From contig CANMRM010000002.1 of the NCBI GenBank assembly GCA_947500295.1, positions 496,001 to 560,000 of the forward strand: DNA of 64,000 bases, given 5' to 3'. Within the stretch, counting starts at the first letter, position 1. Every line of letters starts with the position of its first letter. Positions 1 through 64,000 of this stretch are shown here, one piece after another. Position numbers and translations under genes: made by a program. The notes beneath the pieces were generated by a model. The model ran no database searches and had not been told where the DNA came from. It saw only the letters and a program-made list of their open reading frames with translations. Source of the stretch: an uncultured Kordiimonas sp. (GTDB lineage Bacteria; Pseudomonadota; Alphaproteobacteria; Sphingomonadales; Kordiimonadaceae).

Positions 1-698
1 TCAGTCTCGCCCGAGAAATTTGTGAGGATCAGGTCAGTGTTTTTGAGTTGATGTCGCACGATGCGGTTGAGTTCGCTTTCAAACACATACCCGGCTGCAG
101 GTCACCGCTTAGCAGTCAGGCACCCTGGTATATCCTGATCGAAACCGCCTCATCCGGTGCGGAGAGTTCTGTTTCCACCAACATGGAGCGCCTTCTGGAA
201 CAAGCCCTTGTATCGGAATTGATCAGTGACGGTGCTGTTGCACAATCCCTGGATCAGCGGCATCAATTTTGGCGCAACAGGGAAAGCATTTCGGAGGCAC
301 AGAAACTTGAAGGTGGCAGTATCAAACATGATATCTCCGTGCCACTTGGCAACATCGCCCGGTTCATCGACGAAGCATCAAAACAGATCAATGCCAGCTT
401 TAAAGGGGCTCGGGTAACGCCTTTTGGACATCTTGGTGACGGCAATCTTCATTTCAACGTCATGCAACCGATAGGGGGCGACAGGGAAAAGTTCCTGGAA
501 AGCTGGCCTGCTATGAACAGCCTCGTTCATGACATCGTGCTTGCACATGGTGGTTCAATTTCAGCGGAACACGGAATCGGAGTTTTGAAAAAATCCGAAC
601 TGGCTCGCACAAGCCCTCCTCCCAGACTGCAGGCCATGAGGTCAATCAAAGCATCTCTGGACCCCAACAATATCTTGAACCCACGGTGCCTGATCTGA
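1..698 (+). CDS. FAD-linked oxidase, GlcD/D-2-hydroxyacid dehydrogenase family, C-terminal part (5' truncated)
   Basis: The reading frame is open from the left edge (first full codon at base 3), so only the C-terminal ~230 residues are present. This is the FAD-oxidase C-terminal (cap) domain of the vanillyl-alcohol-oxidase/GlcD superfamily, whose members oxidise D-2-hydroxy acids such as D-lactate, glycolate or D-2-hydroxyglutarate. The diagnostic segments are visible: HLGDGNLHFN, where the family has its metal and substrate-binding histidines, then SAEHGIGVLKK, and the terminal LDPNNILNP found at the end of most members. The FAD-binding PP-loop domain lies outside the window. D-2-hydroxyglutarate dehydrogenase and D-lactate dehydrogenase are both possible; the substrate cannot be decided from this half. 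Confidence 0.88.
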   Translation, partial: SLAREICEDQVSVFELMSHDAVEFAFKHIPGCRSPLSSQAPWYILIETASSGAESSVSTNMERLLEQALVSELISDGAVAQSLDQRHQFWRNRESISEAQKLEGGSIKHDISVPLGNIARFIDEASKQINASFKGARVTPFGHLGDGNLHFNVMQPIGGDREKFLESWPAMNSLVHDIVLAHGGSISAEHGIGVLKKSELARTSPPPRLQAMRSIKASLDPNNILNPRCLI

Positions 699-740
699 AC
701 GAAATGCATTGAGCCGAGGCAAGTATGCCATAAGTGAAAA

Positions 741-765
741 GGCGAACGAGCATCGCTCGTTCGCC
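741..765 (-). terminator. Hairpin terminator in the 699-1008 gap
   Basis: A perfect 10-bp inverted repeat (GGCGAACGAG / CTCGTTCGCC) with a 5-nt loop. Read on the minus strand it is followed by TTTTCACTT, so it best fits termination of the DUF2336 gene, though it may also stop transcription from the left gene. The rest of the 310-bp gap (699-1008) holds nothing else I recognise; a short plus-strand open frame there has no ribosome binding site or protein-like composition. Confidence 0.6.
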
Positions 766-1008
766 CCTAGGTATTTCCAAAGCCCGCTCAGGCAAAACAG
801 GCTTATGGCATTTTCAGTGTTCGATCCGTCTCAGGCAAAAACGAATTGAACACCTATATTATCGCAATGCTGGTGCCAGTTTTTTAATCGTTTATTTTCA
901 ATGCATTAAAATTTCTCACACTCACAACCGACCCAAATTGATACACAAAATATGTTTTATTTTGGGACAGGTTTCAAAGTGGAACAGGCAGTGACCGTCG
1001 CGGAGGAC

Positions 1009-1971
1009 CTAGAAAACCAGTCGCTCGTATGAAATTAGAAGGACGCCGATAACCGATTTGGAAAATCCGGTCGAGTCCAACAGCCGTGCCAGAACCTTCT
1101 TGTCCCGCTTGGCCACTATTTGTTCAACATGCTCGTAGGGCTTGGACAAAAGGATCGACAAGGACATGGTGAACAGGCGCAGGTTGTTGTTTTGCAGGTA
1201 AGTAAGCAAAACATCGGAACCCAAACCATGACGCTGATGCAGTTGTTCCAGATAATTGCGAATTTCCGGCAAGGGTGACGCTTCCAGTGTTCTCGAGAAC
1301 ACCTGACGATTTGCCAGTGAAACGAGATAAGACGCATAATCATGAGACACATCAAACTTTTCAATCAGGAGCTGCCCAAAGGCTTGTGAAACTTTGAAAA
1401 CCAGACGTTCGATGAGCTCAATGGGCAGGTCGGAGCGGGAAGCCAGCTTCTCCATCAGGCCGACATCCTCCGGAAATCGATCTACAACCCTCTCAAAGCT
1501 CCGCTTCGACATGTCCGCCGTCTCGTTGCCTGACAGTTTGTTGACCGCTTCATGGCAACCAATGTCCGAGATTGCGAAGCTCACTGCCTCAGACAAGCCC
1601 GTACGCATTGCGATGGCTTCCTGATGACTATCGCCGCAGCTGCGAACAATCTCTTCAAGGAAAGCATCGTCAACAGCCTGTGATGCCACCAGGAACGGCA
1701 TTGATACCTGCTCGATGTCCTTGGAAATGGTTGCAACAAGGTCCTGTGGCAAAAAGATACAGGACCGCAATTCCCTGGAGAGGGCTTCGCGGACAGTTAC
1801 CGCAACATCCTCTGCCAAAACGCGCGCAAGCTCCATGGCTGCTTTTTGATCAGCTAGGTCTTGGGAAGATGACAAAATGCGCCCAACCTTGCGCGCAATC
1901 TCCGCCCGAGGTTCAATCTCAAGGCTCTTTAATTCTTCTACGTCATTCACGGTCGGCAAACTCTCCAACAT
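1009..1971 (-). CDS. DUF2336 domain-containing protein
   Basis: A 320-residue, all-helical, Leu/Glu/Ser-rich protein with the look of the alphaproteobacterial DUF2336 family: repeated helical units containing phrases such as LAEDVAVTVREALSREL, FPEDVGLMEKLASRSDLPIE and LVSLANRQVFSRTLEAS. These repeats resemble degenerate HEAT-like units. No signal peptide, membrane segment or catalytic motif is visible, so a cytoplasmic protein-protein interaction role is likely, but the family has no firmly known function. The start follows a G-run (GGGGGG) just upstream, a usable ribosome binding site. It stands alone, convergent with the left gene and divergent from mnmC. Confidence 0.75.
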   Translation of the reverse strand: MLESLPTVNDVEELKSLEIEPRAEIARKVGRILSSSQDLADQKAAMELARVLAEDVAVTVREALSRELRSCIFLPQDLVATISKDIEQVSMPFLVASQAVDDAFLEEIVRSCGDSHQEAIAMRTGLSEAVSFAISDIGCHEAVNKLSGNETADMSKRSFERVVDRFPEDVGLMEKLASRSDLPIELIERLVFKVSQAFGQLLIEKFDVSHDYASYLVSLANRQVFSRTLEASPLPEIRNYLEQLHQRHGLGSDVLLTYLQNNNLRLFTMSLSILLSKPYEHVEQIVAKRDKKVLARLLDSTGFSKSVIGVLLISYERLVF

Positions 1972-2174
1972 CCCCCCAAACGCAGCTGTCCAACTAACAC
2001 CAGTTGCGCCTTTGGCCCAATATCTTCAGACAGATTTGGCGGTGGGATCATGCCGGTGCGATCGTGAGCCTTCGCTCGCGCGGCTGTCATTTAGTCGCGG
2101 AATAACTATATTGCAAACAGTTTAACAAATTATTGCCGCAAATCCTGCGATCAAATGGCCCAAAGGAGCAAGCT

Positions 2175-4130
2175 GTGAAGCAAAATAGCCACTATGCTGA
2201 CATTTGCTGGCAGGAAGGCGTGCCGATCGCAAACGCCTTTGACGACCCCTACTATTCGCGGGATGATGGACTGGCCGAAAGCCGATTTGTTTTTCTGGAC
2301 GGAGCCGACATTCTTGAGCGCGCCAAATCCCGGGAGCGTTTTGTCGTGGCGGAAACGGGGTTTGGAACCGGCCTCAATTTTCTCGCGACGTGGCAGGCCT
2401 GGCAGGCAAGCAACACAAAGACCCGGCTGATTTTCGTGTCTGCCGAAGCATACCCAATGTCAGTTCCCGACATGGAAAAAGCGCACGCACACTTCCCGGA
2501 ACTGGCCGATCTGTCGCGAGACCTTCGAGAGGCGATGCCGCCCCCGTCAAACGGCTTCCACATTCGTCATTTCAACGGGGGCAATGTAACCCTGTTGCTG
2601 ATGTACGGGACGGCCGACAACGTATATGCACGCCTGAACGCACAGGTTGATGCCTGGTATCTGGACGGCTTTGCGCCTGCCAGGAACCCGTCCATGTGGA
2701 CGGACAAGCTGTTTGGGGAAATAGCCAGACTTTCGTCCGCAGGCGCCACGCTTGCCACGTTTACGGCCGCCGGTTTTGTCAGGCGCGGGCTGACAGACGT
2801 TGGTTTTGACATGAAGAAGACAGTCGGTTTTGGCCGAAAACGGGAACGATTAGTTGGCACTTACGGTAAGCCCACCAGCCCTGCCCATGCTTCAGGTAAC
2901 AGCGAGTTGCCCGCGTGGTCGAGACCAGTGGGATGCACGGCTGATCGAGTTGCAATTGTAGGAGGTGGCATTGCAGCGGCAAGCCTTGCCTCAGCCTTCA
3001 GGCTAAGAGGTGTTACACCCACGGTGGTACGGTCACCGAAAACTCTCCCCGCCTCCTCCCTGCCTGCCGCGATCCTCGCACCGCGTTTTATGCTGGATGA
3101 TGCACCCGAACGTGGCTTTTTCTCGTCTGCCTTCGCACAGGCTGTCAGCCTCGATGCCTATAAATCGGCCATGTCACCAGCGAAAGGAGTTGTGCTAAAG
3201 GGGCAAAAACCTGAAGATTTTGACCGGTTTGATCGCATTGTTGAGTTTTATGGCTGGCCAGCCGACTGGATGCACCGGAGCGCTGACGGCATTGTTTTGC
3301 CCCGGGGTGCCACGGTCAACGCTCAAAAGCTTATAGAAACGCTGTTTGCGGATGTTCCCATTCTTGACAGCAAGGTTGCAGCCATTGTGCCCGCAAAGGA
3401 TGGTTGGCAGCTCCGGGATGAAAGCGATCAAAATATTCTGGAAGCGGACTGTGTGGTGGTGGCGGCCGGGCTGGAAGCAAGCGCGCTCCTGTCCTCGCCT
3501 GCCCTCGGGCACCAAACCGGCACTGACCTGCAACCGGTTTTGCGTCCGGTTGCCGGACAAATTGAGGTTGTCAAATCGAGTGGCTTGGCGGACTTGCCCC
3601 CGGAAACATTGTCATACGGCGGATATGTATCAGCTGAAACTGACGATGGTGATGGCCATGCTATTCGGACGATCGGCACAACCTTTACCCCACAACCCTA
3701 TGACAGCCATGCGGAGCTGAAACCAAGACCCACCGCACGGGAGAAAATTCTTGAGGATTTTTTTGCGGCAACTGGCGGTGAGATCAAAGAGCAGGAAAGC
3801 ATCCGGTCCTGGGCAGGATGGCGCGCGACCGTTTCCGATCACCTGCCCTATGCGGGGCCGGTCCCGGATTGGGGCGACCTGGTCGAAGCCTGCGCACCCC
3901 TGGCAAAGGACGCCAGTCTACCACTAAATAAAACACCCGGGTTTCATGACGGGCTTTATTGTCTCACCGGCCTGGGTTCGAAAGGTTTTCAATATGGTCC
4001 GCTTCTCGGCGACTATCTCGCAGCCATGATATTGTCGGAACCCAGCCCTGTCCCAACGGATATGATACCCAAACTCCATCCCGCGCGGGCAGCGGTGCGC
4101 AGCGTCGTTCGGGGCCCCACAAAAGGGTAA
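2175..4130 (+). CDS. mnmC: Bifunctional tRNA 5-methylaminomethyl-2-thiouridine biosynthesis protein MnmC
   Basis: MnmC finishes the mnm5s2U34 modification of tRNA wobble uridines. Its FAD domain removes the carboxymethyl group of cmnm5U and its SAM domain methylates the product. The N-terminal ~240 residues are the methyltransferase (FGTGLNFL as SAM loop, WYLDGFAPARNPSMW as the conserved DGFxP region). The C-terminal ~400 residues are the FAD oxidoreductase, opening with VAIVGGGIAAASLA and closing with GLGSKGFQYGPLLG. I chose GTG at 2175: AAAGGAG lies 6 nt upstream, and this start aligns with the E. coli N-terminus. A TTG at 2133 in the same frame has no such site and would add 14 atypical residues. 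Length is normal for the family. Confidence 0.95.
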   Translation: MKQNSHYADICWQEGVPIANAFDDPYYSRDDGLAESRFVFLDGADILERAKSRERFVVAETGFGTGLNFLATWQAWQASNTKTRLIFVSAEAYPMSVPDMEKAHAHFPELADLSRDLREAMPPPSNGFHIRHFNGGNVTLLLMYGTADNVYARLNAQVDAWYLDGFAPARNPSMWTDKLFGEIARLSSAGATLATFTAAGFVRRGLTDVGFDMKKTVGFGRKRERLVGTYGKPTSPAHASGNSELPAWSRPVGCTADRVAIVGGGIAAASLASAFRLRGVTPTVVRSPKTLPASSLPAAILAPRFMLDDAPERGFFSSAFAQAVSLDAYKSAMSPAKGVVLKGQKPEDFDRFDRIVEFYGWPADWMHRSADGIVLPRGATVNAQKLIETLFADVPILDSKVAAIVPAKDGWQLRDESDQNILEADCVVVAAGLEASALLSSPALGHQTGTDLQPVLRPVAGQIEVVKSSGLADLPPETLSYGGYVSAETDDGDGHAIRTIGTTFTPQPYDSHAELKPRPTAREKILEDFFAATGGEIKEQESIRSWAGWRATVSDHLPYAGPVPDWGDLVEACAPLAKDASLPLNKTPGFHDGLYCLTGLGSKGFQYGPLLGDYLAAMILSEPSPVPTDMIPKLHPARAAVRSVVRGPTKG

Positions 4131-4160
4131 GGACCGCACTCCGCCTGGAGTACGGTCCTT
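4129..4160. terminator. Bidirectional hairpin terminator between mnmC and TPR gene
   Basis: A 14-bp inverted repeat with one mismatch (AAGGACCGCACTCC / GGAGTACGGTCCTT) around a GCCT loop lies exactly between the convergent stop codons and overlaps the last bases of mnmC. No long T-run follows on either strand, so the strength is uncertain. Confidence 0.6.
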
Positions 4161-4183
4161 ACCACCCGGGAACACAACGCCGA

Positions 4184-4657
4184 TCAGTTTGCTTTTGCAA
4201 GCAGTATCCCTTTTGAGCCCTGGATGCTCGCCAGTGCATTGTTGGCGATTTTGCTGCCGGGCTTGATTTTCACAGCGCGTTCGTAATCCGCCTTGGCTTG
4301 CTCAACCTTGCCGATGGCAGCGCGAGCATTGCCGCGATTTACATAGGCCCGCCAGTAGCGGCGATCTTCACTGATCGCTTCCGAGCAGACCTTTTCTGCA
4401 TTTTCGAAATTGCCCAGCGCATACTCAACTGCACAATAGTTGTTGAGGGCCGGAACAAGTTTTTCATGACCCAGGTTCGCCTTTATCGCTTTGCCGAAGT
4501 ACCGGGAAGCCACTTCAAGTTCACCAGCCAGCATGGCTTGATTGGCGCGCGTCAGATTGGTGTTTTCGTGACCATAGATCACCTGTGCCTGGGCATTAGA
4601 TCCTAGAGCAACGATAGCCCCAACGGATACCAGAATTACTTTTGCATACCGAAACAT
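4184..4657 (-). CDS. Small exported TPR-repeat protein
   Basis: 157 residues with a clear Sec signal peptide (MFRYAKVILVSVGAIVALGS, cleavage after AQA) and three TPR-type helix pairs. Recognisable pieces are AMLAGELEVASRYFGKAIKA, YALGNFENAEKVCSEAI, and AYVNRGNARAAIGKVEQAK with YERAVKIKP. The predicted site is the periplasm, and the role is probably protein binding; nothing indicates a partner. The start at 4657 is preceded by GAGGAG at normal spacing. A longer frame exists upstream but would bury the signal peptide, so I reject it. The gene is divergent from the LysR regulator at 4823; their promoters share a 165-bp gap. Similar short TPR proteins are common and functionally undefined in alphaproteobacteria. 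Confidence 0.78.
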   Translation of the reverse strand: MFRYAKVILVSVGAIVALGSNAQAQVIYGHENTNLTRANQAMLAGELEVASRYFGKAIKANLGHEKLVPALNNYCAVEYALGNFENAEKVCSEAISEDRRYWRAYVNRGNARAAIGKVEQAKADYERAVKIKPGSKIANNALASIQGSKGILLAKAN

Positions 4658-4765
4658 TGCTTTTCTCCTCGCTATTTGAAGGGCACTGCCCTCCGGAAAA
4701 ATGTTGCCGGCAGACATGGGGAGGCGCCGACCATCCTGATATGGCCCTTCACTTTCATATGGTAA

Positions 4766-4793
4766 TTGACAATATTTGCATTTGCACTATTCA
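4766..4793 (+). promoter_or_regulatory. Candidate sigma-70-type promoter of the LysR gene
   Basis: A perfect TTGACA box at 4766-4771 is followed after 16 bp by TATTCA (4788-4793), about 30 bp before the LysR start. The -10 box is a weak match, so this is a suggestion. The surrounding AT-rich sequence is also where LysR autoregulation would be expected. Confidence 0.35.
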
Positions 4794-4822
4794 TTATCGT
4801 ATGACTTGATAGCGAGGCTCAA

Positions 4823-5734
4823 ATGTTCAATTGGGATGACCTGAAATATTTTCTGGCGATGGCAGAGGAAGGCAGCTTGTCGGCGGCGGCACGCAAACTC
4901 AATGTCAGCCAGCCAACTTTGTCGCGGCGGCTGACGGCGCTTGAAGAAAGTGTCGGCTCCGATCTGTTTGCCCGTACGCGCACGGGTCTGGAAATGACTG
5001 CAGTAGGCGAGCGCCTGATCGACCATGCTCGCCATATGCGTGACGACGTTTATTCAATCGAGCGATTGATCACGGGGCATGACAGCAGCCTTCAGGGCAG
5101 TGTCGTGATTTCCTGCATTGAGATACTGGGCGCAGACTGGCTGGTGAAACATACAAGGCCTTTCCGCGAGCAATTTCCTGGCATAACCGTGGAGTTCAAG
5201 ATTGAAAATGCGACGTCAGACCTGCTGCGAAGAGAGGCAGATATTGCAATCAGAATGTTCAGACCGGTTCAAAACGACCTGATAGCCCGCAAAACCGGAA
5301 CAATGAAATACGGATACTATGCCAGCCGGGATTACATTGAAAAACACGGCATGCCGCAAAACACCAAGGACCTGACCGACCATGAATTCATTCTGCCGCA
5401 TGATGAAATACTGGCGCACACCAACAAGTTTGGCAAAAGGCCGTTTCATCCCAGAGGAAACATTGCCTTCAGATCAAACAACCTGATTTCGCTCGCATCA
5501 GCAGTTCGTGAAGGCTTCGGCATCGGTGCATACAGCTGCATTATGGCAGATGACGATCCGAACCTTGTTCGACTGTTTGGCGATCTGGTGGTGTTCAGTT
5601 CAGATATATGGCTGGTGAGCCACGCGGAACTACGCCGCAGTGCCAGAATCCGCGCCATGTATGATTTTCTGGGTGACCTTTTTTCAAAGAATGCAGCAGC
5701 ATTTGAAGGAAACAGTTCTGCAGGCAGCAGTTGA
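4823..5734 (+). CDS. LysR-family transcriptional regulator
   Basis: 303 residues with the standard LysR architecture. An N-terminal winged helix-turn-helix occupies residues 1-60 (LSAAARKLNVSQPTLSRRL as the recognition region), followed by a linker helix and a periplasmic-binding-protein-like effector domain (residues ~90-290) containing the typical LRREADIAIRM and SAVREGFGIGAYSC segments. It binds DNA as a dimer or tetramer and responds to a small molecule that cannot be named from sequence. It ends 6 bp from the convergent response-regulator gene and is divergent from a TPR gene, so the target is not obvious. The start is supported by GAGG 8 nt upstream. Confidence 0.9.
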   Translation: MFNWDDLKYFLAMAEEGSLSAAARKLNVSQPTLSRRLTALEESVGSDLFARTRTGLEMTAVGERLIDHARHMRDDVYSIERLITGHDSSLQGSVVISCIEILGADWLVKHTRPFREQFPGITVEFKIENATSDLLRREADIAIRMFRPVQNDLIARKTGTMKYGYYASRDYIEKHGMPQNTKDLTDHEFILPHDEILAHTNKFGKRPFHPRGNIAFRSNNLISLASAVREGFGIGAYSCIMADDDPNLVRLFGDLVVFSSDIWLVSHAELRRSARIRAMYDFLGDLFSKNAAAFEGNSSAGSS

Positions 5735-5740
5735 CGTGCC

Positions 5741-7861
5741 CTACTGAAGCTCGAACTCTGCTTCTACGATATTGCCATTACCTTGATATTCCAGCCTCGA
5801 AAAACAACCGTTGGCCATGGCAATCCCTCGCCCATGTTTTTTGTCGTGCCCATTCTCGCTGGACAGATAGGCTTTGTAATCGAACCCCTTTCCGGGGTCC
5901 TCAACCCTGAACACCAGAGATGTCTCTGTGTGCTCAACGTTCACAGTTGCATATCTCTGCCGATATTTTTCCGAGCTCCGCCGACGAACAACCTCTTCGT
6001 TGAGCAGGCCATTTTCGATCAGTTGTCCTTTTTCGTCGTGACCAATTTCAAGACATCCGTGTTCGATCGCATTCAGGAACAACTCCGACAAACCAATGGC
6101 CAGTGGAACGGGGTCACTGCTCGCCTGTGAAAACATCATGGCAAACTTCTGCGCTTCTTTTCTGGAAGCAAAACGATAGCTGCCCTCAAGGCTAAGAGCT
6201 TCTTCAGGTGCACGGTCCTCCAGCGCTTTTTTCAGTTTGCATATCCGAACAAAATCATCGGCTTCTTCCGCCAGAAATCGACGCAGTGCATCCACGCCCT
6301 TTTGTCCGTCAAAATATTTGACCCTGTCAAAACTGAGTATCGGGTCTGCCTTGTCGGGTTCGCCGTTCAATACAAGGACAACAGGCCCTCCCGCATCCAC
6401 AAATGCCGGGTCAATGATCGCATGCTTTTTCTGCGCGGCTTCATAGCCCGCAGCGCCATCAATTACCACCGCAGACAAGTTGGGAAATTCCGCCTGTTGC
6501 AGACCGCTCTCGTGCGTGGCCAGTGTCGTTCGCTCCACGTCAAGGCCCGGCGCCTGAAGGCCTTCATAATAGTCAAACAAAGGGCTGTCGTCGGTAGAAA
6601 TCACCACAACCTTCGGAGGCATCGACGAGTCCTGGTCAAAATTGTTCGTGACCTTCGATCGATGAATTGCAACCGCCGTCAAGTCATCCGGAAGATGTTC
6701 ATCCTGGTCGGCATAGAACCTGTCCAGAAGGCGTTTTACGACTGTGGTCCTGTCGCCGCTCTCTGCCGCCTCTTCGATCCAGGATACCAGTCCGTCTTCA
6801 CCAAGAATGGAGCCATCCGGCTGTTCGGCTTCAACAAGAACGTCAGAATAACAAAACATGCTCTCGCCCGGCTCAAGACGATCTGTCAGGTTTTCATACG
6901 TGGCGGATTTGACGATAGCGATCGGCAATCCCGAACTGTCCAGGGCGCGGCTGCCCGCAGGACCGAATATGATCGGTCTTGGCGCACCAGCACCTGCATA
7001 GGTTAGCTCGTCCGTATCACAATCAAGCACACCGTAGAACATGGTCGCAAACCGGCCCAGCGCAAAAGACCCAACCAGAGAGCTGTTCAAACTGGTAAGG
7101 AACTCGGCCGGGTCCAGTTTTTTGTCCTCAAATCTGGCCATGGTCGCGTGCAAACTAAACGTATTCAGGGCCGCGCCAACACCGTGACCTGTCACATCGA
7201 GCACATAGATGCCAAGTTTATTGCCGGGCAGTGGCCATGTACCCCACAGATCCCCTCCGAGCTCAAAAGATGCCTTGTAAAAAGCTTCGACTGAAGCACT
7301 GCCAATATCCTCAACCGCCGAAATGATATGATCTTCAGGCAAGAGTGAATGCTGCATTTCACGCGCCATTTTCAGCTCACTGTGCATCCGGTCCTGAAAA
7401 TCGCTCAGGCTCCTGATCAGAAACCTGTTTTCCAGGTGCATGCACACACGCGCCAGCAGTTCTGGGTGATTGATTGGTTTTGAAACGAAGTCTGTGGCAC
7501 CAACCGCAAAAACTTCGACACGTTCTTCCGCAGTTTCTGACGCAGACTGCACAAGGATAGGCAAACTGGCAGTCGCCGGGTCTGCCCTCAACTTTTTGCA
7601 GACGTCATACCCTGACAACCTGGGCATATTGATGTCCAGGATGACAAGGTCTGGCGCCGTTTCAGCAATACGCTGAAGGGCAACATCCCCGTCTTCTGCA
7701 AACGTAATATTCTTGAAGCCGCCCCGCTCAAGGCACATGCCAATCATCTTCCGCATGATCGGCATGTCATCCACCACCAGGATATGCGCGCTACTAACAC
7801 CTTCCGGCAGTGCTTCGTTGCGACCTGGCACAGGGATCGAGTCGTCAGATGTCTGGGGCAT
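5741..7861 (-). CDS. Receiver-PP2C phosphatase-pseudoreceiver-HATPase fusion (partner-switching regulator)
   Basis: 706 residues with four modules. Residues ~24-145 are a receiver domain with the acidic pair D31/D32, phospho-acceptor D76 (ILDINMP) and K128 (SKP). Residues ~190-400 are a SpoIIE/PP2C phosphatase with GGDLWG, DVTGHGVGAAL and PDDLTAVAI, so the metal-binding aspartates are kept. Residues ~415-545 look like a second, degenerate receiver fold. Residues ~570-706 are an RsbW-like HATPase with ELFLNAIEHG (N-box), EDPGKGFD and HGRGIAM. One protein therefore appears able both to dephosphorylate and to phosphorylate an anti-anti-sigma factor. The STAS gene lies 36 bp upstream in the same direction, the obvious substrate and operon partner. 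This resembles RsbU plus RsbW in one chain, under phosphorelay input. Confidence 0.9.
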   Translation of the reverse strand: MPQTSDDSIPVPGRNEALPEGVSSAHILVVDDMPIMRKMIGMCLERGGFKNITFAEDGDVALQRIAETAPDLVILDINMPRLSGYDVCKKLRADPATASLPILVQSASETAEERVEVFAVGATDFVSKPINHPELLARVCMHLENRFLIRSLSDFQDRMHSELKMAREMQHSLLPEDHIISAVEDIGSASVEAFYKASFELGGDLWGTWPLPGNKLGIYVLDVTGHGVGAALNTFSLHATMARFEDKKLDPAEFLTSLNSSLVGSFALGRFATMFYGVLDCDTDELTYAGAGAPRPIIFGPAGSRALDSSGLPIAIVKSATYENLTDRLEPGESMFCYSDVLVEAEQPDGSILGEDGLVSWIEEAAESGDRTTVVKRLLDRFYADQDEHLPDDLTAVAIHRSKVTNNFDQDSSMPPKVVVISTDDSPLFDYYEGLQAPGLDVERTTLATHESGLQQAEFPNLSAVVIDGAAGYEAAQKKHAIIDPAFVDAGGPVVLVLNGEPDKADPILSFDRVKYFDGQKGVDALRRFLAEEADDFVRICKLKKALEDRAPEEALSLEGSYRFASRKEAQKFAMMFSQASSDPVPLAIGLSELFLNAIEHGCLEIGHDEKGQLIENGLLNEEVVRRRSSEKYRQRYATVNVEHTETSLVFRVEDPGKGFDYKAYLSSENGHDKKHGRGIAMANGCFSRLEYQGNGNIVEAEFELQ

Positions 7862-7897
7862 GTATAAAACCCTCTTTACAAACCCCGAGGAACTGCC

Positions 7898-8197
7898 TTA
7901 ACCAGCGAGAAGGTCAGACAATTTTGTCAATTTAAGCATGCTGGCGACATGCCCTTGCGCGCCAGAAACGCTAAGCTTCCAGCCGGCTGTGTCGGCCTGT
8001 TCTTTGGCAATCAAAAACATACCAAGGCCAGCGGAGTCCACCATGCCCACATTTGTCAAATCGAATGTACAGGTATCGACATCACTTTCCGCCAATTCCT
8101 TCAAGATCTGGCGAAAACTAACATTCTCTGAAAACGTAATATCCCCGGTAAAAACAACAGTCGTGTCGCTGTCATTTTTTTCGATACGATATTCCAT
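7898..8197 (-). CDS. STAS-domain anti-anti-sigma factor
   Basis: 99 residues, a single STAS domain of the SpoIIAA/RsbV type. The conserved loop VGMVDSAGLGMFL carries the serine normally phosphorylated by the HATPase kinase. In the usual scheme the unphosphorylated form sequesters the kinase or anti-sigma partner, and the PP2C phosphatase restores it. I chose the ATG at 8197 because AAGGAAG sits just upstream and MEYRIEKNDSDTTVVF is a normal STAS beginning; the frame extends upstream to 8254 without support. It is the first gene of a two-gene unit with the receiver/phosphatase/kinase fusion. No sigma factor is encoded nearby, so the output target is elsewhere or is not a sigma factor. Confidence 0.88.
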   Translation of the reverse strand: MEYRIEKNDSDTTVVFTGDITFSENVSFRQILKELAESDVDTCTFDLTNVGMVDSAGLGMFLIAKEQADTAGWKLSVSGAQGHVASMLKLTKLSDLLAG

Positions 8198-8393
8198 GGT
8201 GCTTCCTTTTTTGCTCGGCCGTGGGTTTCGCCCCACGTTTAATAATGTTGACACTCAGCCCGCCCCCAAAAGCGAGTTCAAGTTAGGGGCAATCTAGATT
8301 GGAAGTGTTAAGCTAAATTTAACATGCCTCCAATCCGATAACCTAATTATTGCGATACTGTCACCGAAAAAACAATTGATAGTTGCAACTCTT

Positions 8394-9575
8394 CTAGGGA
8401 TTTTCTGCCCTCAAACGACGCGTCAGCCTCTGGAACGACAACAACAGGACAGCAACGAGAACGGCACCGGTCATAAACGGCAAGCCAACATTCAGGTCAA
8501 ACAATAGTCCGGTTACCATGGGCCCAAACGAACGCCCCAGGGCCTGCATTGATTGAGCAACCCCCATCACGGCACCGCGTTCGTTGTCCTGCGCCTGATG
8601 AGAAGCAAGTGACAGCGCTGATGCGTTGAAGAGTGCCGTACCAACACTTGTCAATGTGAGTGCAATGACGAGGAACAGGGGCTCTGGAAGCACGGCCAGA
8701 ATAATCAGTCCGCCGCCCATCAGGCCCAGCCCCACCCTAACCAGCATAACTTCCCCAAACCGATTGGCCAAAGGACCCACAAGGGTTCCCTGAACAATCA
8801 CCAGCGTAACGCCAATATAGATGAAAATATTGCGCATCTCGATGGGGCCCCAATCGAAATGAACCAAAATATATTTGGGAACAAGGGGTTCCATGAGAGC
8901 CAGGCAAAATGTGAAGGCCAGAATGAGGAAGCACAGTTTCAGCAAGACAGGATGGCGCGCAATCTTCTGAAATGCTGCGATACGGCTGGCGGAATCACCC
9001 TCAGCGCCCTGTTCAGCCGTAATTGGGTGGCGCGTTTCCTTCATGAGAAAGACCACCATGGCCGACCCCAAAAGGCACACAAGAGCCGCAGCTGATGCGG
9101 GTCCAAATATGCTTGCCGACCCTGCACTATCGCCTGCAATCGAGCCCCCAATTGCAGTTCCAACCACAAAAGAAAGCCCAATCGCTGCGCCAATAACACC
9201 CATTCCTTTTGTCCGGTTTTCCGGGGTTGTGATGTCAGAAACCGTCGCAAAAACGACGGCCAGCGAGCCGGCACACAAGCCTGCGCAAACCATTGTCAGG
9301 AAAAGTGCGATTGTACTGCCCGCAAACACTGCCATCGCTGTATAAGACAACGCTCCCATGAACAGAGCTGTAGCCAGCACTTTTTTCCGGCCCAGCCGAT
9401 CAGAAAGCCTTCCCCACTGAGGGCCAGCCAAAAACTGTGCAAGACTGTAGGCGGCAATGATGGGGGTCGAAAGGCTGTTCGACAGCCCCATGTTGCCCAA
9501 AACATACATGATTGCAGGCAGGAGCATGGCAAAACTGCCCATGATCACAAGTACAGAGGCAAACAGAACTGGCAT
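8394..9575 (-). CDS. MFS transporter, DHA1/tetracycline-resistance-like
   Basis: 393 residues with about 12 hydrophobic segments, the major facilitator fold. Motif A is clear in the loop after helix 2 (GPQWGRLSDRLGRKKVL), and the second half has a related loop (LVGPLANRFGE). The order of features, including the motif-C-like GAAIGLSFVVGTAIGG in helix 5, fits the TetA/DHA1 drug:H+ antiporter group. It probably acts as an inner-membrane exporter or permease of a small hydrophobic compound, but the substrate is unknown. It is monocistronic: 136 bp separate it from the TPR lipoprotein gene upstream and a 196-bp gap from the STAS gene downstream. Confidence 0.87.
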   Translation of the reverse strand: MPVLFASVLVIMGSFAMLLPAIMYVLGNMGLSNSLSTPIIAAYSLAQFLAGPQWGRLSDRLGRKKVLATALFMGALSYTAMAVFAGSTIALFLTMVCAGLCAGSLAVVFATVSDITTPENRTKGMGVIGAAIGLSFVVGTAIGGSIAGDSAGSASIFGPASAAALVCLLGSAMVVFLMKETRHPITAEQGAEGDSASRIAAFQKIARHPVLLKLCFLILAFTFCLALMEPLVPKYILVHFDWGPIEMRNIFIYIGVTLVIVQGTLVGPLANRFGEVMLVRVGLGLMGGGLIILAVLPEPLFLVIALTLTSVGTALFNASALSLASHQAQDNERGAVMGVAQSMQALGRSFGPMVTGLLFDLNVGLPFMTGAVLVAVLLLSFQRLTRRLRAENP

Positions 9576-9711
9576 AAAGGTCTCTAGGCTTTAACTAAGT
9601 TTCCCATACACTGGGCACCAAACGCTGTAGCGTGTGTAATGACTTAAATCACGGCTGGGAACACAAAAAGAATGATCTTCGCCATGCGCCATACGCCATG
9701 ACTGGTTTTTG

Positions 9712-12213
9712 TCAGTCCGATTGCCCGTCGCCGCTGGCGCTTTGCTCAGCTTCAGCCTGAAATCCAGTGATTTTATCTTCCAGCGCCTGATAGGTAATGG
9801 AGTTTCCCGCTGCCTCAAGATCCGAGAGCGCTTTGCGAACAACATCAGTGTCACCGGGTTCACTCTTGTCCGTTTGCACAATAGAGTTTGCGTACCGGAC
9901 AGCGTCATTGCCGCTCAGGCCAAGTTTTTCAGCGAGCCAAAGACCCAGCAACTGATTGCGTTTTGTACGAATTTCACCCGCGCGCTGTTCTTGGGCGGCT
10001 TCTTCTTCCGAACGTTGTCCCGCAGCCGCCAGAAGCTCTGACGTCGCCTGTTCCTGTTGTTTGAGTTCTTCAGCCCGCAATTTGCGATTTTCTTCTGCAA
10101 TCCGTTCCAGTTCTTCCATCAACGCCGTCTGATCATCTTCGGCATCCAGGACATCCCTCGATTGTTCCTTGATCGCTTCCTGTCGCTCTACCTCTTCCAG
10201 GCGCTGTTGCTCGCGCTCTGCCAGTCGCTCGGCCCTTGCCTGTTCATCGGCTTCTTCTTCGGCCTGCAACGCCGACTGCCACTCTTCGGTTTTCTCTTCG
10301 ATGTATTTGACAAAGTCGGGGTTATATTCACCAAGGCGTCTTGCTTGTGTGGCCATGGATACTGCCCGGGTATAGTAACCCAGCATCGCCATCGCCTCCG
10401 CCCGGTCCGCCAGGACAATCGGTGAATTGGGCAAGGCATCAACGGCGCGGGCCAGGAAGGGCAGCGCCGCCTCTGGGTCACCAGTTTCGATCAGGGAACG
10501 GCCATACATTGCCAAAACCCGGGGGTCTTCCGCCGCCAGGTCGATAAGGACTTTAAGGTCGGTCCTTGCTTTACTGTAGTCTTCCTTCTGGATGTAGGCG
10601 AACGCCCTATTTTTGAGTGCTGACTGATATTCCGGCACTTTGGCAATCGCCGAACTGTAGGCCTCAATTGCTTCGTCAAACTTCCTCTGCCGATGCAAGA
10701 TTGCGCCTTTCAGGTTTGCTGCCACTGTGCTTTCTGGATCGAGAACCATTAACTGGTTTAGTGCTGTCTGGGCTTGTTCCAGGTCACCCGACGCAAGAAA
10801 CATATTAGCTTTGTTCGTCAGGCTTTCAGCGTCGTCTTGATTGTCAGCATACATGGCATCCAACAGGGCCGTAGCGCCATCAAGGTCGTCATTCAGAAAC
10901 CGCGCGAAAGCCGCACGCGTCATCAGCTGTCGGACAACTTCGGGGTCTGCATTTTCGTCCTGTTCGGCGACAATGAGCGCTCGCTCGATGTACTTGCGGG
11001 CGGATGCCAGATCCCCCCGTCCCGCTGCCGCTGACGTGGCATGAACCAGTGCAGTCACATTGGAAGCTTCATCACCAATAAGCGGGATCAAAATCTGCAG
11101 GGCTTCAGCCGACTGTCCGCGGCGCGCCATCGAATCCGCCAACGCCAGACGGGTAGAATCATCATTTGGAAAAAAGAAGAGTGCCCTGCGCAAGTAAGGA
11201 ATGGCTGTAGAGTATTTTTCCAGCTCGTAGGTTGTTAACCCATATACCTGCGCTGCTCTTGGATACTCCCGGGTGAAGTCGCCGGTTCTGATTAAGAGGT
11301 CCTCAGCCTCATCAAGTTTCCCCTCTCCCACAAGCAAAAGCGCGGAATAATAACTTGCCATGGGATTGTTGGGTGTCGATGCGTAGATGGCGTCAAGCTG
11401 TTCGCGCGCCAGCTCGAAAGCATCCTGCGAAATAAGAATGCCCGCAAGCTCGAGCCGGGACAATAGATCAGACGGATTCACTTCCAGGGTTTTCTCGAAA
11501 AAGGCACGTGCTTCATCAACCTGACCGCTATAGCGCGCGACCATACCCTGCACATAGCTTATTACCGGATCATCTTTTTCCCGCGCAACCGCTTCTGTCA
11601 GGTTAAGGCTCGCCTGCTCCAGGTTGCCCCGCTGCAAATAGAACAAGGCCAGCGCAGTGTACCCGGTGAAATTATCGGCATTCTCTTCAACAGCCGCTTT
11701 ATAGAAAGTTTCTGCGCCTTCAAATTCTCCCAATGACATTAGAATGTCGCCGCGCAACACCAACGCGTTGAATTCGTCTTCTTCGGGCAGTTCGAGGCCG
11801 CGCAGGGCCTGCTCAGCGTCTTTATGCCTACCTTGCATGACCAAAGACTGCGCCAGCATAAGAGCGGTTGTCTCTTCCCCCACTCCGCGGTCACGCAGTT
11901 TATAAACTGTCTCTTCAGCAGCAATACCAGCGCCAAATTTGATGTATATTTCCCCAAGCAACAGCATGTGCTGGTTACTGGCAATGCCTTCGTCACGATA
12001 GTATTGCAGCGCGTCCAGCGCTTTTTGGTCTTCGCCTTCGTCAACGAACGCCTGCAAGTCCTCAACCGAGTATGATTCAAACAGCTCCCGTTTCTTGGCA
12101 ATTTCCTCGTCTTCGCCGCAAGCGAGCAGCAGAAAGGGCAGCACAACGGCAAAACACAAGCGACAAAAACCACTTTTGCCAGACTTTAAATCTGATTGGA
12201 TCATCGCTTTCAT
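9712..12213 (-). CDS. PrsT-like TPR lipoprotein with a C-terminal zeta/DUF1476 domain
   Basis: 833 residues. The N-terminus is a lipoprotein signal (FAVVLPFLLLAC, lipid-modified C32; no Asp at +2, so outer-membrane sorting is expected). Residues ~45-640 are about 15 TPR-type repeats, for example FYKAAVEENADNFTGYTALA and PYLRRALFFFPNDDSTRLAL. Residues ~655-745 are a charged coiled coil (EEADEQARAERLAEREQQ). Residues 749-824 match the zeta F1-ATPase inhibitor protein encoded at 15699-16022 without gaps (36 of 76 identical by eye). Size, lipobox and TPR array resemble PrsT of PEP-CTERM/exosortase systems, and a PEP-CTERM protein is divergently encoded next door. The zeta-type tail is not something I know from PrsT. 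The N-terminal inhibitory segment of zeta is not conserved in the fusion. An assembly or scaffolding role at the outer membrane is inference. Confidence 0.85.
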   Translation of the reverse strand: MKAMIQSDLKSGKSGFCRLCFAVVLPFLLLACGEDEEIAKKRELFESYSVEDLQAFVDEGEDQKALDALQYYRDEGIASNQHMLLLGEIYIKFGAGIAAEETVYKLRDRGVGEETTALMLAQSLVMQGRHKDAEQALRGLELPEEDEFNALVLRGDILMSLGEFEGAETFYKAAVEENADNFTGYTALALFYLQRGNLEQASLNLTEAVAREKDDPVISYVQGMVARYSGQVDEARAFFEKTLEVNPSDLLSRLELAGILISQDAFELAREQLDAIYASTPNNPMASYYSALLLVGEGKLDEAEDLLIRTGDFTREYPRAAQVYGLTTYELEKYSTAIPYLRRALFFFPNDDSTRLALADSMARRGQSAEALQILIPLIGDEASNVTALVHATSAAAGRGDLASARKYIERALIVAEQDENADPEVVRQLMTRAAFARFLNDDLDGATALLDAMYADNQDDAESLTNKANMFLASGDLEQAQTALNQLMVLDPESTVAANLKGAILHRQRKFDEAIEAYSSAIAKVPEYQSALKNRAFAYIQKEDYSKARTDLKVLIDLAAEDPRVLAMYGRSLIETGDPEAALPFLARAVDALPNSPIVLADRAEAMAMLGYYTRAVSMATQARRLGEYNPDFVKYIEEKTEEWQSALQAEEEADEQARAERLAEREQQRLEEVERQEAIKEQSRDVLDAEDDQTALMEELERIAEENRKLRAEELKQQEQATSELLAAAGQRSEEEAAQEQRAGEIRTKRNQLLGLWLAEKLGLSGNDAVRYANSIVQTDKSEPGDTDVVRKALSDLEAAGNSITYQALEDKITGFQAEAEQSASGDGQSD

Positions 12214-12322
12214 ATCCCGTGGTAAGATTGCGGTTTACTCAATCATCTGCACGCAGCGCCCCGAAACACTATTTCGCGGTATTGTGCTTGCTTTGTGTCA
12301 AGCCTGATACAGCTTTTGAATG

Positions 12323-12363
12323 TTATTGATACAAGATACAAGATTTGTTGATTATTGATACAA
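12323..12363. repeat. Pair of 12-bp direct repeats between divergent genes
   Basis: TTATTGATACAA occurs at 12323-12334 and again at 12352-12363, 29 bp apart (close to three helical turns), in the AT-rich gap between the TPR lipoprotein gene and the PEP-CTERM gene. Such phased repeats can be binding sites for a shared regulator. I see no sigma-54 -24/-12 promoter, which controls some PEP-CTERM genes. Confidence 0.45.
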
Positions 12364-12466
12364 ATTGTACTATTTTTCGCAACAAGTAATAGAGATTGGG
12401 AAGTCGGGCGGCTGATGCGCTTTGTCAAGCGTAGTAGCTGCTTTTCTATTTTGGATTGGAAAATCG

Positions 12467-13189
12467 GTGCGTCCAATTGGAACAATTTGCAGGTCACTCT
12501 CCATCGGTTTGTCTTTGATGGGTTTGAGCAGCGTCATGTCTGCGCCAGCAAACGCAACATATTATTGGGATGTGACAGCAGACGCAGGAAGCTTTGCTCC
12601 TGTTGCTCTCGGCGATGACATAACACTGGATGCATGCAGCTCCCGCCTGAATGTCGCGAACAACCCCAGCGGCGCTGGCACGTCTATCTGCAATCTCGTT
12701 AACGTCTCGCTGTTCAGCGTAAACTGGTTTGCGAAAAACGTCACAACGGGTGCGTTTTCCTGGCTGACAGGTGGCTTGGGAAGCAATCAGAGCCCTAATC
12801 TCTACAGCCTTGCCAATGGAACCGCTGCAGCCAACAGCCAGACCACGACATCGACAGGCTCAGGCACGTTTTTTGACAGCGTTGGGACGTACGCAATTGG
12901 TGTCTATGTGGCGAGCACGACGACATCAACCTACTTCACGGAATCCATCAGCAACGGCGGTACGCCCTACAACTACACGGCTGCTTTCGGCGGTGATTTC
13001 ACAACTTCGCTCACCAACGCATTCTCCTACAACGGGTACCTGAACAATGCTGCGGCCTGGAGTTCCAATTTTACTGTCAGTGAGCCGGTAACGGTTCCCG
13101 AACCAGCGCCACTGCTTCTGTTGTTGCCTGCTATGGTTTGGATAGCGCGGCGTGAGCGCAAGCGAAGCCAGCAAAAGTTTCGGGCGTAA
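12467..13189 (+). CDS. PEP-CTERM sorting-domain protein
   Basis: About 240 residues. It has a Sec signal peptide (CRSLSIGLSLMGLSSVMS, cleavage after ANA), a Ser/Thr/Asn/Gly-rich mature region of low complexity (TYYWDVTADAG onward), and a textbook PEP-CTERM tail. The tail consists of the motif VPEPAP, a short hydrophobic helix (LLLLLPAMVW) and a basic end (RRERKRSQQKF). PEP-CTERM signals are recognised by exosortase, which cleaves them and passes the protein to the cell surface or extracellular matrix, usually with exopolysaccharide. No exosortase gene is in the window. The start is uncertain: GTG 12467 gives a normal signal peptide, while an in-frame TTG at 12422 adds 15 residues. A terminator follows directly. 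Confidence 0.85.
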   Translation: MRPIGTICRSLSIGLSLMGLSSVMSAPANATYYWDVTADAGSFAPVALGDDITLDACSSRLNVANNPSGAGTSICNLVNVSLFSVNWFAKNVTTGAFSWLTGGLGSNQSPNLYSLANGTAAANSQTTTSTGSGTFFDSVGTYAIGVYVASTTTSTYFTESISNGGTPYNYTAAFGGDFTTSLTNAFSYNGYLNNAAAWSSNFTVSEPVTVPEPAPLLLLLPAMVWIARRERKRSQQKFRA

Positions 13190-13233
13190 TCTGGCACCTG
13201 AAGCGCACGCGACTTTTTCCGACCCTGAAAAAT

Positions 13234-13264
13234 AAAAGCAAGGCCATGGTAGCCTTGCTTTTTT
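13234..13264 (+). terminator. Rho-independent terminator of the PEP-CTERM gene
   Basis: An 11-bp perfect stem (AAAAGCAAGGC / GCCTTGCTTTT) with a 7-nt loop followed by a T-rich stretch, 45 bp after the stop codon. Confidence 0.85.
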
Positions 13265-13281
13265 GCTTTTGCGGCAATGAT

Positions 13282-15540
13282 CTAGGCGTCTCTCAACTGG
13301 CTGCCAACAGGAAGCTCCCGAATGCGCGTGCCCGTCAGCTGGAAGATCGCATCCGTCAATGCCGGCGCAAGTGGCGGCACCGAGATTTCCCCGGTTCCAA
13401 ACACGTCTTCCCGCGAGCTCAGAATATGCACATCAATCTCGGGCGGCGCCATATCAATACGCATCATCTCATAGGTATCAAAGTTGGCGCGAATAGCCCG
13501 CCCCTGCTCCACCAGCGCATTCTGATTAAGCGTGGCAGACAAGGCATCATTGATACCTCCTTCAATTTGGGCACGCGCGCCATTTGGGTTGACACACAGG
13601 CCACAGTCAATCGCGGCCGTTACTTTTCTTACCCAGGGCTTGTCGTTTCGGATGGAGGCCTCAACCACCAGGGCGCAGTAGCTACCAAATGTAAAGTAAC
13701 CGGCAATTCCGTGCGCAAAGCCTTCCTTGATATTTTGCCGCCAGCCGGCCTGCTCTGCCGCCACTTTCAAACAATTCGCCAACTTCTGGGGACTCCAGGT
13801 CGGCCCGCCCCAATGCGGGTATTCAAGCTCTTCAATACCTTCAAGGTGTTTGAGCCGAAACTTTAGCGGATCTTCCCCAGCTGCATGGGCCAGCTCGTTC
13901 ATAAAGCTCTCAACGAAAAACCCCTGCTGCGATGGCATGGGGGCCCGCCAGGCTCCCTGCATGATATTCCAATCAACTGAATGGAAATCCAATTCAAAGT
14001 TGGGGACAATTCCACGCGGGAAGTTTCCTGTCCATATGGTCTCGCCATAACGCTCCTCGGGAGGCGGTCGGTCGCCATTTACGCTGGACGCATGAGCGGT
14101 TGTGTGATGCCAGGACGTTATTTTGCCAGTCTCATCCAGGCCGGCCCTGAGCCGCTGGCGAGACAGCAGACGAAACCCATCCACCGACATGTCACTCTCG
14201 CGGCTCCACATCAGCTTAACCGGCCGCCCAACCGCCTTTGATATCCAATAGCCCTCAAGGGCATAATCAGACCAAAGGCGGCGTCCAAAACTGCCGCCAG
14301 TGCGTGTCAGTTCAAAATCAATATCGGTCTGCGTCAGCCCTGAAGCGCCGGTCAAAAGTCTGATTGTGGTATAAGAATTGTGTCCGGGCTCGATAACGCG
14401 AACTTTGTCATCCTGTGCATAGATGATGCAATTCATGGGTTCCATGGTGGCATGAGCAAGGGAAGGCAACGCATACTCGACATCTACCACGACCGCACAG
14501 TCTTCTATGGCATCCTTGCCTTGTCCGTCACGTACAACAGTTTGCCCATCCTTTTGCAGCAGGTCGTGCAGCCTGGCATGCATGCCCACCGTACTGTCCT
14601 CCTCCCCCACCGGTGGCTGGTTCCAGGTCACTTTAAGGGCTTGCAGGCCCTTTTGGGCAGCCCAATAACTATCCGCAACCACGGCAACTGCATGCTTCTG
14701 GTAGGCTATGCCGTTTGGCGCATCAAGGTTGACAATCTCCACGACGCCATTGACCGCTCTGGCGGCTGTGTCGTCAACCTTTCCAATGGTGGCAGTGTAG
14801 GTGGGTGCATGCACAATGGTGGCGTACAGCATGCCCTCCATTTCGGCATCAATGCCAAAAACAGCTGACCCATCAACAACTTCTCGGCTTGCCGTGTTTT
14901 TACGCTCAGAGCCTATGATTGTGAAATCATCCGAAGTTTTCAACGCCGTGTCCACCCACGTTTCCGGGGAAGGAAAAGGTTTTTCAGCAGCAAGGGCCGC
15001 AATTTCCGAGAAGGGAATCCGCCTATCTGTATTGCGCACTTCGATGTGGGAGTTGATAGTCATCAATCGACCAACTTCCACACCTAAATGCTCTGAAGCA
15101 GCCTCAAGAAGAACCTGCCTTGTGACCGCCGCTATTTCCCTGACTGGCCGCCAGGAACGGCGCGTTGTAAAACTGCCACCTCCGCCCTGTGGGCCGTATG
15201 CCCAGCGGTAGCGACCATTTGGCAGTCGCCTTGATTTCACAGGCAACTGCTTAACGGTAAGTTGATCAAAATCAGCACCCAGTTCTTCGGCAATCAACAT
15301 TGTCGTCGTCACATGCATGCCGGAACCGATTTCTGGCGACGGTGCACCGACGACTATAGAGTTGTCAGGATTGATCCTGATGTAAGGACCTATATCGCCC
15401 GAGAAATTCAGGGTTTCGGTTTCGCCGCCCTCAGCGAGCAAAGCTGCACGGGCTCCATCCGCAACAATCAGGGCACCTGTGCCCGCTATCAACTTGATTA
15501 CCGACCTTCGGCTCATTTCCGGTTTTGACTGAATGTTCAT
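13282..15540 (-). CDS. Tat-exported molybdopterin-binding oxidoreductase, large subunit (IorB-like)
   Basis: 752 residues of the xanthine dehydrogenase/isoquinoline 1-oxidoreductase beta-subunit family, which binds molybdopterin cytosine dinucleotide and hydroxylates aldehydes or N-heterocycles. The N-terminus carries a twin-arginine signal (SRRSVIKLIAGTGALIVA), so the folded cofactor-loaded enzyme is exported to the periplasm. The family regions are intact: GGGSFTTRRSW, GGSFGRRLWSDYALEG, and the C-terminal GTGEISVPPLAPALTDAIF carrying the likely catalytic glutamate. A partner small [2Fe-2S] subunit normally encoded alongside is missing here, as are Moco maturation genes; the partner may be elsewhere. 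A palindrome upstream suggests repression by a dimeric regulator. Confidence 0.88.
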   Translation of the reverse strand: MNIQSKPEMSRRSVIKLIAGTGALIVADGARAALLAEGGETETLNFSGDIGPYIRINPDNSIVVGAPSPEIGSGMHVTTTMLIAEELGADFDQLTVKQLPVKSRRLPNGRYRWAYGPQGGGGSFTTRRSWRPVREIAAVTRQVLLEAASEHLGVEVGRLMTINSHIEVRNTDRRIPFSEIAALAAEKPFPSPETWVDTALKTSDDFTIIGSERKNTASREVVDGSAVFGIDAEMEGMLYATIVHAPTYTATIGKVDDTAARAVNGVVEIVNLDAPNGIAYQKHAVAVVADSYWAAQKGLQALKVTWNQPPVGEEDSTVGMHARLHDLLQKDGQTVVRDGQGKDAIEDCAVVVDVEYALPSLAHATMEPMNCIIYAQDDKVRVIEPGHNSYTTIRLLTGASGLTQTDIDFELTRTGGSFGRRLWSDYALEGYWISKAVGRPVKLMWSRESDMSVDGFRLLSRQRLRAGLDETGKITSWHHTTAHASSVNGDRPPPEERYGETIWTGNFPRGIVPNFELDFHSVDWNIMQGAWRAPMPSQQGFFVESFMNELAHAAGEDPLKFRLKHLEGIEELEYPHWGGPTWSPQKLANCLKVAAEQAGWRQNIKEGFAHGIAGYFTFGSYCALVVEASIRNDKPWVRKVTAAIDCGLCVNPNGARAQIEGGINDALSATLNQNALVEQGRAIRANFDTYEMMRIDMAPPEIDVHILSSREDVFGTGEISVPPLAPALTDAIFQLTGTRIRELPVGSQLRDA

Positions 15541-15555
15541 TTACCCCTCCATCAC

Positions 15556-15577
15556 GATGATATAACGTTATATCGTC
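15556..15577. promoter_or_regulatory. Candidate operator palindrome upstream of the molybdoenzyme gene
   Basis: GATATAACGTTATATC at 15559-15574 is a perfect 16-bp palindrome. With one mismatch it extends to 22 bp. Its near edge is 16 bp before the molybdoenzyme start codon, where a TetR-like or similar dimeric repressor could block transcription. No regulator gene is adjacent, so the binder is unknown. Confidence 0.5.
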
Positions 15578-15650
15578 ATAAAACTAAGGCGCGCCCATTG
15601 CGATGGTTGGCCCGATTTAAGGGATTAGCGGTCACTCCTGTGTGACGAAC

Positions 15651-15673
15651 AAAAAAGGGGCCCTGCGGCCCCT
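15651..15673 (-). terminator. Rho-independent terminator of the zeta gene
   Basis: Stem AGGGGCC / GGCCCCT with a 4-nt loop. On the minus strand it is followed by TTTTTT, 26 bp after the stop codon of the DUF1476 gene. Confidence 0.8.
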
Positions 15674-15698
15674 CATGTCGTCATCAATGTAGGTCGGT

Positions 15699-16022
15699 TT
15701 AAACCTCAGACATGATCTGGGATTTAGCTTCATCCATGAAGGAGTTGAGCTTCTTTTCAATCTCCGCGTCCGTCATGTTCACGTCGCTTTTTTCAAGATC
15801 GGATGCCACTTTGCGCACCACATCAGCATCACCCTCTTCCTCAAGGTCCGCCGCCACAATCGAGCCTGCGTATTCTTTTACAGCATCACCGCTCAGCCCC
15901 ATTTCGCCTGCAAGCCATTCGCCGAACAACCGGTTGCGGCGTGCTCTGGCACGAAACATCAGGTCGGCGTCATGAGCAAACTTGTCTTCAAAGGCTTTTT
16001 CGCGGCTGTCAAAAGTGGTCAT
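15699..16022 (-). CDS. F1-ATPase inhibitor zeta subunit (DUF1476)
   Basis: 107 residues, full length for DUF1476, the alphaproteobacterial zeta protein. In Paracoccus zeta binds F1-ATPase and blocks ATP hydrolysis through its disordered N-terminus. Here the N-terminal segment FDSREKAFEDKFAHDADL matches the inhibitory region, followed by the four-helix bundle with RRNRLFGEWLAGEMGLSG, YAGSIVAADLEEEGDADVV and TDAEIEKKLNSFMDEA. The protein is cytoplasmic, monocistronic, with its own terminator, and divergent from the purine operon. The same bundle recurs at the C-terminus of the TPR lipoprotein 3.5 kb away. Confidence 0.93.
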   Translation of the reverse strand: MTTFDSREKAFEDKFAHDADLMFRARARRNRLFGEWLAGEMGLSGDAVKEYAGSIVAADLEEEGDADVVRKVASDLEKSDVNMTDAEIEKKLNSFMDEAKSQIMSEV

Positions 16023-16251
16023 AAAAAATGTCCTTGTGTCCGATTCTTTTGGCTAGATGGGCGGATACCGGCTGGTTTTCAACCCGCTCTGGCTGTTTCT
16101 TCGCTCCATTTTACTGCAATTTCAACCGTAAAAGCGAATATTTGAGTTTTGCACGTCACAAACATTGTCGTGAGCGATCTCTTCGGCTATGGTCCGGCCA
16201 AATTTTGACAGCCGCTTCAGCGCGCACAGGACAACAGGGGAAGCCGCATCA

Positions 16252-17022
16252 ATGTCTCGTCGCAACAAGCTCTATGAAGGCAAGGCCAAGGTTCTTTTTG
16301 AAGGACCGGAACCCGGCACGATCATCCAGTACTTCAAAGACGATGCCACAGCATTTAATGCCGAGAAAAAAGGTACACTTTCCGGCAAAGGCGTCGTCAA
16401 CAACCATATCTCGGAATATCTGTTCAAAGCCCTTGACGATGTTGGTGTGCCCAACCACTTCATCGAACGCCTGTCTATGCGCGAGCAGCTGGTCAAAGCC
16501 GTCGAAATCATCCCGGTCGAAATCATCGTGCGCAACATCGCCGCGGGTAGCATGTCCAAACGACTGGGCATCGAAGAAGGTACGCCGTTGCCCAATCCGC
16601 TTGTCGAATTCTGTTACAAGTCTGACGAGCTCGGGGATCCACTGATCGCAGAAGAACACATCCTTACCTTCGGCTGGGCCGAAGAGCAGGAAATTGACGA
16701 GATGATGTTTTACGCGCTGCGCGTTAATGATTTTCTCTCTGGCATGTTTGCCGGCATCGGCATCAAGCTCGTGGACTTCAAGCTTGAATTCGGTCGCTTT
16801 TATGATGGCGACGAATGCACCACCATACTCGCCGATGAAATCAGCCCGGACGGTTGTCGTTTGTGGGACATGAAAACCGGCGAAAAACTCGATAAAGACC
16901 GCTTCCGCCGTGATTTGGGCGGCGAAATGGAAGCCTATATTGAAGTGGCGCGCCGGCTTGGCATCCTGCCCTCCGCAGACGTCACCGAAATCGCTGACCA
17001 CAAAAACAAAAAACGAAGTTAA
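16252..17022 (+). CDS. purC: Phosphoribosylaminoimidazole-succinocarboxamide synthase
   Basis: SAICAR synthase joins CAIR and aspartate using ATP in de novo purine synthesis. The 256 residues match the usual size. Landmarks are the N-terminal [12 protein letters not shown] (nucleotide-binding strand region), [28 protein letters not shown] and [14 protein letters not shown]. The start at 16252 gives [13 protein letters not shown] with AGGGGA upstream; an upstream in-frame ATG at 16189 has no support. It opens the operon purC-purS-purQ-purL (gaps 36, 4 and 10 bp). Confidence 0.97.
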
Positions 17023-17058
17023 CCCGCACCATCATCCAGCTTAAAGGAAACTGCTCCA

Positions 17059-17298
17059 ATGAAAGCCCGTATCCATGTCACCCTCAAAAACGGGGTCCTG
17101 GACCCGCAAGGCAAAGCAATTGAGCATGCGCTCGGCAATATGGGATTTGACGGCGTGAACGAAGCCCGTCAGGGAAAGTTCATCGAACTGGAGCTCGCCG
17201 AGACTGACAGAGAAAAAGCAGAAACAGCCGTTGACGAAATGTGCCGCAAGCTTCTCGCGAACACCGTCATCGAAAACTACAGCATCGAGCTGGAGTAG
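17059..17298 (+). CDS. purS: Phosphoribosylformylglycinamidine synthase subunit PurS
   Basis: 79 residues, the small PurS protein that bridges PurQ and PurL in the three-part FGAM synthase of bacteria lacking the fused enzyme. It starts [20 protein letters not shown], typical for the family, and ends [21 protein letters not shown] upstream serves as ribosome binding site. It lies 36 bp after purC and 4 bp before purQ, so it is translated from the same message and probably produced in stoichiometric amounts with its partners. Confidence 0.96.
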
Positions 17299-17302
17299 GC
17301 CC

Positions 17303-17965
17303 ATGAAATCCGCGGTTATCGTTTTTCCCGGTTCGAACTGCGACCGGGACATGGCTGTGGCGCTGGAGAAAATCACCGGCACCAAGCCTCTCATGGTCTG
17401 GCATCAGGACTATGACTTTGAAACAGTTGACTTTATCGCCCTGCCCGGCGGTTTTTCCTATGGCGACTATCTGCGCTGCGGGGCAATGTCGGCGCGCAGC
17501 CACGTTATGAAAGAAGTGATCAAACGCGCCAATGACGGTGTGCCGACACTTGGCATTTGCAACGGCTTCCAGATTCTGACGGAAACAGGCCTGTTGCCCG
17601 GCGCATTGATGCGCAATGCGAACCTGCACTTCGTCTGCAAAGACGTGGCCATGACCGTTGAAAACACCGATACGCTTTTCACAAAAGACTACGCGGGCGG
17701 CGAAGAAATCATCATTCCGGTCGCGCACCATGATGGCAACTATTTCGCCGATGATGACACGCTCGACCGGCTCGAGGGCGAAGGCCAGGTCGCGTTTAAA
17801 TACACAAGCGATATCAATGGCGCGCAGCGGCAGATCGCCGGTATCACAAATGCACGCGGCAACATCCTCGGCATGATGCCGCACCCGGAACGCATGATCG
17901 AACCGGCACTTGGTGGCAGTGACGGGCGCAAGCTCTTCACGTCGCTCATGAACACACTGAACTAG
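17303..17965 (+). CDS. purQ: Phosphoribosylformylglycinamidine synthase subunit PurQ (glutaminase)
   Basis: 220 residues, a class I glutamine amidotransferase that supplies ammonia to PurL. The catalytic cysteine is in [11 protein letters not shown], and the His/Glu pair is in the C-terminal MPHPERM. The N-terminus [19 protein letters not shown] and [18 protein letters not shown] are PurQ signatures. The start at 17303 lies 4 bp after the purS stop, with GGAG at the end of purS as ribosome binding site. An upstream frame overlaps purS and is not real. Confidence 0.96.
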
Positions 17966-17975
17966 GGGCAAAGAC

Positions 17976-20183
17976 ATGAATGACATTCAAATCACCCCTG
18001 AACTTGTTGCAGAGCACGGCCTGACGAGCGAAGAATACGAGCGCATCGTCAAAGCGATGGGACGCGAGCCAAACTATACCGAGCTTGGCATCTATAGCGT
18101 GATGTGGTCGGAGCACTGCTCCTACAAGTCCTCGCGCTTTCACCTCAAGAAACTACCGACTGAGGCCCCCTGGGTTATTCAAGGCCCGGGCGAAAACGCC
18201 GGTGTCATCGACATTGGTGATGGTCAGGCCGCCATCTTCAAGATGGAGAGCCACAACCACCCGTCTTACATCGAACCCTACCAGGGCGCGGCGACCGGCG
18301 TTGGCGGCATTTTGCGCGATGTGTTTACCATGGGCGCACGCCCTGTTGCCAACATGAACGCACTCAGGTTCGGTGAGCCAGACCACCCCAAAACGCGGCA
18401 TCTGCTTGCAGGCGTTGTTGAGGGTATCGGCGGATACGGCAACTGCGTGGGCGTGCCCACCGTGGGCGGCGAAACCAACTTCGACCCGTCCTACAACGGC
18501 AACATCCTCGTCAATGCCATGACCGTTGGCCTCGCGGACACGGACAAGATTTTTTACTGCGCGGCGGCGGGTGTTGGAAACCCTGTCGTTTATGTCGGCT
18601 CCAAAACCGGGCGTGACGGCATCCACGGTGCCACCATGGCATCTGCCGAGTTCACCGAAGACAGCGAAGAAAAGCGGCCGACCGTGCAGGTAGGTGATCC
18701 CTTCACCGAGAAATTGCTCATCGAAGCCTGCCTTGAGCTGATGGCGACCGACGCTATCATCGCCATTCAGGACATGGGAGCGGCGGGCTTGACCTCCTCA
18801 AGCGTCGAGATGGCTTCCAAAGGCGGCGTTGGCTTCGAGCTGGATCTGGACAAGGTGCCCCAACGCGAAGAAAACATGCTGCCTTATGAAATGATGCTGT
18901 CGGAGAGCCAGGAGCGCATGCTTATGGTCCTTAAACCCGGCCGCGAGGAAATGGCGCAGAAAATCTTCGAAAAATGGGAGTTGGACTTCGCGGTGATCGG
19001 CCACATCACCGACACAGGCAACCTGACGCTCAAGTTTGGCGGCGAAGTGGTGGGCGACATGCCGATCAACAGCCTTGTCGAAGACGCACCAGAGTACGAG
19101 CGCCCCTATGTACCAACACCAAAGCGCGAAGCCGTGGACGTGGCGCCGGTTAATGACCTTAACAAGGCTGTTTTAGACCTTGTTGGCGGACCTAACCTCT
19201 GCTCCCGCCGCTGGATATGGGAACAATATGACCATATGGTCATGGGCGACACCATCCAGCGCCCGGGTGGCGACGCCGCTGTTGTGCGAGTGCATGGCAC
19301 CGATAAAGCACTGGCGATCAGCACGGATGTGACACCACGCTATTGTTACGCCGACCCGGTTGAGGGCGGCAGGCAAGCCGTCGCAGAAACCTGGCGTAAC
19401 ATCACGGCGGTGGGCGGCACCCCGCTCGCGATCACCAATTGCCTCAACTTCGGCAACCCCGAGCGCAAGGACATCATGGGCCAGTTCGTTGGCTGCCTTG
19501 AAGGTATGGGCGAAGCCTGCCGTGCGCTCGATTACCCGATCGTGTCCGGCAACGTGTCTTTGTACAACGAAACCAACGGCTCCGGCATCCTGCCAACTCC
19601 TGCGATTGGCGGGGTTGGTGTGATGAAAAACAGCGACAGAATGGCGACAATTGCTTTTAAAGACGAAGGTGAAGCCATTGTTTTAATTGGTGAAACCAAA
19701 AATGAATTGGGCGCAAGCCTGTATCAGCGTGAAATCCTGGGCGAGGACGCTGGCGCGCCTCCGCATGTGGATTTGGCCCTTGAGCGCCGCAACGGTGATT
19801 TTGTGCGGGCGCTGATTGAAAACGGCCAGGTCACCACGTGCCACGACCTGTCCGACGGCGGCCTGATTGCTGCGCTTGCGGACATGGCGATTGCGGGCGG
19901 TATCGGTGTGAATGTGGCAGTTGACGGCGACCTGCCGCTGCACGCCGCACTCTTCTCGGAAACGCAAGCCCGCTATCTCATTGCAGCAGACACCGAGGTG
20001 GCAGAGACCATTCGCAAGGAAGCGAAGGATGCGGGCATCCCGGTCGAGATCATCGGCGCAACAGGCGGCGACCGCTTGCGTGTAAATAATGATGCAGTCG
20101 ACATTCCGATGAGCGAACTCGCCAAAGCGCACACGGACTGGATGCCGAAGTTTATGGCCAAGGAAATCCTGACCACGGGCTAG
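17976..20183 (+). CDS. purL: Phosphoribosylformylglycinamidine synthase subunit PurL
   Basis: 735 residues, the small-type PurL that uses ATP and PurQ-derived ammonia to convert FGAR to FGAM. Conserved features include [12 protein letters not shown] near the N-terminus (catalytic His), [37 protein letters not shown], and the second half with [18 protein letters not shown] and [16 protein letters not shown]. It lies 10 bp after purQ and ends the operon; a strong terminator follows 27 bp later. Nothing unusual in length or motifs. Confidence 0.97.
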
Positions 20184-20210
20184 TTTTCTAAACGGTCAAT
20201 CGAGAACACC

Positions 20211-20238
20211 AAAAGGCGCCCACCCCGGCGCCTTTTTT
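20211..20238 (+). terminator. Rho-independent terminator of the pur operon
   Basis: Stem AAAAGGCGCC / GGCGCCTTTT around CACCCC, followed by a T-run. It sits between the convergent purL and HEPN-like genes, 1 bp from the latter's stop codon. Confidence 0.88.
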
Positions 20239-20239
20239 T

Positions 20240-21358
20240 CTACAAGCAATGAGATACATGGTCGAGGCACAGGATGATCTGAAGCGCCCGTTCTTTGGTG
20301 TATTGTTCTGGAGTTGCAGCCCCATGACTTACGGTGTGCCGACTCATTCCGACCTTACCAACGTTGAGGTCGAAGAAATCATACACTACTTCCTCAAGGT
20401 ATGACTGGAAACCCTTCGAAAGGTATAGCGAAGCAGGGTTGTTTGCTTTCTGTTCACCTTTTTGAGCCACATATTGCGGTAGAACTTTTGAACTCCCAGG
20501 CTTTTGATGCTCGACCAAATGAGCTTCCTGAAGAATCCCTTCTATCTCTGTGGCCAAGGTCTTGATGGACGCGATATAATCGTCACGCAAATAACTACTC
20601 AATCCGCTCTGCAGGATGTCCTTTTTGTTGCAAAAGACATCTTTTGACCACCATGCTTCGCTGATCTTCAGGAGTGTGTCTTCAGAAAAACTGTCAACGA
20701 TTCTTTCTATGAGCTTAATATTCTTGGAGGTGCTCCTATACGCTTCCAATAACTGTTGTGCCCCCGAACCATGCAAAGCAATGAATGGGAACCACCCATC
20801 ACTATACATCAACTTGGCAACGCGTTCATCTTCAAGACTGGAAAACACATCCCAATAATTGAGTCGCAAATATAAGAAGGCTAAACTCCTCTCCATTTGC
20901 TCAATATCGAATTCGCCTTGTCCCCTGCCCAGATCAAAATACAAAGCAAAACGCCACTTAAACTTCAGACAAACAATGACTCTATCCGTTGCCTCAAAGC
21001 TGATATTTGGAAGGCTCAAAACATTTACATCAAGCACTTCCTCGTATGAGACTGGTTTACCAATCTTTTTGCTCACATCACTTTTTAGTTTCATCGCCGC
21101 CAATATATTGATTGGGCTAGTGTGAAGACTTGCGGTCTTGTCTTCATGTAACACCAAAACAAAAGATGCTAATTGGTCGGACAGAGATTGCATCCCGTCC
21201 TTAAGCAACGGATCTATCGCCCGCATATAAGAAAAGAATTCAGGCTGATCCGAAGTTAACGCAGCCTTGGTCAGAAGTTCGACAGTCCCTTCACTCTCGT
21301 TTACACTCGTCGCAAACCCTTCTATCAATTCAACGTTTTTCAGATCTGTCGTTTTCAT
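20240..21358 (-). CDS. Uncharacterised protein with a C-terminal HEPN-like motif
   Basis: 372 residues that I do not recognise as a whole. The composition is visibly AT-richer than the neighbours, with codons such as ATA, TTA and AAA more frequent. No signal peptide or membrane segment is seen; residues ~100-330 look helical and include two aromatic-rich stretches (LYLRLNYWDVFSSL, SEAWWSKDVF). At the C-terminus, R340-x4-H345-G (RHTVSHG) followed by a helix with C and H residues matches the R-x4-6-H motif of HEPN ribonucleases, especially the Apea-like group found in abortive-infection and toxin genes. A defence or toxin role is inference. The ribosome binding site is weak. Next to it lies a broken gene fragment, consistent with an acquired segment. 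Confidence 0.6.
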   Translation of the reverse strand: MKTTDLKNVELIEGFATSVNESEGTVELLTKAALTSDQPEFFSYMRAIDPLLKDGMQSLSDQLASFVLVLHEDKTASLHTSPINILAAMKLKSDVSKKIGKPVSYEEVLDVNVLSLPNISFEATDRVIVCLKFKWRFALYFDLGRGQGEFDIEQMERSLAFLYLRLNYWDVFSSLEDERVAKLMYSDGWFPFIALHGSGAQQLLEAYRSTSKNIKLIERIVDSFSEDTLLKISEAWWSKDVFCNKKDILQSGLSSYLRDDYIASIKTLATEIEGILQEAHLVEHQKPGSSKVLPQYVAQKGEQKANNPASLYLSKGFQSYLEEVVYDFFDLNVGKVGMSRHTVSHGAATPEQYTKERALQIILCLDHVSHCL

Positions 21359-21589
21359 GGCAAAATGTAGCCACCGCTAGTTAAAGATTAAAGTACTATA
21401 GATTTCTACAGCCTATAAACAAACGGTTACTGACGGCATCGTCTCATGCTCAACACTAACGGCAGCTGCACGCTCTGCCTCTCGCTCATGACCGAAGTGT
21501 GCTGCTAGAGATGCTGCTCGCAGCGCCTAGCTTGCCCTAGGCGCCGCCTTCCCACATCATGCCAGTGAGGAAACTTGAGGAAACGACTA

Positions 21590-21643
21590 ATGAACATCCT
21601 AATTGTCGGGGCGGGGCCTGCGGGGATGGCGGCGGACGTTGAA
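21590..21643 (+). pseudogene. Truncated duplicate of the 5' end of the flavin monooxygenase gene
   Basis: ATG at 21590 opens MNILIVGAGPAGMAADVE, the FAD-binding start of a flavoprotein. Over ~54 bp it closely matches the first 54 bp of the monooxygenase gene at 22852, sharing for example the run GCGGGGCCTGCGGGG. The similarity stops at GTTGAA; the frame runs on without protein-like content and closes by 21721, inside the HxlR gene on the other strand. GAGGAAACGACTA before the ATG still looks like a ribosome binding site. The 314-bp gap 21359-21672 contains nothing else recognisable. Confidence 0.6.
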
Positions 21644-21672
21644 AGCCGAATACGCCATCAACGGCCATCAAG

Positions 21673-22023
21673 CTATAGACCACGCTCCTCCGCCCAGTCC
21701 TTGAGCGCATCGAGGATATGAAGCGTCGAGCGGCCCTCGTCGGTGATTTCATAGCAGACGGCAAACGGTTTGGTGGAGAGAACAGTGCGCATCAGCAGAC
21801 CCGCGGCCTCCAGCTCCTTCAGCCGCTGTGTGATCATTTTTTTACTGGCGCCCTCAAGCATGCGGCTGAGTTCGTTGAAACGCACAGGTCCGTCCTTCAG
21901 GTGCCACAGAATGGTGCCCTTCCATTTGCCGCCGATTACCCGCATGCCGTTTTCAATCGCGCACGGTGTCTTCCAGCTTTCCCATTGACGGGCCGTACTT
22001 TTGTCGGCTTCGCTCACAGCCAT
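21673..22023 (-). CDS. HxlR-family transcriptional regulator
   Basis: 116 residues, a winged-helix regulator of the HxlR/YodB type. The hallmark sequence is MRVIGGKWKGTILWHLKDG followed by RFNELSRMLEGASKKMITQR and LKELEAAGLL. A cysteine near the N-terminus (WKTPCAIENG) is at the position used by quinone- and electrophile-sensing members. The start at 22023 is supported by TTTGGAGA; the frame continues upstream to 22128 but overlaps the divergent gene's start. It is divergent from a quinone reductase gene across a 103-bp gap containing a palindromic site, so it very likely controls that gene and itself. Confidence 0.9.
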   Translation of the reverse strand: MAVSEADKSTARQWESWKTPCAIENGMRVIGGKWKGTILWHLKDGPVRFNELSRMLEGASKKMITQRLKELEAAGLLMRTVLSTKPFAVCYEITDEGRSTLHILDALKDWAEERGL

Positions 22024-22040
22024 TGTCTCCAAAATCAACC

Positions 22041-22068
22041 AGGTTACAAAAAGTAAACTAGTTGACTT
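22041..22068. promoter_or_regulatory. Candidate HxlR operator
   Basis: On the minus strand, CTAGTTTACTTTTTGTAACC contains the inverted repeat TTAC-N5-GTAA. Overlapping it, an 18-bp near-palindrome AAGTAAACTAGTTGACTT (22051-22068, two mismatched positions) is centred on ACTAGT. Both lie between the divergent HxlR and mdaB-like genes, 18 bp from the HxlR start. A near-identical sequence stands before the second HxlR gene at 48507-48526. Confidence 0.6.
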
Positions 22069-22126
22069 TATATACCATTCGCCCCAACTCCGCAAACAGT
22101 GATCAACCTGTTGAAAGGAGAAAACC

Positions 22127-22714
22127 ATGAGAAATCAAATTAACACTGTACTGATCATCGACGGAGCGGACCCTCGCGCCTACGCACGCGGTGAGTTTAA
22201 TGGCGCCATGGCGGATACTGCAAAGTCCCTGCTTGAGCCGCATTTCGACGTTTTGACCACCCGCGCCTCAGCTGGTTACGAAGTTGCGGAGGAAATCGCA
22301 AAATTCAAGGCGGCTGATGTGGTTATTTACCAGTACCCAGTTTTCTGGTTCATGGTGCCCGCGCAGCTGAAGAAATACATGGACGATGTCTTCGCTTATG
22401 GCGACTTTTTTACATACTCGGATGGCCCCTACGGTAGCGGCGGCTTAATGCACGGCAAAAAAGTATTATTTTCCACAACCTGGAATGCGCCCGAGCAGGC
22501 ATTCAACAACACAGATGCCTTTTTTGACGGCATGAGGCCAACCGACGCCATCTTGGCAATGCGCAAGGCGCATCAATATTGCGGCTTTGAGGAGCTACAA
22601 CATTTTTCTGCACACAATGTCGTCCAATCCCCCGAAATCGACACCCATATAGCGCGATTGCGGCACCATTTACGCGTTGTTTTTGAACTCGATAACGAAA
22701 CGGTCGCAGCCTGA
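22127..22714 (+). CDS. mdaB: NAD(P)H:quinone oxidoreductase, MdaB-like flavodoxin fold
   Basis: 195 residues of the MdaB (modulator of drug activity B) type, an FAD enzyme that performs two-electron reduction of quinones and so limits oxidative stress. The visible features are TVLIIDGADPRA at the start of the flavodoxin-like fold, VIYQYPVFWFMVPAQLKKYM (FAD-binding loop), the active-site region FAYGDFFTYSDG, and KKVLFSTTWNAP. The C-terminal AHQYCGFEELQHFSAHNV is typical of MdaB. A strong AAAGGAG lies before the ATG. It is divergent from the HxlR regulator with an operator between them, and upstream of a flavin monooxygenase in the same direction, pointing to a quinone/phenol response unit. Confidence 0.88.
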   Translation: MRNQINTVLIIDGADPRAYARGEFNGAMADTAKSLLEPHFDVLTTRASAGYEVAEEIAKFKAADVVIYQYPVFWFMVPAQLKKYMDDVFAYGDFFTYSDGPYGSGGLMHGKKVLFSTTWNAPEQAFNNTDAFFDGMRPTDAILAMRKAHQYCGFEELQHFSAHNVVQSPEIDTHIARLRHHLRVVFELDNETVAA

Positions 22715-22851
22715 TACATCGGCAGGCGTGATGTACCATATGCCGGGCCTCATCAATTGGGATCGATCGCGTTCCAGGTTAGTCAACACGTGATCGCTTG
22801 CCGATTTACATCTGCTGCGCCATCATAAGTTAACACTGAGGGGAATAGCAC

Positions 22852-23919
22852 ATGCGTATCCTAATCGTTGGCGCGGGGCCTGCGGGGCTGACCGCCGGGG
22901 TTGAACTGGCGCGGCGCGGCATGCAGGCCACCATCATCGACAAGCGTGCGGGCGGCTCAACACTCTCGCGCGCTGTGGGCATCGTGCCGCTCAGTCTGAA
23001 ACTTCTGGAGCCTTCGGGCGTCACGGCACGACTGCTCGCAGAAGGTATCCAAATGCAGGCCGTGAAGTTCTATCTGGGCACCGAGCCACTCGCCAGCATA
23101 CCGCTTGATCCCGCCACCCCCCAATATGGCTATGGCCATATCCTGATGCTACCGCAGGACCAGACGGAAGCTGCGCTCCGGGATGCGTTCATGGGCCTCG
23201 GCGGCACCATCCGCTACTCAACGGAATTTACCGGCCTCCAGCAAGACGATGACGGTGTTACCGTCACGCTGGCCGGGGGTTCAAGCGAGACATATGATTA
23301 TGTTGTTGGTGCGGACGGCATCAAAAGCAGCGTGCGCGATGCGCTTGGCCTCTCGTTCCCCGGCCATGACCTTGGTGAAACATGGTCGATTGCAGACGTA
23401 AACTGTAGGGGCTGGAAAAACCCCGAAGACTTTACGCTTAACATCCTGCCAGCAGGTGGCATCGCGGTCGTTGCGCCAATTGGGGTGGACCGCTGTCGGG
23501 TAATTTCCAACACGCCGGATGCGCTGAAATCCCTCGCGCTGCCGATGGAGATCACGGATGTGAACCGCGAGGGCCAGTTCACCATCTCGGTGCGGCAGGT
23601 GGAGGAGTACCGCAAGGGCCGCGTGTTTTTGGCAGGCGACGCGGCGCACTGCCACTCTCCCGTCGGAGGGCGCGGCATGAACCTCGGCATCGCAGACGCC
23701 TGCGAACTGGCGGCCTGCCTGGAAAGCGGTGACCTGGACCGCTACGGCCCTGTGCGCCACGCGGCTGGTGCCGCAACCATCGCCGGCAGCGAGCGGGTAC
23801 GCAAAATGGCAACCGCCACCAACCCTGTGCGCCGCTTGCTTTTCAGGAGCGCACTTAAACTGGCCGGCAGCTCCCGCTTCATCCAGCGAAAAATGGCGGA
23901 AGGCTTCCTTTACGGCTGA
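22852..23919 (+). CDS. FAD-dependent aromatic-ring monooxygenase-like protein
   Basis: 355 residues of the class A flavoprotein monooxygenase family (PheA/UbiH/TetX type). It has the GxGxxG FAD motif at the start (RILIVGAGPAGLTAGVELA), the DG motif (YDYVVGADGIKSSVRDAL) and the second FAD motif GDAAHCHSPVGGRGMNLGIA. These enzymes hydroxylate phenols or related rings using NAD(P)H and oxygen. The length is short but complete, lacking the C-terminal thioredoxin-like domain of phenol hydroxylases. It lies 137 bp after mdaB in the same direction and may share HxlR control. A truncated copy of its 5' end lies at 21590. Confidence 0.87.
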   Translation: MRILIVGAGPAGLTAGVELARRGMQATIIDKRAGGSTLSRAVGIVPLSLKLLEPSGVTARLLAEGIQMQAVKFYLGTEPLASIPLDPATPQYGYGHILMLPQDQTEAALRDAFMGLGGTIRYSTEFTGLQQDDDGVTVTLAGGSSETYDYVVGADGIKSSVRDALGLSFPGHDLGETWSIADVNCRGWKNPEDFTLNILPAGGIAVVAPIGVDRCRVISNTPDALKSLALPMEITDVNREGQFTISVRQVEEYRKGRVFLAGDAAHCHSPVGGRGMNLGIADACELAACLESGDLDRYGPVRHAAGAATIAGSERVRKMATATNPVRRLLFRSALKLAGSSRFIQRKMAEGFLYG

Positions 23920-24027
23920 CCCTTCAAGGCCAAACAGGTTTTTTTATGCAACTATGAGTGCATATCGCCACATTTGTGCTACATCTTTCGCTTAGGTTGG
24001 GGGCGAAATGGATTTAGGGAGACACCC

Positions 24028-24486
24028 ATGAAGCACTTGACCCACGTTACCGCCCTTGCCGCCGCGCTTGCACTCACTGCTTGCGGCAGCGACGACAACA
24101 ACCAAACCGCAGATCAAGCAAACGACGCCGCAGAAACCGCTGCAAGCGAAAGCAGCAGCACCATGCAAGACGCACAGGATATGGCGACCGCCGTTGCTGA
24201 AAAAGCGGCTGAAGTTGCTGAAGCCCTGAAGCTCGACACCAGCTCGCTCGAAAGCTTCCAATCCAGTCTCGCCGCGATGAAAGGCTCCTTGTCCGGTGAT
24301 CAGGCCGGTCAGCTGACCAATGCGCTCGCATCACTCGCCAAAGGCTCGACAGAAGAAAAAGGTGGCCTTTTGGGCGCAGCCAAAGACCTGGCGTCGGGCA
24401 AGTCGATGGAAGAAACCCTGTATGAAAAACTGGGCGACCAGCTTGACGGCATGACCTTTGAGGACATCCTCAACCTCGCAGGCTGA
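24028..24486 (+). CDS. Small Ala-rich lipoprotein
   Basis: 152 residues. It has a lipoprotein signal (HVTALAAALALTAC, lipid-modified Cys then GSDD; the residue after Cys is Gly). The mature part is Ala/Ser/Glu-rich and predicted helical (QDMATAVAEKAAEVAEALKL). It ends in a more conserved-looking tail, SMEETLYEKLGDQLDGMTFE followed by DILNLAG. GGGAGA upstream supports the ATG at 24028. The function is unknown; it could be a periplasmic or outer-membrane structural lipoprotein. It is monocistronic and convergent with the VOC gene, 57 bp apart. Confidence 0.75.
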   Translation: MKHLTHVTALAAALALTACGSDDNNQTADQANDAAETAASESSSTMQDAQDMATAVAEKAAEVAEALKLDTSSLESFQSSLAAMKGSLSGDQAGQLTNALASLAKGSTEEKGGLLGAAKDLASGKSMEETLYEKLGDQLDGMTFEDILNLAG

Positions 24487-24543
24487 CCCACCAACGCCGA
24501 AAAGAAAACAGGCTTCGCCAATCAACCCCGAGCCACAGACTGG

Positions 24544-25152
24544 TCAGGGGTTTTTGGCGGGCTCTTTACCGGGGATGTATTCATACATCTCAACGCGCAC
24601 ACCGTTCGGGTCAATCGCAGAAAAAGAACGCGATTGGCCCGCCCCGCTTAGGCTTAAGGGCGCCACAATTGTAACTGCCGCATCCAGCTGCATTGATGCA
24701 AACACCTGGTCGATACCAACCACCTGATGTGCCAACACGATTTCGCCCCGCATGGCTTGAGTTACCGGAGAACTGCGTTCATATGTGCGCCCCTCAAGGG
24801 CAGGGCCTGCAACCTCGATCAGCGCCAGATAATTGCCCGTAAATGGCCGGGTGATCCTGTCGTTCCGCGGTTTCAGGTACGCAATCCGCGCCGTACCGCC
24901 GTCTCCTACACCGATGGTATCAAGGGACTTCTGAGTAGTGACCGGCTGATCCACAAGGACATCATAGCCTAAATAATCGCGGTAAAACCGGACAGATGCA
25001 TCCCAGTTTTTCACATAGATGCTGGCTGTTCGCAAAACCGCATTAGTCACAGGTTTTTCAGTGTTTTCAGTTGGCTGCGTCGCCCAAAGGCCACCACTTG
25101 TCAAACCGCCAACCAGAAGAACACACTTAATCAGATTCGAAAAAAAACGCAC
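24544..25152 (-). CDS. Exported VOC/glyoxalase-fold protein
   Basis: About 202 residues. The start at GTG 25152 has GGGAG 7 nt upstream and gives a hydrophobic signal (FFSNLIKCVLLVGGLTSGGL, cleavage near WA-TQ). The rest is a vicinal-oxygen-chelate domain of two beta-alpha-beta-beta-beta units: TASIYVKNWDASVRFYRDYL opens the first, and AIDPNGVRVEMYEYIPG closes the second with the usual metal-ligand glutamate. VOC proteins include glyoxalases, dioxygenases and antibiotic-binding proteins; the substrate is not predictable here. Export is unusual for a glyoxalase but seen in this family. It is convergent with the lipoprotein gene. Confidence 0.78.
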   Translation of the reverse strand: MRFFSNLIKCVLLVGGLTSGGLWATQPTENTEKPVTNAVLRTASIYVKNWDASVRFYRDYLGYDVLVDQPVTTQKSLDTIGVGDGGTARIAYLKPRNDRITRPFTGNYLALIEVAGPALEGRTYERSSPVTQAMRGEIVLAHQVVGIDQVFASMQLDAAVTIVAPLSLSGAGQSRSFSAIDPNGVRVEMYEYIPGKEPAKNP

Positions 25153-25275
25153 ATTTACACTCCCACGGCCGAGCCAGATTTGCTGGTGTGATAGCACTGG
25201 AAGAGCATTGCTTCATTGCGTTACATCAGAGCATTTCGCATCGGGTAGATGCCACTGTTGAGGGCGGAGCAAGGC

Positions 25276-26178
25276 TTAACGAACTTCACTCAGGTATAGC
25301 TTTTGACTCGACAGGTCAAAAGCGTAGCTGAAGTTTGCCAGAAAACCGGCACCAATTACGCCGTCGGCTTCGAACGCACCTTTGCTGACAACCAGAGCGA
25401 CCTGTTCCTTGAACTCCAGGTCGCCCAACTGGAGACGTCCGGGCGCAAGAATGGCGTCACCAAGCGTATCGGCTGGCGCCGTAAATTCGTCCGCCTGAAG
25501 CCGCACAAGTTCTTCTTCATTGGCAAACAATAGTACGCCGGGAAACCCTGTATCGATAATCATCAGTTTTTCAGAGAGCTCCCCGGTATCGGTGCGATTG
25601 ACGGTGACGCGTACACCCATCAAGGGATTGAGGTCGACAAGGTCAAGAACTGTGTCGTAGCGCGCAGTCAGATCAAGTCCGCTTTCATAGAGCTTCACAC
25701 GGCGTTTTTCAGGGTCAACCGCGACGACAAAGTTCGCAAACACATCGCGCCCCGCGATCACGTCATAGTTGGGTTCGGCTCGCCCGGGAAACAGACCGGT
25801 GGCCTTCCAGGGCCCGTAAACCCAGCTGTTGCTGTGGAACATATGGTCACCAAGCTTGAGAGCAAACCAGTCCAGCTGCTGGAAATCGATCAAACGGTCG
25901 GTGAAGGGGAAATAAACAAACCGGCCATCCGGCAACCTGTCGCCAACGCCGTTGGTGCGCCTGTGATCAAACAGAATGGAATTGGCAGCAGCGGTATCAA
26001 ACACGACCCTTAGCGAAACGCCCTCTTCAGAGCGGGTTTTCACCTTTATCGGCCCGCGTTCATCCTTAAGCAGCCGCAATGTCGCAAGCGGTTCTGGTTT
26101 GCTGCCCGCCAGGGCTGGTGTTGCTGAAATCAACAGGCTCAGCATCACAAGCGTTGCTGTATGAAACCTTTCTGTCAT
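25276..26178 (-). CDS. Exported retropepsin-like aspartyl protease with two lobes
   Basis: 300 residues with a Sec signal (TLVMLSLLISATPALA). Two retropepsin-like lobes are visible in one chain. The first has D61-T-A (VVFDTAAANSILF) and closes with YDVIAGRDVFANFVVAVDP. The second has D209-T-G (MIIDTGFPGVLLF) and closes with ADGVIGAGFLANFSYAFDL. The two lobe ends are alike (GRDVFANF.V..DP versus GAGFLANF.Y..DL), suggesting internal duplication as in pepsins, rather than the single-lobe dimer common in bacteria. It should act in the periplasm on peptides or proteins; activity is untested. It is monocistronic and divergent from the serine hydrolase. Confidence 0.72.
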   Translation of the reverse strand: MTERFHTATLVMLSLLISATPALAGSKPEPLATLRLLKDERGPIKVKTRSEEGVSLRVVFDTAAANSILFDHRRTNGVGDRLPDGRFVYFPFTDRLIDFQQLDWFALKLGDHMFHSNSWVYGPWKATGLFPGRAEPNYDVIAGRDVFANFVVAVDPEKRRVKLYESGLDLTARYDTVLDLVDLNPLMGVRVTVNRTDTGELSEKLMIIDTGFPGVLLFANEEELVRLQADEFTAPADTLGDAILAPGRLQLGDLEFKEQVALVVSKGAFEADGVIGAGFLANFSYAFDLSSQKLYLSEVR

Positions 26179-26349
26179 GACATAGTCACTATACGCCGCA
26201 TGAGAGCTTGCGGCAATTCACCTATGGTTGACCGCCGTTTGCCCGCTCCTGCCCGCCATATGCCCGTAACTTGCAAATTTCACGAATTTCTCATTGGGCA
26301 ACAATGCTCTCTGCCCCTATTGTGCTGAAATCACAGTAGGAGGGGTCTT

Positions 26350-27765
26350 ATGATCAGTTTTTTGAAGGGCGCAACAGCAATGGGCTTGCTGTTGGCGGGC
26401 AGCGTTCCATCTGTTTCGCAGGAAACACAGACAACGGTTGATGCGTATGCAGCAGGCTACAAGGCTGCATTCACTTGCAGCGCTGTTTTCAACGCGGACA
26501 AGCGCCAACCGGCCATTGATGAGCATGAGTTTACCGGCATTTATGCGTTGGTTCAGGACAAAGTGAATGAACTGACTGCTGTCGTCGATCAGACCCGCAA
26601 ACAGGTGCGGGTGCCCTACAGCGACACCATGCCGCCCAGAATTGCGCAGTGGCGTCCTCACCTGGGCTGCGTGCAATTACCCGTCGGCGCAGACGACTAT
26701 GAGCGAGACAGCTTGCCGTCCGCGGACGGCCTTGCAAGCACAAATCCGCGTGTCGATGACGGTGCGCCCTGGGCGAAGAGCCAAGGTGTGAACGCCCAGA
26801 CCGGAAACCCGCAACTGGATGAGGCAATTCGTCGTGCCTTCATTCGCGGCGAATACGGGGCAAACGCCCGCACCTCCGCTATCCTGATCGCCAACCGCGA
26901 AACGATCATGGCCGAGCATTATATTGAAGGGTTTACGCCGACAACGTCTCAGCGCACATGGTCCGTTGCCAAAAGCATCGCTGCATCGGTTATTGGCGCG
27001 GCCGTTAAGGATGGGCTGGTGGACGTGAAATCAGCGGCACATATGCCGGAATGGTCTCGCCCGCTGGACCCGAGAGGCAGTATTACCCTTGAAAACCTGT
27101 TGCACATGGCGTCGGGCCTCGACAGCAACCGGGCTGGAAATCGAACCGATCGGCTTTACATCGGTGGCGGGCTGGTAACCGACACAAGCACTCGCACTGC
27201 ACTTGAAGCCATCCCGGGCAGCCGATGGAAATATGCCAACAACGACACCCTGCTTGCGGTCCGGCACTTGCGAGCCGCCATTGATGATGATCGCACCTAT
27301 TTTGCCTATCCGTTCAAAGCTTTGCTGCACAAAATTGGCATGACGCACACGTTTCTGGAGACCGACTGGGAAGGCAACTTTGTGCTATCAAGCCAGGTTT
27401 GGACAACGGCACGCGACCTAGCGCGCCTTGGGCTGTTGCATTTGAATGACGGTATGTGGGACGGCGAACGCATTTTGCCTGCGGGCTGGGCCAATTATGT
27501 GGCCACACCAGCACCCGCGCAGCCCGCTGCGCGCAGCGACGGTCGCCCAACAGTCGGATACGGTGCCCAGTGGTGGCTTTACCGGGACTTCCCGGGGCTG
27601 CCGGCTGACACCTACGCCGCGCGTGGCAACCGCGGCCAAATCCTGATGATCATACCTTCCCGGGACTTGATCCTCGTGCGACGGGGATATGACATTGCTG
27701 GCGGACCCGGTTTCCAGATGCATGACTTTGCCGCCGATGTGCTGACGGCGCTGGATGCGCAATAA
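26350..27765 (+). CDS. Serine hydrolase, class C beta-lactamase/penicillin-binding-protein fold
   Basis: 471 residues. A signal sequence opens the protein (TAMGLLLAGSVPSVSQ). Residues 1-160 are a less conserved N-terminal extension with two cysteines (C43, C107). The beta-lactamase/transpeptidase-like domain follows, with the catalytic S205-x-x-K208 (TWSVAKSIAASVIG), the tyrosine motif YAN (RWKYANNDTLLAV) and a late GYGAQWW/RGNRGQ region in place of KTG. Family members hydrolyse esters, D-peptides or carboxylate amides; the nylB-like 6-aminohexanoate hydrolases have similar SVAKS and YANND features. It is periplasmic and convergent with the alpha/beta hydrolase, 6 bp apart. The ribosome binding site is GTAGGAGGG. 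Confidence 0.86.
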   Translation: MISFLKGATAMGLLLAGSVPSVSQETQTTVDAYAAGYKAAFTCSAVFNADKRQPAIDEHEFTGIYALVQDKVNELTAVVDQTRKQVRVPYSDTMPPRIAQWRPHLGCVQLPVGADDYERDSLPSADGLASTNPRVDDGAPWAKSQGVNAQTGNPQLDEAIRRAFIRGEYGANARTSAILIANRETIMAEHYIEGFTPTTSQRTWSVAKSIAASVIGAAVKDGLVDVKSAAHMPEWSRPLDPRGSITLENLLHMASGLDSNRAGNRTDRLYIGGGLVTDTSTRTALEAIPGSRWKYANNDTLLAVRHLRAAIDDDRTYFAYPFKALLHKIGMTHTFLETDWEGNFVLSSQVWTTARDLARLGLLHLNDGMWDGERILPAGWANYVATPAPAQPAARSDGRPTVGYGAQWWLYRDFPGLPADTYAARGNRGQILMIIPSRDLILVRRGYDIAGGPGFQMHDFAADVLTALDAQ

Positions 27766-27771
27766 GCGGAA

Positions 27772-28632
27772 CTAGCTGCCAAACCACTTGGAAAGGGCCC
27801 GCACTACGCCTGCAGGCCTTTTTCCCCACTCAACATGCCCAAGGAATTCGCCCTGCTCTTCCCTGCCGAGCTTCAGGCGCGTCATCCGGGCACTGCTGAG
27901 TGCCCGCCTCGAACGCTCAATTGCGTCATTTGTCGCCAAGCTGTCTTTTTCGAACGCAATAGAAAGCGCCCTGCCCTCATAAGCCGCAACTTTGTCGTCT
28001 GCGTCTTCAATCCCGTTCACAGCATACCGGCCAAATCTGGCCCAGTTTCGCCAATCCATCATCAGACCGCGAAATTCGCGGCCACCAAACTTGAACCAAT
28101 GCCCTGGATAGTATCCGAGGACCGCCGTAAGGGCCGGGATAATTCCAATCAGCAACTTCACGAAACCGGACGCTGGCTGAGAGAAATCCTTGTGATAGGG
28201 AAAGCCGCACGCCAGATGCACGATGCCCGCATAAGAATTCGGGTTTTCTCCCGCGGCAATACTCGCCATATGCCCGCCGAGACTATGGCCGCCAATGTAG
28301 ATAGGCCGGTTGGGGAATTGTTGCTCGCACCAGGCAGTGACCGCATCTATATCTTCCCTAAGATAATCAGACAGGGTGAACTTGTGCTGCCGCCCGGGCC
28401 GATAGAGGCTCTCGCCGTGGCCCCGCTGTTCCACGACAATGCTGGTCACGCCGTTTTCTGCAAGCCCCGAAGACAGCTTACGATAAAAAGAAGCCCGTAT
28501 GCCCAAAGCAGGCAACAGGATCAACACGGCGCCGCTGTCGGCTTTTGCCGCAGTTAGCAAAAGTGGCACAGATACCCCTTTGCTGGTGACGATGGTATGC
28601 CAGTTGGACAAATCCATTCCCCTTACCGCCAT
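27772..28632 (-). CDS. Alpha/beta-hydrolase (serine aminopeptidase/lysophospholipase-like)
   Basis: 286 residues without a signal peptide. The alpha/beta-hydrolase fold is shown by the oxyanion region ILLPALGIRASFYRKLSSGL, then VEQRGHGES, the nucleophile elbow YIGGHSLGGHMAS and a late acid/His pair (LGREEQGEFLGHVEWG). It resembles COG4757-type hydrolases annotated as predicted alpha/beta hydrolases. It acts in the cytoplasm on an unknown ester or lipid. Its stop is 6 bp from the convergent serine hydrolase, and it lies 104 bp downstream of the flippase gene on the same strand, possibly in a separate transcript. Confidence 0.82.
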   Translation of the reverse strand: MAVRGMDLSNWHTIVTSKGVSVPLLLTAAKADSGAVLILLPALGIRASFYRKLSSGLAENGVTSIVVEQRGHGESLYRPGRQHKFTLSDYLREDIDAVTAWCEQQFPNRPIYIGGHSLGGHMASIAAGENPNSYAGIVHLACGFPYHKDFSQPASGFVKLLIGIIPALTAVLGYYPGHWFKFGGREFRGLMMDWRNWARFGRYAVNGIEDADDKVAAYEGRALSIAFEKDSLATNDAIERSRRALSSARMTRLKLGREEQGEFLGHVEWGKRPAGVVRALSKWFGS

Positions 28633-28736
28633 AAGCTATGCCGCTGCGATCTTTCATCAAGTCCTGCATGCCTGTTCGCTTCCAAGTTGAGCTGCGATGT
28701 TTTCGATGCCGGGATTAAGTGGAGGCCTGGAGCTTG

Positions 28737-30218
28737 TCACCGCCGATAGTCAGCAATGCGGTCCAGGAATTCTGTTTCACCGCCGGTGGGTCGACCTGAA
28801 ATCAACCAGAGAGCACCAAGAACCAAAATGAAAGAAAGAACACCCACAAACACTTTCAGTCCCATGACCACGATCAGCGGCCAGGTGTCTGGTGTTGCTA
28901 TAGACTGAACCAGAAAATACATCGCTGTTGCGGCCAGACCCGGCCGCCAAACCCTGGCTGCGATGGACACACTGTATCGTTTTGGAGAGAACAGCCAGAC
29001 CAGTTCCAACGTCACAGAAACAATTGAAATGACTGCAAGCGCCTGGGCAATCGCCAGCAAGGCGCCTGACACCTGTGCTGCAACGCTGCAACCAAGCAAC
29101 AACAAAAGCAAACGAGCAAATCGAAATCTCGTCGAAATATCCTGACGGTCTGCAATCACATACAGGCCCTGGAACAATTCACCAACAACGATAGCGGCCG
29201 TTCCAGCTGCAACATAGGGCATGTAGGGAATAGCCTGACCCCACTGATAGCCAAGCAGCAGATATACCAGCTCTTCAGACACTGCAGCAATGCCGGCGGC
29301 GACCGCAAACGCAGCAATAAACGCGACGCCTGCAAATCGACCGATGACTTCGGACATTTTGTCTTTGTCATCTTGCACCTTGGAAACAGCCGGAAAAAAG
29401 ACCTGCCCTGCAGGTGCGATAATCTCGGCAACAAACAGACGACACAAGTCGCGTGCGACGTGGTAGGCACCAAATGCGGCAGCATCGCTGGACCGCTTCG
29501 CAATCCATTCATCTACCTGCCGGATGCCGTACCCATTAAGGCCAACCAGCAATGTCCAGAAAGCAAAGCTCCTCACCTTCGTCACTTTCTTGAACGTCAA
29601 ACGCGGCATAAACGGACGCGCTATCTGGGAAGAAAATATCGCGAACAACATGCCGGCAAGTTGACCCCAGACAAGCGCCCAATAAGTGCGAAAATAGTAG
29701 GCGGCCGCGATGGTAACTACTACCGCGACAACCTTATCGGCGGCGGTGAGAAACAGGAGTCTCGAATACTGCATGTTACGATTGAAAAATTCTGCTGCAG
29801 GGCTGCGTAAAGCCCCCAGCACCGATGCGATACACAGTATCCGGAGTATCTCTTCAAGTCGCGGTTCCTGCAAAAACGCAGCCGCGTAGGGCGCAACCAG
29901 ATAAATCCCCAGTGCAATCGCGCTGGAGACAGAAAGGCGGATAGTCCACATGGTCTGCAACTCGTCCGGGTCGACCTGCTTGGAACGCACGACATATTCG
30001 CTAAGCCCGATCTGATTGAGTATTGCAAACAGCGCAATCACAAGGCTTGCTGCGCCAACAACACCAAAATCCTCCGGCGTTAAGAGGCGTGCAGTGATTG
30101 AGACCGACACGAACCCGATCAGGCGCACCAGAAAACGGGTGGCAACCAGCATTGCCGTGCCCTCCACGGACTTCTGGCTCAAAGATTTTGCAGATGAAGA
30201 AACTGATTTTCTAGTCAT
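28737..30218 (-). CDS. Polysaccharide flippase (Wzx/PST family)
   Basis: 493 residues with about 12-14 membrane segments of the polysaccharide-transport (MOP) superfamily. The N-terminal TARLLTPEDFGVVGAASLVI is the conserved first-helix-pair signature, followed by the usual RSPAAEFFNRNMQYSRLLFL and FPAVSKVQDDKDKMSEVIGR. It should translocate lipid-linked glycan units across the inner membrane. Its start overlaps the end of the upstream sulfotransferase gene by 8 bp, so the two are translationally linked. With the glycosyltransferase at 31265 they form a three-gene glycan cluster on one strand. Confidence 0.9.
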   Translation of the reverse strand: MTRKSVSSSAKSLSQKSVEGTAMLVATRFLVRLIGFVSVSITARLLTPEDFGVVGAASLVIALFAILNQIGLSEYVVRSKQVDPDELQTMWTIRLSVSSAIALGIYLVAPYAAAFLQEPRLEEILRILCIASVLGALRSPAAEFFNRNMQYSRLLFLTAADKVVAVVVTIAAAYYFRTYWALVWGQLAGMLFAIFSSQIARPFMPRLTFKKVTKVRSFAFWTLLVGLNGYGIRQVDEWIAKRSSDAAAFGAYHVARDLCRLFVAEIIAPAGQVFFPAVSKVQDDKDKMSEVIGRFAGVAFIAAFAVAAGIAAVSEELVYLLLGYQWGQAIPYMPYVAAGTAAIVVGELFQGLYVIADRQDISTRFRFARLLLLLLGCSVAAQVSGALLAIAQALAVISIVSVTLELVWLFSPKRYSVSIAARVWRPGLAATAMYFLVQSIATPDTWPLIVVMGLKVFVGVLSFILVLGALWLISGRPTGGETEFLDRIADYRR

Positions 30219-31245
30219 CTTTGGGCAGCCTCGCGCTCAACAGTTCTTCCGCATGCTGTTCAAGCTCTTGATACAAGCCAACGTCTTCTCCGTGCTCGTA
30301 CTGACTTTGGCGGGGCCGCGACAATGCCTCAATCACATCCAGGTCGGGGACTGTATGGCCCAGATGCTCGAGGATGCTTTCCACAACTCCAACGAGGTTT
30401 TTCTCCATGTTCTCATAGTCGACAAATATATCACATTGGTGACGGGCAAACAGTTCTGACAGGCGATGTATCAGATAGTGAATTTGGTAAGGGTGTGTAT
30501 CCTTCGGCGAACTAACGATCCAGGGAAAAGAAAGCGCCAGATCACGGTACCATGGCAATAGATAAAACCGGCAGTGCTGCTGGAAAGTAAGCAAATTCCA
30601 GCTTGGATCATTGGCCACACCTTTCAGCGTTGACCGCCACGTATTGCGAGGGTTTCTATTCAAATAAATGAAACTCGCCTCTGGAAAATTGCTTCTCAGG
30701 AATCCCAAACGAAAATCAATACGATTGAACTGCAAAACCGCCCTGTTCTCCGATGCTTCGAACAGTCGCTCTGTATAGCGAACCATGGCATTATTCTTGT
30801 GGCCCGCTCCCATCAACAACTTTCTTGTTGTCCAATCGGTTCTATAATATTTCCCGAGGTCCGACAGTCCATGATAGTTGGACGCATAGTCATCGACACC
30901 CCGGTGGGAACTATCAACCTTGTCGCCTCGCTTGGCGGGGTCGAACCACTGCCGCTCATTGAACGGTTCATAAAAAGCTTCAAAGTCGTCCAGACGGTTG
31001 AAACACTGCCACACAAGAGTGGAGCCCGTTCGAAAGCGCGCGGTCACAAAAATTGGTCCACCTGAAGGCGTTTTGCGCCAAACTGGGTATGGAGTTTCAC
31101 GTTTTACATAAGGTGGCAAGGCCACTGCTGGCGCAGCAAGCGAAGCAAGATGACCAACGAAACGGTACGTCGCGGGGTACGGCATCAAATTGCGTAGCAG
31201 TTTATCCCTGAACTGTTCTGGCACCTTGGCCTCCGCACCTGACAA
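30211..31245 (-). CDS. Sulfotransferase family protein
   Basis: 344 residues of the PAPS-dependent sulfotransferase fold. The 5'-phosphosulfate loop is IFVTARFRTGSTLVWQCFN, preceded by a strand and followed by FYEPFNER. The 3'-phosphate region appears to be FIYLNRNPRNTWRSTLKG, with the Arg and Ser expected there. The enzyme probably adds sulfate to a glycan, since it is sandwiched between a glycosyltransferase and a flippase, overlapping the latter by 8 bp. Sulfated exopolysaccharides are common in marine bacteria. PAPS-synthesis genes are not in the window. Confidence 0.82.
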   Translation of the reverse strand: MSGAEAKVPEQFRDKLLRNLMPYPATYRFVGHLASLAAPAVALPPYVKRETPYPVWRKTPSGGPIFVTARFRTGSTLVWQCFNRLDDFEAFYEPFNERQWFDPAKRGDKVDSSHRGVDDYASNYHGLSDLGKYYRTDWTTRKLLMGAGHKNNAMVRYTERLFEASENRAVLQFNRIDFRLGFLRSNFPEASFIYLNRNPRNTWRSTLKGVANDPSWNLLTFQQHCRFYLLPWYRDLALSFPWIVSSPKDTHPYQIHYLIHRLSELFARHQCDIFVDYENMEKNLVGVVESILEHLGHTVPDLDVIEALSRPRQSQYEHGEDVGLYQELEQHAEELLSARLPKDD

Positions 31246-31264
31246 TGGGCAAACGCTACCTCAC

Positions 31265-32479
31265 CTACCCTGCCAATTCATCAAAAAAATCAAGGAGTTC
31301 ATCGACTTTATGGGACCAGTCGTTGAGCTCTGCATTTTTATGTGCCGCGGCAGCCATTTCGTTGCGTTTCCTATCATCGGAAAGAAGGCTGACAACAGCA
31401 CGAGCAATGTCTTGGCGGTCCCTTCCGTCCACCAACAGCCCGGTTTTCCCGTCCAGTATCGCGTCAGTGGCTCCCCCCGCTCGACCGCCAACAGATGTCG
31501 CCCCAGCGGCAGCTGCTTCCAAAAACACAAGGCCGAACCCCTCGGTATCGCCATCTTCCATGGTTCGGTTCGGCATCACAAACAGATCCGCACTTTGGTA
31601 CAACTCGATAAGAACTTCGTCAGAAACATACCCCATCTGTTGAACGGTCTCGCCAAGCTCCAGTTCTTCAATGCGGTCCCGCAAGGGCTCAAACATTGGT
31701 CCTTTTCCAGCGAGCATCAGTTTCGCATTTTCGACTTCGCCCAAGACAAGTGGCCAGGCCTCGATCAGCATGTCGAAGCCTTTGCGCGCAACCATGCGAC
31801 CAGTCGCGATTACCGTGAGGTTTGCTGTGTCAGTACGCTCAATCCCCAAAGTCTTGGGCACGGGAGTGGCATAAGCGGCAAAGTCGACGCCATTGTTGAT
31901 TAACCTGATGTTCTCCGGAGAAGCACCATACCGCTTGATCAGCAAATCTCTTGTAAAGCGACTTACAGCCACGACGCCGGTGGCGGCCTGAATGGCTGCG
32001 CCGCGCTGCTGTTCCGCCTTGGCCGAGTATGCTTTCTGGGAAAACTCCTCCCCGTGAGTATAATAGACTACAGGCTTTTCTGTTTTTGCCTTGAGCGCAA
32101 CGGGCAGCCACGAGAATGCTTCTGAGGCACTGACGCAAACAACGTCTATATCGTCCTCGGCGCAGGTCTCCCGTATAGCTCGCAAAAGCTGCCGCTTGAT
32201 ATACCGGGATTCCAGAAAATCGGCTATTCGCTGCACCAGACTTACCTTTGACACTCTGATGTCAGGCCGTGTCTTGGCAATTCGGGTGATTTTGTATGGG
32301 GCGCCTTGATCGAATTCCAGAAAACCCGGTACTTCTTTTCCGGTCGTGTAGTCCCTGAAACTGGTCAGAACCTGAAACAGGTCCGGGCGTTGCCGGGCGT
32401 AGGCATCATACACCGATTGTCCACCGCCTACGATCGGGCAGTAATGGGTCACGACAAAAAGACAGCGTTTTTCCCGCAT
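31265..32479 (-). CDS. Glycosyltransferase family 4 protein
   Basis: About 404 residues, GT-B fold. The N-terminal domain opens CLFVVTHYCPIVGGGQSVYD (acceptor side). The C-terminal GT1/GT4 domain contains VIATGRMVARKGFDMLIEAW, QMGYVSDEVLIELYQSADLF and the donor-binding EGFGLVFLEAAAAGATSVGG with the E-x7-E arrangement. It transfers a sugar from a nucleotide-sugar donor to a growing glycan on the cytoplasmic side. Several in-frame ATGs exist; I prefer 32479 (MREKRCLFVV), with GGGGA 5 nt upstream. It lies 19 bp upstream of the sulfotransferase and is the first gene of the glycan cluster. Confidence 0.88.
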   Translation of the reverse strand: MREKRCLFVVTHYCPIVGGGQSVYDAYARQRPDLFQVLTSFRDYTTGKEVPGFLEFDQGAPYKITRIAKTRPDIRVSKVSLVQRIADFLESRYIKRQLLRAIRETCAEDDIDVVCVSASEAFSWLPVALKAKTEKPVVYYTHGEEFSQKAYSAKAEQQRGAAIQAATGVVAVSRFTRDLLIKRYGASPENIRLINNGVDFAAYATPVPKTLGIERTDTANLTVIATGRMVARKGFDMLIEAWPLVLGEVENAKLMLAGKGPMFEPLRDRIEELELGETVQQMGYVSDEVLIELYQSADLFVMPNRTMEDGDTEGFGLVFLEAAAAGATSVGGRAGGATDAILDGKTGLLVDGRDRQDIARAVVSLLSDDRKRNEMAAAAHKNAELNDWSHKVDELLDFFDELAG

Positions 32480-32851
32480 GTTAATCCCCATATCCATTGG
32501 ATAGATACCGATGAGGTAACCGGATGCTTGACTGACTGCCACCAGTCAGTTCATCGACAACTGAGCGCTGAGCAGAGAGCCGCCATAAACTGTCTGACCC
32601 GGTCCGGTAACCGCGGACTGAGCTGACCAGCAAATTAACCGTCGCCCAAGTTGCTTTTGCCATAGTTCCTCGCCATGCCCCCGCATGACACCCTAGGAAA
32701 CCAAAACCTTAAAAGCAATCGCCGGCTCTTGCCGCCACATATTCAACGGCTGTTCCATCGACGAATACGGTTGTGATCAGGGCTGAATTATGGATACTGT
32801 CCATGGCCTCAGCATCAGAGGCTGGGCACCAACGATGTATGGAGATTAGTA
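32480..32851. other. Intergenic region with one palindrome
   Basis: This 370-bp gap separates the divergent glycosyltransferase and BolA genes and must hold both promoters. The only structure I see is ACTGACT at 32531-32537 and its reverse complement AGTCAGT at 32544-32550, spaced by 6 bp, which could be an operator for the glycan cluster. No convincing gene lies here. Confidence 0.5.
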
Positions 32852-33085
32852 ATGGCAATGATCGCGGATGAAATCGAAAAACTCATCAAGGAAGACCTGC
32901 CAGGAGCTGACGTCCGCATCGAGGATTTGCGTGGCGATGGGGACCATTATGCCGCCCATGTCATTTATGAAGGGTTTCGTGGTAAATCACGCATTCAGCA
33001 GCACCAGATGGTGTACAAAAGCCTGAAGGGCCGTATGGGCGGCGAACTGCATGCTCTGGCCTTGCAGACCAGCCTTCCTGAATAA
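32852..33085 (+). CDS. BolA-family protein
   Basis: 77 residues, full length for the small BolA/IbaG class. It opens IADEIEKLIKEDLPGADVRI and continues DGDHYAAHVIYEGFRGKSRI and LKGRMGGELHALALQT, with the class II KH-like fold and the conserved C-terminal HAL motif whose His can ligate a [2Fe-2S] cluster. BolA proteins pair with monothiol CGFS glutaredoxins in iron-sulfur cluster trafficking. The next gene, 142 bp downstream, is exactly such a glutaredoxin. GGAGA upstream supports the start. Confidence 0.93.
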   Translation: MAMIADEIEKLIKEDLPGADVRIEDLRGDGDHYAAHVIYEGFRGKSRIQQHQMVYKSLKGRMGGELHALALQTSLPE

Positions 33086-33227
33086 ACCGCTCTGGGCCAA
33101 TAAGGTCCGCCTCAGGCTTGCAGAGACCATTTCATGACAAAAATGGTCTTGTTTAGCGGAATTCGCTTGGCGTTTGTGAGTTCCCTCCCTATTTAATAGC
33201 CAAATCTTCAATCATGGGAACAAAGTG

Positions 33228-33560
33228 ATGAGTGAAAATCCGGTTTTTGATCGCATTAAAGAATACGTTGGAAAAGACGACGTTGTACTGTTCATGAAAG
33301 GAACACCTGTGTTCCCGCAGTGCGGTTTCTCCAGCGTTGTTTCACAGGTGCTTCAGCATCTGGGCGTGAACTACGAAAGCTACAACGTGCTCGAAGACAT
33401 GGACATCCGCGAAGGCATCAAGGCCTACTCTGATTGGCCGACCATTCCACAGCTCTATGTCAAAGGTGAATTTGTTGGCGGATGCGATATCGTAAAAGAA
33501 ATGTTCGAATCCGGTGAACTGCAGCAACTTTTTGCCGACAATGGTCTGACGAAGCAATAA
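33228..33560 (+). CDS. grxD: Monothiol glutaredoxin, Grx4 type
   Basis: 110 residues, a CGFS glutaredoxin that binds and transfers [2Fe-2S] clusters. The active site [20 protein letters not shown] and the glutathione-contacting [20 protein letters not shown] are intact. I start at ATG 33228 with GGGAA upstream; a GTG directly before it is less likely. It follows the BolA-like gene and precedes an aldo-keto reductase by 29 bp. Pairing with BolA is the conserved arrangement in alphaproteobacteria. Confidence 0.95.
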
Positions 33561-33589
33561 TCTAAAAACCCCCGAACAGGACACCGCCC

Positions 33590-34648
33590 ATGGACATGCG
33601 TCGCCTTGGTCGCACCGATATTCACGTCAGCAAGATATGCCTTGGCACCATGACATGGGGCCAGCAGAACACAGAGGAAGAAGGCCATGCTCAAATCGAG
33701 AAGGCTCTCGACTATGGCGTCAATTTCCTTGACACGGCCGAAATGTATTCCGTGCCCGCACGCGAAGAAACTTATGGCAGCACCGAAGAGATTATCGGCA
33801 GCTGGCTAAAAAAAACCGGCAAGCGTCAGGATGTTGTTATCGCAAGCAAGGTTGCGGGACCGATGCCAACGCTCAAGCATATCAGGCCTCACCTTCACCG
33901 TGACGGCCGCAACGACCTGGGCCGCAAATCTGTCCTGGAAGCATGTGACGCCAGCCTCAAAAGATTGGGCACTGACTATATCGACCTTTATCAGGTTCAT
34001 TGGCCCAGCCGGCGTACAAACTTTTTTGGTGCGCTGAGATTTCGCCCCACAGAAGGGGAGACGCCCGTTCCACTGGAAGAAACACTGTCAGCCATGCAGG
34101 AGCTGGTTGATGCGGGTAAAGTGCGGGCAATCGGCCTGTCGAACGAAACTCCGTGGGGAGTATCTCACGCCTTGTCGCTATCCGAGCTAACCGAGGTGCC
34201 CCGGGTTGCAAGTGTACAAAACCCTTACAACCTGCTGAACCGCTCCTATGAAGTTGGTCTCGCCGAAATCAGCCTGAGGGAAGACTGTGGCTTGCTCGCC
34301 TATTCACCGCTCGCTTCTGGATTTCTGACTGGAAAATACATGAATGGGGCTCGCCCTGAAGGCGCGCGTTTCACGCTGTTTTCAGGCACATTCGGGCGCT
34401 ACCTGAATGAGGGCGGCGAGGCCGCGATGGAAAAATATGTCACGCTTGCCCGGTCTCATGGACTTGACCCCGCGCAAATGGCGAACGCGTTTGTCAACAT
34501 GCAACCATTTCTTACATCCAACATTATTGGTGCGACCACCATGGAGCAATTGAAAACCGCTCTTGATACACATGACATGGTGCTACCAAAAGACCTGATC
34601 AAAGAAATCAACAGGATCGAAACCCAGCACCCGATGCCCTGCCCTTAG
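33590..34648 (+). CDS. NADP(H)-dependent aldo-keto reductase (Tas-like)
   Basis: 352 residues, an (alpha/beta)8 aldo-keto reductase close to E. coli Tas (AKR11/12 group). It opens MRRLGRTDIHVSKICLGTMTW. The catalytic tetrad is visible as D and Y in FLDTAEMYSV, K in VIASKVAG and H in LYQVHWPSRR. The insert between 34020 and 34090 (NFFGALRFRPTEGETPVPLE) is characteristic of Tas. The nucleotide-binding C-terminus has IIGATTMEQLKTAL. It probably reduces aldehydes or ketones in the cytoplasm. It lies 29 bp after grxD, likely in the same transcript, and ends 9 bp from the convergent methyltransferase-like gene. Confidence 0.9.
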   Translation: MDMRRLGRTDIHVSKICLGTMTWGQQNTEEEGHAQIEKALDYGVNFLDTAEMYSVPAREETYGSTEEIIGSWLKKTGKRQDVVIASKVAGPMPTLKHIRPHLHRDGRNDLGRKSVLEACDASLKRLGTDYIDLYQVHWPSRRTNFFGALRFRPTEGETPVPLEETLSAMQELVDAGKVRAIGLSNETPWGVSHALSLSELTEVPRVASVQNPYNLLNRSYEVGLAEISLREDCGLLAYSPLASGFLTGKYMNGARPEGARFTLFSGTFGRYLNEGGEAAMEKYVTLARSHGLDPAQMANAFVNMQPFLTSNIIGATTMEQLKTALDTHDMVLPKDLIKEINRIETQHPMPCP

Positions 34649-34657
34649 TGGGCTGCA

Positions 34658-35395
34658 TCAGTCGGGCTTGCGATACAGATGGGTGAAGCGATCACTTTCT
34701 CCAATGAGCCTGTGTGCGTCTTTGTTGGGCCCGCGCAAAGACGGTGGCAGTGAATATACCCCCATGGGGTGATCTTTTGTATCAGCTGGATTTCGGTTTG
34801 CATCAGAGGTTCTGACAAGTTCAAATCCGGCCCGTTCAGCCATGGCGCGAAAATAGCTTTCCTTCACATACCCGTTTTGGCTAACCGGATCCTGCTCTAC
34901 CGCTTCACTCTCGGCATGGTCGACGATCCCCATGTATCCACCGGGTTTCAGCATCCTGAAGATGTCAGCCACATGGTCTTCTGCAGGCGCGCCGTAGATC
35001 AAAAACCCATGCACCCTGAAAACAAACACCATGTCAACGTTGGCATACGGGACATCAGATGCTGGCGAGCGCGGCCAACCTGACCGCCCGGCAACCGGAA
35101 AGTATTGACCTCCACCGTCTTCAATTAGCGGTTCAATGATGCGCCGATACCAGCCACCCTGGCCGCCCGGGAAAATCTCGACAACGGTCTCAGTCGGCGA
35201 TATGCCCATGAAGGATAATGTTTCAAGAGGGTGTCGGTACTTATCTCTGGCAACATGGTGCGAAGGACGATCCGGACTTTCTATCAAGATCTGGAGTTTG
35301 GCACGGGTTTCAGCGGTCGCTTCCGGACGATCCGCATGTGCCGCACTCTGCATTATCGCAGCCGACAACAATATGCTCAGAAAAAACTGGCGCAT
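34658..35395 (-). CDS. Exported methyltransferase-fold protein, COG4798 type (copy 1)
   Basis: About 245 residues. The signal peptide MRQFFLSILLSAAIMQS with cleavage after AHA places it in the periplasm. The class I methyltransferase fold is suggested by YRHPLETLSFMGISPTETVV (pre-motif I) and MLKPGGYMGIVDHAES (motif III region). The SAM loop reads VVEIFPGGQGGWYRRII, glycine-rich but not the canonical ExGxGxG. The C-terminus ends with GESDRFTHLYRKP, nearly the same as GESDRMTLKFRKP in copy 3. I use ATG 35395 because it begins the signal peptide; a longer frame adds a non-signal-like stretch. Substrate unknown. It is convergent with the aldo-keto reductase. Confidence 0.75.
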   Translation of the reverse strand: MRQFFLSILLSAAIMQSAAHADRPEATAETRAKLQILIESPDRPSHHVARDKYRHPLETLSFMGISPTETVVEIFPGGQGGWYRRIIEPLIEDGGGQYFPVAGRSGWPRSPASDVPYANVDMVFVFRVHGFLIYGAPAEDHVADIFRMLKPGGYMGIVDHAESEAVEQDPVSQNGYVKESYFRAMAERAGFELVRTSDANRNPADTKDHPMGVYSLPPSLRGPNKDAHRLIGESDRFTHLYRKPD

Positions 35396-35496
35396 GACAT
35401 GTATCCTCAGATTTCCCCAGAGAATACACCAAGACGAATGCCCGAATCTCTTCACAGATACGTCAATCGCAAAAACTATGGTTTAGGCGGAAAAGT

Positions 35497-36528
35497 CTAT
35501 TGCAGAAATGTTGGCAACCTGCCTGCAGCCAACGCTGGCAACCCGATAGCCAACACAACACTGACAATCAGACCAATGAGCGCTCTCATAATGTCAGAAA
35601 CAATGTCCTGGAAGGCTTCTCTGCGGCTACGCAGCCCACCTACATAGCTGACTGCGATTTCCCGGCCAGCAAGCAGACCAAGGAACACCCACGTAGTGCT
35701 CATTGGGATATCGCTGATCTCTTTGAAGAAAATCAGAATCAACCCGTAGATGATATTCACCAACGCGGCACCGCGTACATCGGAAGTGTTGGTTTTGGAA
35801 AGGACGATCTCCTGGATCTTGCCACCGCGGCGAGCGAAAATAATGGCATGCAGCACCAGCATCACGATGGTCGCAAAAACAAGGAGCTCGAACGAAAAGG
35901 TTACGCTGATCGAACCGTCGGCGTTTGTGACGGTTTCCCTGGGCAGGAACACAAAAATGTTTGCCAGGTCCTGGATCAACCACTGTGACCACAAAAACGC
36001 GGTCGATGCCCACTGGATAACTGTCCATTTCAGGTCATGACTGGCCCTGGGCGTTTCGGCGATCCAACGTTCAAATGACCGGGCTACAAGCATGTAGACA
36101 ACCAATCCCGAAGTGGCGGCTACAACGTAGCCGGACCCACTTTTCACCAACATCTTGCCTAGGACTTCCTCAGTCTGCGATCCGCCGGTCAGGGTGAAGA
36201 TGGTAAGCACAAGAAATGTGGTCGAAACGGGAACCCCAAAGCGGGTGAGAATCAACAGAAACAAAGGTGGAATTGCATGCCACCATTGAATGCCGTCTTG
36301 ATAAGGGATCTGGTTCAGGCGACCGTAGGCGATGTCGCCAGCGTTACCGAAGTAACCATACATCAGCACTGCAACAATAATGGTACAGGCAAATGCCCAA
36401 AGCGTTACCCAAGGCCTGTGCGAATTCGAGGACAGAAATGTGCCCAATGTCTGGATTGCATCGTTTGCCACAATTGAATAGGCGGCCAATATGAATCCAA
36501 TGACCCCAAATATCTCAATGCCTGCCAC
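35497..36528 (-). CDS. PiT-like inorganic phosphate/anion permease homologue
   Basis: 343 residues with about 9-10 membrane segments. The inverted-repeat PiT signatures are recognisable in reduced form: AAYSIVANDAIQTLGTFLSS near the N-terminus (compare GANDxANxxGT of PiT) with GVPVSTTFLVLTIFTL, and in the second half SDIPMSTTWVFLGLLAGREI. This points to a distant relative of the PiT phosphate:cation symporters. The transported ion is unknown, and the second ND motif is not obvious. The GTG start at 36528 has GGGGGA upstream. It lies between two exported methyltransferase-like genes and an LCAT-like lipoprotein on the same strand, with 100- to 330-bp gaps. Confidence 0.62.
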   Translation of the reverse strand: MAGIEIFGVIGFILAAYSIVANDAIQTLGTFLSSNSHRPWVTLWAFACTIIVAVLMYGYFGNAGDIAYGRLNQIPYQDGIQWWHAIPPLFLLILTRFGVPVSTTFLVLTIFTLTGGSQTEEVLGKMLVKSGSGYVVAATSGLVVYMLVARSFERWIAETPRASHDLKWTVIQWASTAFLWSQWLIQDLANIFVFLPRETVTNADGSISVTFSFELLVFATIVMLVLHAIIFARRGGKIQEIVLSKTNTSDVRGAALVNIIYGLILIFFKEISDIPMSTTWVFLGLLAGREIAVSYVGGLRSRREAFQDIVSDIMRALIGLIVSVVLAIGLPALAAGRLPTFLQ

Positions 36529-36862
36529 TGTCTGTGGTCCCCCGGGTAAAGTCGTCGTGACACATCAATTAGCGCTATATCGCGCCCGGCGACATCTATA
36601 GAGCAGAAAACCGATTTGGGTAGTGTTAAACTTTTATGACAACAGAAAAAATCTCACTCAAAACAAGAATCTCATTGTGTGATTTCTATTTTATTTATTT
36701 ATTTTCAATGTTTTACCTGTTTCTTGCAATTGCAAAACCTCAGAGAAAAATGACTCGTCAGCGCGGCTTCAATCGCATCATTATTACATCGTAACCGTTT
36801 TCAAATACAGAGAGACGTGATCAGATTCCGATTTGACGATCCAAAGCGCATCAGCCCCAACT
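36529..36862. other. AT-rich intergenic region, nothing recognised
   Basis: 334 bp between two minus-strand genes. The stretch 36640-36740 is strongly AT-rich (TTTTATTTATTTATTTTC) and could contain the promoter of the permease gene. No open frame with protein-like composition, no strong inverted repeat and no RNA-gene signature were seen. Confidence 0.5.
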
Positions 36863-38338
36863 TCAGGGTATTGGCGACGGTAAAGGTTGCCCGTTTGCAG
36901 GCGCTTCAAGAAGCCAATAAAGCACATTGTCCCGAAAAGTATTGGATTTGGTAAGCCCAAGATGATCCTCGGGCAAAAAAATCGCGTGGGTATAATCAAT
37001 CGGCGTCTGAATACGCGGCTGCCATTCCCTTCCTTCGCGCTCATCCAACAGGACACTTGTCCTCAGGACAGTTCCGTCGCCCACACCTTGCTGAAGGTCA
37101 GTAAGCTCACCAGTCTCGCTGTCAATCGAAACAACTTTCCTTGTCGGCTCAGAATCACCAGCGACCAATATCATTTCCAGGCCAGGCGGCAGATACGCCG
37201 GTCGGTCAAGAGCCGCGGTAAAAGCTTTCGCGTTGATCAGGATTCTCGCCTGGAGGTCCAGCGCGATACGCTGTCTATCCTCCTGCCGCTCGATATTCGG
37301 CAAGAGGTTTTGGAGAACCTTGTCCTCCTCAGGGTCGGCAAGGCCCCATCCCATCTTTTGCCAAAGTGAGGGGTCAAACAGGTCTGCAACCGGCTGTTCC
37401 GGATCGCCGTCATAAACAATATGGCCGTGGCGAGCTCTCGGTAGCAATTCATATACCGCAGGAAATGTACCCATCAATGCCGGCTGGTAAAATGGCAGAA
37501 ACGGACGGCCAATATCCCGTCCTTCCACAAGATCAACAAGTGCATCTGCGGAACCGGCATTGGGCGTACCAACCAGCACAACCCGGCTGACATATTTGGC
37601 GCCTGCCCAGGTCAACTCTGGCAGGGTGCCGTCTTGCGGCAGCGGCTGGTCACCATACCGCAGCATATAACGCGTCACCAATCCCCCCATGGAATGCGCA
37701 ACGATATCAAACTTTACTTTGGCATCCTCAATGCCAAAACGCTTCCGGTACTCCGCCTGTACCTTCGCGTGCTGTTCCTCGATAAAACGAAACAGAACAG
37801 CCGCATTTTCAGCGCTGCTTCTGCGCCAATCAAACGCGTATTGAAAACAGGTATAGTGGTCCGAACCATAATCGACAGCGCCGGCAATGCCGAAGGACTG
37901 ATCACGATAGCCGCCCGCCCCAAGGGTCGACATAATAGCGGCATAGGCCTGTAGCTCAATCGGGATGCCCAAAATCTGGACCTTGATGCGGTCCATCACA
38001 CCATCCGGTTGAACGCCGTCCCGCAAATCAGCAAGCGGTCGACCTTCATCCATTGGCAATGAAATCAGCCGCGCCCCTTCTGCGTTTTGCGGATCCGCGG
38101 CGCCAAACACGAATGCACCCCAAACGGTAGTATCCGTTTCGCTGTCTTTCAGTCGAGACCCCAGAATGCCGGGGATCACAATGACCGGGTTGCGATCGGG
38201 ACGGTCGGTCGCAGCAGCCCGATTATAAAGAACATCCAGCTTGGCCGGCTCTGTATTGCCGGCGCACCCCGCCACAAGAAAGACCCCAAGGGCCGCCAGA
38301 CAATTCCTGACGCCTGTATTCAATATTCGCCCTCTCAT
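36863..38338 (-). CDS. LCAT-like acyltransferase/lipase lipoprotein
   Basis: 491 residues of the lecithin:cholesterol acyltransferase family (alpha/beta-hydrolase fold). It has a lipoprotein signal with lipobox LVAGC (CLAALGVFLVAGCAGN), the family opening PVIVIPGILGSRLKDS, an aromatic lid-region YQYAFDWRRSSAENA-like stretch, and the nucleophile elbow FDIVAHSMGGLVTRYML. The late catalytic His is likely in VGDGTVLRTSVLL...HAIFLPEDH. It would act on phospholipids or other acyl esters from the outer or inner membrane surface. An in-frame TTG 15 bp downstream of the ATG has a good AGAGGG site and may be the true start. It follows the copy-2 methyltransferase gene on the same strand, after a terminator. 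Confidence 0.85.
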   Translation of the reverse strand: MRGRILNTGVRNCLAALGVFLVAGCAGNTEPAKLDVLYNRAAATDRPDRNPVIVIPGILGSRLKDSETDTTVWGAFVFGAADPQNAEGARLISLPMDEGRPLADLRDGVQPDGVMDRIKVQILGIPIELQAYAAIMSTLGAGGYRDQSFGIAGAVDYGSDHYTCFQYAFDWRRSSAENAAVLFRFIEEQHAKVQAEYRKRFGIEDAKVKFDIVAHSMGGLVTRYMLRYGDQPLPQDGTLPELTWAGAKYVSRVVLVGTPNAGSADALVDLVEGRDIGRPFLPFYQPALMGTFPAVYELLPRARHGHIVYDGDPEQPVADLFDPSLWQKMGWGLADPEEDKVLQNLLPNIERQEDRQRIALDLQARILINAKAFTAALDRPAYLPPGLEMILVAGDSEPTRKVVSIDSETGELTDLQQGVGDGTVLRTSVLLDEREGREWQPRIQTPIDYTHAIFLPEDHLGLTKSNTFRDNVLYWLLEAPANGQPLPSPIP

Positions 38339-38343
38339 TCTCT

Positions 38344-38378
38344 TAACAAAAACTCCAGCGCGCCTGTCGCGCGCCGGA
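38344..38378 (-). terminator. Rho-independent terminator after methyltransferase copy 2
   Basis: On the minus strand a 10-bp stem (TCCGGCGCGC / GCGCGCTGGA, one G-T pair) with loop GACAG is followed by GTTTTTGTT. It lies between the methyltransferase and LCAT genes, so the latter needs its own promoter or read-through. Confidence 0.75.
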
Positions 38379-38395
38379 GAATGGGTACCGAAAAG

Positions 38396-39169
38396 CTATT
38401 TCGTAAACTTCATGATGAAGCGATCCGTTTTTCCACGAAACTCCGGCCGAAATGGAGACTGTGAAGGATCATCCTCGGAATTGGCGAGGATACCGCTCTC
38501 TTCGGCGAACGTGAAACCAGCGGCCTCAACCTGGGAACGTACGAAAGCTGAATTTATTCGGTGCAGCTTATCACCCATTTCAGCCCCGGTACCGTCTGGA
38601 GCCTCGTGGTCGATAATAACAAAGCTGCCCCCTGGTTTGAGCGACCGATATATGGATGCCAGAACGGCTGGCATGTCCTCAGGAGCGGTCCGTGCCTCAT
38701 GCTTCATGAAATAGTCATGATACGCCAGAACGGACATGACAACATCAACGCTGCCCTCCGGCAAATCCACGACTTCACTGTCAACATTCAAAGGCGTGAC
38801 ATTGCTCAAACGCTCAGTAAATCGCGCGGGCACGGTTTTGCGCATGAAAGCCCAGTATACAGCGCCGTTATGCGCCACGACATTGCCGCCATCGCCAACA
38901 ATGTGCGACAAAATTTCGCTGTAATAGCCACCACCCGAATTCAGATCGAGCACGGTCATGCCCGGCTTAACGCCCGCGAACATCAAGACTTCAGCAGGCT
39001 TCCTGTTGCCGTCGCGTGCCCGATCCTCTTCCGGCCGGTCCGTATGTGCAACAGCCGCCATAATCGCGCCGTGATGGTCGGCATGAACCACAGAAGCGGC
39101 AACGGAACCAATCACAAGGCTGGTCGCCAAAACGGCACTCTTAAGCGCCAAACCAAATTTTTGTTTCAA
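38396..39169 (-). CDS. Exported methyltransferase-fold protein, COG4798 type (copy 2)
   Basis: About 257 residues with a long signal peptide (SAVLATSLVIGSVAASVVHA) and a mature protein beginning DHHGAIM. This copy has the best SAM loop of the four: GVKPGMTVLDLNSGGGYYSE, then DVVMSVLAYHDYF (post-II region) and SLKPGGSFVIIDHEAPDGTG. The end GKTDRFIMKFTK matches the family tail. I prefer the TTG at 39169: GGGGAGA stands 6 nt upstream. A GTG at 39184 in frame lacks such a site. Function unknown; periplasmic SAM has not been demonstrated to my knowledge, so activity there is an open question. Confidence 0.75.
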   Translation of the reverse strand: MKQKFGLALKSAVLATSLVIGSVAASVVHADHHGAIMAAVAHTDRPEEDRARDGNRKPAEVLMFAGVKPGMTVLDLNSGGGYYSEILSHIVGDGGNVVAHNGAVYWAFMRKTVPARFTERLSNVTPLNVDSEVVDLPEGSVDVVMSVLAYHDYFMKHEARTAPEDMPAVLASIYRSLKPGGSFVIIDHEAPDGTGAEMGDKLHRINSAFVRSQVEAAGFTFAEESGILANSEDDPSQSPFRPEFRGKTDRFIMKFTK

Positions 39170-39357
39170 GAGTATTCTCCCCACAGGTTTGAATAAGGGT
39201 GTTTAACCCTGCCCCAATAGCAGAATACAAGACCGGTTTTAGCTGTCCAATCACGAATATGGTATCTAACAAACCGTTGACGGGACCAACGGTTTTCCGA
39301 CACTCTGCCGAACATGACAGGCTTGCCGCCATCCGCTAAACCATGCAGGAGACAACG

Positions 39358-39804
39358 ATGCGAAAAATATTGGTCCCTCCCCTGATGCTGATCCTGTGCA
39401 TCATCGGCATGATACTTTTGCACAGATACGGATCGCCGACGATCGTCGTGACAGAAGGTGCCAGAATGGTCGGGTTTTTACTGCTTGCACTTGGCGTCAT
39501 TCTGCCAGCTTGGGGAGCCTATATATTCCGGCGGCGCGAAACCAACATAATCCCCTACAAAAGCCCTGATAAAATGGTCATGGAAGGGCCATTCCGCTTT
39601 TCAAGAAACCCGATGTATCTGGGTATGCTTCTGGTAACAATGGGTGTTGCCGTTCGACTTGGCTCGTTGGAAAGCCTGATATTTGTCGCCCTTTTCTTCG
39701 CAGTGGCAAACTGGTGGTACATCCCGTTTGAAGAAATGAAAATGGAGGCTGTATTCGGGGAAGCCTTCGACGACTATAAATCCAGTGTAAGAAGGTGGTT
39801 GTAG
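39358..39804 (+). CDS. Membrane methyltransferase, ICMT/PEMT family
   Basis: 148 residues with four hydrophobic segments, belonging to the isoprenylcysteine carboxyl methyltransferase / phospholipid methyltransferase superfamily. The conserved region is GPFRFSRNPMYLGMLLVTMG (SAM-binding RNPxY motif) followed by FEEMKMEAVFGEAFDDYKSS, the canonical E-x-x-L/M-x-x-x-FG-x-x-Y end. It methylates a lipid or small thiol/carboxyl compound at the inner membrane, using cytoplasmic SAM. ATG 39358 has AGGAGA 6 nt upstream, preferable to the ATG at 39343. It is divergent from methyltransferase copy 2 and convergent with copy 3. Confidence 0.87.
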   Translation: MRKILVPPLMLILCIIGMILLHRYGSPTIVVTEGARMVGFLLLALGVILPAWGAYIFRRRETNIIPYKSPDKMVMEGPFRFSRNPMYLGMLLVTMGVAVRLGSLESLIFVALFFAVANWWYIPFEEMKMEAVFGEAFDDYKSSVRRWL

Positions 39805-39807
39805 CGG

Positions 39808-39832
39808 GCGGCGTATGCAGCGCATACACCGC
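39808..39832. terminator. Hairpin between convergent methyltransferase genes
   Basis: An 11-bp stem with one mismatch (GCGGCGTATGC / GCATACACCGC) around a 3-nt loop, 4 bp after the plus-strand stop codon. It lacks a long T-run, so it may act mainly as an RNA-stabilising or weak terminator hairpin. Confidence 0.55.
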
Positions 39833-39856
39833 TCTGGCTTGATTGTTTGTGCTGAT

Positions 39857-40738
39857 CTATTCCGGCTTGCGGAACTTTAGTGTCATACGGTCAGATTCGC
39901 CGATTGCCTCCATGCGCGCGCGCCTTTCCGGATCATCGTCGCTGCCTGCAAGACGAGGAAGCAGTCGCCAGACATAATCGCCCTCACCCGGCTGGTCTTT
40001 CGGGTTGGCGTTAATTTCACTAGCACCAAGAAACTCAAAACCGGCAGCCCTCATGTTCTCGATAAGCGGTGCCTGTTTGATGTATCCGTTGAAACCCTTG
40101 GCCCACTCTTCATCTGCATCAGCTGGTGCCCGGTGCTGCACAATCCCGACGATACCACCGGGTTTCAATGCCGCATATATTTCCGCGAACGCCTTGCTGC
40201 GTGTTCCAATTCTGTCTTCGTACTTGTTCAGGTGGTGCATGGCGCGAAACAGCAAAAACGCGTCAACCGTCCCCTTCACATCTTCAGGCATGGCACCAAA
40301 GAGGAAAGCACCAACAGCCGTTTTGCCATCGCCGCGCCAGTCGGTTGCCTCTTCAATGTAGGTTGCTGGCCAATTCCTGAACCGTTCCATACGCTCCGCA
40401 TTATCACCATAGTCAAGGGCACGATGATCAAGGGCATAACTGACCCCGATCAGTTTGCCGTTGTCGCCCAGATAGGGCAGCAGAATGTTGCTGTAGTAGC
40501 TGCCAGCCAAGGTGTCGGCGACAGTCATGCCGGGCTTAATACCCAGAAACGCGAGCGTTTCCATTGGATGCCGAAATTCGTAGCGAGCTTTCACGCTATC
40601 AGGTTGTGCATCCAGAACCGCCGCCAGTTTTTCTTTTTCGTTGGCGGTCAACTCATCAGCGGTCACCATGCCGGAAAGGCCCACAACAGCTGCCAGCAAC
40701 AGTGTGCCTAGTCCAAGTCGGTTTAGTTTGGTGATCAT
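39857..40738 (-). CDS. Exported methyltransferase-fold protein, COG4798 type (copy 3)
   Basis: 293 residues. The signal peptide is LGLGTLLLAAVVGLSGMVTA. The family landmarks are YEFRHPMETLAFLGIKPGMT, then VADTLAGSYYSNILLPYLGD where the SAM loop should be (no G-x-G-x-G, so degenerate). Further on come AFLLFRAMHHLNKYEDR, ALKPGGIVGIVQHRAPADAD and the tail GESDRMTLKFRKPE. It is closest to copy 1 in the YRHP/FRHPMETL and tail segments. It is predicted periplasmic. AGGAGGG precedes the ATG. A 50-bp gap separates it from the convergent ICMT-like gene. Confidence 0.75.
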   Translation of the reverse strand: MITKLNRLGLGTLLLAAVVGLSGMVTADELTANEKEKLAAVLDAQPDSVKARYEFRHPMETLAFLGIKPGMTVADTLAGSYYSNILLPYLGDNGKLIGVSYALDHRALDYGDNAERMERFRNWPATYIEEATDWRGDGKTAVGAFLFGAMPEDVKGTVDAFLLFRAMHHLNKYEDRIGTRSKAFAEIYAALKPGGIVGIVQHRAPADADEEWAKGFNGYIKQAPLIENMRAAGFEFLGASEINANPKDQPGEGDYVWRLLPRLAGSDDDPERRARMEAIGESDRMTLKFRKPE

Positions 40739-40845
40739 CTAGCCCTCCTGATCTGTCCAATTCACTTAAGTTTAATCTTTAGCGGCGCACCATTGCAGAA
40801 ATTTTGCGCCCGTGAAACTCACTTTTTTCTAAAGTGCTTCACCAT

Positions 40846-41574
40846 CTATTCAGGTACTCGCTTCCCGGCGTAATCAAACACCCCACCAGACTGCCCTGCA
40901 GTTGCCTGCTCGACCACATCAACCAGCATCGCAGCCGATTTTTGAGGTGTGAATAGCTTTTCTTCTGGCACGCCCCGTTGGAACGGTTTCGACAATTCGG
41001 TGTCCACCGTTCCCGGATGCAATCCAAGACAGACAGCATCGGGGTTGGTGCGCCGCCACTCTATAGAAATGGTCCTGAGCATCATATTGAGGGCTGCTTT
41101 TGAAGCCCTGTAAGCGTACCAGCCACCAAGCCTGTTGTCTGAAATACTGCCGACGCGAGCCGACAAGGCAGCAAATACAGTGCGCCGTTTCCGCGGCATC
41201 AGCGGCAGGAAGTGTCTAGCCAGCATGGAGGGCGCAACAACATTGACATCAAGAACACTGCGCAAGTTTTCTGCGTCCAGTTGCCGCAAAGACTTCTCTG
41301 GCTGGAGCTCGCCAGAATGCAAAAGCCCGATTGCCGAAATTACCGTGACCGGTTGACCAAGCGACCGGAGAACCTCGACAATACCGTCGACCTCTCCTTG
41401 CTTGAAGATATCTGCCTGCAGTACCTTAACCCCACCAAGATCCATGTTGACGGGGCGGCGCGCCACCAAAACAGTGGAAGAATGCCCGCCACGGGACGCA
41501 AGCTCCTTTGCCAGGGCGCAGCCAAGACCTCCCCCTCCCCAAACCACAGCAACGGTGTCTTCTAAATCACTCAT
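40846..41574 (-). CDS. Short-chain dehydrogenase/reductase (CsgA-like SDR)
   Basis: 242 residues, Rossmann-fold SDR. The cofactor motif reads VAVVWGGGGLGCALAKELA, a variant in which the usual TGxxxGxG Thr is replaced by Trp. The active site is YAYRASKAALNMML (Y-x3-K), with the serine region AALSARVGSISDN. The C-terminal LHPGTVDTELSKPF is typical of this group of cell-cell-signalling-factor-like SDRs. Cytoplasmic; the substrate is unknown. ATG 41574 is preferred over upstream in-frame ATGs because GAGG lies at its 5' side. It lies 107 bp upstream of the copy-3 methyltransferase on the same strand. Confidence 0.87.
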   Translation of the reverse strand: MSDLEDTVAVVWGGGGLGCALAKELASRGGHSSTVLVARRPVNMDLGGVKVLQADIFKQGEVDGIVEVLRSLGQPVTVISAIGLLHSGELQPEKSLRQLDAENLRSVLDVNVVAPSMLARHFLPLMPRKRRTVFAALSARVGSISDNRLGGWYAYRASKAALNMMLRTISIEWRRTNPDAVCLGLHPGTVDTELSKPFQRGVPEEKLFTPQKSAAMLVDVVEQATAGQSGGVFDYAGKRVPE

Positions 41575-41713
41575 AATCCTCATACGCACCCTACCAACAT
41601 GCGGATGCTAAGATGTTGTGAAAAATAGTTTTTTTGACCCAGGACAATAGTCGGGGCTATGTTGCAGTCTGAGAGTTCTTCTCCGCCAACTGGGGTGACT
41701 TTGGGAGCAAACG

Positions 41714-43519
41714 TTGGAATTCTTGATCATCTCATCACCGCTGTTGGAAAACCTCCAGCAGCCGATTGAGCAATCTCTGTCGGACGCGCCGCCAATGCAG
41801 CCCCTGGCCCGGCCTCTTCAGTATTTCAATTTCGGCAGCCTTTTCCTGGCTGCCAATGACCTCGTCTCGAATGACATCTGTGCAATCGGTTTTGACGGGC
41901 ATGCCACCGCAAATGACAAAGCATACATGAGCGCTGACAATCGTTCGCCCAGCGTCGAACAGGCAGGTAAATTCCTGGATGGCTGCATGGACGCCATGAA
42001 TACATGTGACATGCAAGGTGTCTTCACGCTGGTGAGAGTGAACCCACACACAAAAGCATTCTCTGTGGCCGTTGATCCATTTTCGGTTTACCCCGTTTTT
42101 ATCTGCGGCTTTGGGGAGACCCTGATCGTAAGCAACAACAGCCTTCTGATTGCGGCTGCCGTTAAGTCCTTTGGTCTGACCTTGACGCGCTCAAGCAAAG
42201 CACTGGGGTACGAGGCGGCTGTGGGTGGTGGCAGTGGCGATCGCACCGGATATCGTGAAATATCCCTTCTGCCCGTCGGCAAGATAGTGACCGGTATCGG
42301 CCCCAACTGGCGTATCCTGGACATGGCAAAGCCAGCCCTGGGCACTGCCGCGACATACAAAGAGTGGCTCGAAAGCTGCGCACATCGGCTTACCGGACAC
42401 CTCAAAACCTGGGCAACTTCGGCCTCCTCTCAGGCATCACTCAACATGTCAATTGGAACAGGCGTCCGCTCAAACATCATACTTGCAGCCGCAGCTCGTG
42501 CCGGCGCGCCGACAGACCATTTGGCCTTCAGAGTAGAAGATGCCCAGTCAGCATTATTTATTGAACGTTCCGTGAGCGCGCTTTTTGGAGATGGCAAGCC
42601 TGCGAGCATCCACACTCGCCACATAAGGCCGCAGACTTATAAGGGTTTTCTTCAAACGGTGCAGTTTTCGCAAGGTCTGGCGATCTATGATCACCGTTGG
42701 GGCGCACCTGAGGCCGGCGGGGAAACGCACCTGTTGACCGACACGGCGGATGAAGCCTTGTTTCACCCTTATGAGCCGCCAAAATGGGGCAGCCTTTTTT
42801 GGAGGTCCCCATTTTCCCGAATGATTAAGCTCTCGAACGGTGACCCGGTTTTTACAGCCTGTGCAGCACGATACTTCGGCGGCCTGGGGGCTGCCAATAA
42901 GCGAGCAGCTGCTCGCTGGGCCCATATGTTTTCTCACCAAAAAAGCGCTCTCAGCGATCTGTTTCAAAAGGATTTTCTGCGACAAGCCATCAAAAACCAG
43001 CTTGATGACATGGAGGAAAACCTGTCCGCGCCCAGCGTATTTAGACCAGAGTATTATCACCGCAATCCCATGCGGCGACGCACCGGCACCCTCTATCTCG
43101 CCTCTGTGAACAGGCCTGCCTGTTCTCCCCTCCTCGATCCGTTACTTTCGGCACGGGCTCAGCGCGAGTTTGCGCCGGATGTTCCACGGTCAGTAGTCTT
43201 AAAGGATTTGCTCGATATTCTCGCTGGCAAGCAGGTATCCCGCCACCTGCGTCGCCTGTCCAGCGCACAACCGCGCAGGCCGGAAACAAAGCGAAGCGCA
43301 ACCCGACATTATCAAAGTTTACTCGAAGGCATTGAACCGCACATTGTGGACCTGGCGCATTCGCTGCCCCCTCACGCTGAGCCATGGACCTATCTGCACC
43401 GCAAAACATTCCTTGGAACGATCAACAGTCGCAAAAAGCTCAACCCAGCTGACGTACTCGGCTTGTACCAGATGCTCTTGTGGGGCTCAGGAATATTCCC
43501 TGATGCTGATCAGTCCTGA
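41714..43519 (+). CDS. Degenerate asparagine-synthase-like protein
   Basis: 601 residues. The N-terminal third resembles a class II amidotransferase (Ntn) domain as in AsnB: VFTLVRVNPHTKAFSVAVDP, then VYPVFICGFGETLIVSNNSL. The catalytic Cys at position 2 is absent (the chain starts MEFLII). The middle resembles the synthetase domain, with LNMSIGTGVRSNIILAAAAR where functional enzymes have the ATP pyrophosphate loop SGGxDS; here it is SIGTGVR (residues 246-252). Both active sites therefore look dead. Lasso-peptide cyclases also lose the Cys but keep the PP-loop. The TTG start has GGGAG 8 nt upstream. The stop overlaps the convergent cytochrome gene by 10 bp. A glycan- or peptide-related structural role is possible; assignment is tentative. 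Confidence 0.55.
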   Translation: MEFLIISSPLLENLQQPIEQSLSDAPPMQPLARPLQYFNFGSLFLAANDLVSNDICAIGFDGHATANDKAYMSADNRSPSVEQAGKFLDGCMDAMNTCDMQGVFTLVRVNPHTKAFSVAVDPFSVYPVFICGFGETLIVSNNSLLIAAAVKSFGLTLTRSSKALGYEAAVGGGSGDRTGYREISLLPVGKIVTGIGPNWRILDMAKPALGTAATYKEWLESCAHRLTGHLKTWATSASSQASLNMSIGTGVRSNIILAAAARAGAPTDHLAFRVEDAQSALFIERSVSALFGDGKPASIHTRHIRPQTYKGFLQTVQFSQGLAIYDHRWGAPEAGGETHLLTDTADEALFHPYEPPKWGSLFWRSPFSRMIKLSNGDPVFTACAARYFGGLGAANKRAAARWAHMFSHQKSALSDLFQKDFLRQAIKNQLDDMEENLSAPSVFRPEYYHRNPMRRRTGTLYLASVNRPACSPLLDPLLSARAQREFAPDVPRSVVLKDLLDILAGKQVSRHLRRLSSAQPRRPETKRSATRHYQSLLEGIEPHIVDLAHSLPPHAEPWTYLHRKTFLGTINSRKKLNPADVLGLYQMLLWGSGIFPDADQS

Positions 43520-44235
43520 CGGTCCACCGGTTCTTCTGCGAGCGCTTTTCTACCGGAGAACATCGCCGAAACCAGGCTGCCGCCATGCCGGTTTTCTGTC
43601 CAGATAACAGCTGCGACGTGAATGACCACTAATGCCAGAATGACGTAAAAATTGGCGACATGCGTCGAGAGGTAACCGCTTCTGAATGCCCGCATTTCCT
43701 GGTAGGCGTCTGGATCAACCAAACTGCGATCATAAGGCAGGATCTGCGACGGATCCACGCCCGGCGCTGCCACCCACTCAGCAATCATCCCGCCAAATGG
43801 TGGATAATAAATGTCTGTCCCGGCCAGAACCAATCCCGTTGTTGCCTGTAGCGTAAGAACCAGCAACAAGGCAGTCACCGCAAGGCGCCCAAGCGGGTTG
43901 TGGCCGAGGAATGAGGTTTTTTCACCCGCCATATAAGCCTTCAAGGCAGCTCCGTATCCGCTCCCAAAAGGCAAGAGAGCCCGCCAGCGTGCAAAAGGCC
44001 CACCAACAAACGCCCAGAAAAGCCGCCACGCCAGATTGAGGGCAAACACATAGCCCGCGTAGACATGTACAGTCTTCAACACCACCTTGCCATCATTGGT
44101 TGCACCAAGGGCACCAGCGTTCAGAAGTGCAACGCCGCAGGCAATCAGCACGAGCATTGACAACAGATTTACCCAATGGAAAATTCGCGTCGTGCGATCC
44201 CAAACCTTGTATTCCGTCAAAGTCTTGCCAGCCAT
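43510..44235 (-). CDS. Cytochrome b561/HupC-type diheme membrane protein
   Basis: 241 residues with four to five membrane helices of the cytochrome b561/Ni-Fe-hydrogenase b-subunit family. Heme-ligand histidines are visible in RIFHWVNLLSM (helix 1), KTVHVYAGYVFALNLAWRLF (helix 2), and late STHVANFYVILALVVIHVAA (helix 4). It transfers electrons between the quinone pool and a periplasmic partner, commonly a cytochrome c or a dehydrogenase, none of which is adjacent. The C-terminus is cytoplasmic and charged. AAGGGGGCA precedes the start. It overlaps the convergent AsnB-like gene by 10 bp. Confidence 0.88.
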   Translation of the reverse strand: MAGKTLTEYKVWDRTTRIFHWVNLLSMLVLIACGVALLNAGALGATNDGKVVLKTVHVYAGYVFALNLAWRLFWAFVGGPFARWRALLPFGSGYGAALKAYMAGEKTSFLGHNPLGRLAVTALLLVLTLQATTGLVLAGTDIYYPPFGGMIAEWVAAPGVDPSQILPYDRSLVDPDAYQEMRAFRSGYLSTHVANFYVILALVVIHVAAVIWTENRHGGSLVSAMFSGRKALAEEPVDRQD

Positions 44236-44306
44236 GATTGCCCCCTTGATTTTTGGTTCGTTGAAAAATGCAGCGCCATATTGTCTGAGTCAAGCAACCG
44301 ACACCA

Positions 44307-44771
44307 CTAAGCGGTGGTTGGAGGATATTGAGCCTTAAAAGTAAAAGCGCTTGGCGAAGGTCCATGATCCTGCAGGTGGTGCAATCGCTCAACCGCTTCT
44401 TCCGGGGATGGCCGATGTCCCTTTGGCACCCACCAGAGCACAAGATGGCTTTCTTTCGGCATATGGAACCATTCTTTCCGCCGGGCCATAATTTTGGTGT
44501 GGGCGGAGCGATAGGTGAAATGGTGCAAACTGGCCACATCCCGCCAAACCGACATGTTCACAATAGTATCATCACCAAGCGGGTTGAAATCCAACGCGTT
44601 GCCGACTTCATCCTGCAAGCGCCAAATAAAACCATCTGACCTGTCAGCCAGTGCGTTGATTTCATCAAGGGCGTTAACAAAACCCGCAACTTCCGGCGCA
44701 TCACGGCTGGTCAGAAATCTTGCAACATTTAGCTGTGCCAACTCGTGGTACAGGTTCGGCTTACTGCTCAT
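44307..44771 (-). CDS. DUF3291 domain-containing protein
   Basis: 154 residues of the DUF3291 family: it opens LYHELAQLNVARFLTSRDAP and contains DGFIWRLQDEVGNALD, IVNMSVWRDVASLHHFTYRS, and KESHLVLWWVPKGHRPSPEE. The fold is thought to be a dimeric alpha/beta barrel like antibiotic-biosynthesis monooxygenases; no cofactor motif is visible. Cytoplasmic, function unknown. GAGGGC stands before the ATG. It lies 22 bp after the TfoX-like gene on the same strand and 71 bp upstream of the cytochrome gene, so the three may be cotranscribed. Confidence 0.85.
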   Translation of the reverse strand: MSSKPNLYHELAQLNVARFLTSRDAPEVAGFVNALDEINALADRSDGFIWRLQDEVGNALDFNPLGDDTIVNMSVWRDVASLHHFTYRSAHTKIMARRKEWFHMPKESHLVLWWVPKGHRPSPEEAVERLHHLQDHGPSPSAFTFKAQYPPTTA

Positions 44772-44793
44772 ATGCCCTCACGTTTGCAGCTTT

Positions 44794-45180
44794 TCAGGCT
44801 TTCGCCAGCCTTTTCTTTTTCTTTGCAGGTTTGCGTTTTTTGGGTGGTTCCGTGTCGATAAAGTCGAGCGCCAGGGAAACCCAATGCACAAGTTGCTCAT
44901 CGGTTTCGAATCCGCCCTTTTCGACAAGCAGAATGGACTTCATGATACGGCCGGTGAAGTCACACAATCGGGCGTACGGATTGTCGAGTTGTGACGCGGC
45001 ACGGATGTCTCCGCATCGCACCATCAACTCGCTGCCCTGTCCTTCACCCGAAACACCTACCGCCATATGCCCTTTCACCATAAAGCACAGGCCACCAAAC
45101 ATTTTACGTTCTTCAAAATCGCGATCTTGCGTGACAAGGACCATCCGGATGCGCGCCGCCATATCCTGATCAAAGGCCAT
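44794..45180 (-). CDS. TfoX/Sxy N-terminal-domain protein
   Basis: 128 residues: MAFDQDMAARIRMVL opens a TfoX N-terminal domain with ERKMFGGLCFMVKGHMAVGV and YARLCDFTGRIMKSILLVEK, ending in a very basic tail (KKRKPAKKKKRLAK). TfoX/Sxy proteins regulate competence in gammaproteobacteria, but the free-standing N-terminal domain in alphaproteobacteria has no proven role. The Lys-rich tail suggests nucleic-acid binding. I start at ATG 45180, which has GGGGAAG upstream. The frame continues open far upstream, but that part lies antisense to two plus-strand genes and is not protein-like. Confidence 0.87.
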   Translation of the reverse strand: MAFDQDMAARIRMVLVTQDRDFEERKMFGGLCFMVKGHMAVGVSGEGQGSELMVRCGDIRAASQLDNPYARLCDFTGRIMKSILLVEKGGFETDEQLVHWVSLALDFIDTEPPKKRKPAKKKKRLAKA

Positions 45181-45363
45181 AATGCTTCCCCCGCTTCGGC
45201 TAACAACAGCAGCAACCCTACTACTTTGTAGCGGGTTCGCAAGCCGCACTTTACGGCGCTCCGGTAAACTATCGTGTAACATTATCACGTAAATGCGAAT
45301 TGCACCCAGCCCCCTCGCTCGCCCACACTGGACTAGAGCAAAACTGCAAGGGGGAAGCAGGCC

Positions 45364-45768
45364 ATGATTGCAGAACGAATTCAGCTCGTTGGCTGGATAA
45401 TCTTCATCTTCTATTATTTTTCCGCAAAATATTTTGTTGGCGGGTTCACCGGGTTTTCGATTGGCTATCTCGTCAGCGTGATCATGCTGGTAATGCTGAC
45501 AGCGATAATACCCTTCTATACTGCCAAGTGGTTGACTCAGCGAACAACGGGTGTGCCCGCATTTGCAACAGCGTTGATTTTGCCCACAGCGCTGACCGCA
45601 GTCGGACTCAGCCTCTATTTCGTTGTTTTCATCGCACCCAACTATCCTTCGATCACGCTGCCCGGCATTCTGCACCGGGCGGTTGAGCCGGGCGTAGCGA
45701 TCAGCGTTCTGTTGCTGATCCCTCTTCTTGCCAGTCTCATGCGCTCTGAAGAAGCGACAGATGCTTAG
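45364..45768 (+). CDS. Small membrane protein, uncharacterised
   Basis: 134 residues with four hydrophobic segments (for example VGWIIFIFYYFSAKYFVGGF, LVSVIMLVMLTAIIPFY and GVAISVLLLIPLLASLM). No family motif that I recognise; inner membrane. AAGGGGGAAG before the ATG is a good ribosome binding site. Its last 8 bp overlap the start of the SMP-30-like gene, so the two are translationally coupled and probably functionally linked. Confidence 0.72.
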   Translation: MIAERIQLVGWIIFIFYYFSAKYFVGGFTGFSIGYLVSVIMLVMLTAIIPFYTAKWLTQRTTGVPAFATALILPTALTAVGLSLYFVVFIAPNYPSITLPGILHRAVEPGVAISVLLLIPLLASLMRSEEATDA

Positions 45769-46696
45769 GGCCTGCCTCGCGTTCGGCCTGATTCTGTGGA
45801 CAGGCACCAATACCGCGTTCGCGCAGGTTCGCGCCGGCGTCGGTGACCCAATGCCGGTGGAACTGTTTGTTGATGAGCCTTTCAACGGAACAGAAGGCAT
45901 AACCTTCAACAACGAAGGGCGCCTGTTTGTTTCCGGCAATCGAGCGGTGTGGGAAATTATGCCAGATGGCAGCACTCGCAAGCTTGCAGACCTGGACAGC
46001 AATCTCGGGCTTGCGGCTTTTGGTGAGCGGGACCTACTTGCCGCAGACTTCGGGCCCACAAACGCTTTTCGTCAACACAGAAACAGTGACGGTGTTGTCT
46101 GGCGCATAACGCCCGAGGGCGAAAAGACCGCCTTTGTAACCGGTATTGGTGACCCGAATGCAATTCTGGTGCGCGATGATGGCTCGTTATTGATTTCGGA
46201 TGATGCCACCAACGAGATTTTCTCGTTTGATGAAGAAAACGGGCTCCGGCTGTTCACTACAGCGGTCAATCATCCAAACGGCATAGCTCTGTCGCACGAT
46301 CGTCGAACGCTCTATGTGGCACAGATTTTCAAAAGCATCCGACCCGTTATTCGGGATGACAGCCTGTGGGCAATTTCCCTCACCGCAGACGGAACACCAG
46401 AAAACAAAGCCCCCAGACTAGTCGCAAAAACTGGCCCGATGGCCGCCAACGATGGCCTTGCAATCGACCGGGAGGGTCGTATCTACATCGCTGCGAATGG
46501 CCCAGCGGGAGAAGTTTGGCGTTACGATCCCGAAACGGAATTCGTCAGCCTGATTGCCGGCAATATGCCGGGTGCTGCGAGCCTTGCGTTTGGGCGGGGC
46601 GCGTTTGGCGAAGACATGCTTTATGTTACCACCACCTTTTCGGGCGGTGCGGGCGGCAAGGTGTATCGGATAAAAACCGACACCGCTGAAAAATAA
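45761..46696 (+). CDS. Exported SMP-30/gluconolactonase-like beta-propeller
   Basis: 311 residues with a signal peptide (LRACLAFGLILWTGTNTAFA). The rest is a six-bladed beta-propeller of the SMP-30/gluconolactonase/NHL class, with blades such as FNGTEGITFNNEGRLFVSGN, GIGDPNAILVRDDGSLLISD, NHPNGIALSHDRRTLYVAQI and NDGLAIDREGRIYIAANGPA. Conserved E (TEGIT), N (HPNGIA) and D (NDGLAID) positions fit the divalent-metal site, so lactonase activity on a sugar or other lactone is plausible. It is periplasmic. It overlaps the small membrane protein gene by 8 bp. Confidence 0.87.
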   Translation: MLRACLAFGLILWTGTNTAFAQVRAGVGDPMPVELFVDEPFNGTEGITFNNEGRLFVSGNRAVWEIMPDGSTRKLADLDSNLGLAAFGERDLLAADFGPTNAFRQHRNSDGVVWRITPEGEKTAFVTGIGDPNAILVRDDGSLLISDDATNEIFSFDEENGLRLFTTAVNHPNGIALSHDRRTLYVAQIFKSIRPVIRDDSLWAISLTADGTPENKAPRLVAKTGPMAANDGLAIDREGRIYIAANGPAGEVWRYDPETEFVSLIAGNMPGAASLAFGRGAFGEDMLYVTTTFSGGAGGKVYRIKTDTAEK

Positions 46697-46736
46697 CTCT
46701 GGATGCGGGACAGTAGAATCGCATCCTGAAATCAAC

Positions 46737-46766
46737 GGCAGAGGCGCGGGGAACGGCACCTCTGCC
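46737..46766. terminator. Hairpin between convergent SMP-30-like and GST genes
   Basis: An 11-bp stem with one mismatch (GGCAGAGGCGC / GCACCTCTGCC) and an 8-nt loop. It is placed between the two stop codons but lacks a T-run on either strand. Confidence 0.5.
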
Positions 46767-46776
46767 GCCAGCAAAG

Positions 46777-47379
46777 CTAAGCCGCAGACACAAATTCCTT
46801 GTTTTCCTTGGCAAAACCAGCCTGAAACTCCGGCAGCGTGGCAACGCGCTTCACCAGCGCACGCACATTGTCGCCCACATCAATTTTTACCGCAGGGAAA
46901 TAAGCATTCCACCCCGTGTAAACTGCGAGCAGATAGTCGACAATACTGGCGTCACCGCCAACCATCACATCCTGCTCCGCCAGCCGGTCATTAACAATCG
47001 CCCAGGTCTCTGTCAGCTTGTCAGCGAGCTTTTGCATCAAAGCCGCTTTGTCGGCACTGTCTTCCATAGCACCATTGACGGAAAACAGCTTGGAGTACGC
47101 AGGGTGAAGGGTCGCATAGTTGAACATCAGCCACCTGAGGAAAACCGGGTCCTCAACAACTGGATTGCCGTGTTTGCGCAGCAAATATAAGGCAATCGCT
47201 GCCCCTTCGGTAATGACCAAATCACCATCAACAAGCGCCGGCACCTGCCCAGTTGGCGACACAGACTTGTAATTGTCCAGTTCGCTTGGGTTAATCACAT
47301 CGAAATCGAGGCCCAGCTTGCTCATCAGGACTGTAATACCTGAGGAACAGGAACCGGGAAGGGAATAAAGGGTATACAT
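46777..47379 (-). CDS. Glutathione S-transferase family protein
   Basis: 200 residues. The N-terminal thioredoxin-like domain begins MYTLYSLPGSCSSGITVLMS, with the catalytic Ser/Cys near residues 10-12, and has the glutathione-binding GQVPALVDGDLVITEGAAIA (cis-Pro and Glu-Gly/Ala). The helical C-terminal domain has SIVDYLLAVYTGW. It conjugates glutathione to electrophiles or isomerises them. AAGGAGAG stands before the ATG. It is 30 bp downstream of the nitronate monooxygenase gene in the same direction; both are divergent from an HxlR regulator, suggesting an electrophile or quinone stress unit. Confidence 0.92.
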   Translation of the reverse strand: MYTLYSLPGSCSSGITVLMSKLGLDFDVINPSELDNYKSVSPTGQVPALVDGDLVITEGAAIALYLLRKHGNPVVEDPVFLRWLMFNYATLHPAYSKLFSVNGAMEDSADKAALMQKLADKLTETWAIVNDRLAEQDVMVGGDASIVDYLLAVYTGWNAYFPAVKIDVGDNVRALVKRVATLPEFQAGFAKENKEFVSAA

Positions 47380-47409
47380 GAAACTCTCCTTTGAATGAGT
47401 TTGAGGGGG

Positions 47410-48471
47410 TTATTGAAAGTCTCCGGCCAAAGCCTGCAGCAGGTCTGCCGCATCAGTATGCTTCAGCAGCGGTGCACCCTGCCCCGCATACAAGGACGCA
47501 TAGTTGCTGTTGTTTTGCGTGGTCGAAGCGCTTTTGATCGGTGCCGTAAAATAACTCTGGACCGGGAACGCAGCAGGCAGCTCTTCGCTGAGCTCAATGT
47601 CCCGGATGAAATCGTTTTCGATAAAGCGTGCAAGCCGCCCGGTGAAGGCGCGGCTGAGCACAGTATGGCGCGCGCGGTCAGTCATCAGGACATCCCGGTG
47701 CAGATCGCTTGTGCCGGATTGACTGCACGCCAGAAAGGCAGTGCCCACCTGCACGCCCTGCGCGCCAAGCGCCATGGCCGCCCGAACGCCGCGCACGTCA
47801 GCGATACCACCGGCAGCAATCACTGGAAGGTCAACCGCATCCACGATTTGCGGCACCAGCGCCAACGTACCGGTCAGGCAATCTTCCGGCGCTTTCAGGA
47901 AAGAAACCCGGTGACCACCGGCTTCAAACCCTGTTGCAACAATCACGTCAACACCATCGGCTTCAAGAGCAATGGCTTCTTCCATTGTGGTTGCAGTGCC
48001 AATGGTAACGATGCCCCTGGCGCGGCATGCCTCAATGATGTGCCTGCCCGGCACACCATACACAAAACTGAGTGCAGGCGGTGCGGCAGCGATGGCAGCT
48101 TCTACCTGCTTTTCAAAGTCATGGGAAAACACGTCCGTGAACTCGGGAGGGTCTATGTCCAGCTTCCTGTAATGGGGTTCAAAAGCACGCAGATAGCTGT
48201 CAAATTTCGTCCGGCTGATGCTGTCAATATGATGGTCTCGGTTTGAAACCCACAGGTTGATCGCAAAAGCAGCCCTGGTCGCCTTACGGATATCCTGCAC
48301 CAGCGCTTTGATTGCGTCAGGTGCCAGGTGATGTGCGCCAAAAGACCCCAAGCCGCCCGCGTCCGAAACGGCCGAAAGCAGGTCTATGCTCGACAGGCCA
48401 CCCCCGAAAGGGCCCTGAACAATGGGGAAACGGATACCCAGTTTTTGTGTAAGTACGTTGGTGAACGGCAT
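47410..48471 (-). CDS. Nitronate monooxygenase (2-nitropropane dioxygenase family)
   Basis: 353 residues, an FMN-dependent TIM-barrel enzyme that oxidises alkyl nitronates. It opens TQKLGIRFPIVQGPFGGGLS. FMN-binding landmarks are VDVIVATGFEAGGHR, LPVIAAGGIADVRGVRAAMA and ALGAQGVQVGTAFLAC. The flavin-linked region GTATTMEEAIAL is typical. I prefer the ATG at 48471, which has GAGGAG 6 nt upstream; the ATG two codons earlier abuts that site. It heads a two-gene operon with the GST. The family is often mis-assigned, and enoyl-reductase (FabK-like) relatives exist. Confidence 0.88.
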   Translation of the reverse strand: MPFTNVLTQKLGIRFPIVQGPFGGGLSSIDLLSAVSDAGGLGSFGAHHLAPDAIKALVQDIRKATRAAFAINLWVSNRDHHIDSISRTKFDSYLRAFEPHYRKLDIDPPEFTDVFSHDFEKQVEAAIAAAPPALSFVYGVPGRHIIEACRARGIVTIGTATTMEEAIALEADGVDVIVATGFEAGGHRVSFLKAPEDCLTGTLALVPQIVDAVDLPVIAAGGIADVRGVRAAMALGAQGVQVGTAFLACSQSGTSDLHRDVLMTDRARHTVLSRAFTGRLARFIENDFIRDIELSEELPAAFPVQSYFTAPIKSASTTQNNSNYASLYAGQGAPLLKHTDAADLLQALAGDFQ

Positions 48472-48506
48472 GGTCATCTCCTCGTCGGAGGAGTTTATAT
48501 AGGGAT

Positions 48507-48526
48507 CTAGTTACTTTTTGATACCT
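48507..48526. promoter_or_regulatory. Candidate second HxlR operator
   Basis: CTAGTTACTTTTTGATACCT matches the minus-strand site CTAGTTTACTTTTTGTAACC before the other HxlR gene, apart from a one-base deletion and two swapped bases near the end. It sits between the divergent nitronate monooxygenase and HxlR genes, 36 bp from the former's start. Confidence 0.6.
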
Positions 48527-48552
48527 ACTATCTTGAATATAGTTCATTATGT

Positions 48553-48571
48553 GGTAACCAATCGGTAACCA
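48553..48571. repeat. Tandem GGTAACCA repeats before the second HxlR gene
   Basis: GGTAACCA occurs at 48553-48560 and 48564-48571, an 11-bp period, i.e. on the same DNA face. Each contains the palindrome GGTAACC. They lie 25-43 bp before the HxlR start and may be additional operator half-sites. Confidence 0.5.
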
Positions 48572-48595
48572 GCTAACCGAACAGAAAGCGACACA

Positions 48596-48940
48596 ATGAT
48601 TGCCCGCCGCAAAAACAAGGTCGAAAGCCCCCCGGTCAACTGCCCGCTCAGCGAGTGCCTCAGCATTATCGGGGGCGCCTGGACACCCAACATCATCTGG
48701 TACCTGAGCGCGCAATCGCGCCGGTTCAGTGAACTCAAGGATGATCTACAGGGCATTTCACCCAAGGTTTTGACGCAGCGTCTCAAGAAACTGGAAGCCG
48801 AAGGCGTGGTAAACCGGGAAGTGATGCCTACCTCCCCACCAACGGTGGAATATTCCCTGACACCACTCGGCAACGAGCTGAAACCAGCCATTGAAGCCAT
48901 TGTCGAGGTTGGCCACAAGCTGAAAAGACTGAAAGGCTGA
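48596..48940 (+). CDS. HxlR-family transcriptional regulator
   Basis: 114 residues. The HxlR winged helix is clear: CLSIIGGAWTPNIIWYLSAQ followed by RRFSELKDDLQGISPKVLTQ and RLKKLEAEGVVNREVM. Cysteines C19 and C23 in VNCPLSECLSII include the N-terminal Cys position used as redox or electrophile sensor in YodB/HypR-like members. It is divergent from the nitronate monooxygenase-GST operon with candidate operator sites in the 124-bp gap, so it probably represses that operon and itself. It shares the family and a similar site with the regulator at 21673 but is a distinct protein. Confidence 0.91.
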   Translation: MIARRKNKVESPPVNCPLSECLSIIGGAWTPNIIWYLSAQSRRFSELKDDLQGISPKVLTQRLKKLEAEGVVNREVMPTSPPTVEYSLTPLGNELKPAIEAIVEVGHKLKRLKG

Positions 48941-49142
48941 TACCGCTCGTTCGACGTCCCTCCACCTGCGGGCGCAGCGCCACCCTGTGATGACCGTCAC
49001 AGACGAAGGCGCTACAAAAACCTACTCTCTAAAGATATGAAATCAACATATAGATGTATTTACTCATCTTATGGTATAGTTATGCAGTTGTGGAACGATG
49101 AGCCCCGCCAAAGGCTCGGATAACACAATCAGGGAGAGGGTT

Positions 49143-49826
49143 ATGGAACTATCACTTTTGGTCGATATGATTTTGGCGGCCGGTGCCCTGGGCACTGCCG
49201 CGTACGGCGTCGTGGACGGCTTCAAGTATTCGGACGGGTTTGCTTCCGCCGGCTTCAACCGCATTCAGGAAACCATGGGGGCCAACGCGTACGCGAGCCT
49301 CGGCAAAGCTTACGGCAATGGCTATGAAAACCTCCTGAGAGCCCAGTATCTTGAAGGCAGAAAGCAAGGAGAGCTGGTGCGCACCCTGCGTCAGGGCGTT
49401 CGCATTGGGCTGACCGAAAACAATGCCGCCGCGATGGCGGATGAAATTGGTGTCATTGAGGGCGAGGACCTGAAAGCCATAGCTGCAAATGTGCGGTCGG
49501 GCGAAGGCTTGTCCGACAATCAGAAAAACATGCTGTCCCGGTTCGAACTGGCTGTGGATGCGCGTGTGGATGCGGCGGTCGCCCTCGCTGACAAGTCCTA
49601 CAAATCAATCATGCAAATGCGCGCCTCGGTCGCGGCCATAGGTTTAGCGATGGTTGGTGCATTTGGTCTGCGTGAAGCGGGGGTTGCCAACATGAATTCT
49701 GGCACTGTAGAAACCCTGTTGCTTGCGCTGGTTGTGGGTGTGGCAGCCGTGCCGCTTGCCCCCATTGCCAAGGATGTGGCGAAAGCCGTGCAGTCAGCAG
49801 CCAAAGCAACACGGCGGCGCAAATGA
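49143..49826 (+). CDS. Uncharacterised membrane-anchored protein
   Basis: 227 residues that I do not assign to a family. One hydrophobic segment lies at the N-terminus (LSLLVDMILAAGALGTAAYG), then a soluble helical region (residues ~25-155) with repeated Ala/Gly/Asn motifs such as YASLGKAYGNGYENLLRAQY. Two hydrophobic segments near the C-terminus follow (ASVAAIGLAMVGAFGL and TVETLLLALVVGVAAVPLAP) and a basic tail. GGGAGAGG stands before the ATG at 49143. Its stop overlaps the next gene's start as ATGA, so translation of the membrane protein and the alpha/beta hydrolase is coupled; they probably work together. Confidence 0.75.
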   Translation: MELSLLVDMILAAGALGTAAYGVVDGFKYSDGFASAGFNRIQETMGANAYASLGKAYGNGYENLLRAQYLEGRKQGELVRTLRQGVRIGLTENNAAAMADEIGVIEGEDLKAIAANVRSGEGLSDNQKNMLSRFELAVDARVDAAVALADKSYKSIMQMRASVAAIGLAMVGAFGLREAGVANMNSGTVETLLLALVVGVAAVPLAPIAKDVAKAVQSAAKATRRRK

Positions 49827-50689
49827 CCTATTTGCTCTATTTGCGGGAGCCGGGCCGGAAAACCGGCGGGCCGGTAACCAGCGGGTATCTTGAAAACATC
49901 GCTGACGGCACAAGCGGCAGGCCCGCCGAAGACAGCCTCGCCCGTGCCAGCAGCATCATTTTCCTGTTCCATGGCTTCAACGTGGACCGGGATGAAGGCA
50001 AAGTCAGCCTCCAGGGCACAGCGAGCCACCTCATATCCCACCCGGACGCTGCCATTGTCGGTGTGCTCTGGCCGGGCGACCATTGGGTCGGCTTCCTGAG
50101 TTACCCTTTTGAGGGCGGCACGGCGGACGACTCCGCGCTCGAGCTGGTGCGCTTTATCGAGCGTGTTGTGCAACGTGGTGCAAACCTGTCGTTCGTCACG
50201 CACAGCCTCGGCACCCGCGTGGCGCTCGAAGCCATCGACCGGCTTTCTCTCATCAATGACGTGTCTGCGGTGCCTTATGAGCTGTCACGCGCCTGCCTGA
50301 TGGCTGCTGCGGTGAACGATTTCAGCCTTTCAGAGGACGAACGCTATGACAGTGCTGTTGAGAGCTGCGAGCGCGTTGCCGTCCTGTCGTCAAAGCGGGA
50401 CCGGGTACTGCGCTTTGCCTACCCGGCTGGCAACCTGCTGCACAGCTTTCTCCATTGGGACCGCGAAGCCGGGTTTGCGCTCGGCTACGGCGGGCCGAAA
50501 AAACTGCCGCCAAATGCTGTCAGCCACAAACCGATCCCCAAGGGGCGCAAGTCCCGTCACGGGCACTATCTGCCTGACTTTCCGCTGGGTGGCGGCGACA
50601 TGAATGAACGCAGCGACAAAAACCGGGTGTCCGCAGCTGAATATGCGGATGAATTCCTGAAAGGCAGCAGCAACCCGGACTATGACTGA
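49823..50689 (+). CDS. Alpha/beta-hydrolase, DUF900-like
   Basis: 288 residues without a signal peptide. It resembles the DUF900/COG4782-type alpha/beta hydrolases. The region SIIFLFHGFNVDRDEGKVSL carries the oxyanion HGFN, GVLWPGDHWVGFLSYPFE is the conserved WPS/WPG segment, and the nucleophile elbow is SFVTHSLGTRVALEAI. A late His is in SRHGHYLPDFPLGGGD, a plausible catalytic base. The substrate is unknown. The ATG is read within the stop of the membrane protein gene (4-bp overlap), the strongest hint to its partner. Confidence 0.78.
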   Translation: MTYLLYLREPGRKTGGPVTSGYLENIADGTSGRPAEDSLARASSIIFLFHGFNVDRDEGKVSLQGTASHLISHPDAAIVGVLWPGDHWVGFLSYPFEGGTADDSALELVRFIERVVQRGANLSFVTHSLGTRVALEAIDRLSLINDVSAVPYELSRACLMAAAVNDFSLSEDERYDSAVESCERVAVLSSKRDRVLRFAYPAGNLLHSFLHWDREAGFALGYGGPKKLPPNAVSHKPIPKGRKSRHGHYLPDFPLGGGDMNERSDKNRVSAAEYADEFLKGSSNPDYD

Positions 50690-50883
50690 CGCACAAGTTT
50701 GGCCCTCCCAGGCCTGGGGGCGGGCGGGTTCGATTGACCGGCTGTTTTATCGAGCCCGCCCGTACTCTTTTCCCGGTCACAGGTCGATTTTCGACTGGTG
50801 ACAACAAGCGAGTTCACGAGGCGCGCATTTCATGATACCGGGAAGCTCCCTGTTCCCCGCTTACCTGCCCGAAAGCCTCCCCC

Positions 50884-51156
50884 ATGCAAATCGATGTTGA
50901 ACTGATCGGATTTATCGCTGCCTTCCTCACTACCGGTGCCTTTGTGCCGCAGGCTGTGATGATCTGGCGCACGGATGACACACGCTCCATTTCGCTTGGC
51001 ATGTATACGATGATGACGGTGGGTATTGGTTTGTGGCTTGTCTATGCGCTTTATATCAACAGCGCCCCGATGATCGCAACCAATGTGGTGACCGGCACCC
51101 TTGCTGCCATGATTCTTTACAAAAAATACCGCCATGTGCGGGCGGGAAAGGCCTGA
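50884..51156 (+). CDS. SemiSWEET sugar transporter
   Basis: 90 residues with three membrane helices, the half-size bacterial SWEET/MtN3 (PQ-loop) protein that dimerises to form a sugar channel. The PQ motif is in TTGAFVPQAVMIWRTDDTRS, the other conserved part is ISLGMYTMMTVGIGLWLVYA, and the third helix holds the substrate Asn in MIATNVVTGTLAAMILY. It transports a mono- or disaccharide by facilitated diffusion; specificity is not predictable. Monocistronic by spacing (194 bp from the previous gene). Confidence 0.93.
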   Translation: MQIDVELIGFIAAFLTTGAFVPQAVMIWRTDDTRSISLGMYTMMTVGIGLWLVYALYINSAPMIATNVVTGTLAAMILYKKYRHVRAGKA

Positions 51157-51219
51157 GCGATCAGTCTTTGCTCCGCGCCGTCGGCGTTTTGCGACGGCAT
51201 ACAGGCGAGTATGTGCCGT

Positions 51220-51417
51220 TCAGGTCAGTTTGCGCCGCCTGAGGGTCGCGATGGCGGCACCAATGGCAGCACCCAGCGCAAGCCCCAAGCCGATATTGTC
51301 GTACGCTGCCCCCAGGGCGAGCCCGACGCAAATGCCGATCGCGACGGGAGCATCCGCCCGGTTGCGGCGCTGCGCCTGTTCTTTGACCGTTTCGTCCTTG
51401 TCGCTGTCCTCGCTCAT
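51220..51417 (-). CDS. Small glycine-zipper membrane protein
   Basis: 65 residues. A charged N-terminus (SEDSDKDETVKEQAQRR) precedes a glycine/alanine-rich hydrophobic segment with helix-helix packing repeats (AIGICVGLALGAAYDNIGLG, ALGAAIGAAIATL) and a basic end. Such glycine-zipper peptides insert in the membrane and often oligomerise. No clear ribosome binding site is seen before ATG 51417, and an in-frame extension exists to 51489, so the start is uncertain. Function unknown. Confidence 0.55.
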   Translation of the reverse strand: MSEDSDKDETVKEQAQRRNRADAPVAIGICVGLALGAAYDNIGLGLALGAAIGAAIATLRRRKLT

Positions 51418-51516
51418 GGCACTTTGCCCAACTTGTTGTTTTGCTTCTTGAAATAACCTTGGCGCGTTCAGCCCCTTGTTGCAAATCAATTCAGAATCGG
51501 CCCTGTAGACCGCCTG

Positions 51517-51963
51517 TCAGTTACCGGAAATAAACTGTGTGCACACCGGCGTGTCGGAGCGCATGACCGCTTCCTGATCAAAGCGGGTGATATAGGCCTG
51601 CGTGATCGCCTGCAGCTTGGCTTCTGCCTCGTCAGATGGCGCATACTGGATCATCAGGATTTTGGTTTTTTCGCAGCCGCCTTCAAGCGTCACATGATGC
51701 GCCTGACAACTTTCGCCCTGCCAGTAGCCCGCCACATCATAAACGCTGAAGCCATCCCCAAACCGGGGAATAACTTCGGTAACGGCAAAGTCTTTCCACT
51801 CTTGATCAGACACCTCATCCCTGTCGCCAATATCCCGCCCGAAGAAGAGCCGCGTTTCCTTCCATGCGAGATTATTGGGAGGGCAAGCTGGATGCCCATA
51901 TGTCGTGCTGGAGAAGACCATGAAAATGGTAGCTCCCAAAATTGCATTCCTGCCCAGTTTCAT
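51517..51963 (-). CDS. Exported DUF3574-like protein
   Basis: 148 residues with a signal peptide (LGRNAILGATIFMVFSSTTY, cleavage near YG-HP). The mature part matches DUF3574: WKETRLFFGRDIGDRDEVSD, then EWKDFAVTEVIPRFGDGFSV followed by YDVAGYWQG, and a C-terminal ITRFDQEAVMRSDTPVC. Four cysteines in the mature part could form disulfides. Periplasmic, function unknown. Its start codon overlaps the stop of the upstream esterase gene (ATGA), giving translational coupling with it. Confidence 0.82.
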   Translation of the reverse strand: MKLGRNAILGATIFMVFSSTTYGHPACPPNNLAWKETRLFFGRDIGDRDEVSDQEWKDFAVTEVIPRFGDGFSVYDVAGYWQGESCQAHHVTLEGGCEKTKILMIQYAPSDEAEAKLQAITQAYITRFDQEAVMRSDTPVCTQFISGN

Positions 51964-53225
51964 TGTACGCCCTTTGACAACTCTTCTATTTTTCCCTGCG
52001 CATACGCATCTTCCGGACTTAAGTGAGCGACTTTTTGGTAAGCGACCAGTGCCTCGGGAACATTGCCTCTTTTCTCATGATATTCGGCCAACCCATACCA
52101 CATGGTGGGGTGCTCCGGATAATATTCCAGCCCCATCTGGATTAACTCAAATGCCTCGTCGAGCTTGTCTTCCGAAAGCGCCATAACACCAGCGGCTGTG
52201 ATCAGTCTTTCCTCCGGTGGATAATTGACACCAATTTTCTCGGAAAATGCTTGGAAGTGTTTCGTCAAGATTGAAGGGTCCTTAACAATTTCTTTTTGGA
52301 TAATATACAGAGCAAGTGATCTTTCCGGTTTCTCATCCTGGAGTGGCAGATACCCCTCAAAAACATGTGCCAAACCTCGGCTAATTGTCTTTGTAATGAC
52401 AGAAACATGGTCCTCGCGTGCAAACTTATCCATTCGAACAGAAAAGTTCCCCAATTGCCGCGACATTAGTAGTGCCGTGAAGTCTTCAAAAAGGCTTGCT
52501 TTTGAGCGCGTAGCTTCATGTTGCTCCATGTTCAACGTATCGATGCCCCGTAAGGCGCTGGACATATACAAGCTGCCCTTCGAAAGTGAGTGGCCCTTCT
52601 GTAAGGCTGCCAGTTTCCGCTGAAGAAACCTATCCCCAAACCAAAGTGATGGGTCTATTGCGATAAAGTCGTGAAATATGCGATCTTCTGAAAGCATATC
52701 GTTGATTGCAAAATGTCCAGCAAAGGAATGCCCAATCAGGATGTTGTGGCCATTGGTGCGATAGTGCTTTTCAATATGCGGAATAAATTCCTGCCGAAAA
52801 AACTCACGGTATTTTGCCGCCCCCCCAGTCTGCCCTAATTCTGGTCTTTCGTCGCCTTGAAGCCCAACGGTAGAATGCACCGCCGTATAGTCTCGCGTAC
52901 GATTGTTGCTGGGTATACCAACTACAATGGCCGCAGGCATACTATTAGCGAAACGCCAATAATTAGAGGCTAGTTGGTAAGTTGTAAGACTATGGCGGTC
53001 ATAACCATCAAGAACGTAGATGACGGGATAAGTGCGTGAACGATTCTGGTCATATTCATCTGGGGGTAAAATAACCCTATATTGATGATCCTCGTCTAGC
53101 GTCTCAGAATGAAATGAATAACGCTTACCAACTACAATATCGCTTTCAAGCTTTCTATCACTGTCTGCATGTGCTGTGGAGACTAGCAACACCACTGCAA
53201 TAATCTGAAGCACCACCCGAAGCAT
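51960..53225 (-). CDS. Exported esterase (Fes/esterase-D family) with C-terminal TPR
   Basis: 421 residues. The signal peptide is LRVVLQIIAVVLLVSTAHA. Residues ~25-290 are a putative esterase (PF00756, IroE/Fes-like alpha/beta hydrolase) with YPVIYVLDGYDRH, the nucleophile region NILIGHSFAGHFAINDML and a late HVSVIT/H. Residues ~340-420 are TPR-like (MWYGLAEYHEKRGNVPEALV, AYQKVAHLSPEDAYAQGKIE). It would hydrolyse esters in the periplasm, for example siderophore or thioester-like substrates; the substrate is not proven. ATG 53225 has AAGG upstream; a GTG two codons before is also in frame. It is slightly AT-richer than its neighbours and is coupled to the DUF3574 gene. Confidence 0.83.
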   Translation of the reverse strand: MLRVVLQIIAVVLLVSTAHADSDRKLESDIVVGKRYSFHSETLDEDHQYRVILPPDEYDQNRSRTYPVIYVLDGYDRHSLTTYQLASNYWRFANSMPAAIVVGIPSNNRTRDYTAVHSTVGLQGDERPELGQTGGAAKYREFFRQEFIPHIEKHYRTNGHNILIGHSFAGHFAINDMLSEDRIFHDFIAIDPSLWFGDRFLQRKLAALQKGHSLSKGSLYMSSALRGIDTLNMEQHEATRSKASLFEDFTALLMSRQLGNFSVRMDKFAREDHVSVITKTISRGLAHVFEGYLPLQDEKPERSLALYIIQKEIVKDPSILTKHFQAFSEKIGVNYPPEERLITAAGVMALSEDKLDEAFELIQMGLEYYPEHPTMWYGLAEYHEKRGNVPEALVAYQKVAHLSPEDAYAQGKIEELSKGVQ

Positions 53226-53497
53226 AGCCACCTTCCTTCCTCAACCAACTGCTTCCAATCATGCCTCGCCAGCAGGTTCTTGGTCAATCAGGTGTTTAAT
53301 TTACACAGTCACTCCGCGGTCACTGCACTCATGTCCCCATGATCGCTTGCACAGGAAATCACCGTTTTAAAAATGTAGAGCATGTTTAATGAGGCGGTTC
53401 GGGCACCGAAAGAAAGGCGTGACAACCGTCACATTCCTGCCCCCCTGTTCCATGCTGAAGTGCCGTGCAGGTAAAAACAGCAGCAAGGGCAGATCTG

Positions 53498-54112
53498 ATG
53501 ACACTCATTCAAGCCGCAGCCGCGTCCCCGCATTTGCTGCAGGGCGGCTGGAAAACATCTGACAGCAACACCAAAACCACCATCATTGCCGCACTGCCAC
53601 CCGCCAAGGAGCCCGTGACACTGCGGGTGACGTGTGTGGAGCTGGTGGACAGCGACGAGCTCAAATTTCGTTTCATTGTGGACGGCAAGCAGATCATCGC
53701 GCCAATGAATGAAGGCGGCAGTGTATTCCTTGAGGGCACACGCATTGACGTGGAGCAGATCAACACAGGTGTTAACTTTCTGGCCACTTGGGAAAGCGTG
53801 CGCAATCCGGGCCCGGTCTCGGGCTTTGATGCTGCAACGTGGGTTGTGCGCCCGGGTGGTTCGGGCCAGAGCCTCGTCGCCGCCTTTGCCGAACCGCAGG
53901 CTTTTGTGCTGGAGATCAACCGCAGCAGCACAGGCTGCCGTGACGGCGTGATGACTGTATTTGTCGATGGCCAGCAGCTGACGAACCAGAACGGCGACCT
54001 GGTCGAATTTCTGGAAGGGTCAAGCGTGGTGGCATACGGCTCAATCATATCGGTGGTGGTGACGGGCACCTGCGACCCCAACAGGTATTTTTCCGGCCGG
54101 ATCAAGATCTAG
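53498..54112 (+). CDS. Uncharacterised protein
   Basis: 204 residues from ATG 53498 (a GTG at 53465 in frame would add 11). I do not recognise it. The composition is that of a soluble beta-rich protein without signal peptide or membrane segment. Two similar-looking halves may be present: KFRFIVDGKQIIAPMNEGGS near residue 65 and VMTVFVDGQQLTNQNGDLVE near residue 160, each followed by an LEG phrase (VFLEGTRIDV, VEFLEGSSVV), suggesting an internal duplication. It is followed by another small unknown protein of similar style, 158 bp downstream. Confidence 0.65.
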   Translation: MTLIQAAAASPHLLQGGWKTSDSNTKTTIIAALPPAKEPVTLRVTCVELVDSDELKFRFIVDGKQIIAPMNEGGSVFLEGTRIDVEQINTGVNFLATWESVRNPGPVSGFDAATWVVRPGGSGQSLVAAFAEPQAFVLEINRSSTGCRDGVMTVFVDGQQLTNQNGDLVEFLEGSSVVAYGSIISVVVTGTCDPNRYFSGRIKI

Positions 54113-54270
54113 CCGCTGAAAACTGCTGATTTTCCCGCCATCCCTTTTGCGCGACAGGCCACAGCACAAATATAGTGATATTCGGGCTATCGAACACCCG
54201 AAATATAGTAGATAGTCTTCGGCTAGGGTCTGGCGCTTTATCCAGACAACACCATGACAGGAAAGACGCG

Positions 54271-54615
54271 ATGCCAGACCTAACAGGGTATGTTTCGATC
54301 AGAAACAACTGCGGCAAAACCATCAAGGACGTGACCCTGTCGGTTACCGTTGACGGCACCGTGCGCGAGATGATCAAGGACCCTTCCCTGCCCGATACGC
54401 TCACGACCATGAACCGGCGATACAGCTTCCCGGGCGGTGCGGCCACCGACTGGCGCGTAGCCTTCACGCTCGATGGCACGCAAGTGACCGGCACAGCCAC
54501 CTGTCAGCTCTCCTCCGCAGACACGAACCAGACCCTGAAAATCGCCCTGCTTCCAGACAGGTTCACCCTGTCACCGCGGGCCGCCGAACCCGTTATTGGC
54601 GAGTATGACCTTTAG
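54271..54615 (+). CDS. Uncharacterised small beta-rich protein
   Basis: 114 residues, no signal peptide. It begins LTGYVSIRNNCGKTIKDVTL and continues AATDWRVAFTLDGTQVTGTA. Alternating hydrophobic strands and two cysteines (in NNCGKT and TATCQL) are consistent with a small beta-sandwich. The opening IRNNCGKTIKDV resembles lectin- or aegerolysin-like starts only in a general way. AGGAAAG precedes the ATG. It is in the same direction as the unknown gene upstream and ends before a shared terminator. Confidence 0.65.
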   Translation: MPDLTGYVSIRNNCGKTIKDVTLSVTVDGTVREMIKDPSLPDTLTTMNRRYSFPGGAATDWRVAFTLDGTQVTGTATCQLSSADTNQTLKIALLPDRFTLSPRAAEPVIGEYDL

Positions 54616-54647
54616 CCTGCGGGCAATTGGCAATTTGAGTGCACAAA

Positions 54648-54673
54648 AAAGGCCGGAGAAAACCCCGGCCTTT
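54648..54673. terminator. Bidirectional terminator between unknown gene and thiC
   Basis: Stem AAAGGCCGG / CCGGCCTTT with an 8-nt loop and flanking A- and T-runs. It serves both the plus-strand unknown gene and the minus-strand thiC. Confidence 0.8.
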
Positions 54674-54699
54674 GGTGTTTCTGGCGCGCCCGACGGAGC

Positions 54700-56690
<1,991 letters not shown>

Positions 56691-56819
56691 GGTTAAGTTG
56701 AGGCCGAGAGCCTACGACCGGCAGTCCCTGTACGCAAGCAAATTTGGTCAGGATTTTGTTGCCAGCGCAAGGGCAGCACGCCATGGTTGCCCGGCAATGC
56801 CAATCATGGGAGTGGGAGC

Positions 56820-57722
56820 ATGAAGCGGATACAGAATTTGGTCGTGGCCTGTTGCCTTTTAGTAGCGCCAAACATGGTTGCAAGCGCACAGGGTGCCAGC
56901 CCCATTTCAGCGGACCCGGTTCAGATCGACCCGAGCCATCCGCCCGCCATGGCTGAGCTGAGTTTCAACAGCGCCGGCGCGAAACTCAATGGCCACATCT
57001 ATATGGCAAACGGCGCGGGCCCGCACCCAACCATCGTGCTTCTGCACGGCTTCCCGGGCAATGAAAAGAACCTCGACTTGGCGCAGGTCGCACGCCGCGC
57101 CGGCTTCAATGTGCTCTTTTTCCATTACCGCGGCGCCTGGGGCAGCGAAGGTGATTTCTCGTTTGGTAATGTGGTTGAGGATGTGGCCAGTGCTGTTGCG
57201 TTTCTGCGCGAAGCCGAGACCAGCAACCAATACCGCGTGAACCCTGAGAAAATCAGCCTGATCGGCCACTCGATGGGCGGTTTTGCTGCCCTGATGGCTG
57301 GTGCCGCAGACACAAGCATCACCTGCACGGTTGCCCTTGCGCCAGCCAATCTGGGGCACCGCGCTCCCGGAGCCATGACCGAAGAGGCGCTCAATGGCTT
57401 CGCCGCCTATACCGACAGCCTCGGCATGCTCAAACACCGTGGCGGCAAAGCAGTTATCGACGAAATGGTGGCCCGGCTGGACGAATTCGACACCCGAAAC
57501 CTGGCGCCAAAATTCAGCAAACGGCCTGTACTGCTGATCGCTGGCGCGCAGGATACCGTGTTGCCGCCGGAGGTGTATCACACACCGCTGGTGGAGGCAT
57601 ACGAGGCGCAAACGGACATCAACCTGACACACCATTTGATGCAAGGCGATCACAGCTTCTCCTGGACCCGTATTGAACTCAGCAGCACGGTGGCAAGCTG
57701 GATGGACACCTTCTGCCGGTAA
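56820..57722 (+). CDS. Exported alpha/beta-hydrolase
   Basis: 300 residues with a signal peptide (KRIQNLVVACCLLVAPNMVA, cleavage near SAQ). The alpha/beta-hydrolase features are PTIVLLHGFPGNEKNLDLAQ (oxyanion loop), FHYRGAWGSEGDF, the nucleophile elbow ISLIGHSMGGFAALMAGAAD, a late Asp in LIAGAQDTVLPPEVYH and His in MQGDHSFSWTR. It resembles the peptidase S9/dienelactone-hydrolase-like esterases. It is periplasmic. ATG 56820 is preceded by GGGAG at 7 nt. The next gene begins 73 bp downstream in the same direction. Confidence 0.86.
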   Translation: MKRIQNLVVACCLLVAPNMVASAQGASPISADPVQIDPSHPPAMAELSFNSAGAKLNGHIYMANGAGPHPTIVLLHGFPGNEKNLDLAQVARRAGFNVLFFHYRGAWGSEGDFSFGNVVEDVASAVAFLREAETSNQYRVNPEKISLIGHSMGGFAALMAGAADTSITCTVALAPANLGHRAPGAMTEEALNGFAAYTDSLGMLKHRGGKAVIDEMVARLDEFDTRNLAPKFSKRPVLLIAGAQDTVLPPEVYHTPLVEAYEAQTDINLTHHLMQGDHSFSWTRIELSSTVASWMDTFCR

Positions 57723-57795
57723 GCAGATACCACCTGCAAAACACGCGCTTTTCGTGTATCATACAACCCGACTGGATCAGTGTGGGGAGCATGCG

Positions 57796-58761
57796 ATGTC
57801 TGACTATTATATTGCCTGGTGGAACGTGGAAAACCTGTTCGACACGTCAACGAGCGCCGCAAGACCGGAGTGGCTGAAAAGGAAACTGGCGTCTGAACTA
57901 ACGGGCTGGACAGCGGCCGTGTTGGAACGCAAGTGCAAGCAGCTGGCGCGGGTTATCAACGCAATGAATGACGGCGATGGTCCGGACATCCTCGGTGTGT
58001 GCGAAGTTGAATCGAAGCCGGTGCTGGAAAAACTGGTCGCGAGCCTAAACCTGCCCGGGCGCAATTACGGCATCCGCCATCATGATACGTCGGATGCCCG
58101 CGGCATCGATGTGGCGTTTATTTATGACAAACATAAATTCACCGCCGACGCCAAAATCTTTGACCGTGTCATCCTCAAGCGCAACGCAACCCGTGACATT
58201 GTTCAGGTGAACTTCAAAACCAAAGCTGCAGGCAATGATCTGGTGTTGATTGGCAACCACTGGCCGTCACGCCTCGGCGGACGGTTCGAAAGCGAACCAT
58301 ACCGGATACTGGCCGCAGAAACCCTCAGCTACTGGCTGGACCGCATCCCGGGTAAAATGGGCGGTGAAGTGCCCGTCGTCGTCATGGGCGACTTTAATGA
58401 TGACGCGTTTGACCGCTCTGTCGTCGATTATGCGCTTGCGGTCCGAGACCGGAAAAAGGTCGCCTCAAAGCGGGCTAAAAAGCCATACCTCTATAACCTG
58501 AGCTGGGGGCTATACGGCGAAAATCGCGGTACCCACTACTATAACCACTGGGGCGTTCTTGATCAGATAATGGTCAACCGTCCACTGGTGCGCACTGATA
58601 GCGCCCTTCGGTTGATAGAGGGGTCGTTTGACACGTTTGAGCCTGATTTCATCATGAAAAACGGCAAACCGCGCCGCTTTTCCCGGCCAGCCAAATCAGA
58701 CTTTGACCGCGATGGCTACAGTGACCACCTACCCGTGTTTGTACGGATCAGGGAGCCCTGA
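57796..58761 (+). CDS. Endonuclease/exonuclease/phosphatase family protein
   Basis: 321 residues of the DNase I/exonuclease III-like EEP fold. Catalytic regions are YYIAWWNVENLFD (metal Asn), GVCEVESKPVLEKLV (Glu), LIGNHWPSRLGGRFES (His), VVVMGDFNDDAFD (Asp/Asn) and the terminal YSDHLPVFVRI (Asp-His). No signal peptide is visible from ATG 57796 (GGGGAG 6 nt upstream), so it is probably cytoplasmic. It could cleave DNA, phospholipid headgroups or other phosphodiesters. Its last 14 bp overlap the convergent GNAT gene. Confidence 0.88.
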   Translation: MSDYYIAWWNVENLFDTSTSAARPEWLKRKLASELTGWTAAVLERKCKQLARVINAMNDGDGPDILGVCEVESKPVLEKLVASLNLPGRNYGIRHHDTSDARGIDVAFIYDKHKFTADAKIFDRVILKRNATRDIVQVNFKTKAAGNDLVLIGNHWPSRLGGRFESEPYRILAAETLSYWLDRIPGKMGGEVPVVVMGDFNDDAFDRSVVDYALAVRDRKKVASKRAKKPYLYNLSWGLYGENRGTHYYNHWGVLDQIMVNRPLVRTDSALRLIEGSFDTFEPDFIMKNGKPRRFSRPAKSDFDRDGYSDHLPVFVRIREP

Positions 58762-59254
58762 GCTGCGGCAGTGCCTTGATATACTGATACTCTATACTGT
58801 TGGAACTATCCCCGAGTGCACGGGTGTGCTCTTGCCTTGTAAAGCCCTCCCGCTCGTAAAAACGGTGGGCGCGCTCAAATCGGGTATCGGACCACAGTTC
58901 CATTGTTTGCGCACCATAGGTCCGCGCCCTCCCTTCAACGAGCCGCAGCAACTTTGCCGCAATACCGGACCCTCGAAGGTCCTGATCCAGATAAAAACGC
59001 TTCAGCTCAAACCGGTCATCGCCGCTGGGCACACAGGCCACAAGCGCCACGATATCCTCGCCGCGGTCAACCACATACCCTTCGCCGCCGGTTTTCTCCA
59101 ATACGCTGGCGTAATGATTGAGGTCGGCATCAATGCCCTCCGGCTCCAGCACAACCCCTTCATATTCCGCAAAACACCGGCCGACGAGGGCCAGCAGTTT
59201 TGCAGCATCTTTGTCGCGCACAGGGCGGACATACATGTTTGGGGCTTCACTCAC
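58748..59254 (-). CDS. GNAT-family N-acetyltransferase
   Basis: 168 residues. The acetyl-CoA-binding motif A is LKRFYLDQDLRGSGIAAKLL (R/Q-x2-G-x-G/A) and motif B is DTRFERAHRFYEREGFTRQE. It transfers acetyl from acetyl-CoA to an unknown amine. Cytoplasmic. It overlaps the end of the convergent nuclease gene by 14 bp. It starts MSEAPNMYVRPVRDKDAAKL; a second in-frame ATG six codons later is also possible. Confidence 0.9.
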   Translation of the reverse strand: MSEAPNMYVRPVRDKDAAKLLALVGRCFAEYEGVVLEPEGIDADLNHYASVLEKTGGEGYVVDRGEDIVALVACVPSGDDRFELKRFYLDQDLRGSGIAAKLLRLVEGRARTYGAQTMELWSDTRFERAHRFYEREGFTRQEHTRALGDSSNSIEYQYIKALPQLRAP

Positions 59255-59488
59255 TTGCAGTTCCCTATTGTCTCAATGTCAGAACACATTTCCGTGAGAG
59301 CGGTCAATAGACGGTGCGGTCTTTGAGTAAATAGTATTTACAGTTCAAGACCTTAATATACCACAGTGAAGCTGCTGCTGTCCCGCGCCTATAACAAAGG
59401 TTGATATGGACGCCACAAAGGGGCCACGCTTAGCTGAAAGTGTGATTTTATATCATTCATCCACACAGACGGGGAACCGGAGGGAACC

Positions 59489-60253
59489 ATGATCCGACAC
59501 TTAACAACAAAAACCACTGCCTTGGTGGCAGGCGCAGCGGTGCTGGCCATCAGCGCGACAGTTTCGGCAGACCATCATGCCACAGGCGAACAAGCCATGC
59601 CGGAGCGGCCAGCCGCACAAATTGCACGCGACGCCGGTCGCAAACCAGAGCAGGTTCTGGCCTATCTGGACGTTAAACCCGGCATGAAAATCTGGGATCA
59701 CGCCTCGTCAACCGGTTACTACGCAACGGTTTTCTCTGAAGCTGTCGGCCCAACAGGTAAAGTCTATGCCCAGAACCGTCCAGGCGGCTGGGAACGGCTT
59801 AAGGATGCGCTCGCTCCGCGTTATGAAGCCATGGGCAATGTAGAACCCTTCATTGGGCAGATCCGGGAATTTGAAGGTGAAGACGGCACGTTTGACATGG
59901 TCTTCACCGGCCTGATTTACCATCACATGCATTATACCGAAAACTCCGGTGAAGCCACACCCGAACCCTCGAAGCAGTTTTTCGCCAAGGCGATGGAGAT
60001 GCTGAAACCCGGCGGCATGTATGTGATCATTGAGCATCAGGCGCCTGACGGCACACCGCGTGCGCAGAGCGCAGGCTGGCACCGCGCTTCGCTGCAGAAC
60101 GCGATCGACGACCTGACGGCGGCGGGTTTTGAACTTGTCGGCACTTCTGACGTACTCGCCAACCCTGACGATCCGCAGAACGTGCACTTCCGCGAACTGC
60201 CAACAGGGCGTGACACCAGCCAGCGCTTTATCGCCAAGTTCCGTAAACCATAA
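59489..60253 (+). CDS. Exported methyltransferase-fold protein, COG4798 type (copy 4)
   Basis: 254 residues. The signal peptide is KTTALVAGAAVLAISATVSA, and the mature protein begins DHHATGEQA, like the DHHGAIM of copy 2. The family landmarks are QVLAYLDVKPGMKIWDHASS, with TGYYATVFSEAVG where a SAM loop should be (degenerate, no glycine triad), then EMLKPGGMYVIIEHQAPDGT, a histidine cluster YHHMHYTENS and the tail DTSQRFIAKFRKP. It is closest to copy 2 in the APDGT and mature N-terminal segments. GGAGGG precedes the start. It stands alone, 19 kb from the other three. Confidence 0.77.
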   Translation: MIRHLTTKTTALVAGAAVLAISATVSADHHATGEQAMPERPAAQIARDAGRKPEQVLAYLDVKPGMKIWDHASSTGYYATVFSEAVGPTGKVYAQNRPGGWERLKDALAPRYEAMGNVEPFIGQIREFEGEDGTFDMVFTGLIYHHMHYTENSGEATPEPSKQFFAKAMEMLKPGGMYVIIEHQAPDGTPRAQSAGWHRASLQNAIDDLTAAGFELVGTSDVLANPDDPQNVHFRELPTGRDTSQRFIAKFRKP

Positions 60254-60389
60254 TAATCCGCTACCCTGCGGCAACTTTTGTCGCCGGGGCAAGCCCCACC
60301 TGATCTAAGCCTGTTCATAAGATATTCCCGCTTGAGCTTTTGTTGCCAACGATCAATCTTTGACCTGAAGGTAGATACGAGGTGTGCTC

Positions 60390-61064
60390 ATGAAACATAT
60401 TGGCCTGATTGGCGGCATCGGCCCTGCCGCGACCGAATTTTATTACCGTAACCTGGTGAAAAAACACAATGATGCCGGCACCAGGATGGAGCTGACGATC
60501 GTGCATGCCGACACTGTCGAGATGATCAGCAATTTCCAGAAGGGCGCGCGCGAAACGCAGGCGCAGATTTTCCTGAAATTCACCGAGCGGCTAAAAGCGG
60601 CAGGCTGTGACGCGGTTGCTGTCACCTCCATGGCCGGGCATTTCTGTATCAAGGAACTGACGGCGGTCTCCCCCCTGCCTGTGCTGAACGCCGTACCCGC
60701 GATTGATGCGCGCTTCCGCGCGGATGGTATCAAGCGCATTGGCCTCCTGGGCACCAACGGCGTGATGGCGAGCAAATTTTATGGCGGTATTACAAGCGCC
60801 GACGTTCTTGTGCCTGCTGATGACACGTTTGAAAAAGTCAGCGACGCCTATTTCGCGATCGCTCGTGCTGGTGCCTGCACTGATGCGCAGCGTTCTTTTT
60901 TCTTTGCGGAAGGCCAGAAGCTTATCGACCGGGGTGCGGATGCAGTCATTCTGGCAGGTACTGACCTCTGCCTGGCGTTTGACGGGCAGGACCCGGGCTT
61001 TCTGGTGCTAGACAGCGCCCTCATTCATGTGGATGCGATTTTTGATTGGGCGACGAGGTGCTAA
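60390..61064 (+). CDS. Aspartate/glutamate racemase-like protein lacking catalytic cysteines
   Basis: 224 residues with the Asp/Glu racemase fold. It opens HIGLIGGIGPAATEFYYRNL and has RIGLLGTNGVMASKFYGGI in the second half. Active members use two cysteines, in a CNTxH motif and a GCTE motif. Here the first site reads VTSMAGHF (residues 78-85) with no Cys, and the second reads LAGTDLCL (residues 188-195) with Gly at the Cys position. Cysteines at C86 and C194 are near but out of register. It may be inactive as a racemase or use different residues. GAGG precedes the ATG. Monocistronic. Confidence 0.8.
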   Translation: MKHIGLIGGIGPAATEFYYRNLVKKHNDAGTRMELTIVHADTVEMISNFQKGARETQAQIFLKFTERLKAAGCDAVAVTSMAGHFCIKELTAVSPLPVLNAVPAIDARFRADGIKRIGLLGTNGVMASKFYGGITSADVLVPADDTFEKVSDAYFAIARAGACTDAQRSFFFAEGQKLIDRGADAVILAGTDLCLAFDGQDPGFLVLDSALIHVDAIFDWATRC

Positions 61065-61079
61065 AGCCAAACTTCCAAT

Positions 61080-61355
61080 TTACTCTGCCGCCCGCTGCAT
61101 CGCCATGCGGCGGGTGTAGGTAATGCGGCCTGCCTGCTTGTAGGTGATGGAAACAGCGCCAAAAGCAAGCGCCAGCGCGCGCCGTTCGGCGCTGATGTCA
61201 AAATGCACCTGATGTGTGCCGGGCTTTTGCAGCCACTTATGATCAATGCCGAGCTTTGTTGCCATGACCAGCAATTCCTCGACGGTATCCGCCAGCATGT
61301 GGTTCATATGCAGCCCGTGGAACGGGATCATTGCGTTGTCGACATAAACGGCCAT
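61080..61355 (-). CDS. DUF4031 domain-containing protein
   Basis: 91 residues, full length for DUF4031. It opens VYVDNAMIPFHGLHMNHMLA, then DTVEELLVMATKLGIDHKWL, QKPGTHQVHFDISAERRALA and LAFGAVSITYKQAGRI. Conserved D, H and R residues suggest a small catalytic or binding site, but no function is established. It is preceded by a terminator of rpsD on the same strand, and ends 15 bp from the convergent racemase-like gene. Confidence 0.85.
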   Translation of the reverse strand: MAVYVDNAMIPFHGLHMNHMLADTVEELLVMATKLGIDHKWLQKPGTHQVHFDISAERRALALAFGAVSITYKQAGRITYTRRMAMQRAAE

Positions 61356-61399
61356 GTCTTTTTCCTAAACCAGCATCGCATGGATCACAAAAAGAAAAA

Positions 61400-61421
61400 G
61401 GGCCGCCCAGGCGGGCAGCCC
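61400..61421 (-). terminator. Rho-independent terminator of rpsD
   Basis: On the minus strand the stem GGGCTGCCC / GGGCGGCCC (one G-T pair) with loop GCCT is followed by TTTTTCTTTTTG, 25 bp after the rpsD stop. A standard strong terminator. Confidence 0.9.
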
Positions 61422-61446
61422 CCAAATTCTGAATGTGGTCTCGTGA

Positions 61447-62058
61447 TTAACGAGAGTAGAATTCCACCACCAGGTTCGGCTCCATGATCACCGGGTATGG
61501 CACTTCATCGAGCGTTGGTACGCGCACGTACGTGGCTTTGAAACCATCAACGGTTACATACTCTGGGTGCTCGCGCTCCGGGCTCTGGTTTGCTTCGATC
61601 ACCATCGGGATGCCGCGTGCTTTTTCACGCACTTCCACAACGTCACCGGCTTTGAGCAGGCGGGATGGGATGTTACAGCGTTTGCCGTTCACGAGCACAT
61701 GGCCGTGGTTTACGAACTGACGGGCAGCAAATACGGTTGGGACAAACTTGGCGCGGTAAACGAGCGCGTCCAGACGGCACTCCAGAATACCAACCAGGTT
61801 CTCACCCGTGTCGCCCTTGCGGCGTACAGCTTCGTCATAATAGCGGCGGAACTGTTTCTCGGTGATGTTACCGTAGTAGCCTTTCAGCTTCTGCTTGGCG
61901 CGCAGCTGAATGCCGAAGTCAGAGAGTTTGCCTTTGCGGCGCTGGCCGTGCTGGCCGGGGCCGTATTCACGGCTGTTAACCGGGGACTTTGAACGGCCCC
62001 AGATGTTTTCGCCCATACGGCGGTCGATCTTGTATTTCGCTTGAATACGCTTGGACAT
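61447..62058 (-). CDS. rpsD: 30S ribosomal protein S4
   Basis: 203 residues, S4, a primary 16S rRNA-binding protein that nucleates 30S assembly. The N-terminal zinc-less form opens [20 protein letters not shown], followed by [20 protein letters not shown]. The S4 RNA-binding domain is [20 protein letters not shown] and [20 protein letters not shown], and it ends [19 protein letters not shown] stands before the ATG. Monocistronic with its own terminator, as is common in alphaproteobacteria, where rpsD lies outside the main ribosomal operons. Confidence 0.98.
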
Positions 62059-62227
62059 GCGAATCGCTCCTTTTGCTTAAGCGCCACGAGCGTGTGCAGT
62101 CCGAAGTTCGATAAGGCACTATGTTGCTCGCGCGGACAGGGTCACTATTGCCCTGACCATTCATTAACGGGCGGGTACTATAGGGGCTCAGCACGAAAGT
62201 CAACTGAAAAGCGCCAGTTTTGGGCGG

Positions 62228-62944
62228 TTAGATGTGATATTCGCCTGTATATGTATTGCCCGCAGCCAGATTTGCCGGAACAGCCACGTCCATGAACTTG
62301 GGGTTCGGCAGATTGAGGCCCGCCATCAGCTCGATATATTCCGCTTTGTTGGCAACCTGCAGGCGCGGGTTAAATCGCCTCTCCTCACCGATCCTGCTTT
62401 CGTTCATGCCACGATAATCATGCCCGGGATAAACGATGGTGTCTTCAGGCAGTGTCAGCAGTTTTTCATGGATGCTGTCATATTGCTGGCCGGCATCGCC
62501 GTTTTGGAAATCTGTTCGGCCCGTACCGCGGATGAAAAGCGTGTCACCGGTGAAGACCATGCGCTTTCCGCCGGCCACCAACGTGTAGCTGAAGCTGTCG
62601 TCCGTATGCCCCGGGGTAGCGAGTGCATTCAGCGCAAGAGTGCCAATTTCAATGTTTTCACCGTCTTTGATAAAGCGGTCAATCCCGGAGGCTTGCGAGC
62701 CTTCACCGTGGATAGAGCGCGATCCGAAGGTCTCCCTGAGCGCACCCAGCGCTGTCACATGATCAGCATGCACGTGCGTGTCGATCCCGAACTTGAGCTT
62801 GAGGCCAAGCTCCTTCATGAGCTGTTGATAAAGCGGCATCTGCTCCACCACAGGATCAATGATCAGCGCTTCGCGGCTGTCCTCGTCACCCAGCAAATAG
62901 GTGAAGGTCCAGGTCTCCCGGTCAAAAAGCTGCCTGAAAATCAT
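62228..62944 (-). CDS. Persulfide dioxygenase-like MBL-fold hydrolase (ETHE1/Blh type)
   Basis: 238 residues, metallo-beta-lactamase fold of the ETHE1 group, which oxidises glutathione persulfide to sulfite. It opens FRQLFDRETWTFTYLLGDED, has the metal motif GIDTHVHADHVTALGALRE (HxHxDH), GHTDDSFSYTL, FTGDTLFIRGTGRTDF and VYPGHDYRGMNESRIGEE, the last two diagnostic for ETHE1-like enzymes. It is the third gene of an operon: CsoR-like regulator, rhodanese fusion, dioxygenase. The start codon overlaps the upstream stop (ATGA). Confidence 0.92.
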   Translation of the reverse strand: MIFRQLFDRETWTFTYLLGDEDSREALIIDPVVEQMPLYQQLMKELGLKLKFGIDTHVHADHVTALGALRETFGSRSIHGEGSQASGIDRFIKDGENIEIGTLALNALATPGHTDDSFSYTLVAGGKRMVFTGDTLFIRGTGRTDFQNGDAGQQYDSIHEKLLTLPEDTIVYPGHDYRGMNESRIGEERRFNPRLQVANKAEYIELMAGLNLPNPKFMDVAVPANLAAGNTYTGEYHI

Positions 62945-63495
62945 GTACTTGCCTCCTGAAGTTCACCGCCCCGGCTTTTGTTCCATGGCATCCGTGCGAG
63001 TATCATGCCCATGGCACAGGTGTCTGTCACGCCCGCAAACACGAGCCCAGCACCGACAAAGGCTGCCACGCCAAAGAATCCCGGATGCAGCATCGCGCCT
63101 GTAACCACGCCCAGCACAACCAGCGTGCCTGCGGCAATCCTTACCTGGCGCTCCAATGACATGCTTGCTTTGCCAACGACATGAGGCACGTCAATATTCA
63201 CGCAAGCATCGGTACCGCCGGACACGACAAAAACACTCTGCCGGGCAACCTTGGCAAGTTTTTCAGCCGCCTGCTTGGCCCGGCCACCCGCCTTGCAAAG
63301 CACGAAAATCTGGTCAGATTCGCCAGCGTCCTCAAGTACGCCCTGGATGTTAAAGTCTTGAAGAGGGTACAGTTTTGCACCTGCGACATGACATTCGGCA
63401 AACTCCGCCTCTGTCCGCACGTCTATGACAAATGGTGCTTCAGCTTGTGCCAGTTTGTCCGCGAAGCCGTCTGCCGAAATAAAATTGATACTCAT
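62941..63495 (-). CDS. Rhodanese domain fused to DUF2892 membrane domain
   Basis: 184 residues. Residues 1-110 are a rhodanese domain with FVIDVRTEAEFAECHVAGA and the active-site loop FVLCKAGGRAKQAA (catalytic Cys). Residues ~115-170 are a DUF2892-type pair of membrane helices (RQVRIAAGTLVVLGVVTGAM, GVAAFVGAGLVFAGVTDTCA) ending in a conserved Cys. It moves sulfane sulfur, probably to or from glutathione persulfide at the membrane. It overlaps the dioxygenase gene by 4 bp and follows the regulator by 11 bp, the standard sulfide/persulfide detoxification arrangement. Confidence 0.9.
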   Translation of the reverse strand: MSINFISADGFADKLAQAEAPFVIDVRTEAEFAECHVAGAKLYPLQDFNIQGVLEDAGESDQIFVLCKAGGRAKQAAEKLAKVARQSVFVVSGGTDACVNIDVPHVVGKASMSLERQVRIAAGTLVVLGVVTGAMLHPGFFGVAAFVGAGLVFAGVTDTCAMGMILARMPWNKSRGGELQEAST

Positions 63496-63506
63496 TACAC
63501 TACTCC

Positions 63507-63761
63507 TTACGCATATTTGGAAATCAGCTGCCCAAGCTCGGCAACATCGTCGGTACTGCCGGACCGAACGTGCTCTTCTATCATGCAGGCGAGCATGGTG
63601 TGCCCGGCTTTGTCGAGCGCCTTGCGCGCCGCACTCATCTGCTGGGCAACCCGTTCGCAGTCAGGATCAGGCTCGGAAATCATTTTCTGGATTCCCCTCA
63701 ACTGGCCTTCAATTCGGGCAAGCCGGTTAAGCATGGCGTCCTTATCTTTTTCGCCGATCAT
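63507..63761 (-). CDS. CsoR/CstR-family (DUF156) transcriptional repressor
   Basis: 84 residues, all-helical, of the CsoR/RcnR/FrmR/CstR family: DAMLNRLARIEGQLRGIQKM and CERVAQQMSAARKALDKAG are typical. The cysteines are C35 and C59. C35 is the conserved family cysteine. By alignment to FrmR, the family His position holds Met60 and the second family Cys position holds His64, while C59 is one residue earlier than the His site. Copper and nickel ligand sets are thus absent. Given the sulfur genes downstream and a clear operator upstream, a persulfide-sensing (CstR-like) role is inferred. Confidence 0.88.
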   Translation of the reverse strand: MIGEKDKDAMLNRLARIEGQLRGIQKMISEPDPDCERVAQQMSAARKALDKAGHTMLACMIEEHVRSGSTDDVAELGQLISKYA

Positions 63762-63771
63762 TCCCTTCTCC

Positions 63772-63794
63772 TATACTATACCCCCTATAGTATA
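63772..63794. promoter_or_regulatory. Operator of the CsoR/CstR-type repressor
   Basis: TATACTATA (63772-63780), a CCCCC centre (63781-63785) and TATAGTATA (63786-63794) form a perfect 9-bp inverted repeat around a G/C tract, 10 bp upstream of the repressor ATG. AT-rich arms with a G/C-run centre are the known operator design of the CsoR/CstR/RcnR family, and the position fits autorepression of the whole operon. Confidence 0.85.
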
Positions 63795-63945
63795 ATAATA
63801 ATTATGAAAACTTCAAGGATGCATGCACCGATGCTCTCAGGCAGGAGAGCCCTCGCCAACACGGGGGTTCACTGTCAAAAAAAATGGACAATAGTCGGCC
63901 AAAAAATACGGATTTACTCAGTAATGGAGAAATTACCGAGAGTTT

Positions 63946-64000
63946 TCAGGGGGGGGTGCCGCCGATGTCGAGGCCGAAAGACTTGCCGCCGTGGAATAGG
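63946..64000 (-). CDS. Possible C-terminal end of a minus-strand gene (truncated by window edge)
   Basis: A frame entering from the right edge on the minus strand reads LFHGGKSFGLDIGGTPP and stops at 63946. About 17 codons are visible, too few for assignment. The G-run just inside the stop makes the frame uncertain. The 150 bp to its left (63795-63945) show no gene. Confidence 0.25.
   Translation of the reverse strand, partial: LFHGGKSFGLDIGGTPP

Follow-up and report, generated by a model that had tools for sequence, protein, structure and literature searches.

The zeta subunit (PF07345, DUF1476) is described, in the accessible text of two papers, as a family confined to the Alphaproteobacteria and a subunit of their F1FO-ATPase (PMC9317440, PMC10469736). 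The same texts mention a further role proposed for zeta in Zymomonas (PMC9317440, PMC10469736), and non-inhibitory forms are known, for example in Sinorhizobium (PMC10469736). A search of the open-access literature, in the portions of the papers available, found no fused or exported form of zeta. In Aquincola, according to the accessible part of the report, prsT is required for floc formation and the neighbouring PEP-CTERM gene pepA is involved (PMC9850573). LbcA, a TPR lipoprotein, is described in its abstract as an adaptor for the CtpA protease whose spiral might wrap and deliver the substrate (PMC8764530).

The window analyzed here is the whole 64,000-nucleotide stretch from an uncultured Kordiimonas sp., labeled G000 in our genome survey. 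It encodes a TPR lipoprotein with a zeta-like tail on the minus strand at 9712..12213, an intact open reading frame of 833 aa matching TPR families and PF07345. The signal peptide and lipobox (LLAC, Cys32) were read directly from the sequence at residues 1-32 (12118..12213). A TPR superhelix follows at residues 33-640 (10294..12117), assigned from Pfam TPR families and from model helices running from 36 to 627. Residues 641-745 (9979..10293) form a charged helical arm, placed by alignment and helical in both models, and the zeta-like bundle occupies residues 746-824 (9742..9978) by profile, BLASTP and predicted fold. The earlier note had placed the tail at 9742-9969 on the minus strand, residues 749-824 of the 833-aa frame, and this position was correct, as was its reading of a lipobox. 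The window's TPR copy shows the lipobox pattern, and so do 11 of 13 others that were scanned, including the five other fused ones; the remaining two have a cysteine at the equivalent place with an off-pattern box. Cys32 is the sole cysteine of the mature fused protein, and past residue 60 the best 19-residue window reached a hydrophobicity of 1.22 compared to 2.11 for the signal peptide. The lipobox suggests that the fused protein is exported and lipidated. Full-length AlphaFold2 modeling gave a pLDDT of 87.7 and a pTM of 0.58, with the arm in three pieces and low confidence at 684-695 and 731-733; in the other model the arm was part of a single unbroken helix (641-763).

Homology of the tail to zeta was assessed by profile, pairwise alignment and predicted fold. 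PF07345 matched the whole fused protein with an E value of 1.7e-17 (64.1 bits) and the tail alone with 1.8e-19 (70.4 bits), against a curated cut-off of 25. At an E value of 0.001 the window's own genome has two PF07345 matches, the fused tail and a stand-alone zeta of 107 aa at 15699..16022 on the minus strand (E 3e-38), which is likely kin of the tail's source. BLASTP aligned residues 749-823 of the fused protein with residues 26-100 of this zeta without gaps and with 36 of 75 identities. The earlier count by eye, 36 of 76, was therefore right about the gapless alignment and one residue too long. Smith-Waterman alignment of the tail with zeta scored 172, and 2,000 shuffled tails gave a mean of 28.9 (sd 5.6) and a maximum of 65, so the likeness is not due to chance. 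Searched by sequence, the tail alone found the solved zeta structure 2ll0 (E 7.5e-12) and a profile built from six fused tails found the solved zeta structures (E 4.3e-14). The predicted fold of the tail is a four-helix bundle like the zeta NMR structures, closest to 2kzc, 2ll0 and 7vkv. The earlier note had made its proposal that the tail is a zeta bundle depend on a PF07345 match and a zeta-like predicted fold, and sequence and predicted fold both bore it out.

The inhibitory N-terminal segment is absent from the window's fused protein, as had been proposed. PF07345 is matched there from profile position 22-24 onward, the earlier part of zeta has no counterpart, and the residues before the match do not resemble zeta. 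Across the six fused copies the match starts at 22 (G000), 19 (G018), 16 (G013), 26 (G014), 9 (G017) and 16 (G003), and the copies of G017, G013 or G003 may retain a weak N-terminal remnant. Residue conservation was scored for residues present in at least 85% of 46 zetas, from zeta position 25 on, with the tails trimmed to four residues before the R-N pair. Sixteen of these persist in five or all six tails (R29, N30, G34, W36, A38, G42, Y51, D59, E62, G64, D65, D67, R70, K71, D75 and A99, zeta numbering), L32 and V/I55 are partly kept, and A27, R28, E61, V68 (to similar residues) and Q102 are lost. None of the six tails has a phenylalanine at the counterpart of zeta F23. Inhibition of F1 by the tail is unlikely because the inhibitory segment is missing and the lipobox suggests export. 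Because the tail is clearly homologous to an F1 inhibitor, it might still act on the F1-ATPase, say as part of a precursor or of a form that stays unexported, but we consider this barely credible given that the window's copy lacks the N-terminal part, that the near-universal junction residues A27 and R28 are lost, that the fused protein carries a lipobox and that an intact zeta gene lies nearby.

Five of the six fused tails retain the G-D-x-D-x-x-R-K motif that is common in zeta; that of G017 has N in place of the first D. The zeta body reportedly binds nucleotide, and retention of the motif would fit a tail that senses a small ligand, its bundle perhaps regulating the envelope scaffold formed by the TPR part. 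The motif may merely hold the fold, however, and free nucleotide is expected to be scarce outside the cytoplasm, which counts against ligand sensing and leaves it an improbable, though live, rival. Other residues are proper to the fused tails and common among them, for example T66, A72, A79 and Q86. Some residues that vary in zeta are invariant in the fused tails; like the long charged helical arm, they would suit self-contact, and the tail could then be a putative self-association domain that dimerizes or oligomerizes the TPR lipoprotein without contacting any other protein. We regard self-association as unlikely but also as a live rival, and with a somewhat stronger claim than ligand sensing.

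Searching with the fused-tail profile detected the fusion in 6 of the 19 genomes of the genus (G000, G018, G013, G014, G017 and G003) at 139-150 bits. The survey covered 396 genomes of the order, and none of the 377 outside the genus had a second match; non-fused matches reached at most 87 bits among the matches listed, which extend down to about 67 bits. Frames of 421, 353 and 290 aa (G544, G543 and G665) were also listed in this survey. PF07345 itself was found in 55 of 59 related genomes, the window's own included, and frames longer than 800 aa turned up in six of these 59 genomes, all in the window's genus. The fusion is present in Kordiimonas aquimaris JCM 16665 and absent from K. gwangyangensis DSM 19435; the other relatives include MAGs.

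At the level of the class, 247 of 385 genomes (own genome included) had a PF07345 match. Five frames of at least 390 aa (397-745 aa) among the class matches listed were rejected as fusions, because the match spans the entire profile from a Met onward, as expected of plain zeta genes in G+C-rich open frames. Sixteen class genomes (G000 excluded) have two matches, and the eight places read out of their 32 PF07345 places held short proteins or a zeta starting at its own Met, none with the look of a TPR lipoprotein; the frames at the other places are 61-206 aa long. For 80 of 88 further single-match genomes the longest frame was 473 aa (G410), followed by 277, 252 and 244 aa, and the match covers the profile from position 1 in all four; the class listing stands without the rows of G117, G171, G248, G272, G321, G362, G403 and G420. 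A rare further fusion may exist elsewhere. Second zeta copies were seen at L103, L104 and L106 in other Alphaproteobacteria, with match starts at 25, 28 and 34 and a weak match (26.7 bits) at L106. Like the fused tail these have little or no N-terminus, but unlike the fused protein their frames are short (98-203 aa) and lack a TPR part.

The origin of the fusion was assessed from tail-less relatives and from trees. A tail-less TPR gene, 37-40% identical, lies beside zeta at the equivalent locus in G010, G016, G012, G005 and G001. When the six fused and eight tail-less proteins were aligned, the fused copies added a segment around 691-716 and the bundle. The fused bodies formed one clade in the body tree (support 100/100) and the fused tails formed one clade in the tail/zeta tree (99/100), and as both trees unite the six copies, the fusion is, on this phylogenetic reading, of single origin. 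In the zeta tree a branch with support of 99/92 separated 28 zetas of other genera from the side bearing the tails, which also holds the zetas of the genus and two others of its family; the tails sit on a long branch, and the tree fixed neither its position among the zetas of the genus nor the parent zeta. The earlier note had proposed local duplication and capture. Synteny, with tail-less copies adjoining zeta in sister species, makes local capture likely and the genus side of the tree agrees with it, although the trees did not single out the neighboring zeta as parent. The TPR gene occurs in tandem copies in G001 and G007, showing that the locus duplicates and making local copying a natural route for the tail. 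Comparison of the 3' stretches of the fused gene and the zeta gene gave no convincing DNA trace of duplication, and we infer this route from the surroundings of the genes. A species tree from purC, purS and purL, built without G006 and G015, placed the six fused genomes and G009 on one branch (99/98), in a tree where the outgroup is scattered, the genus is not one clade and G009 is represented by 19% of columns.

Constraint on the tail was measured in all 15 pairwise comparisons of the fused genes. Tail pN was 0.25-0.39 and pS 0.67-1.04, values that do not give a proper dN/dS ratio because synonymous sites are saturated. The adjoining linker (717-745) had a pN of 0.37-0.64 and an identity of 4-52%, and the arm segment before it (691-716) was better kept at 36-88% identity. 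In the closest pair (G000-G018) the tail is 58% identical compared to 81% for the TPR body, with a pN of 0.34 compared to 0.11. The tail could be read as a functionless passenger, the relic of a chance read-through: it is limited to one clade, it outpaces the body in the closest pair and G009, inside the fused clade, lacks both genes of the TPR/PEP-CTERM pair described below. The frame of the tail is nevertheless open in all six fused copies and the tail is more strongly conserved than the linker before it despite the synonymous saturation. The passenger reading is thus already disfavored by the pN/pS and identity comparison, and we consider it very improbable. The tail looks to be kept by selection.

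The fused gene is paired with a divergent gene for a PEP-CTERM-like protein, its likely partner, at 12422..13189 on the plus strand, which starts 209 bases from the TPR start. This gene was recognized in a motif scan by VPEP, a hydrophobic stretch and a basic cluster at the end. Its product scored below both family cut-offs (TIGR02595, 9.1 bits against 16; PF07589, 7.9 against 20.7), so the label rests on the motif and on relatives, among them the homologue beside the G018 fused gene, which scores 22.8. In the motif scan 12 of the 15 TPR copies examined had a divergent PEP-CTERM-like gene at a distance of 96-336 bases. Two of the misses have candidates of another kind, a PF07589 match beside the TPR gene at a contig end (L055) and a partial homologue (L070, where the TPR start was estimated by hand); no PEP-CTERM-like gene was found by the scan beside the third copy, L059b. 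Among 20 fetched loci, a chosen set with three from other genera and two near-identical members (L060 and L063), both genes were present in 12, neither in 6 and one alone in 0, with L056 and L071 set aside as showing less than 500 bases after zeta. G002 lacks the pair at zeta and has one elsewhere in its genome. At L072 and L064 (G009 and G011) neither gene lies between zeta and the MFS gene, as if the pair were gained or lost as a unit. L065 and L059 were observed to have two TPR lipoprotein genes each at the zeta locus, and those of L065 are each accompanied by a separate divergent PEP-CTERM-like gene.

Across the genus, 12 of 20 PEP-CTERM matches are, by our own cross-reading, no more than about 2 kb away from a PrsT-like TPR match, and all 19 genomes have an exosortase. 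The two exosortase matches of the window's own genome are on contigs C7 and C5, and the window is on C2. The description of the fused protein as PrsT-like held loosely. It scored 197.9 bits to TIGR02917 (PrsT), below the curated cut-off of 312.2, and the true PrsT of this genome (409.2 bits) is encoded on another contig, beside genes that we labeled sugar-transferase and polysaccharide-export-like. About 2.7 kb from the true prsT we also observed a PEP-CTERM protein of 798 aa that contains an extended proline-rich repeat region (L096:5584-7980).

The remaining neighbors differ in how widely they are shared. Between zeta and the gene pair lies a molybdopterin-binding dehydrogenase-like gene (13282..15540, minus strand; Pfam MoCoBD_1 and MoCoBD_2), found among the 20 fetched loci, besides the window, only in that of G018; by our own reading its N-terminus resembles a twin-arginine signal (SRRSVIK). 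Downstream of the fused gene is an MFS transporter (8394..9575, minus strand; PF07690), with a relative in 10 of the 12 fetched loci that have the TPR gene. Adjoining the MFS gene, 4823-8254 of the window encodes a LysR-like regulator (our label), a SpoIIE/response-regulator phosphatase and a STAS protein, and this block was seen in 7 of the 20 fetched loci (L053, L054, L055, L057, L058, L064 and L072).

The explanation we favor, with about even confidence, is that the fused protein serves its PEP-CTERM-like neighbor as a PrsT-like envelope scaffold to which the zeta body adds a docking head. Such a PrsT-related TPR scaffold, anchored by lipid outside the cytoplasm, would be encoded divergently from its PEP-CTERM-like client, which the neighboring protein probably is. 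Within one Kordiimonas clade a zeta copy, most probably of the neighboring gene, would have fused in a single event to the TPR gene at its 3' end, leaving out the inhibitory zeta N-terminus. The product would be a TPR superhelix leading through a long charged helical arm to a four-helix zeta bundle at the tip. Apparently exported and without the inhibitory segment, this bundle could not easily reach or inhibit F1. It would most likely, we infer, dock a candidate envelope partner (the PEP-CTERM protein, a sorting component or a polysaccharide component), with the client held by the TPR part. The earlier suggestion that the tail has been given another job, probably protein-protein contact, would be in keeping with such docking. 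The divergent PEP-CTERM-like gene, the single origin of the fusion, the tail-less copies and the signs of constraint go beyond what that note contained. That the zeta body is an envelope sensor or clamp, unrelated to F1, which governs how the PrsT-like scaffold handles its cognate PEP-CTERM protein is a more tentative idea that we think possible but doubtful.

An internal regulator thus seems to be reused outside the cytoplasm in some marine Kordiimonas. A zeta descendant that is constrained, apparently exported and stripped of the inhibitory part would demonstrate the usefulness of the body alone and open the way to asking what the zeta body does. The fused genomes also hold an ordinary zeta, and four of them (G013, G018, G003 and G017) hold further tail-less TPR relatives, which would make it feasible to separate out what the tail contributes. 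Dedicated TPR-lipoprotein/PEP-CTERM pairs in Kordiimonas could also help explain how PrsT-like proteins function.

Compared to the zeta subunit of the alphaproteobacterial F1FO-ATPase, the tail has a homologous four-helix body with most core residues in common. It differs in that the inhibitory N-terminus is missing from the window's copy and several near-universal residues are lost, and whereas zeta is a small cytoplasmic protein, the tail sits on an 833-aa TPR protein with a predicted export signal and lipobox. The likeness to PrsT lies in a TPR lipoprotein with its lipoprotein signal, a score of 198 bits and, perhaps, the place beside a PEP-CTERM-like gene, whose product scores below the family cut-offs here; unlike PrsT, the fused protein falls below the family cut-off, is shorter, carries a zeta-like tail and is encoded outside the exopolysaccharide-type cluster that contains the true prsT of this genome. 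In Aquincola pepA is upstream of prsT, according to the accessible part of the report (PMC9850573), whereas the PEP-CTERM-like neighbor here is divergent. Compared by description, the lipoprotein TPR spiral of LbcA (PMC8764530) works like the scaffold proposed here, and unlike the gene pair of this locus, LbcA is presented in its abstract without mention of a PEP-CTERM link.
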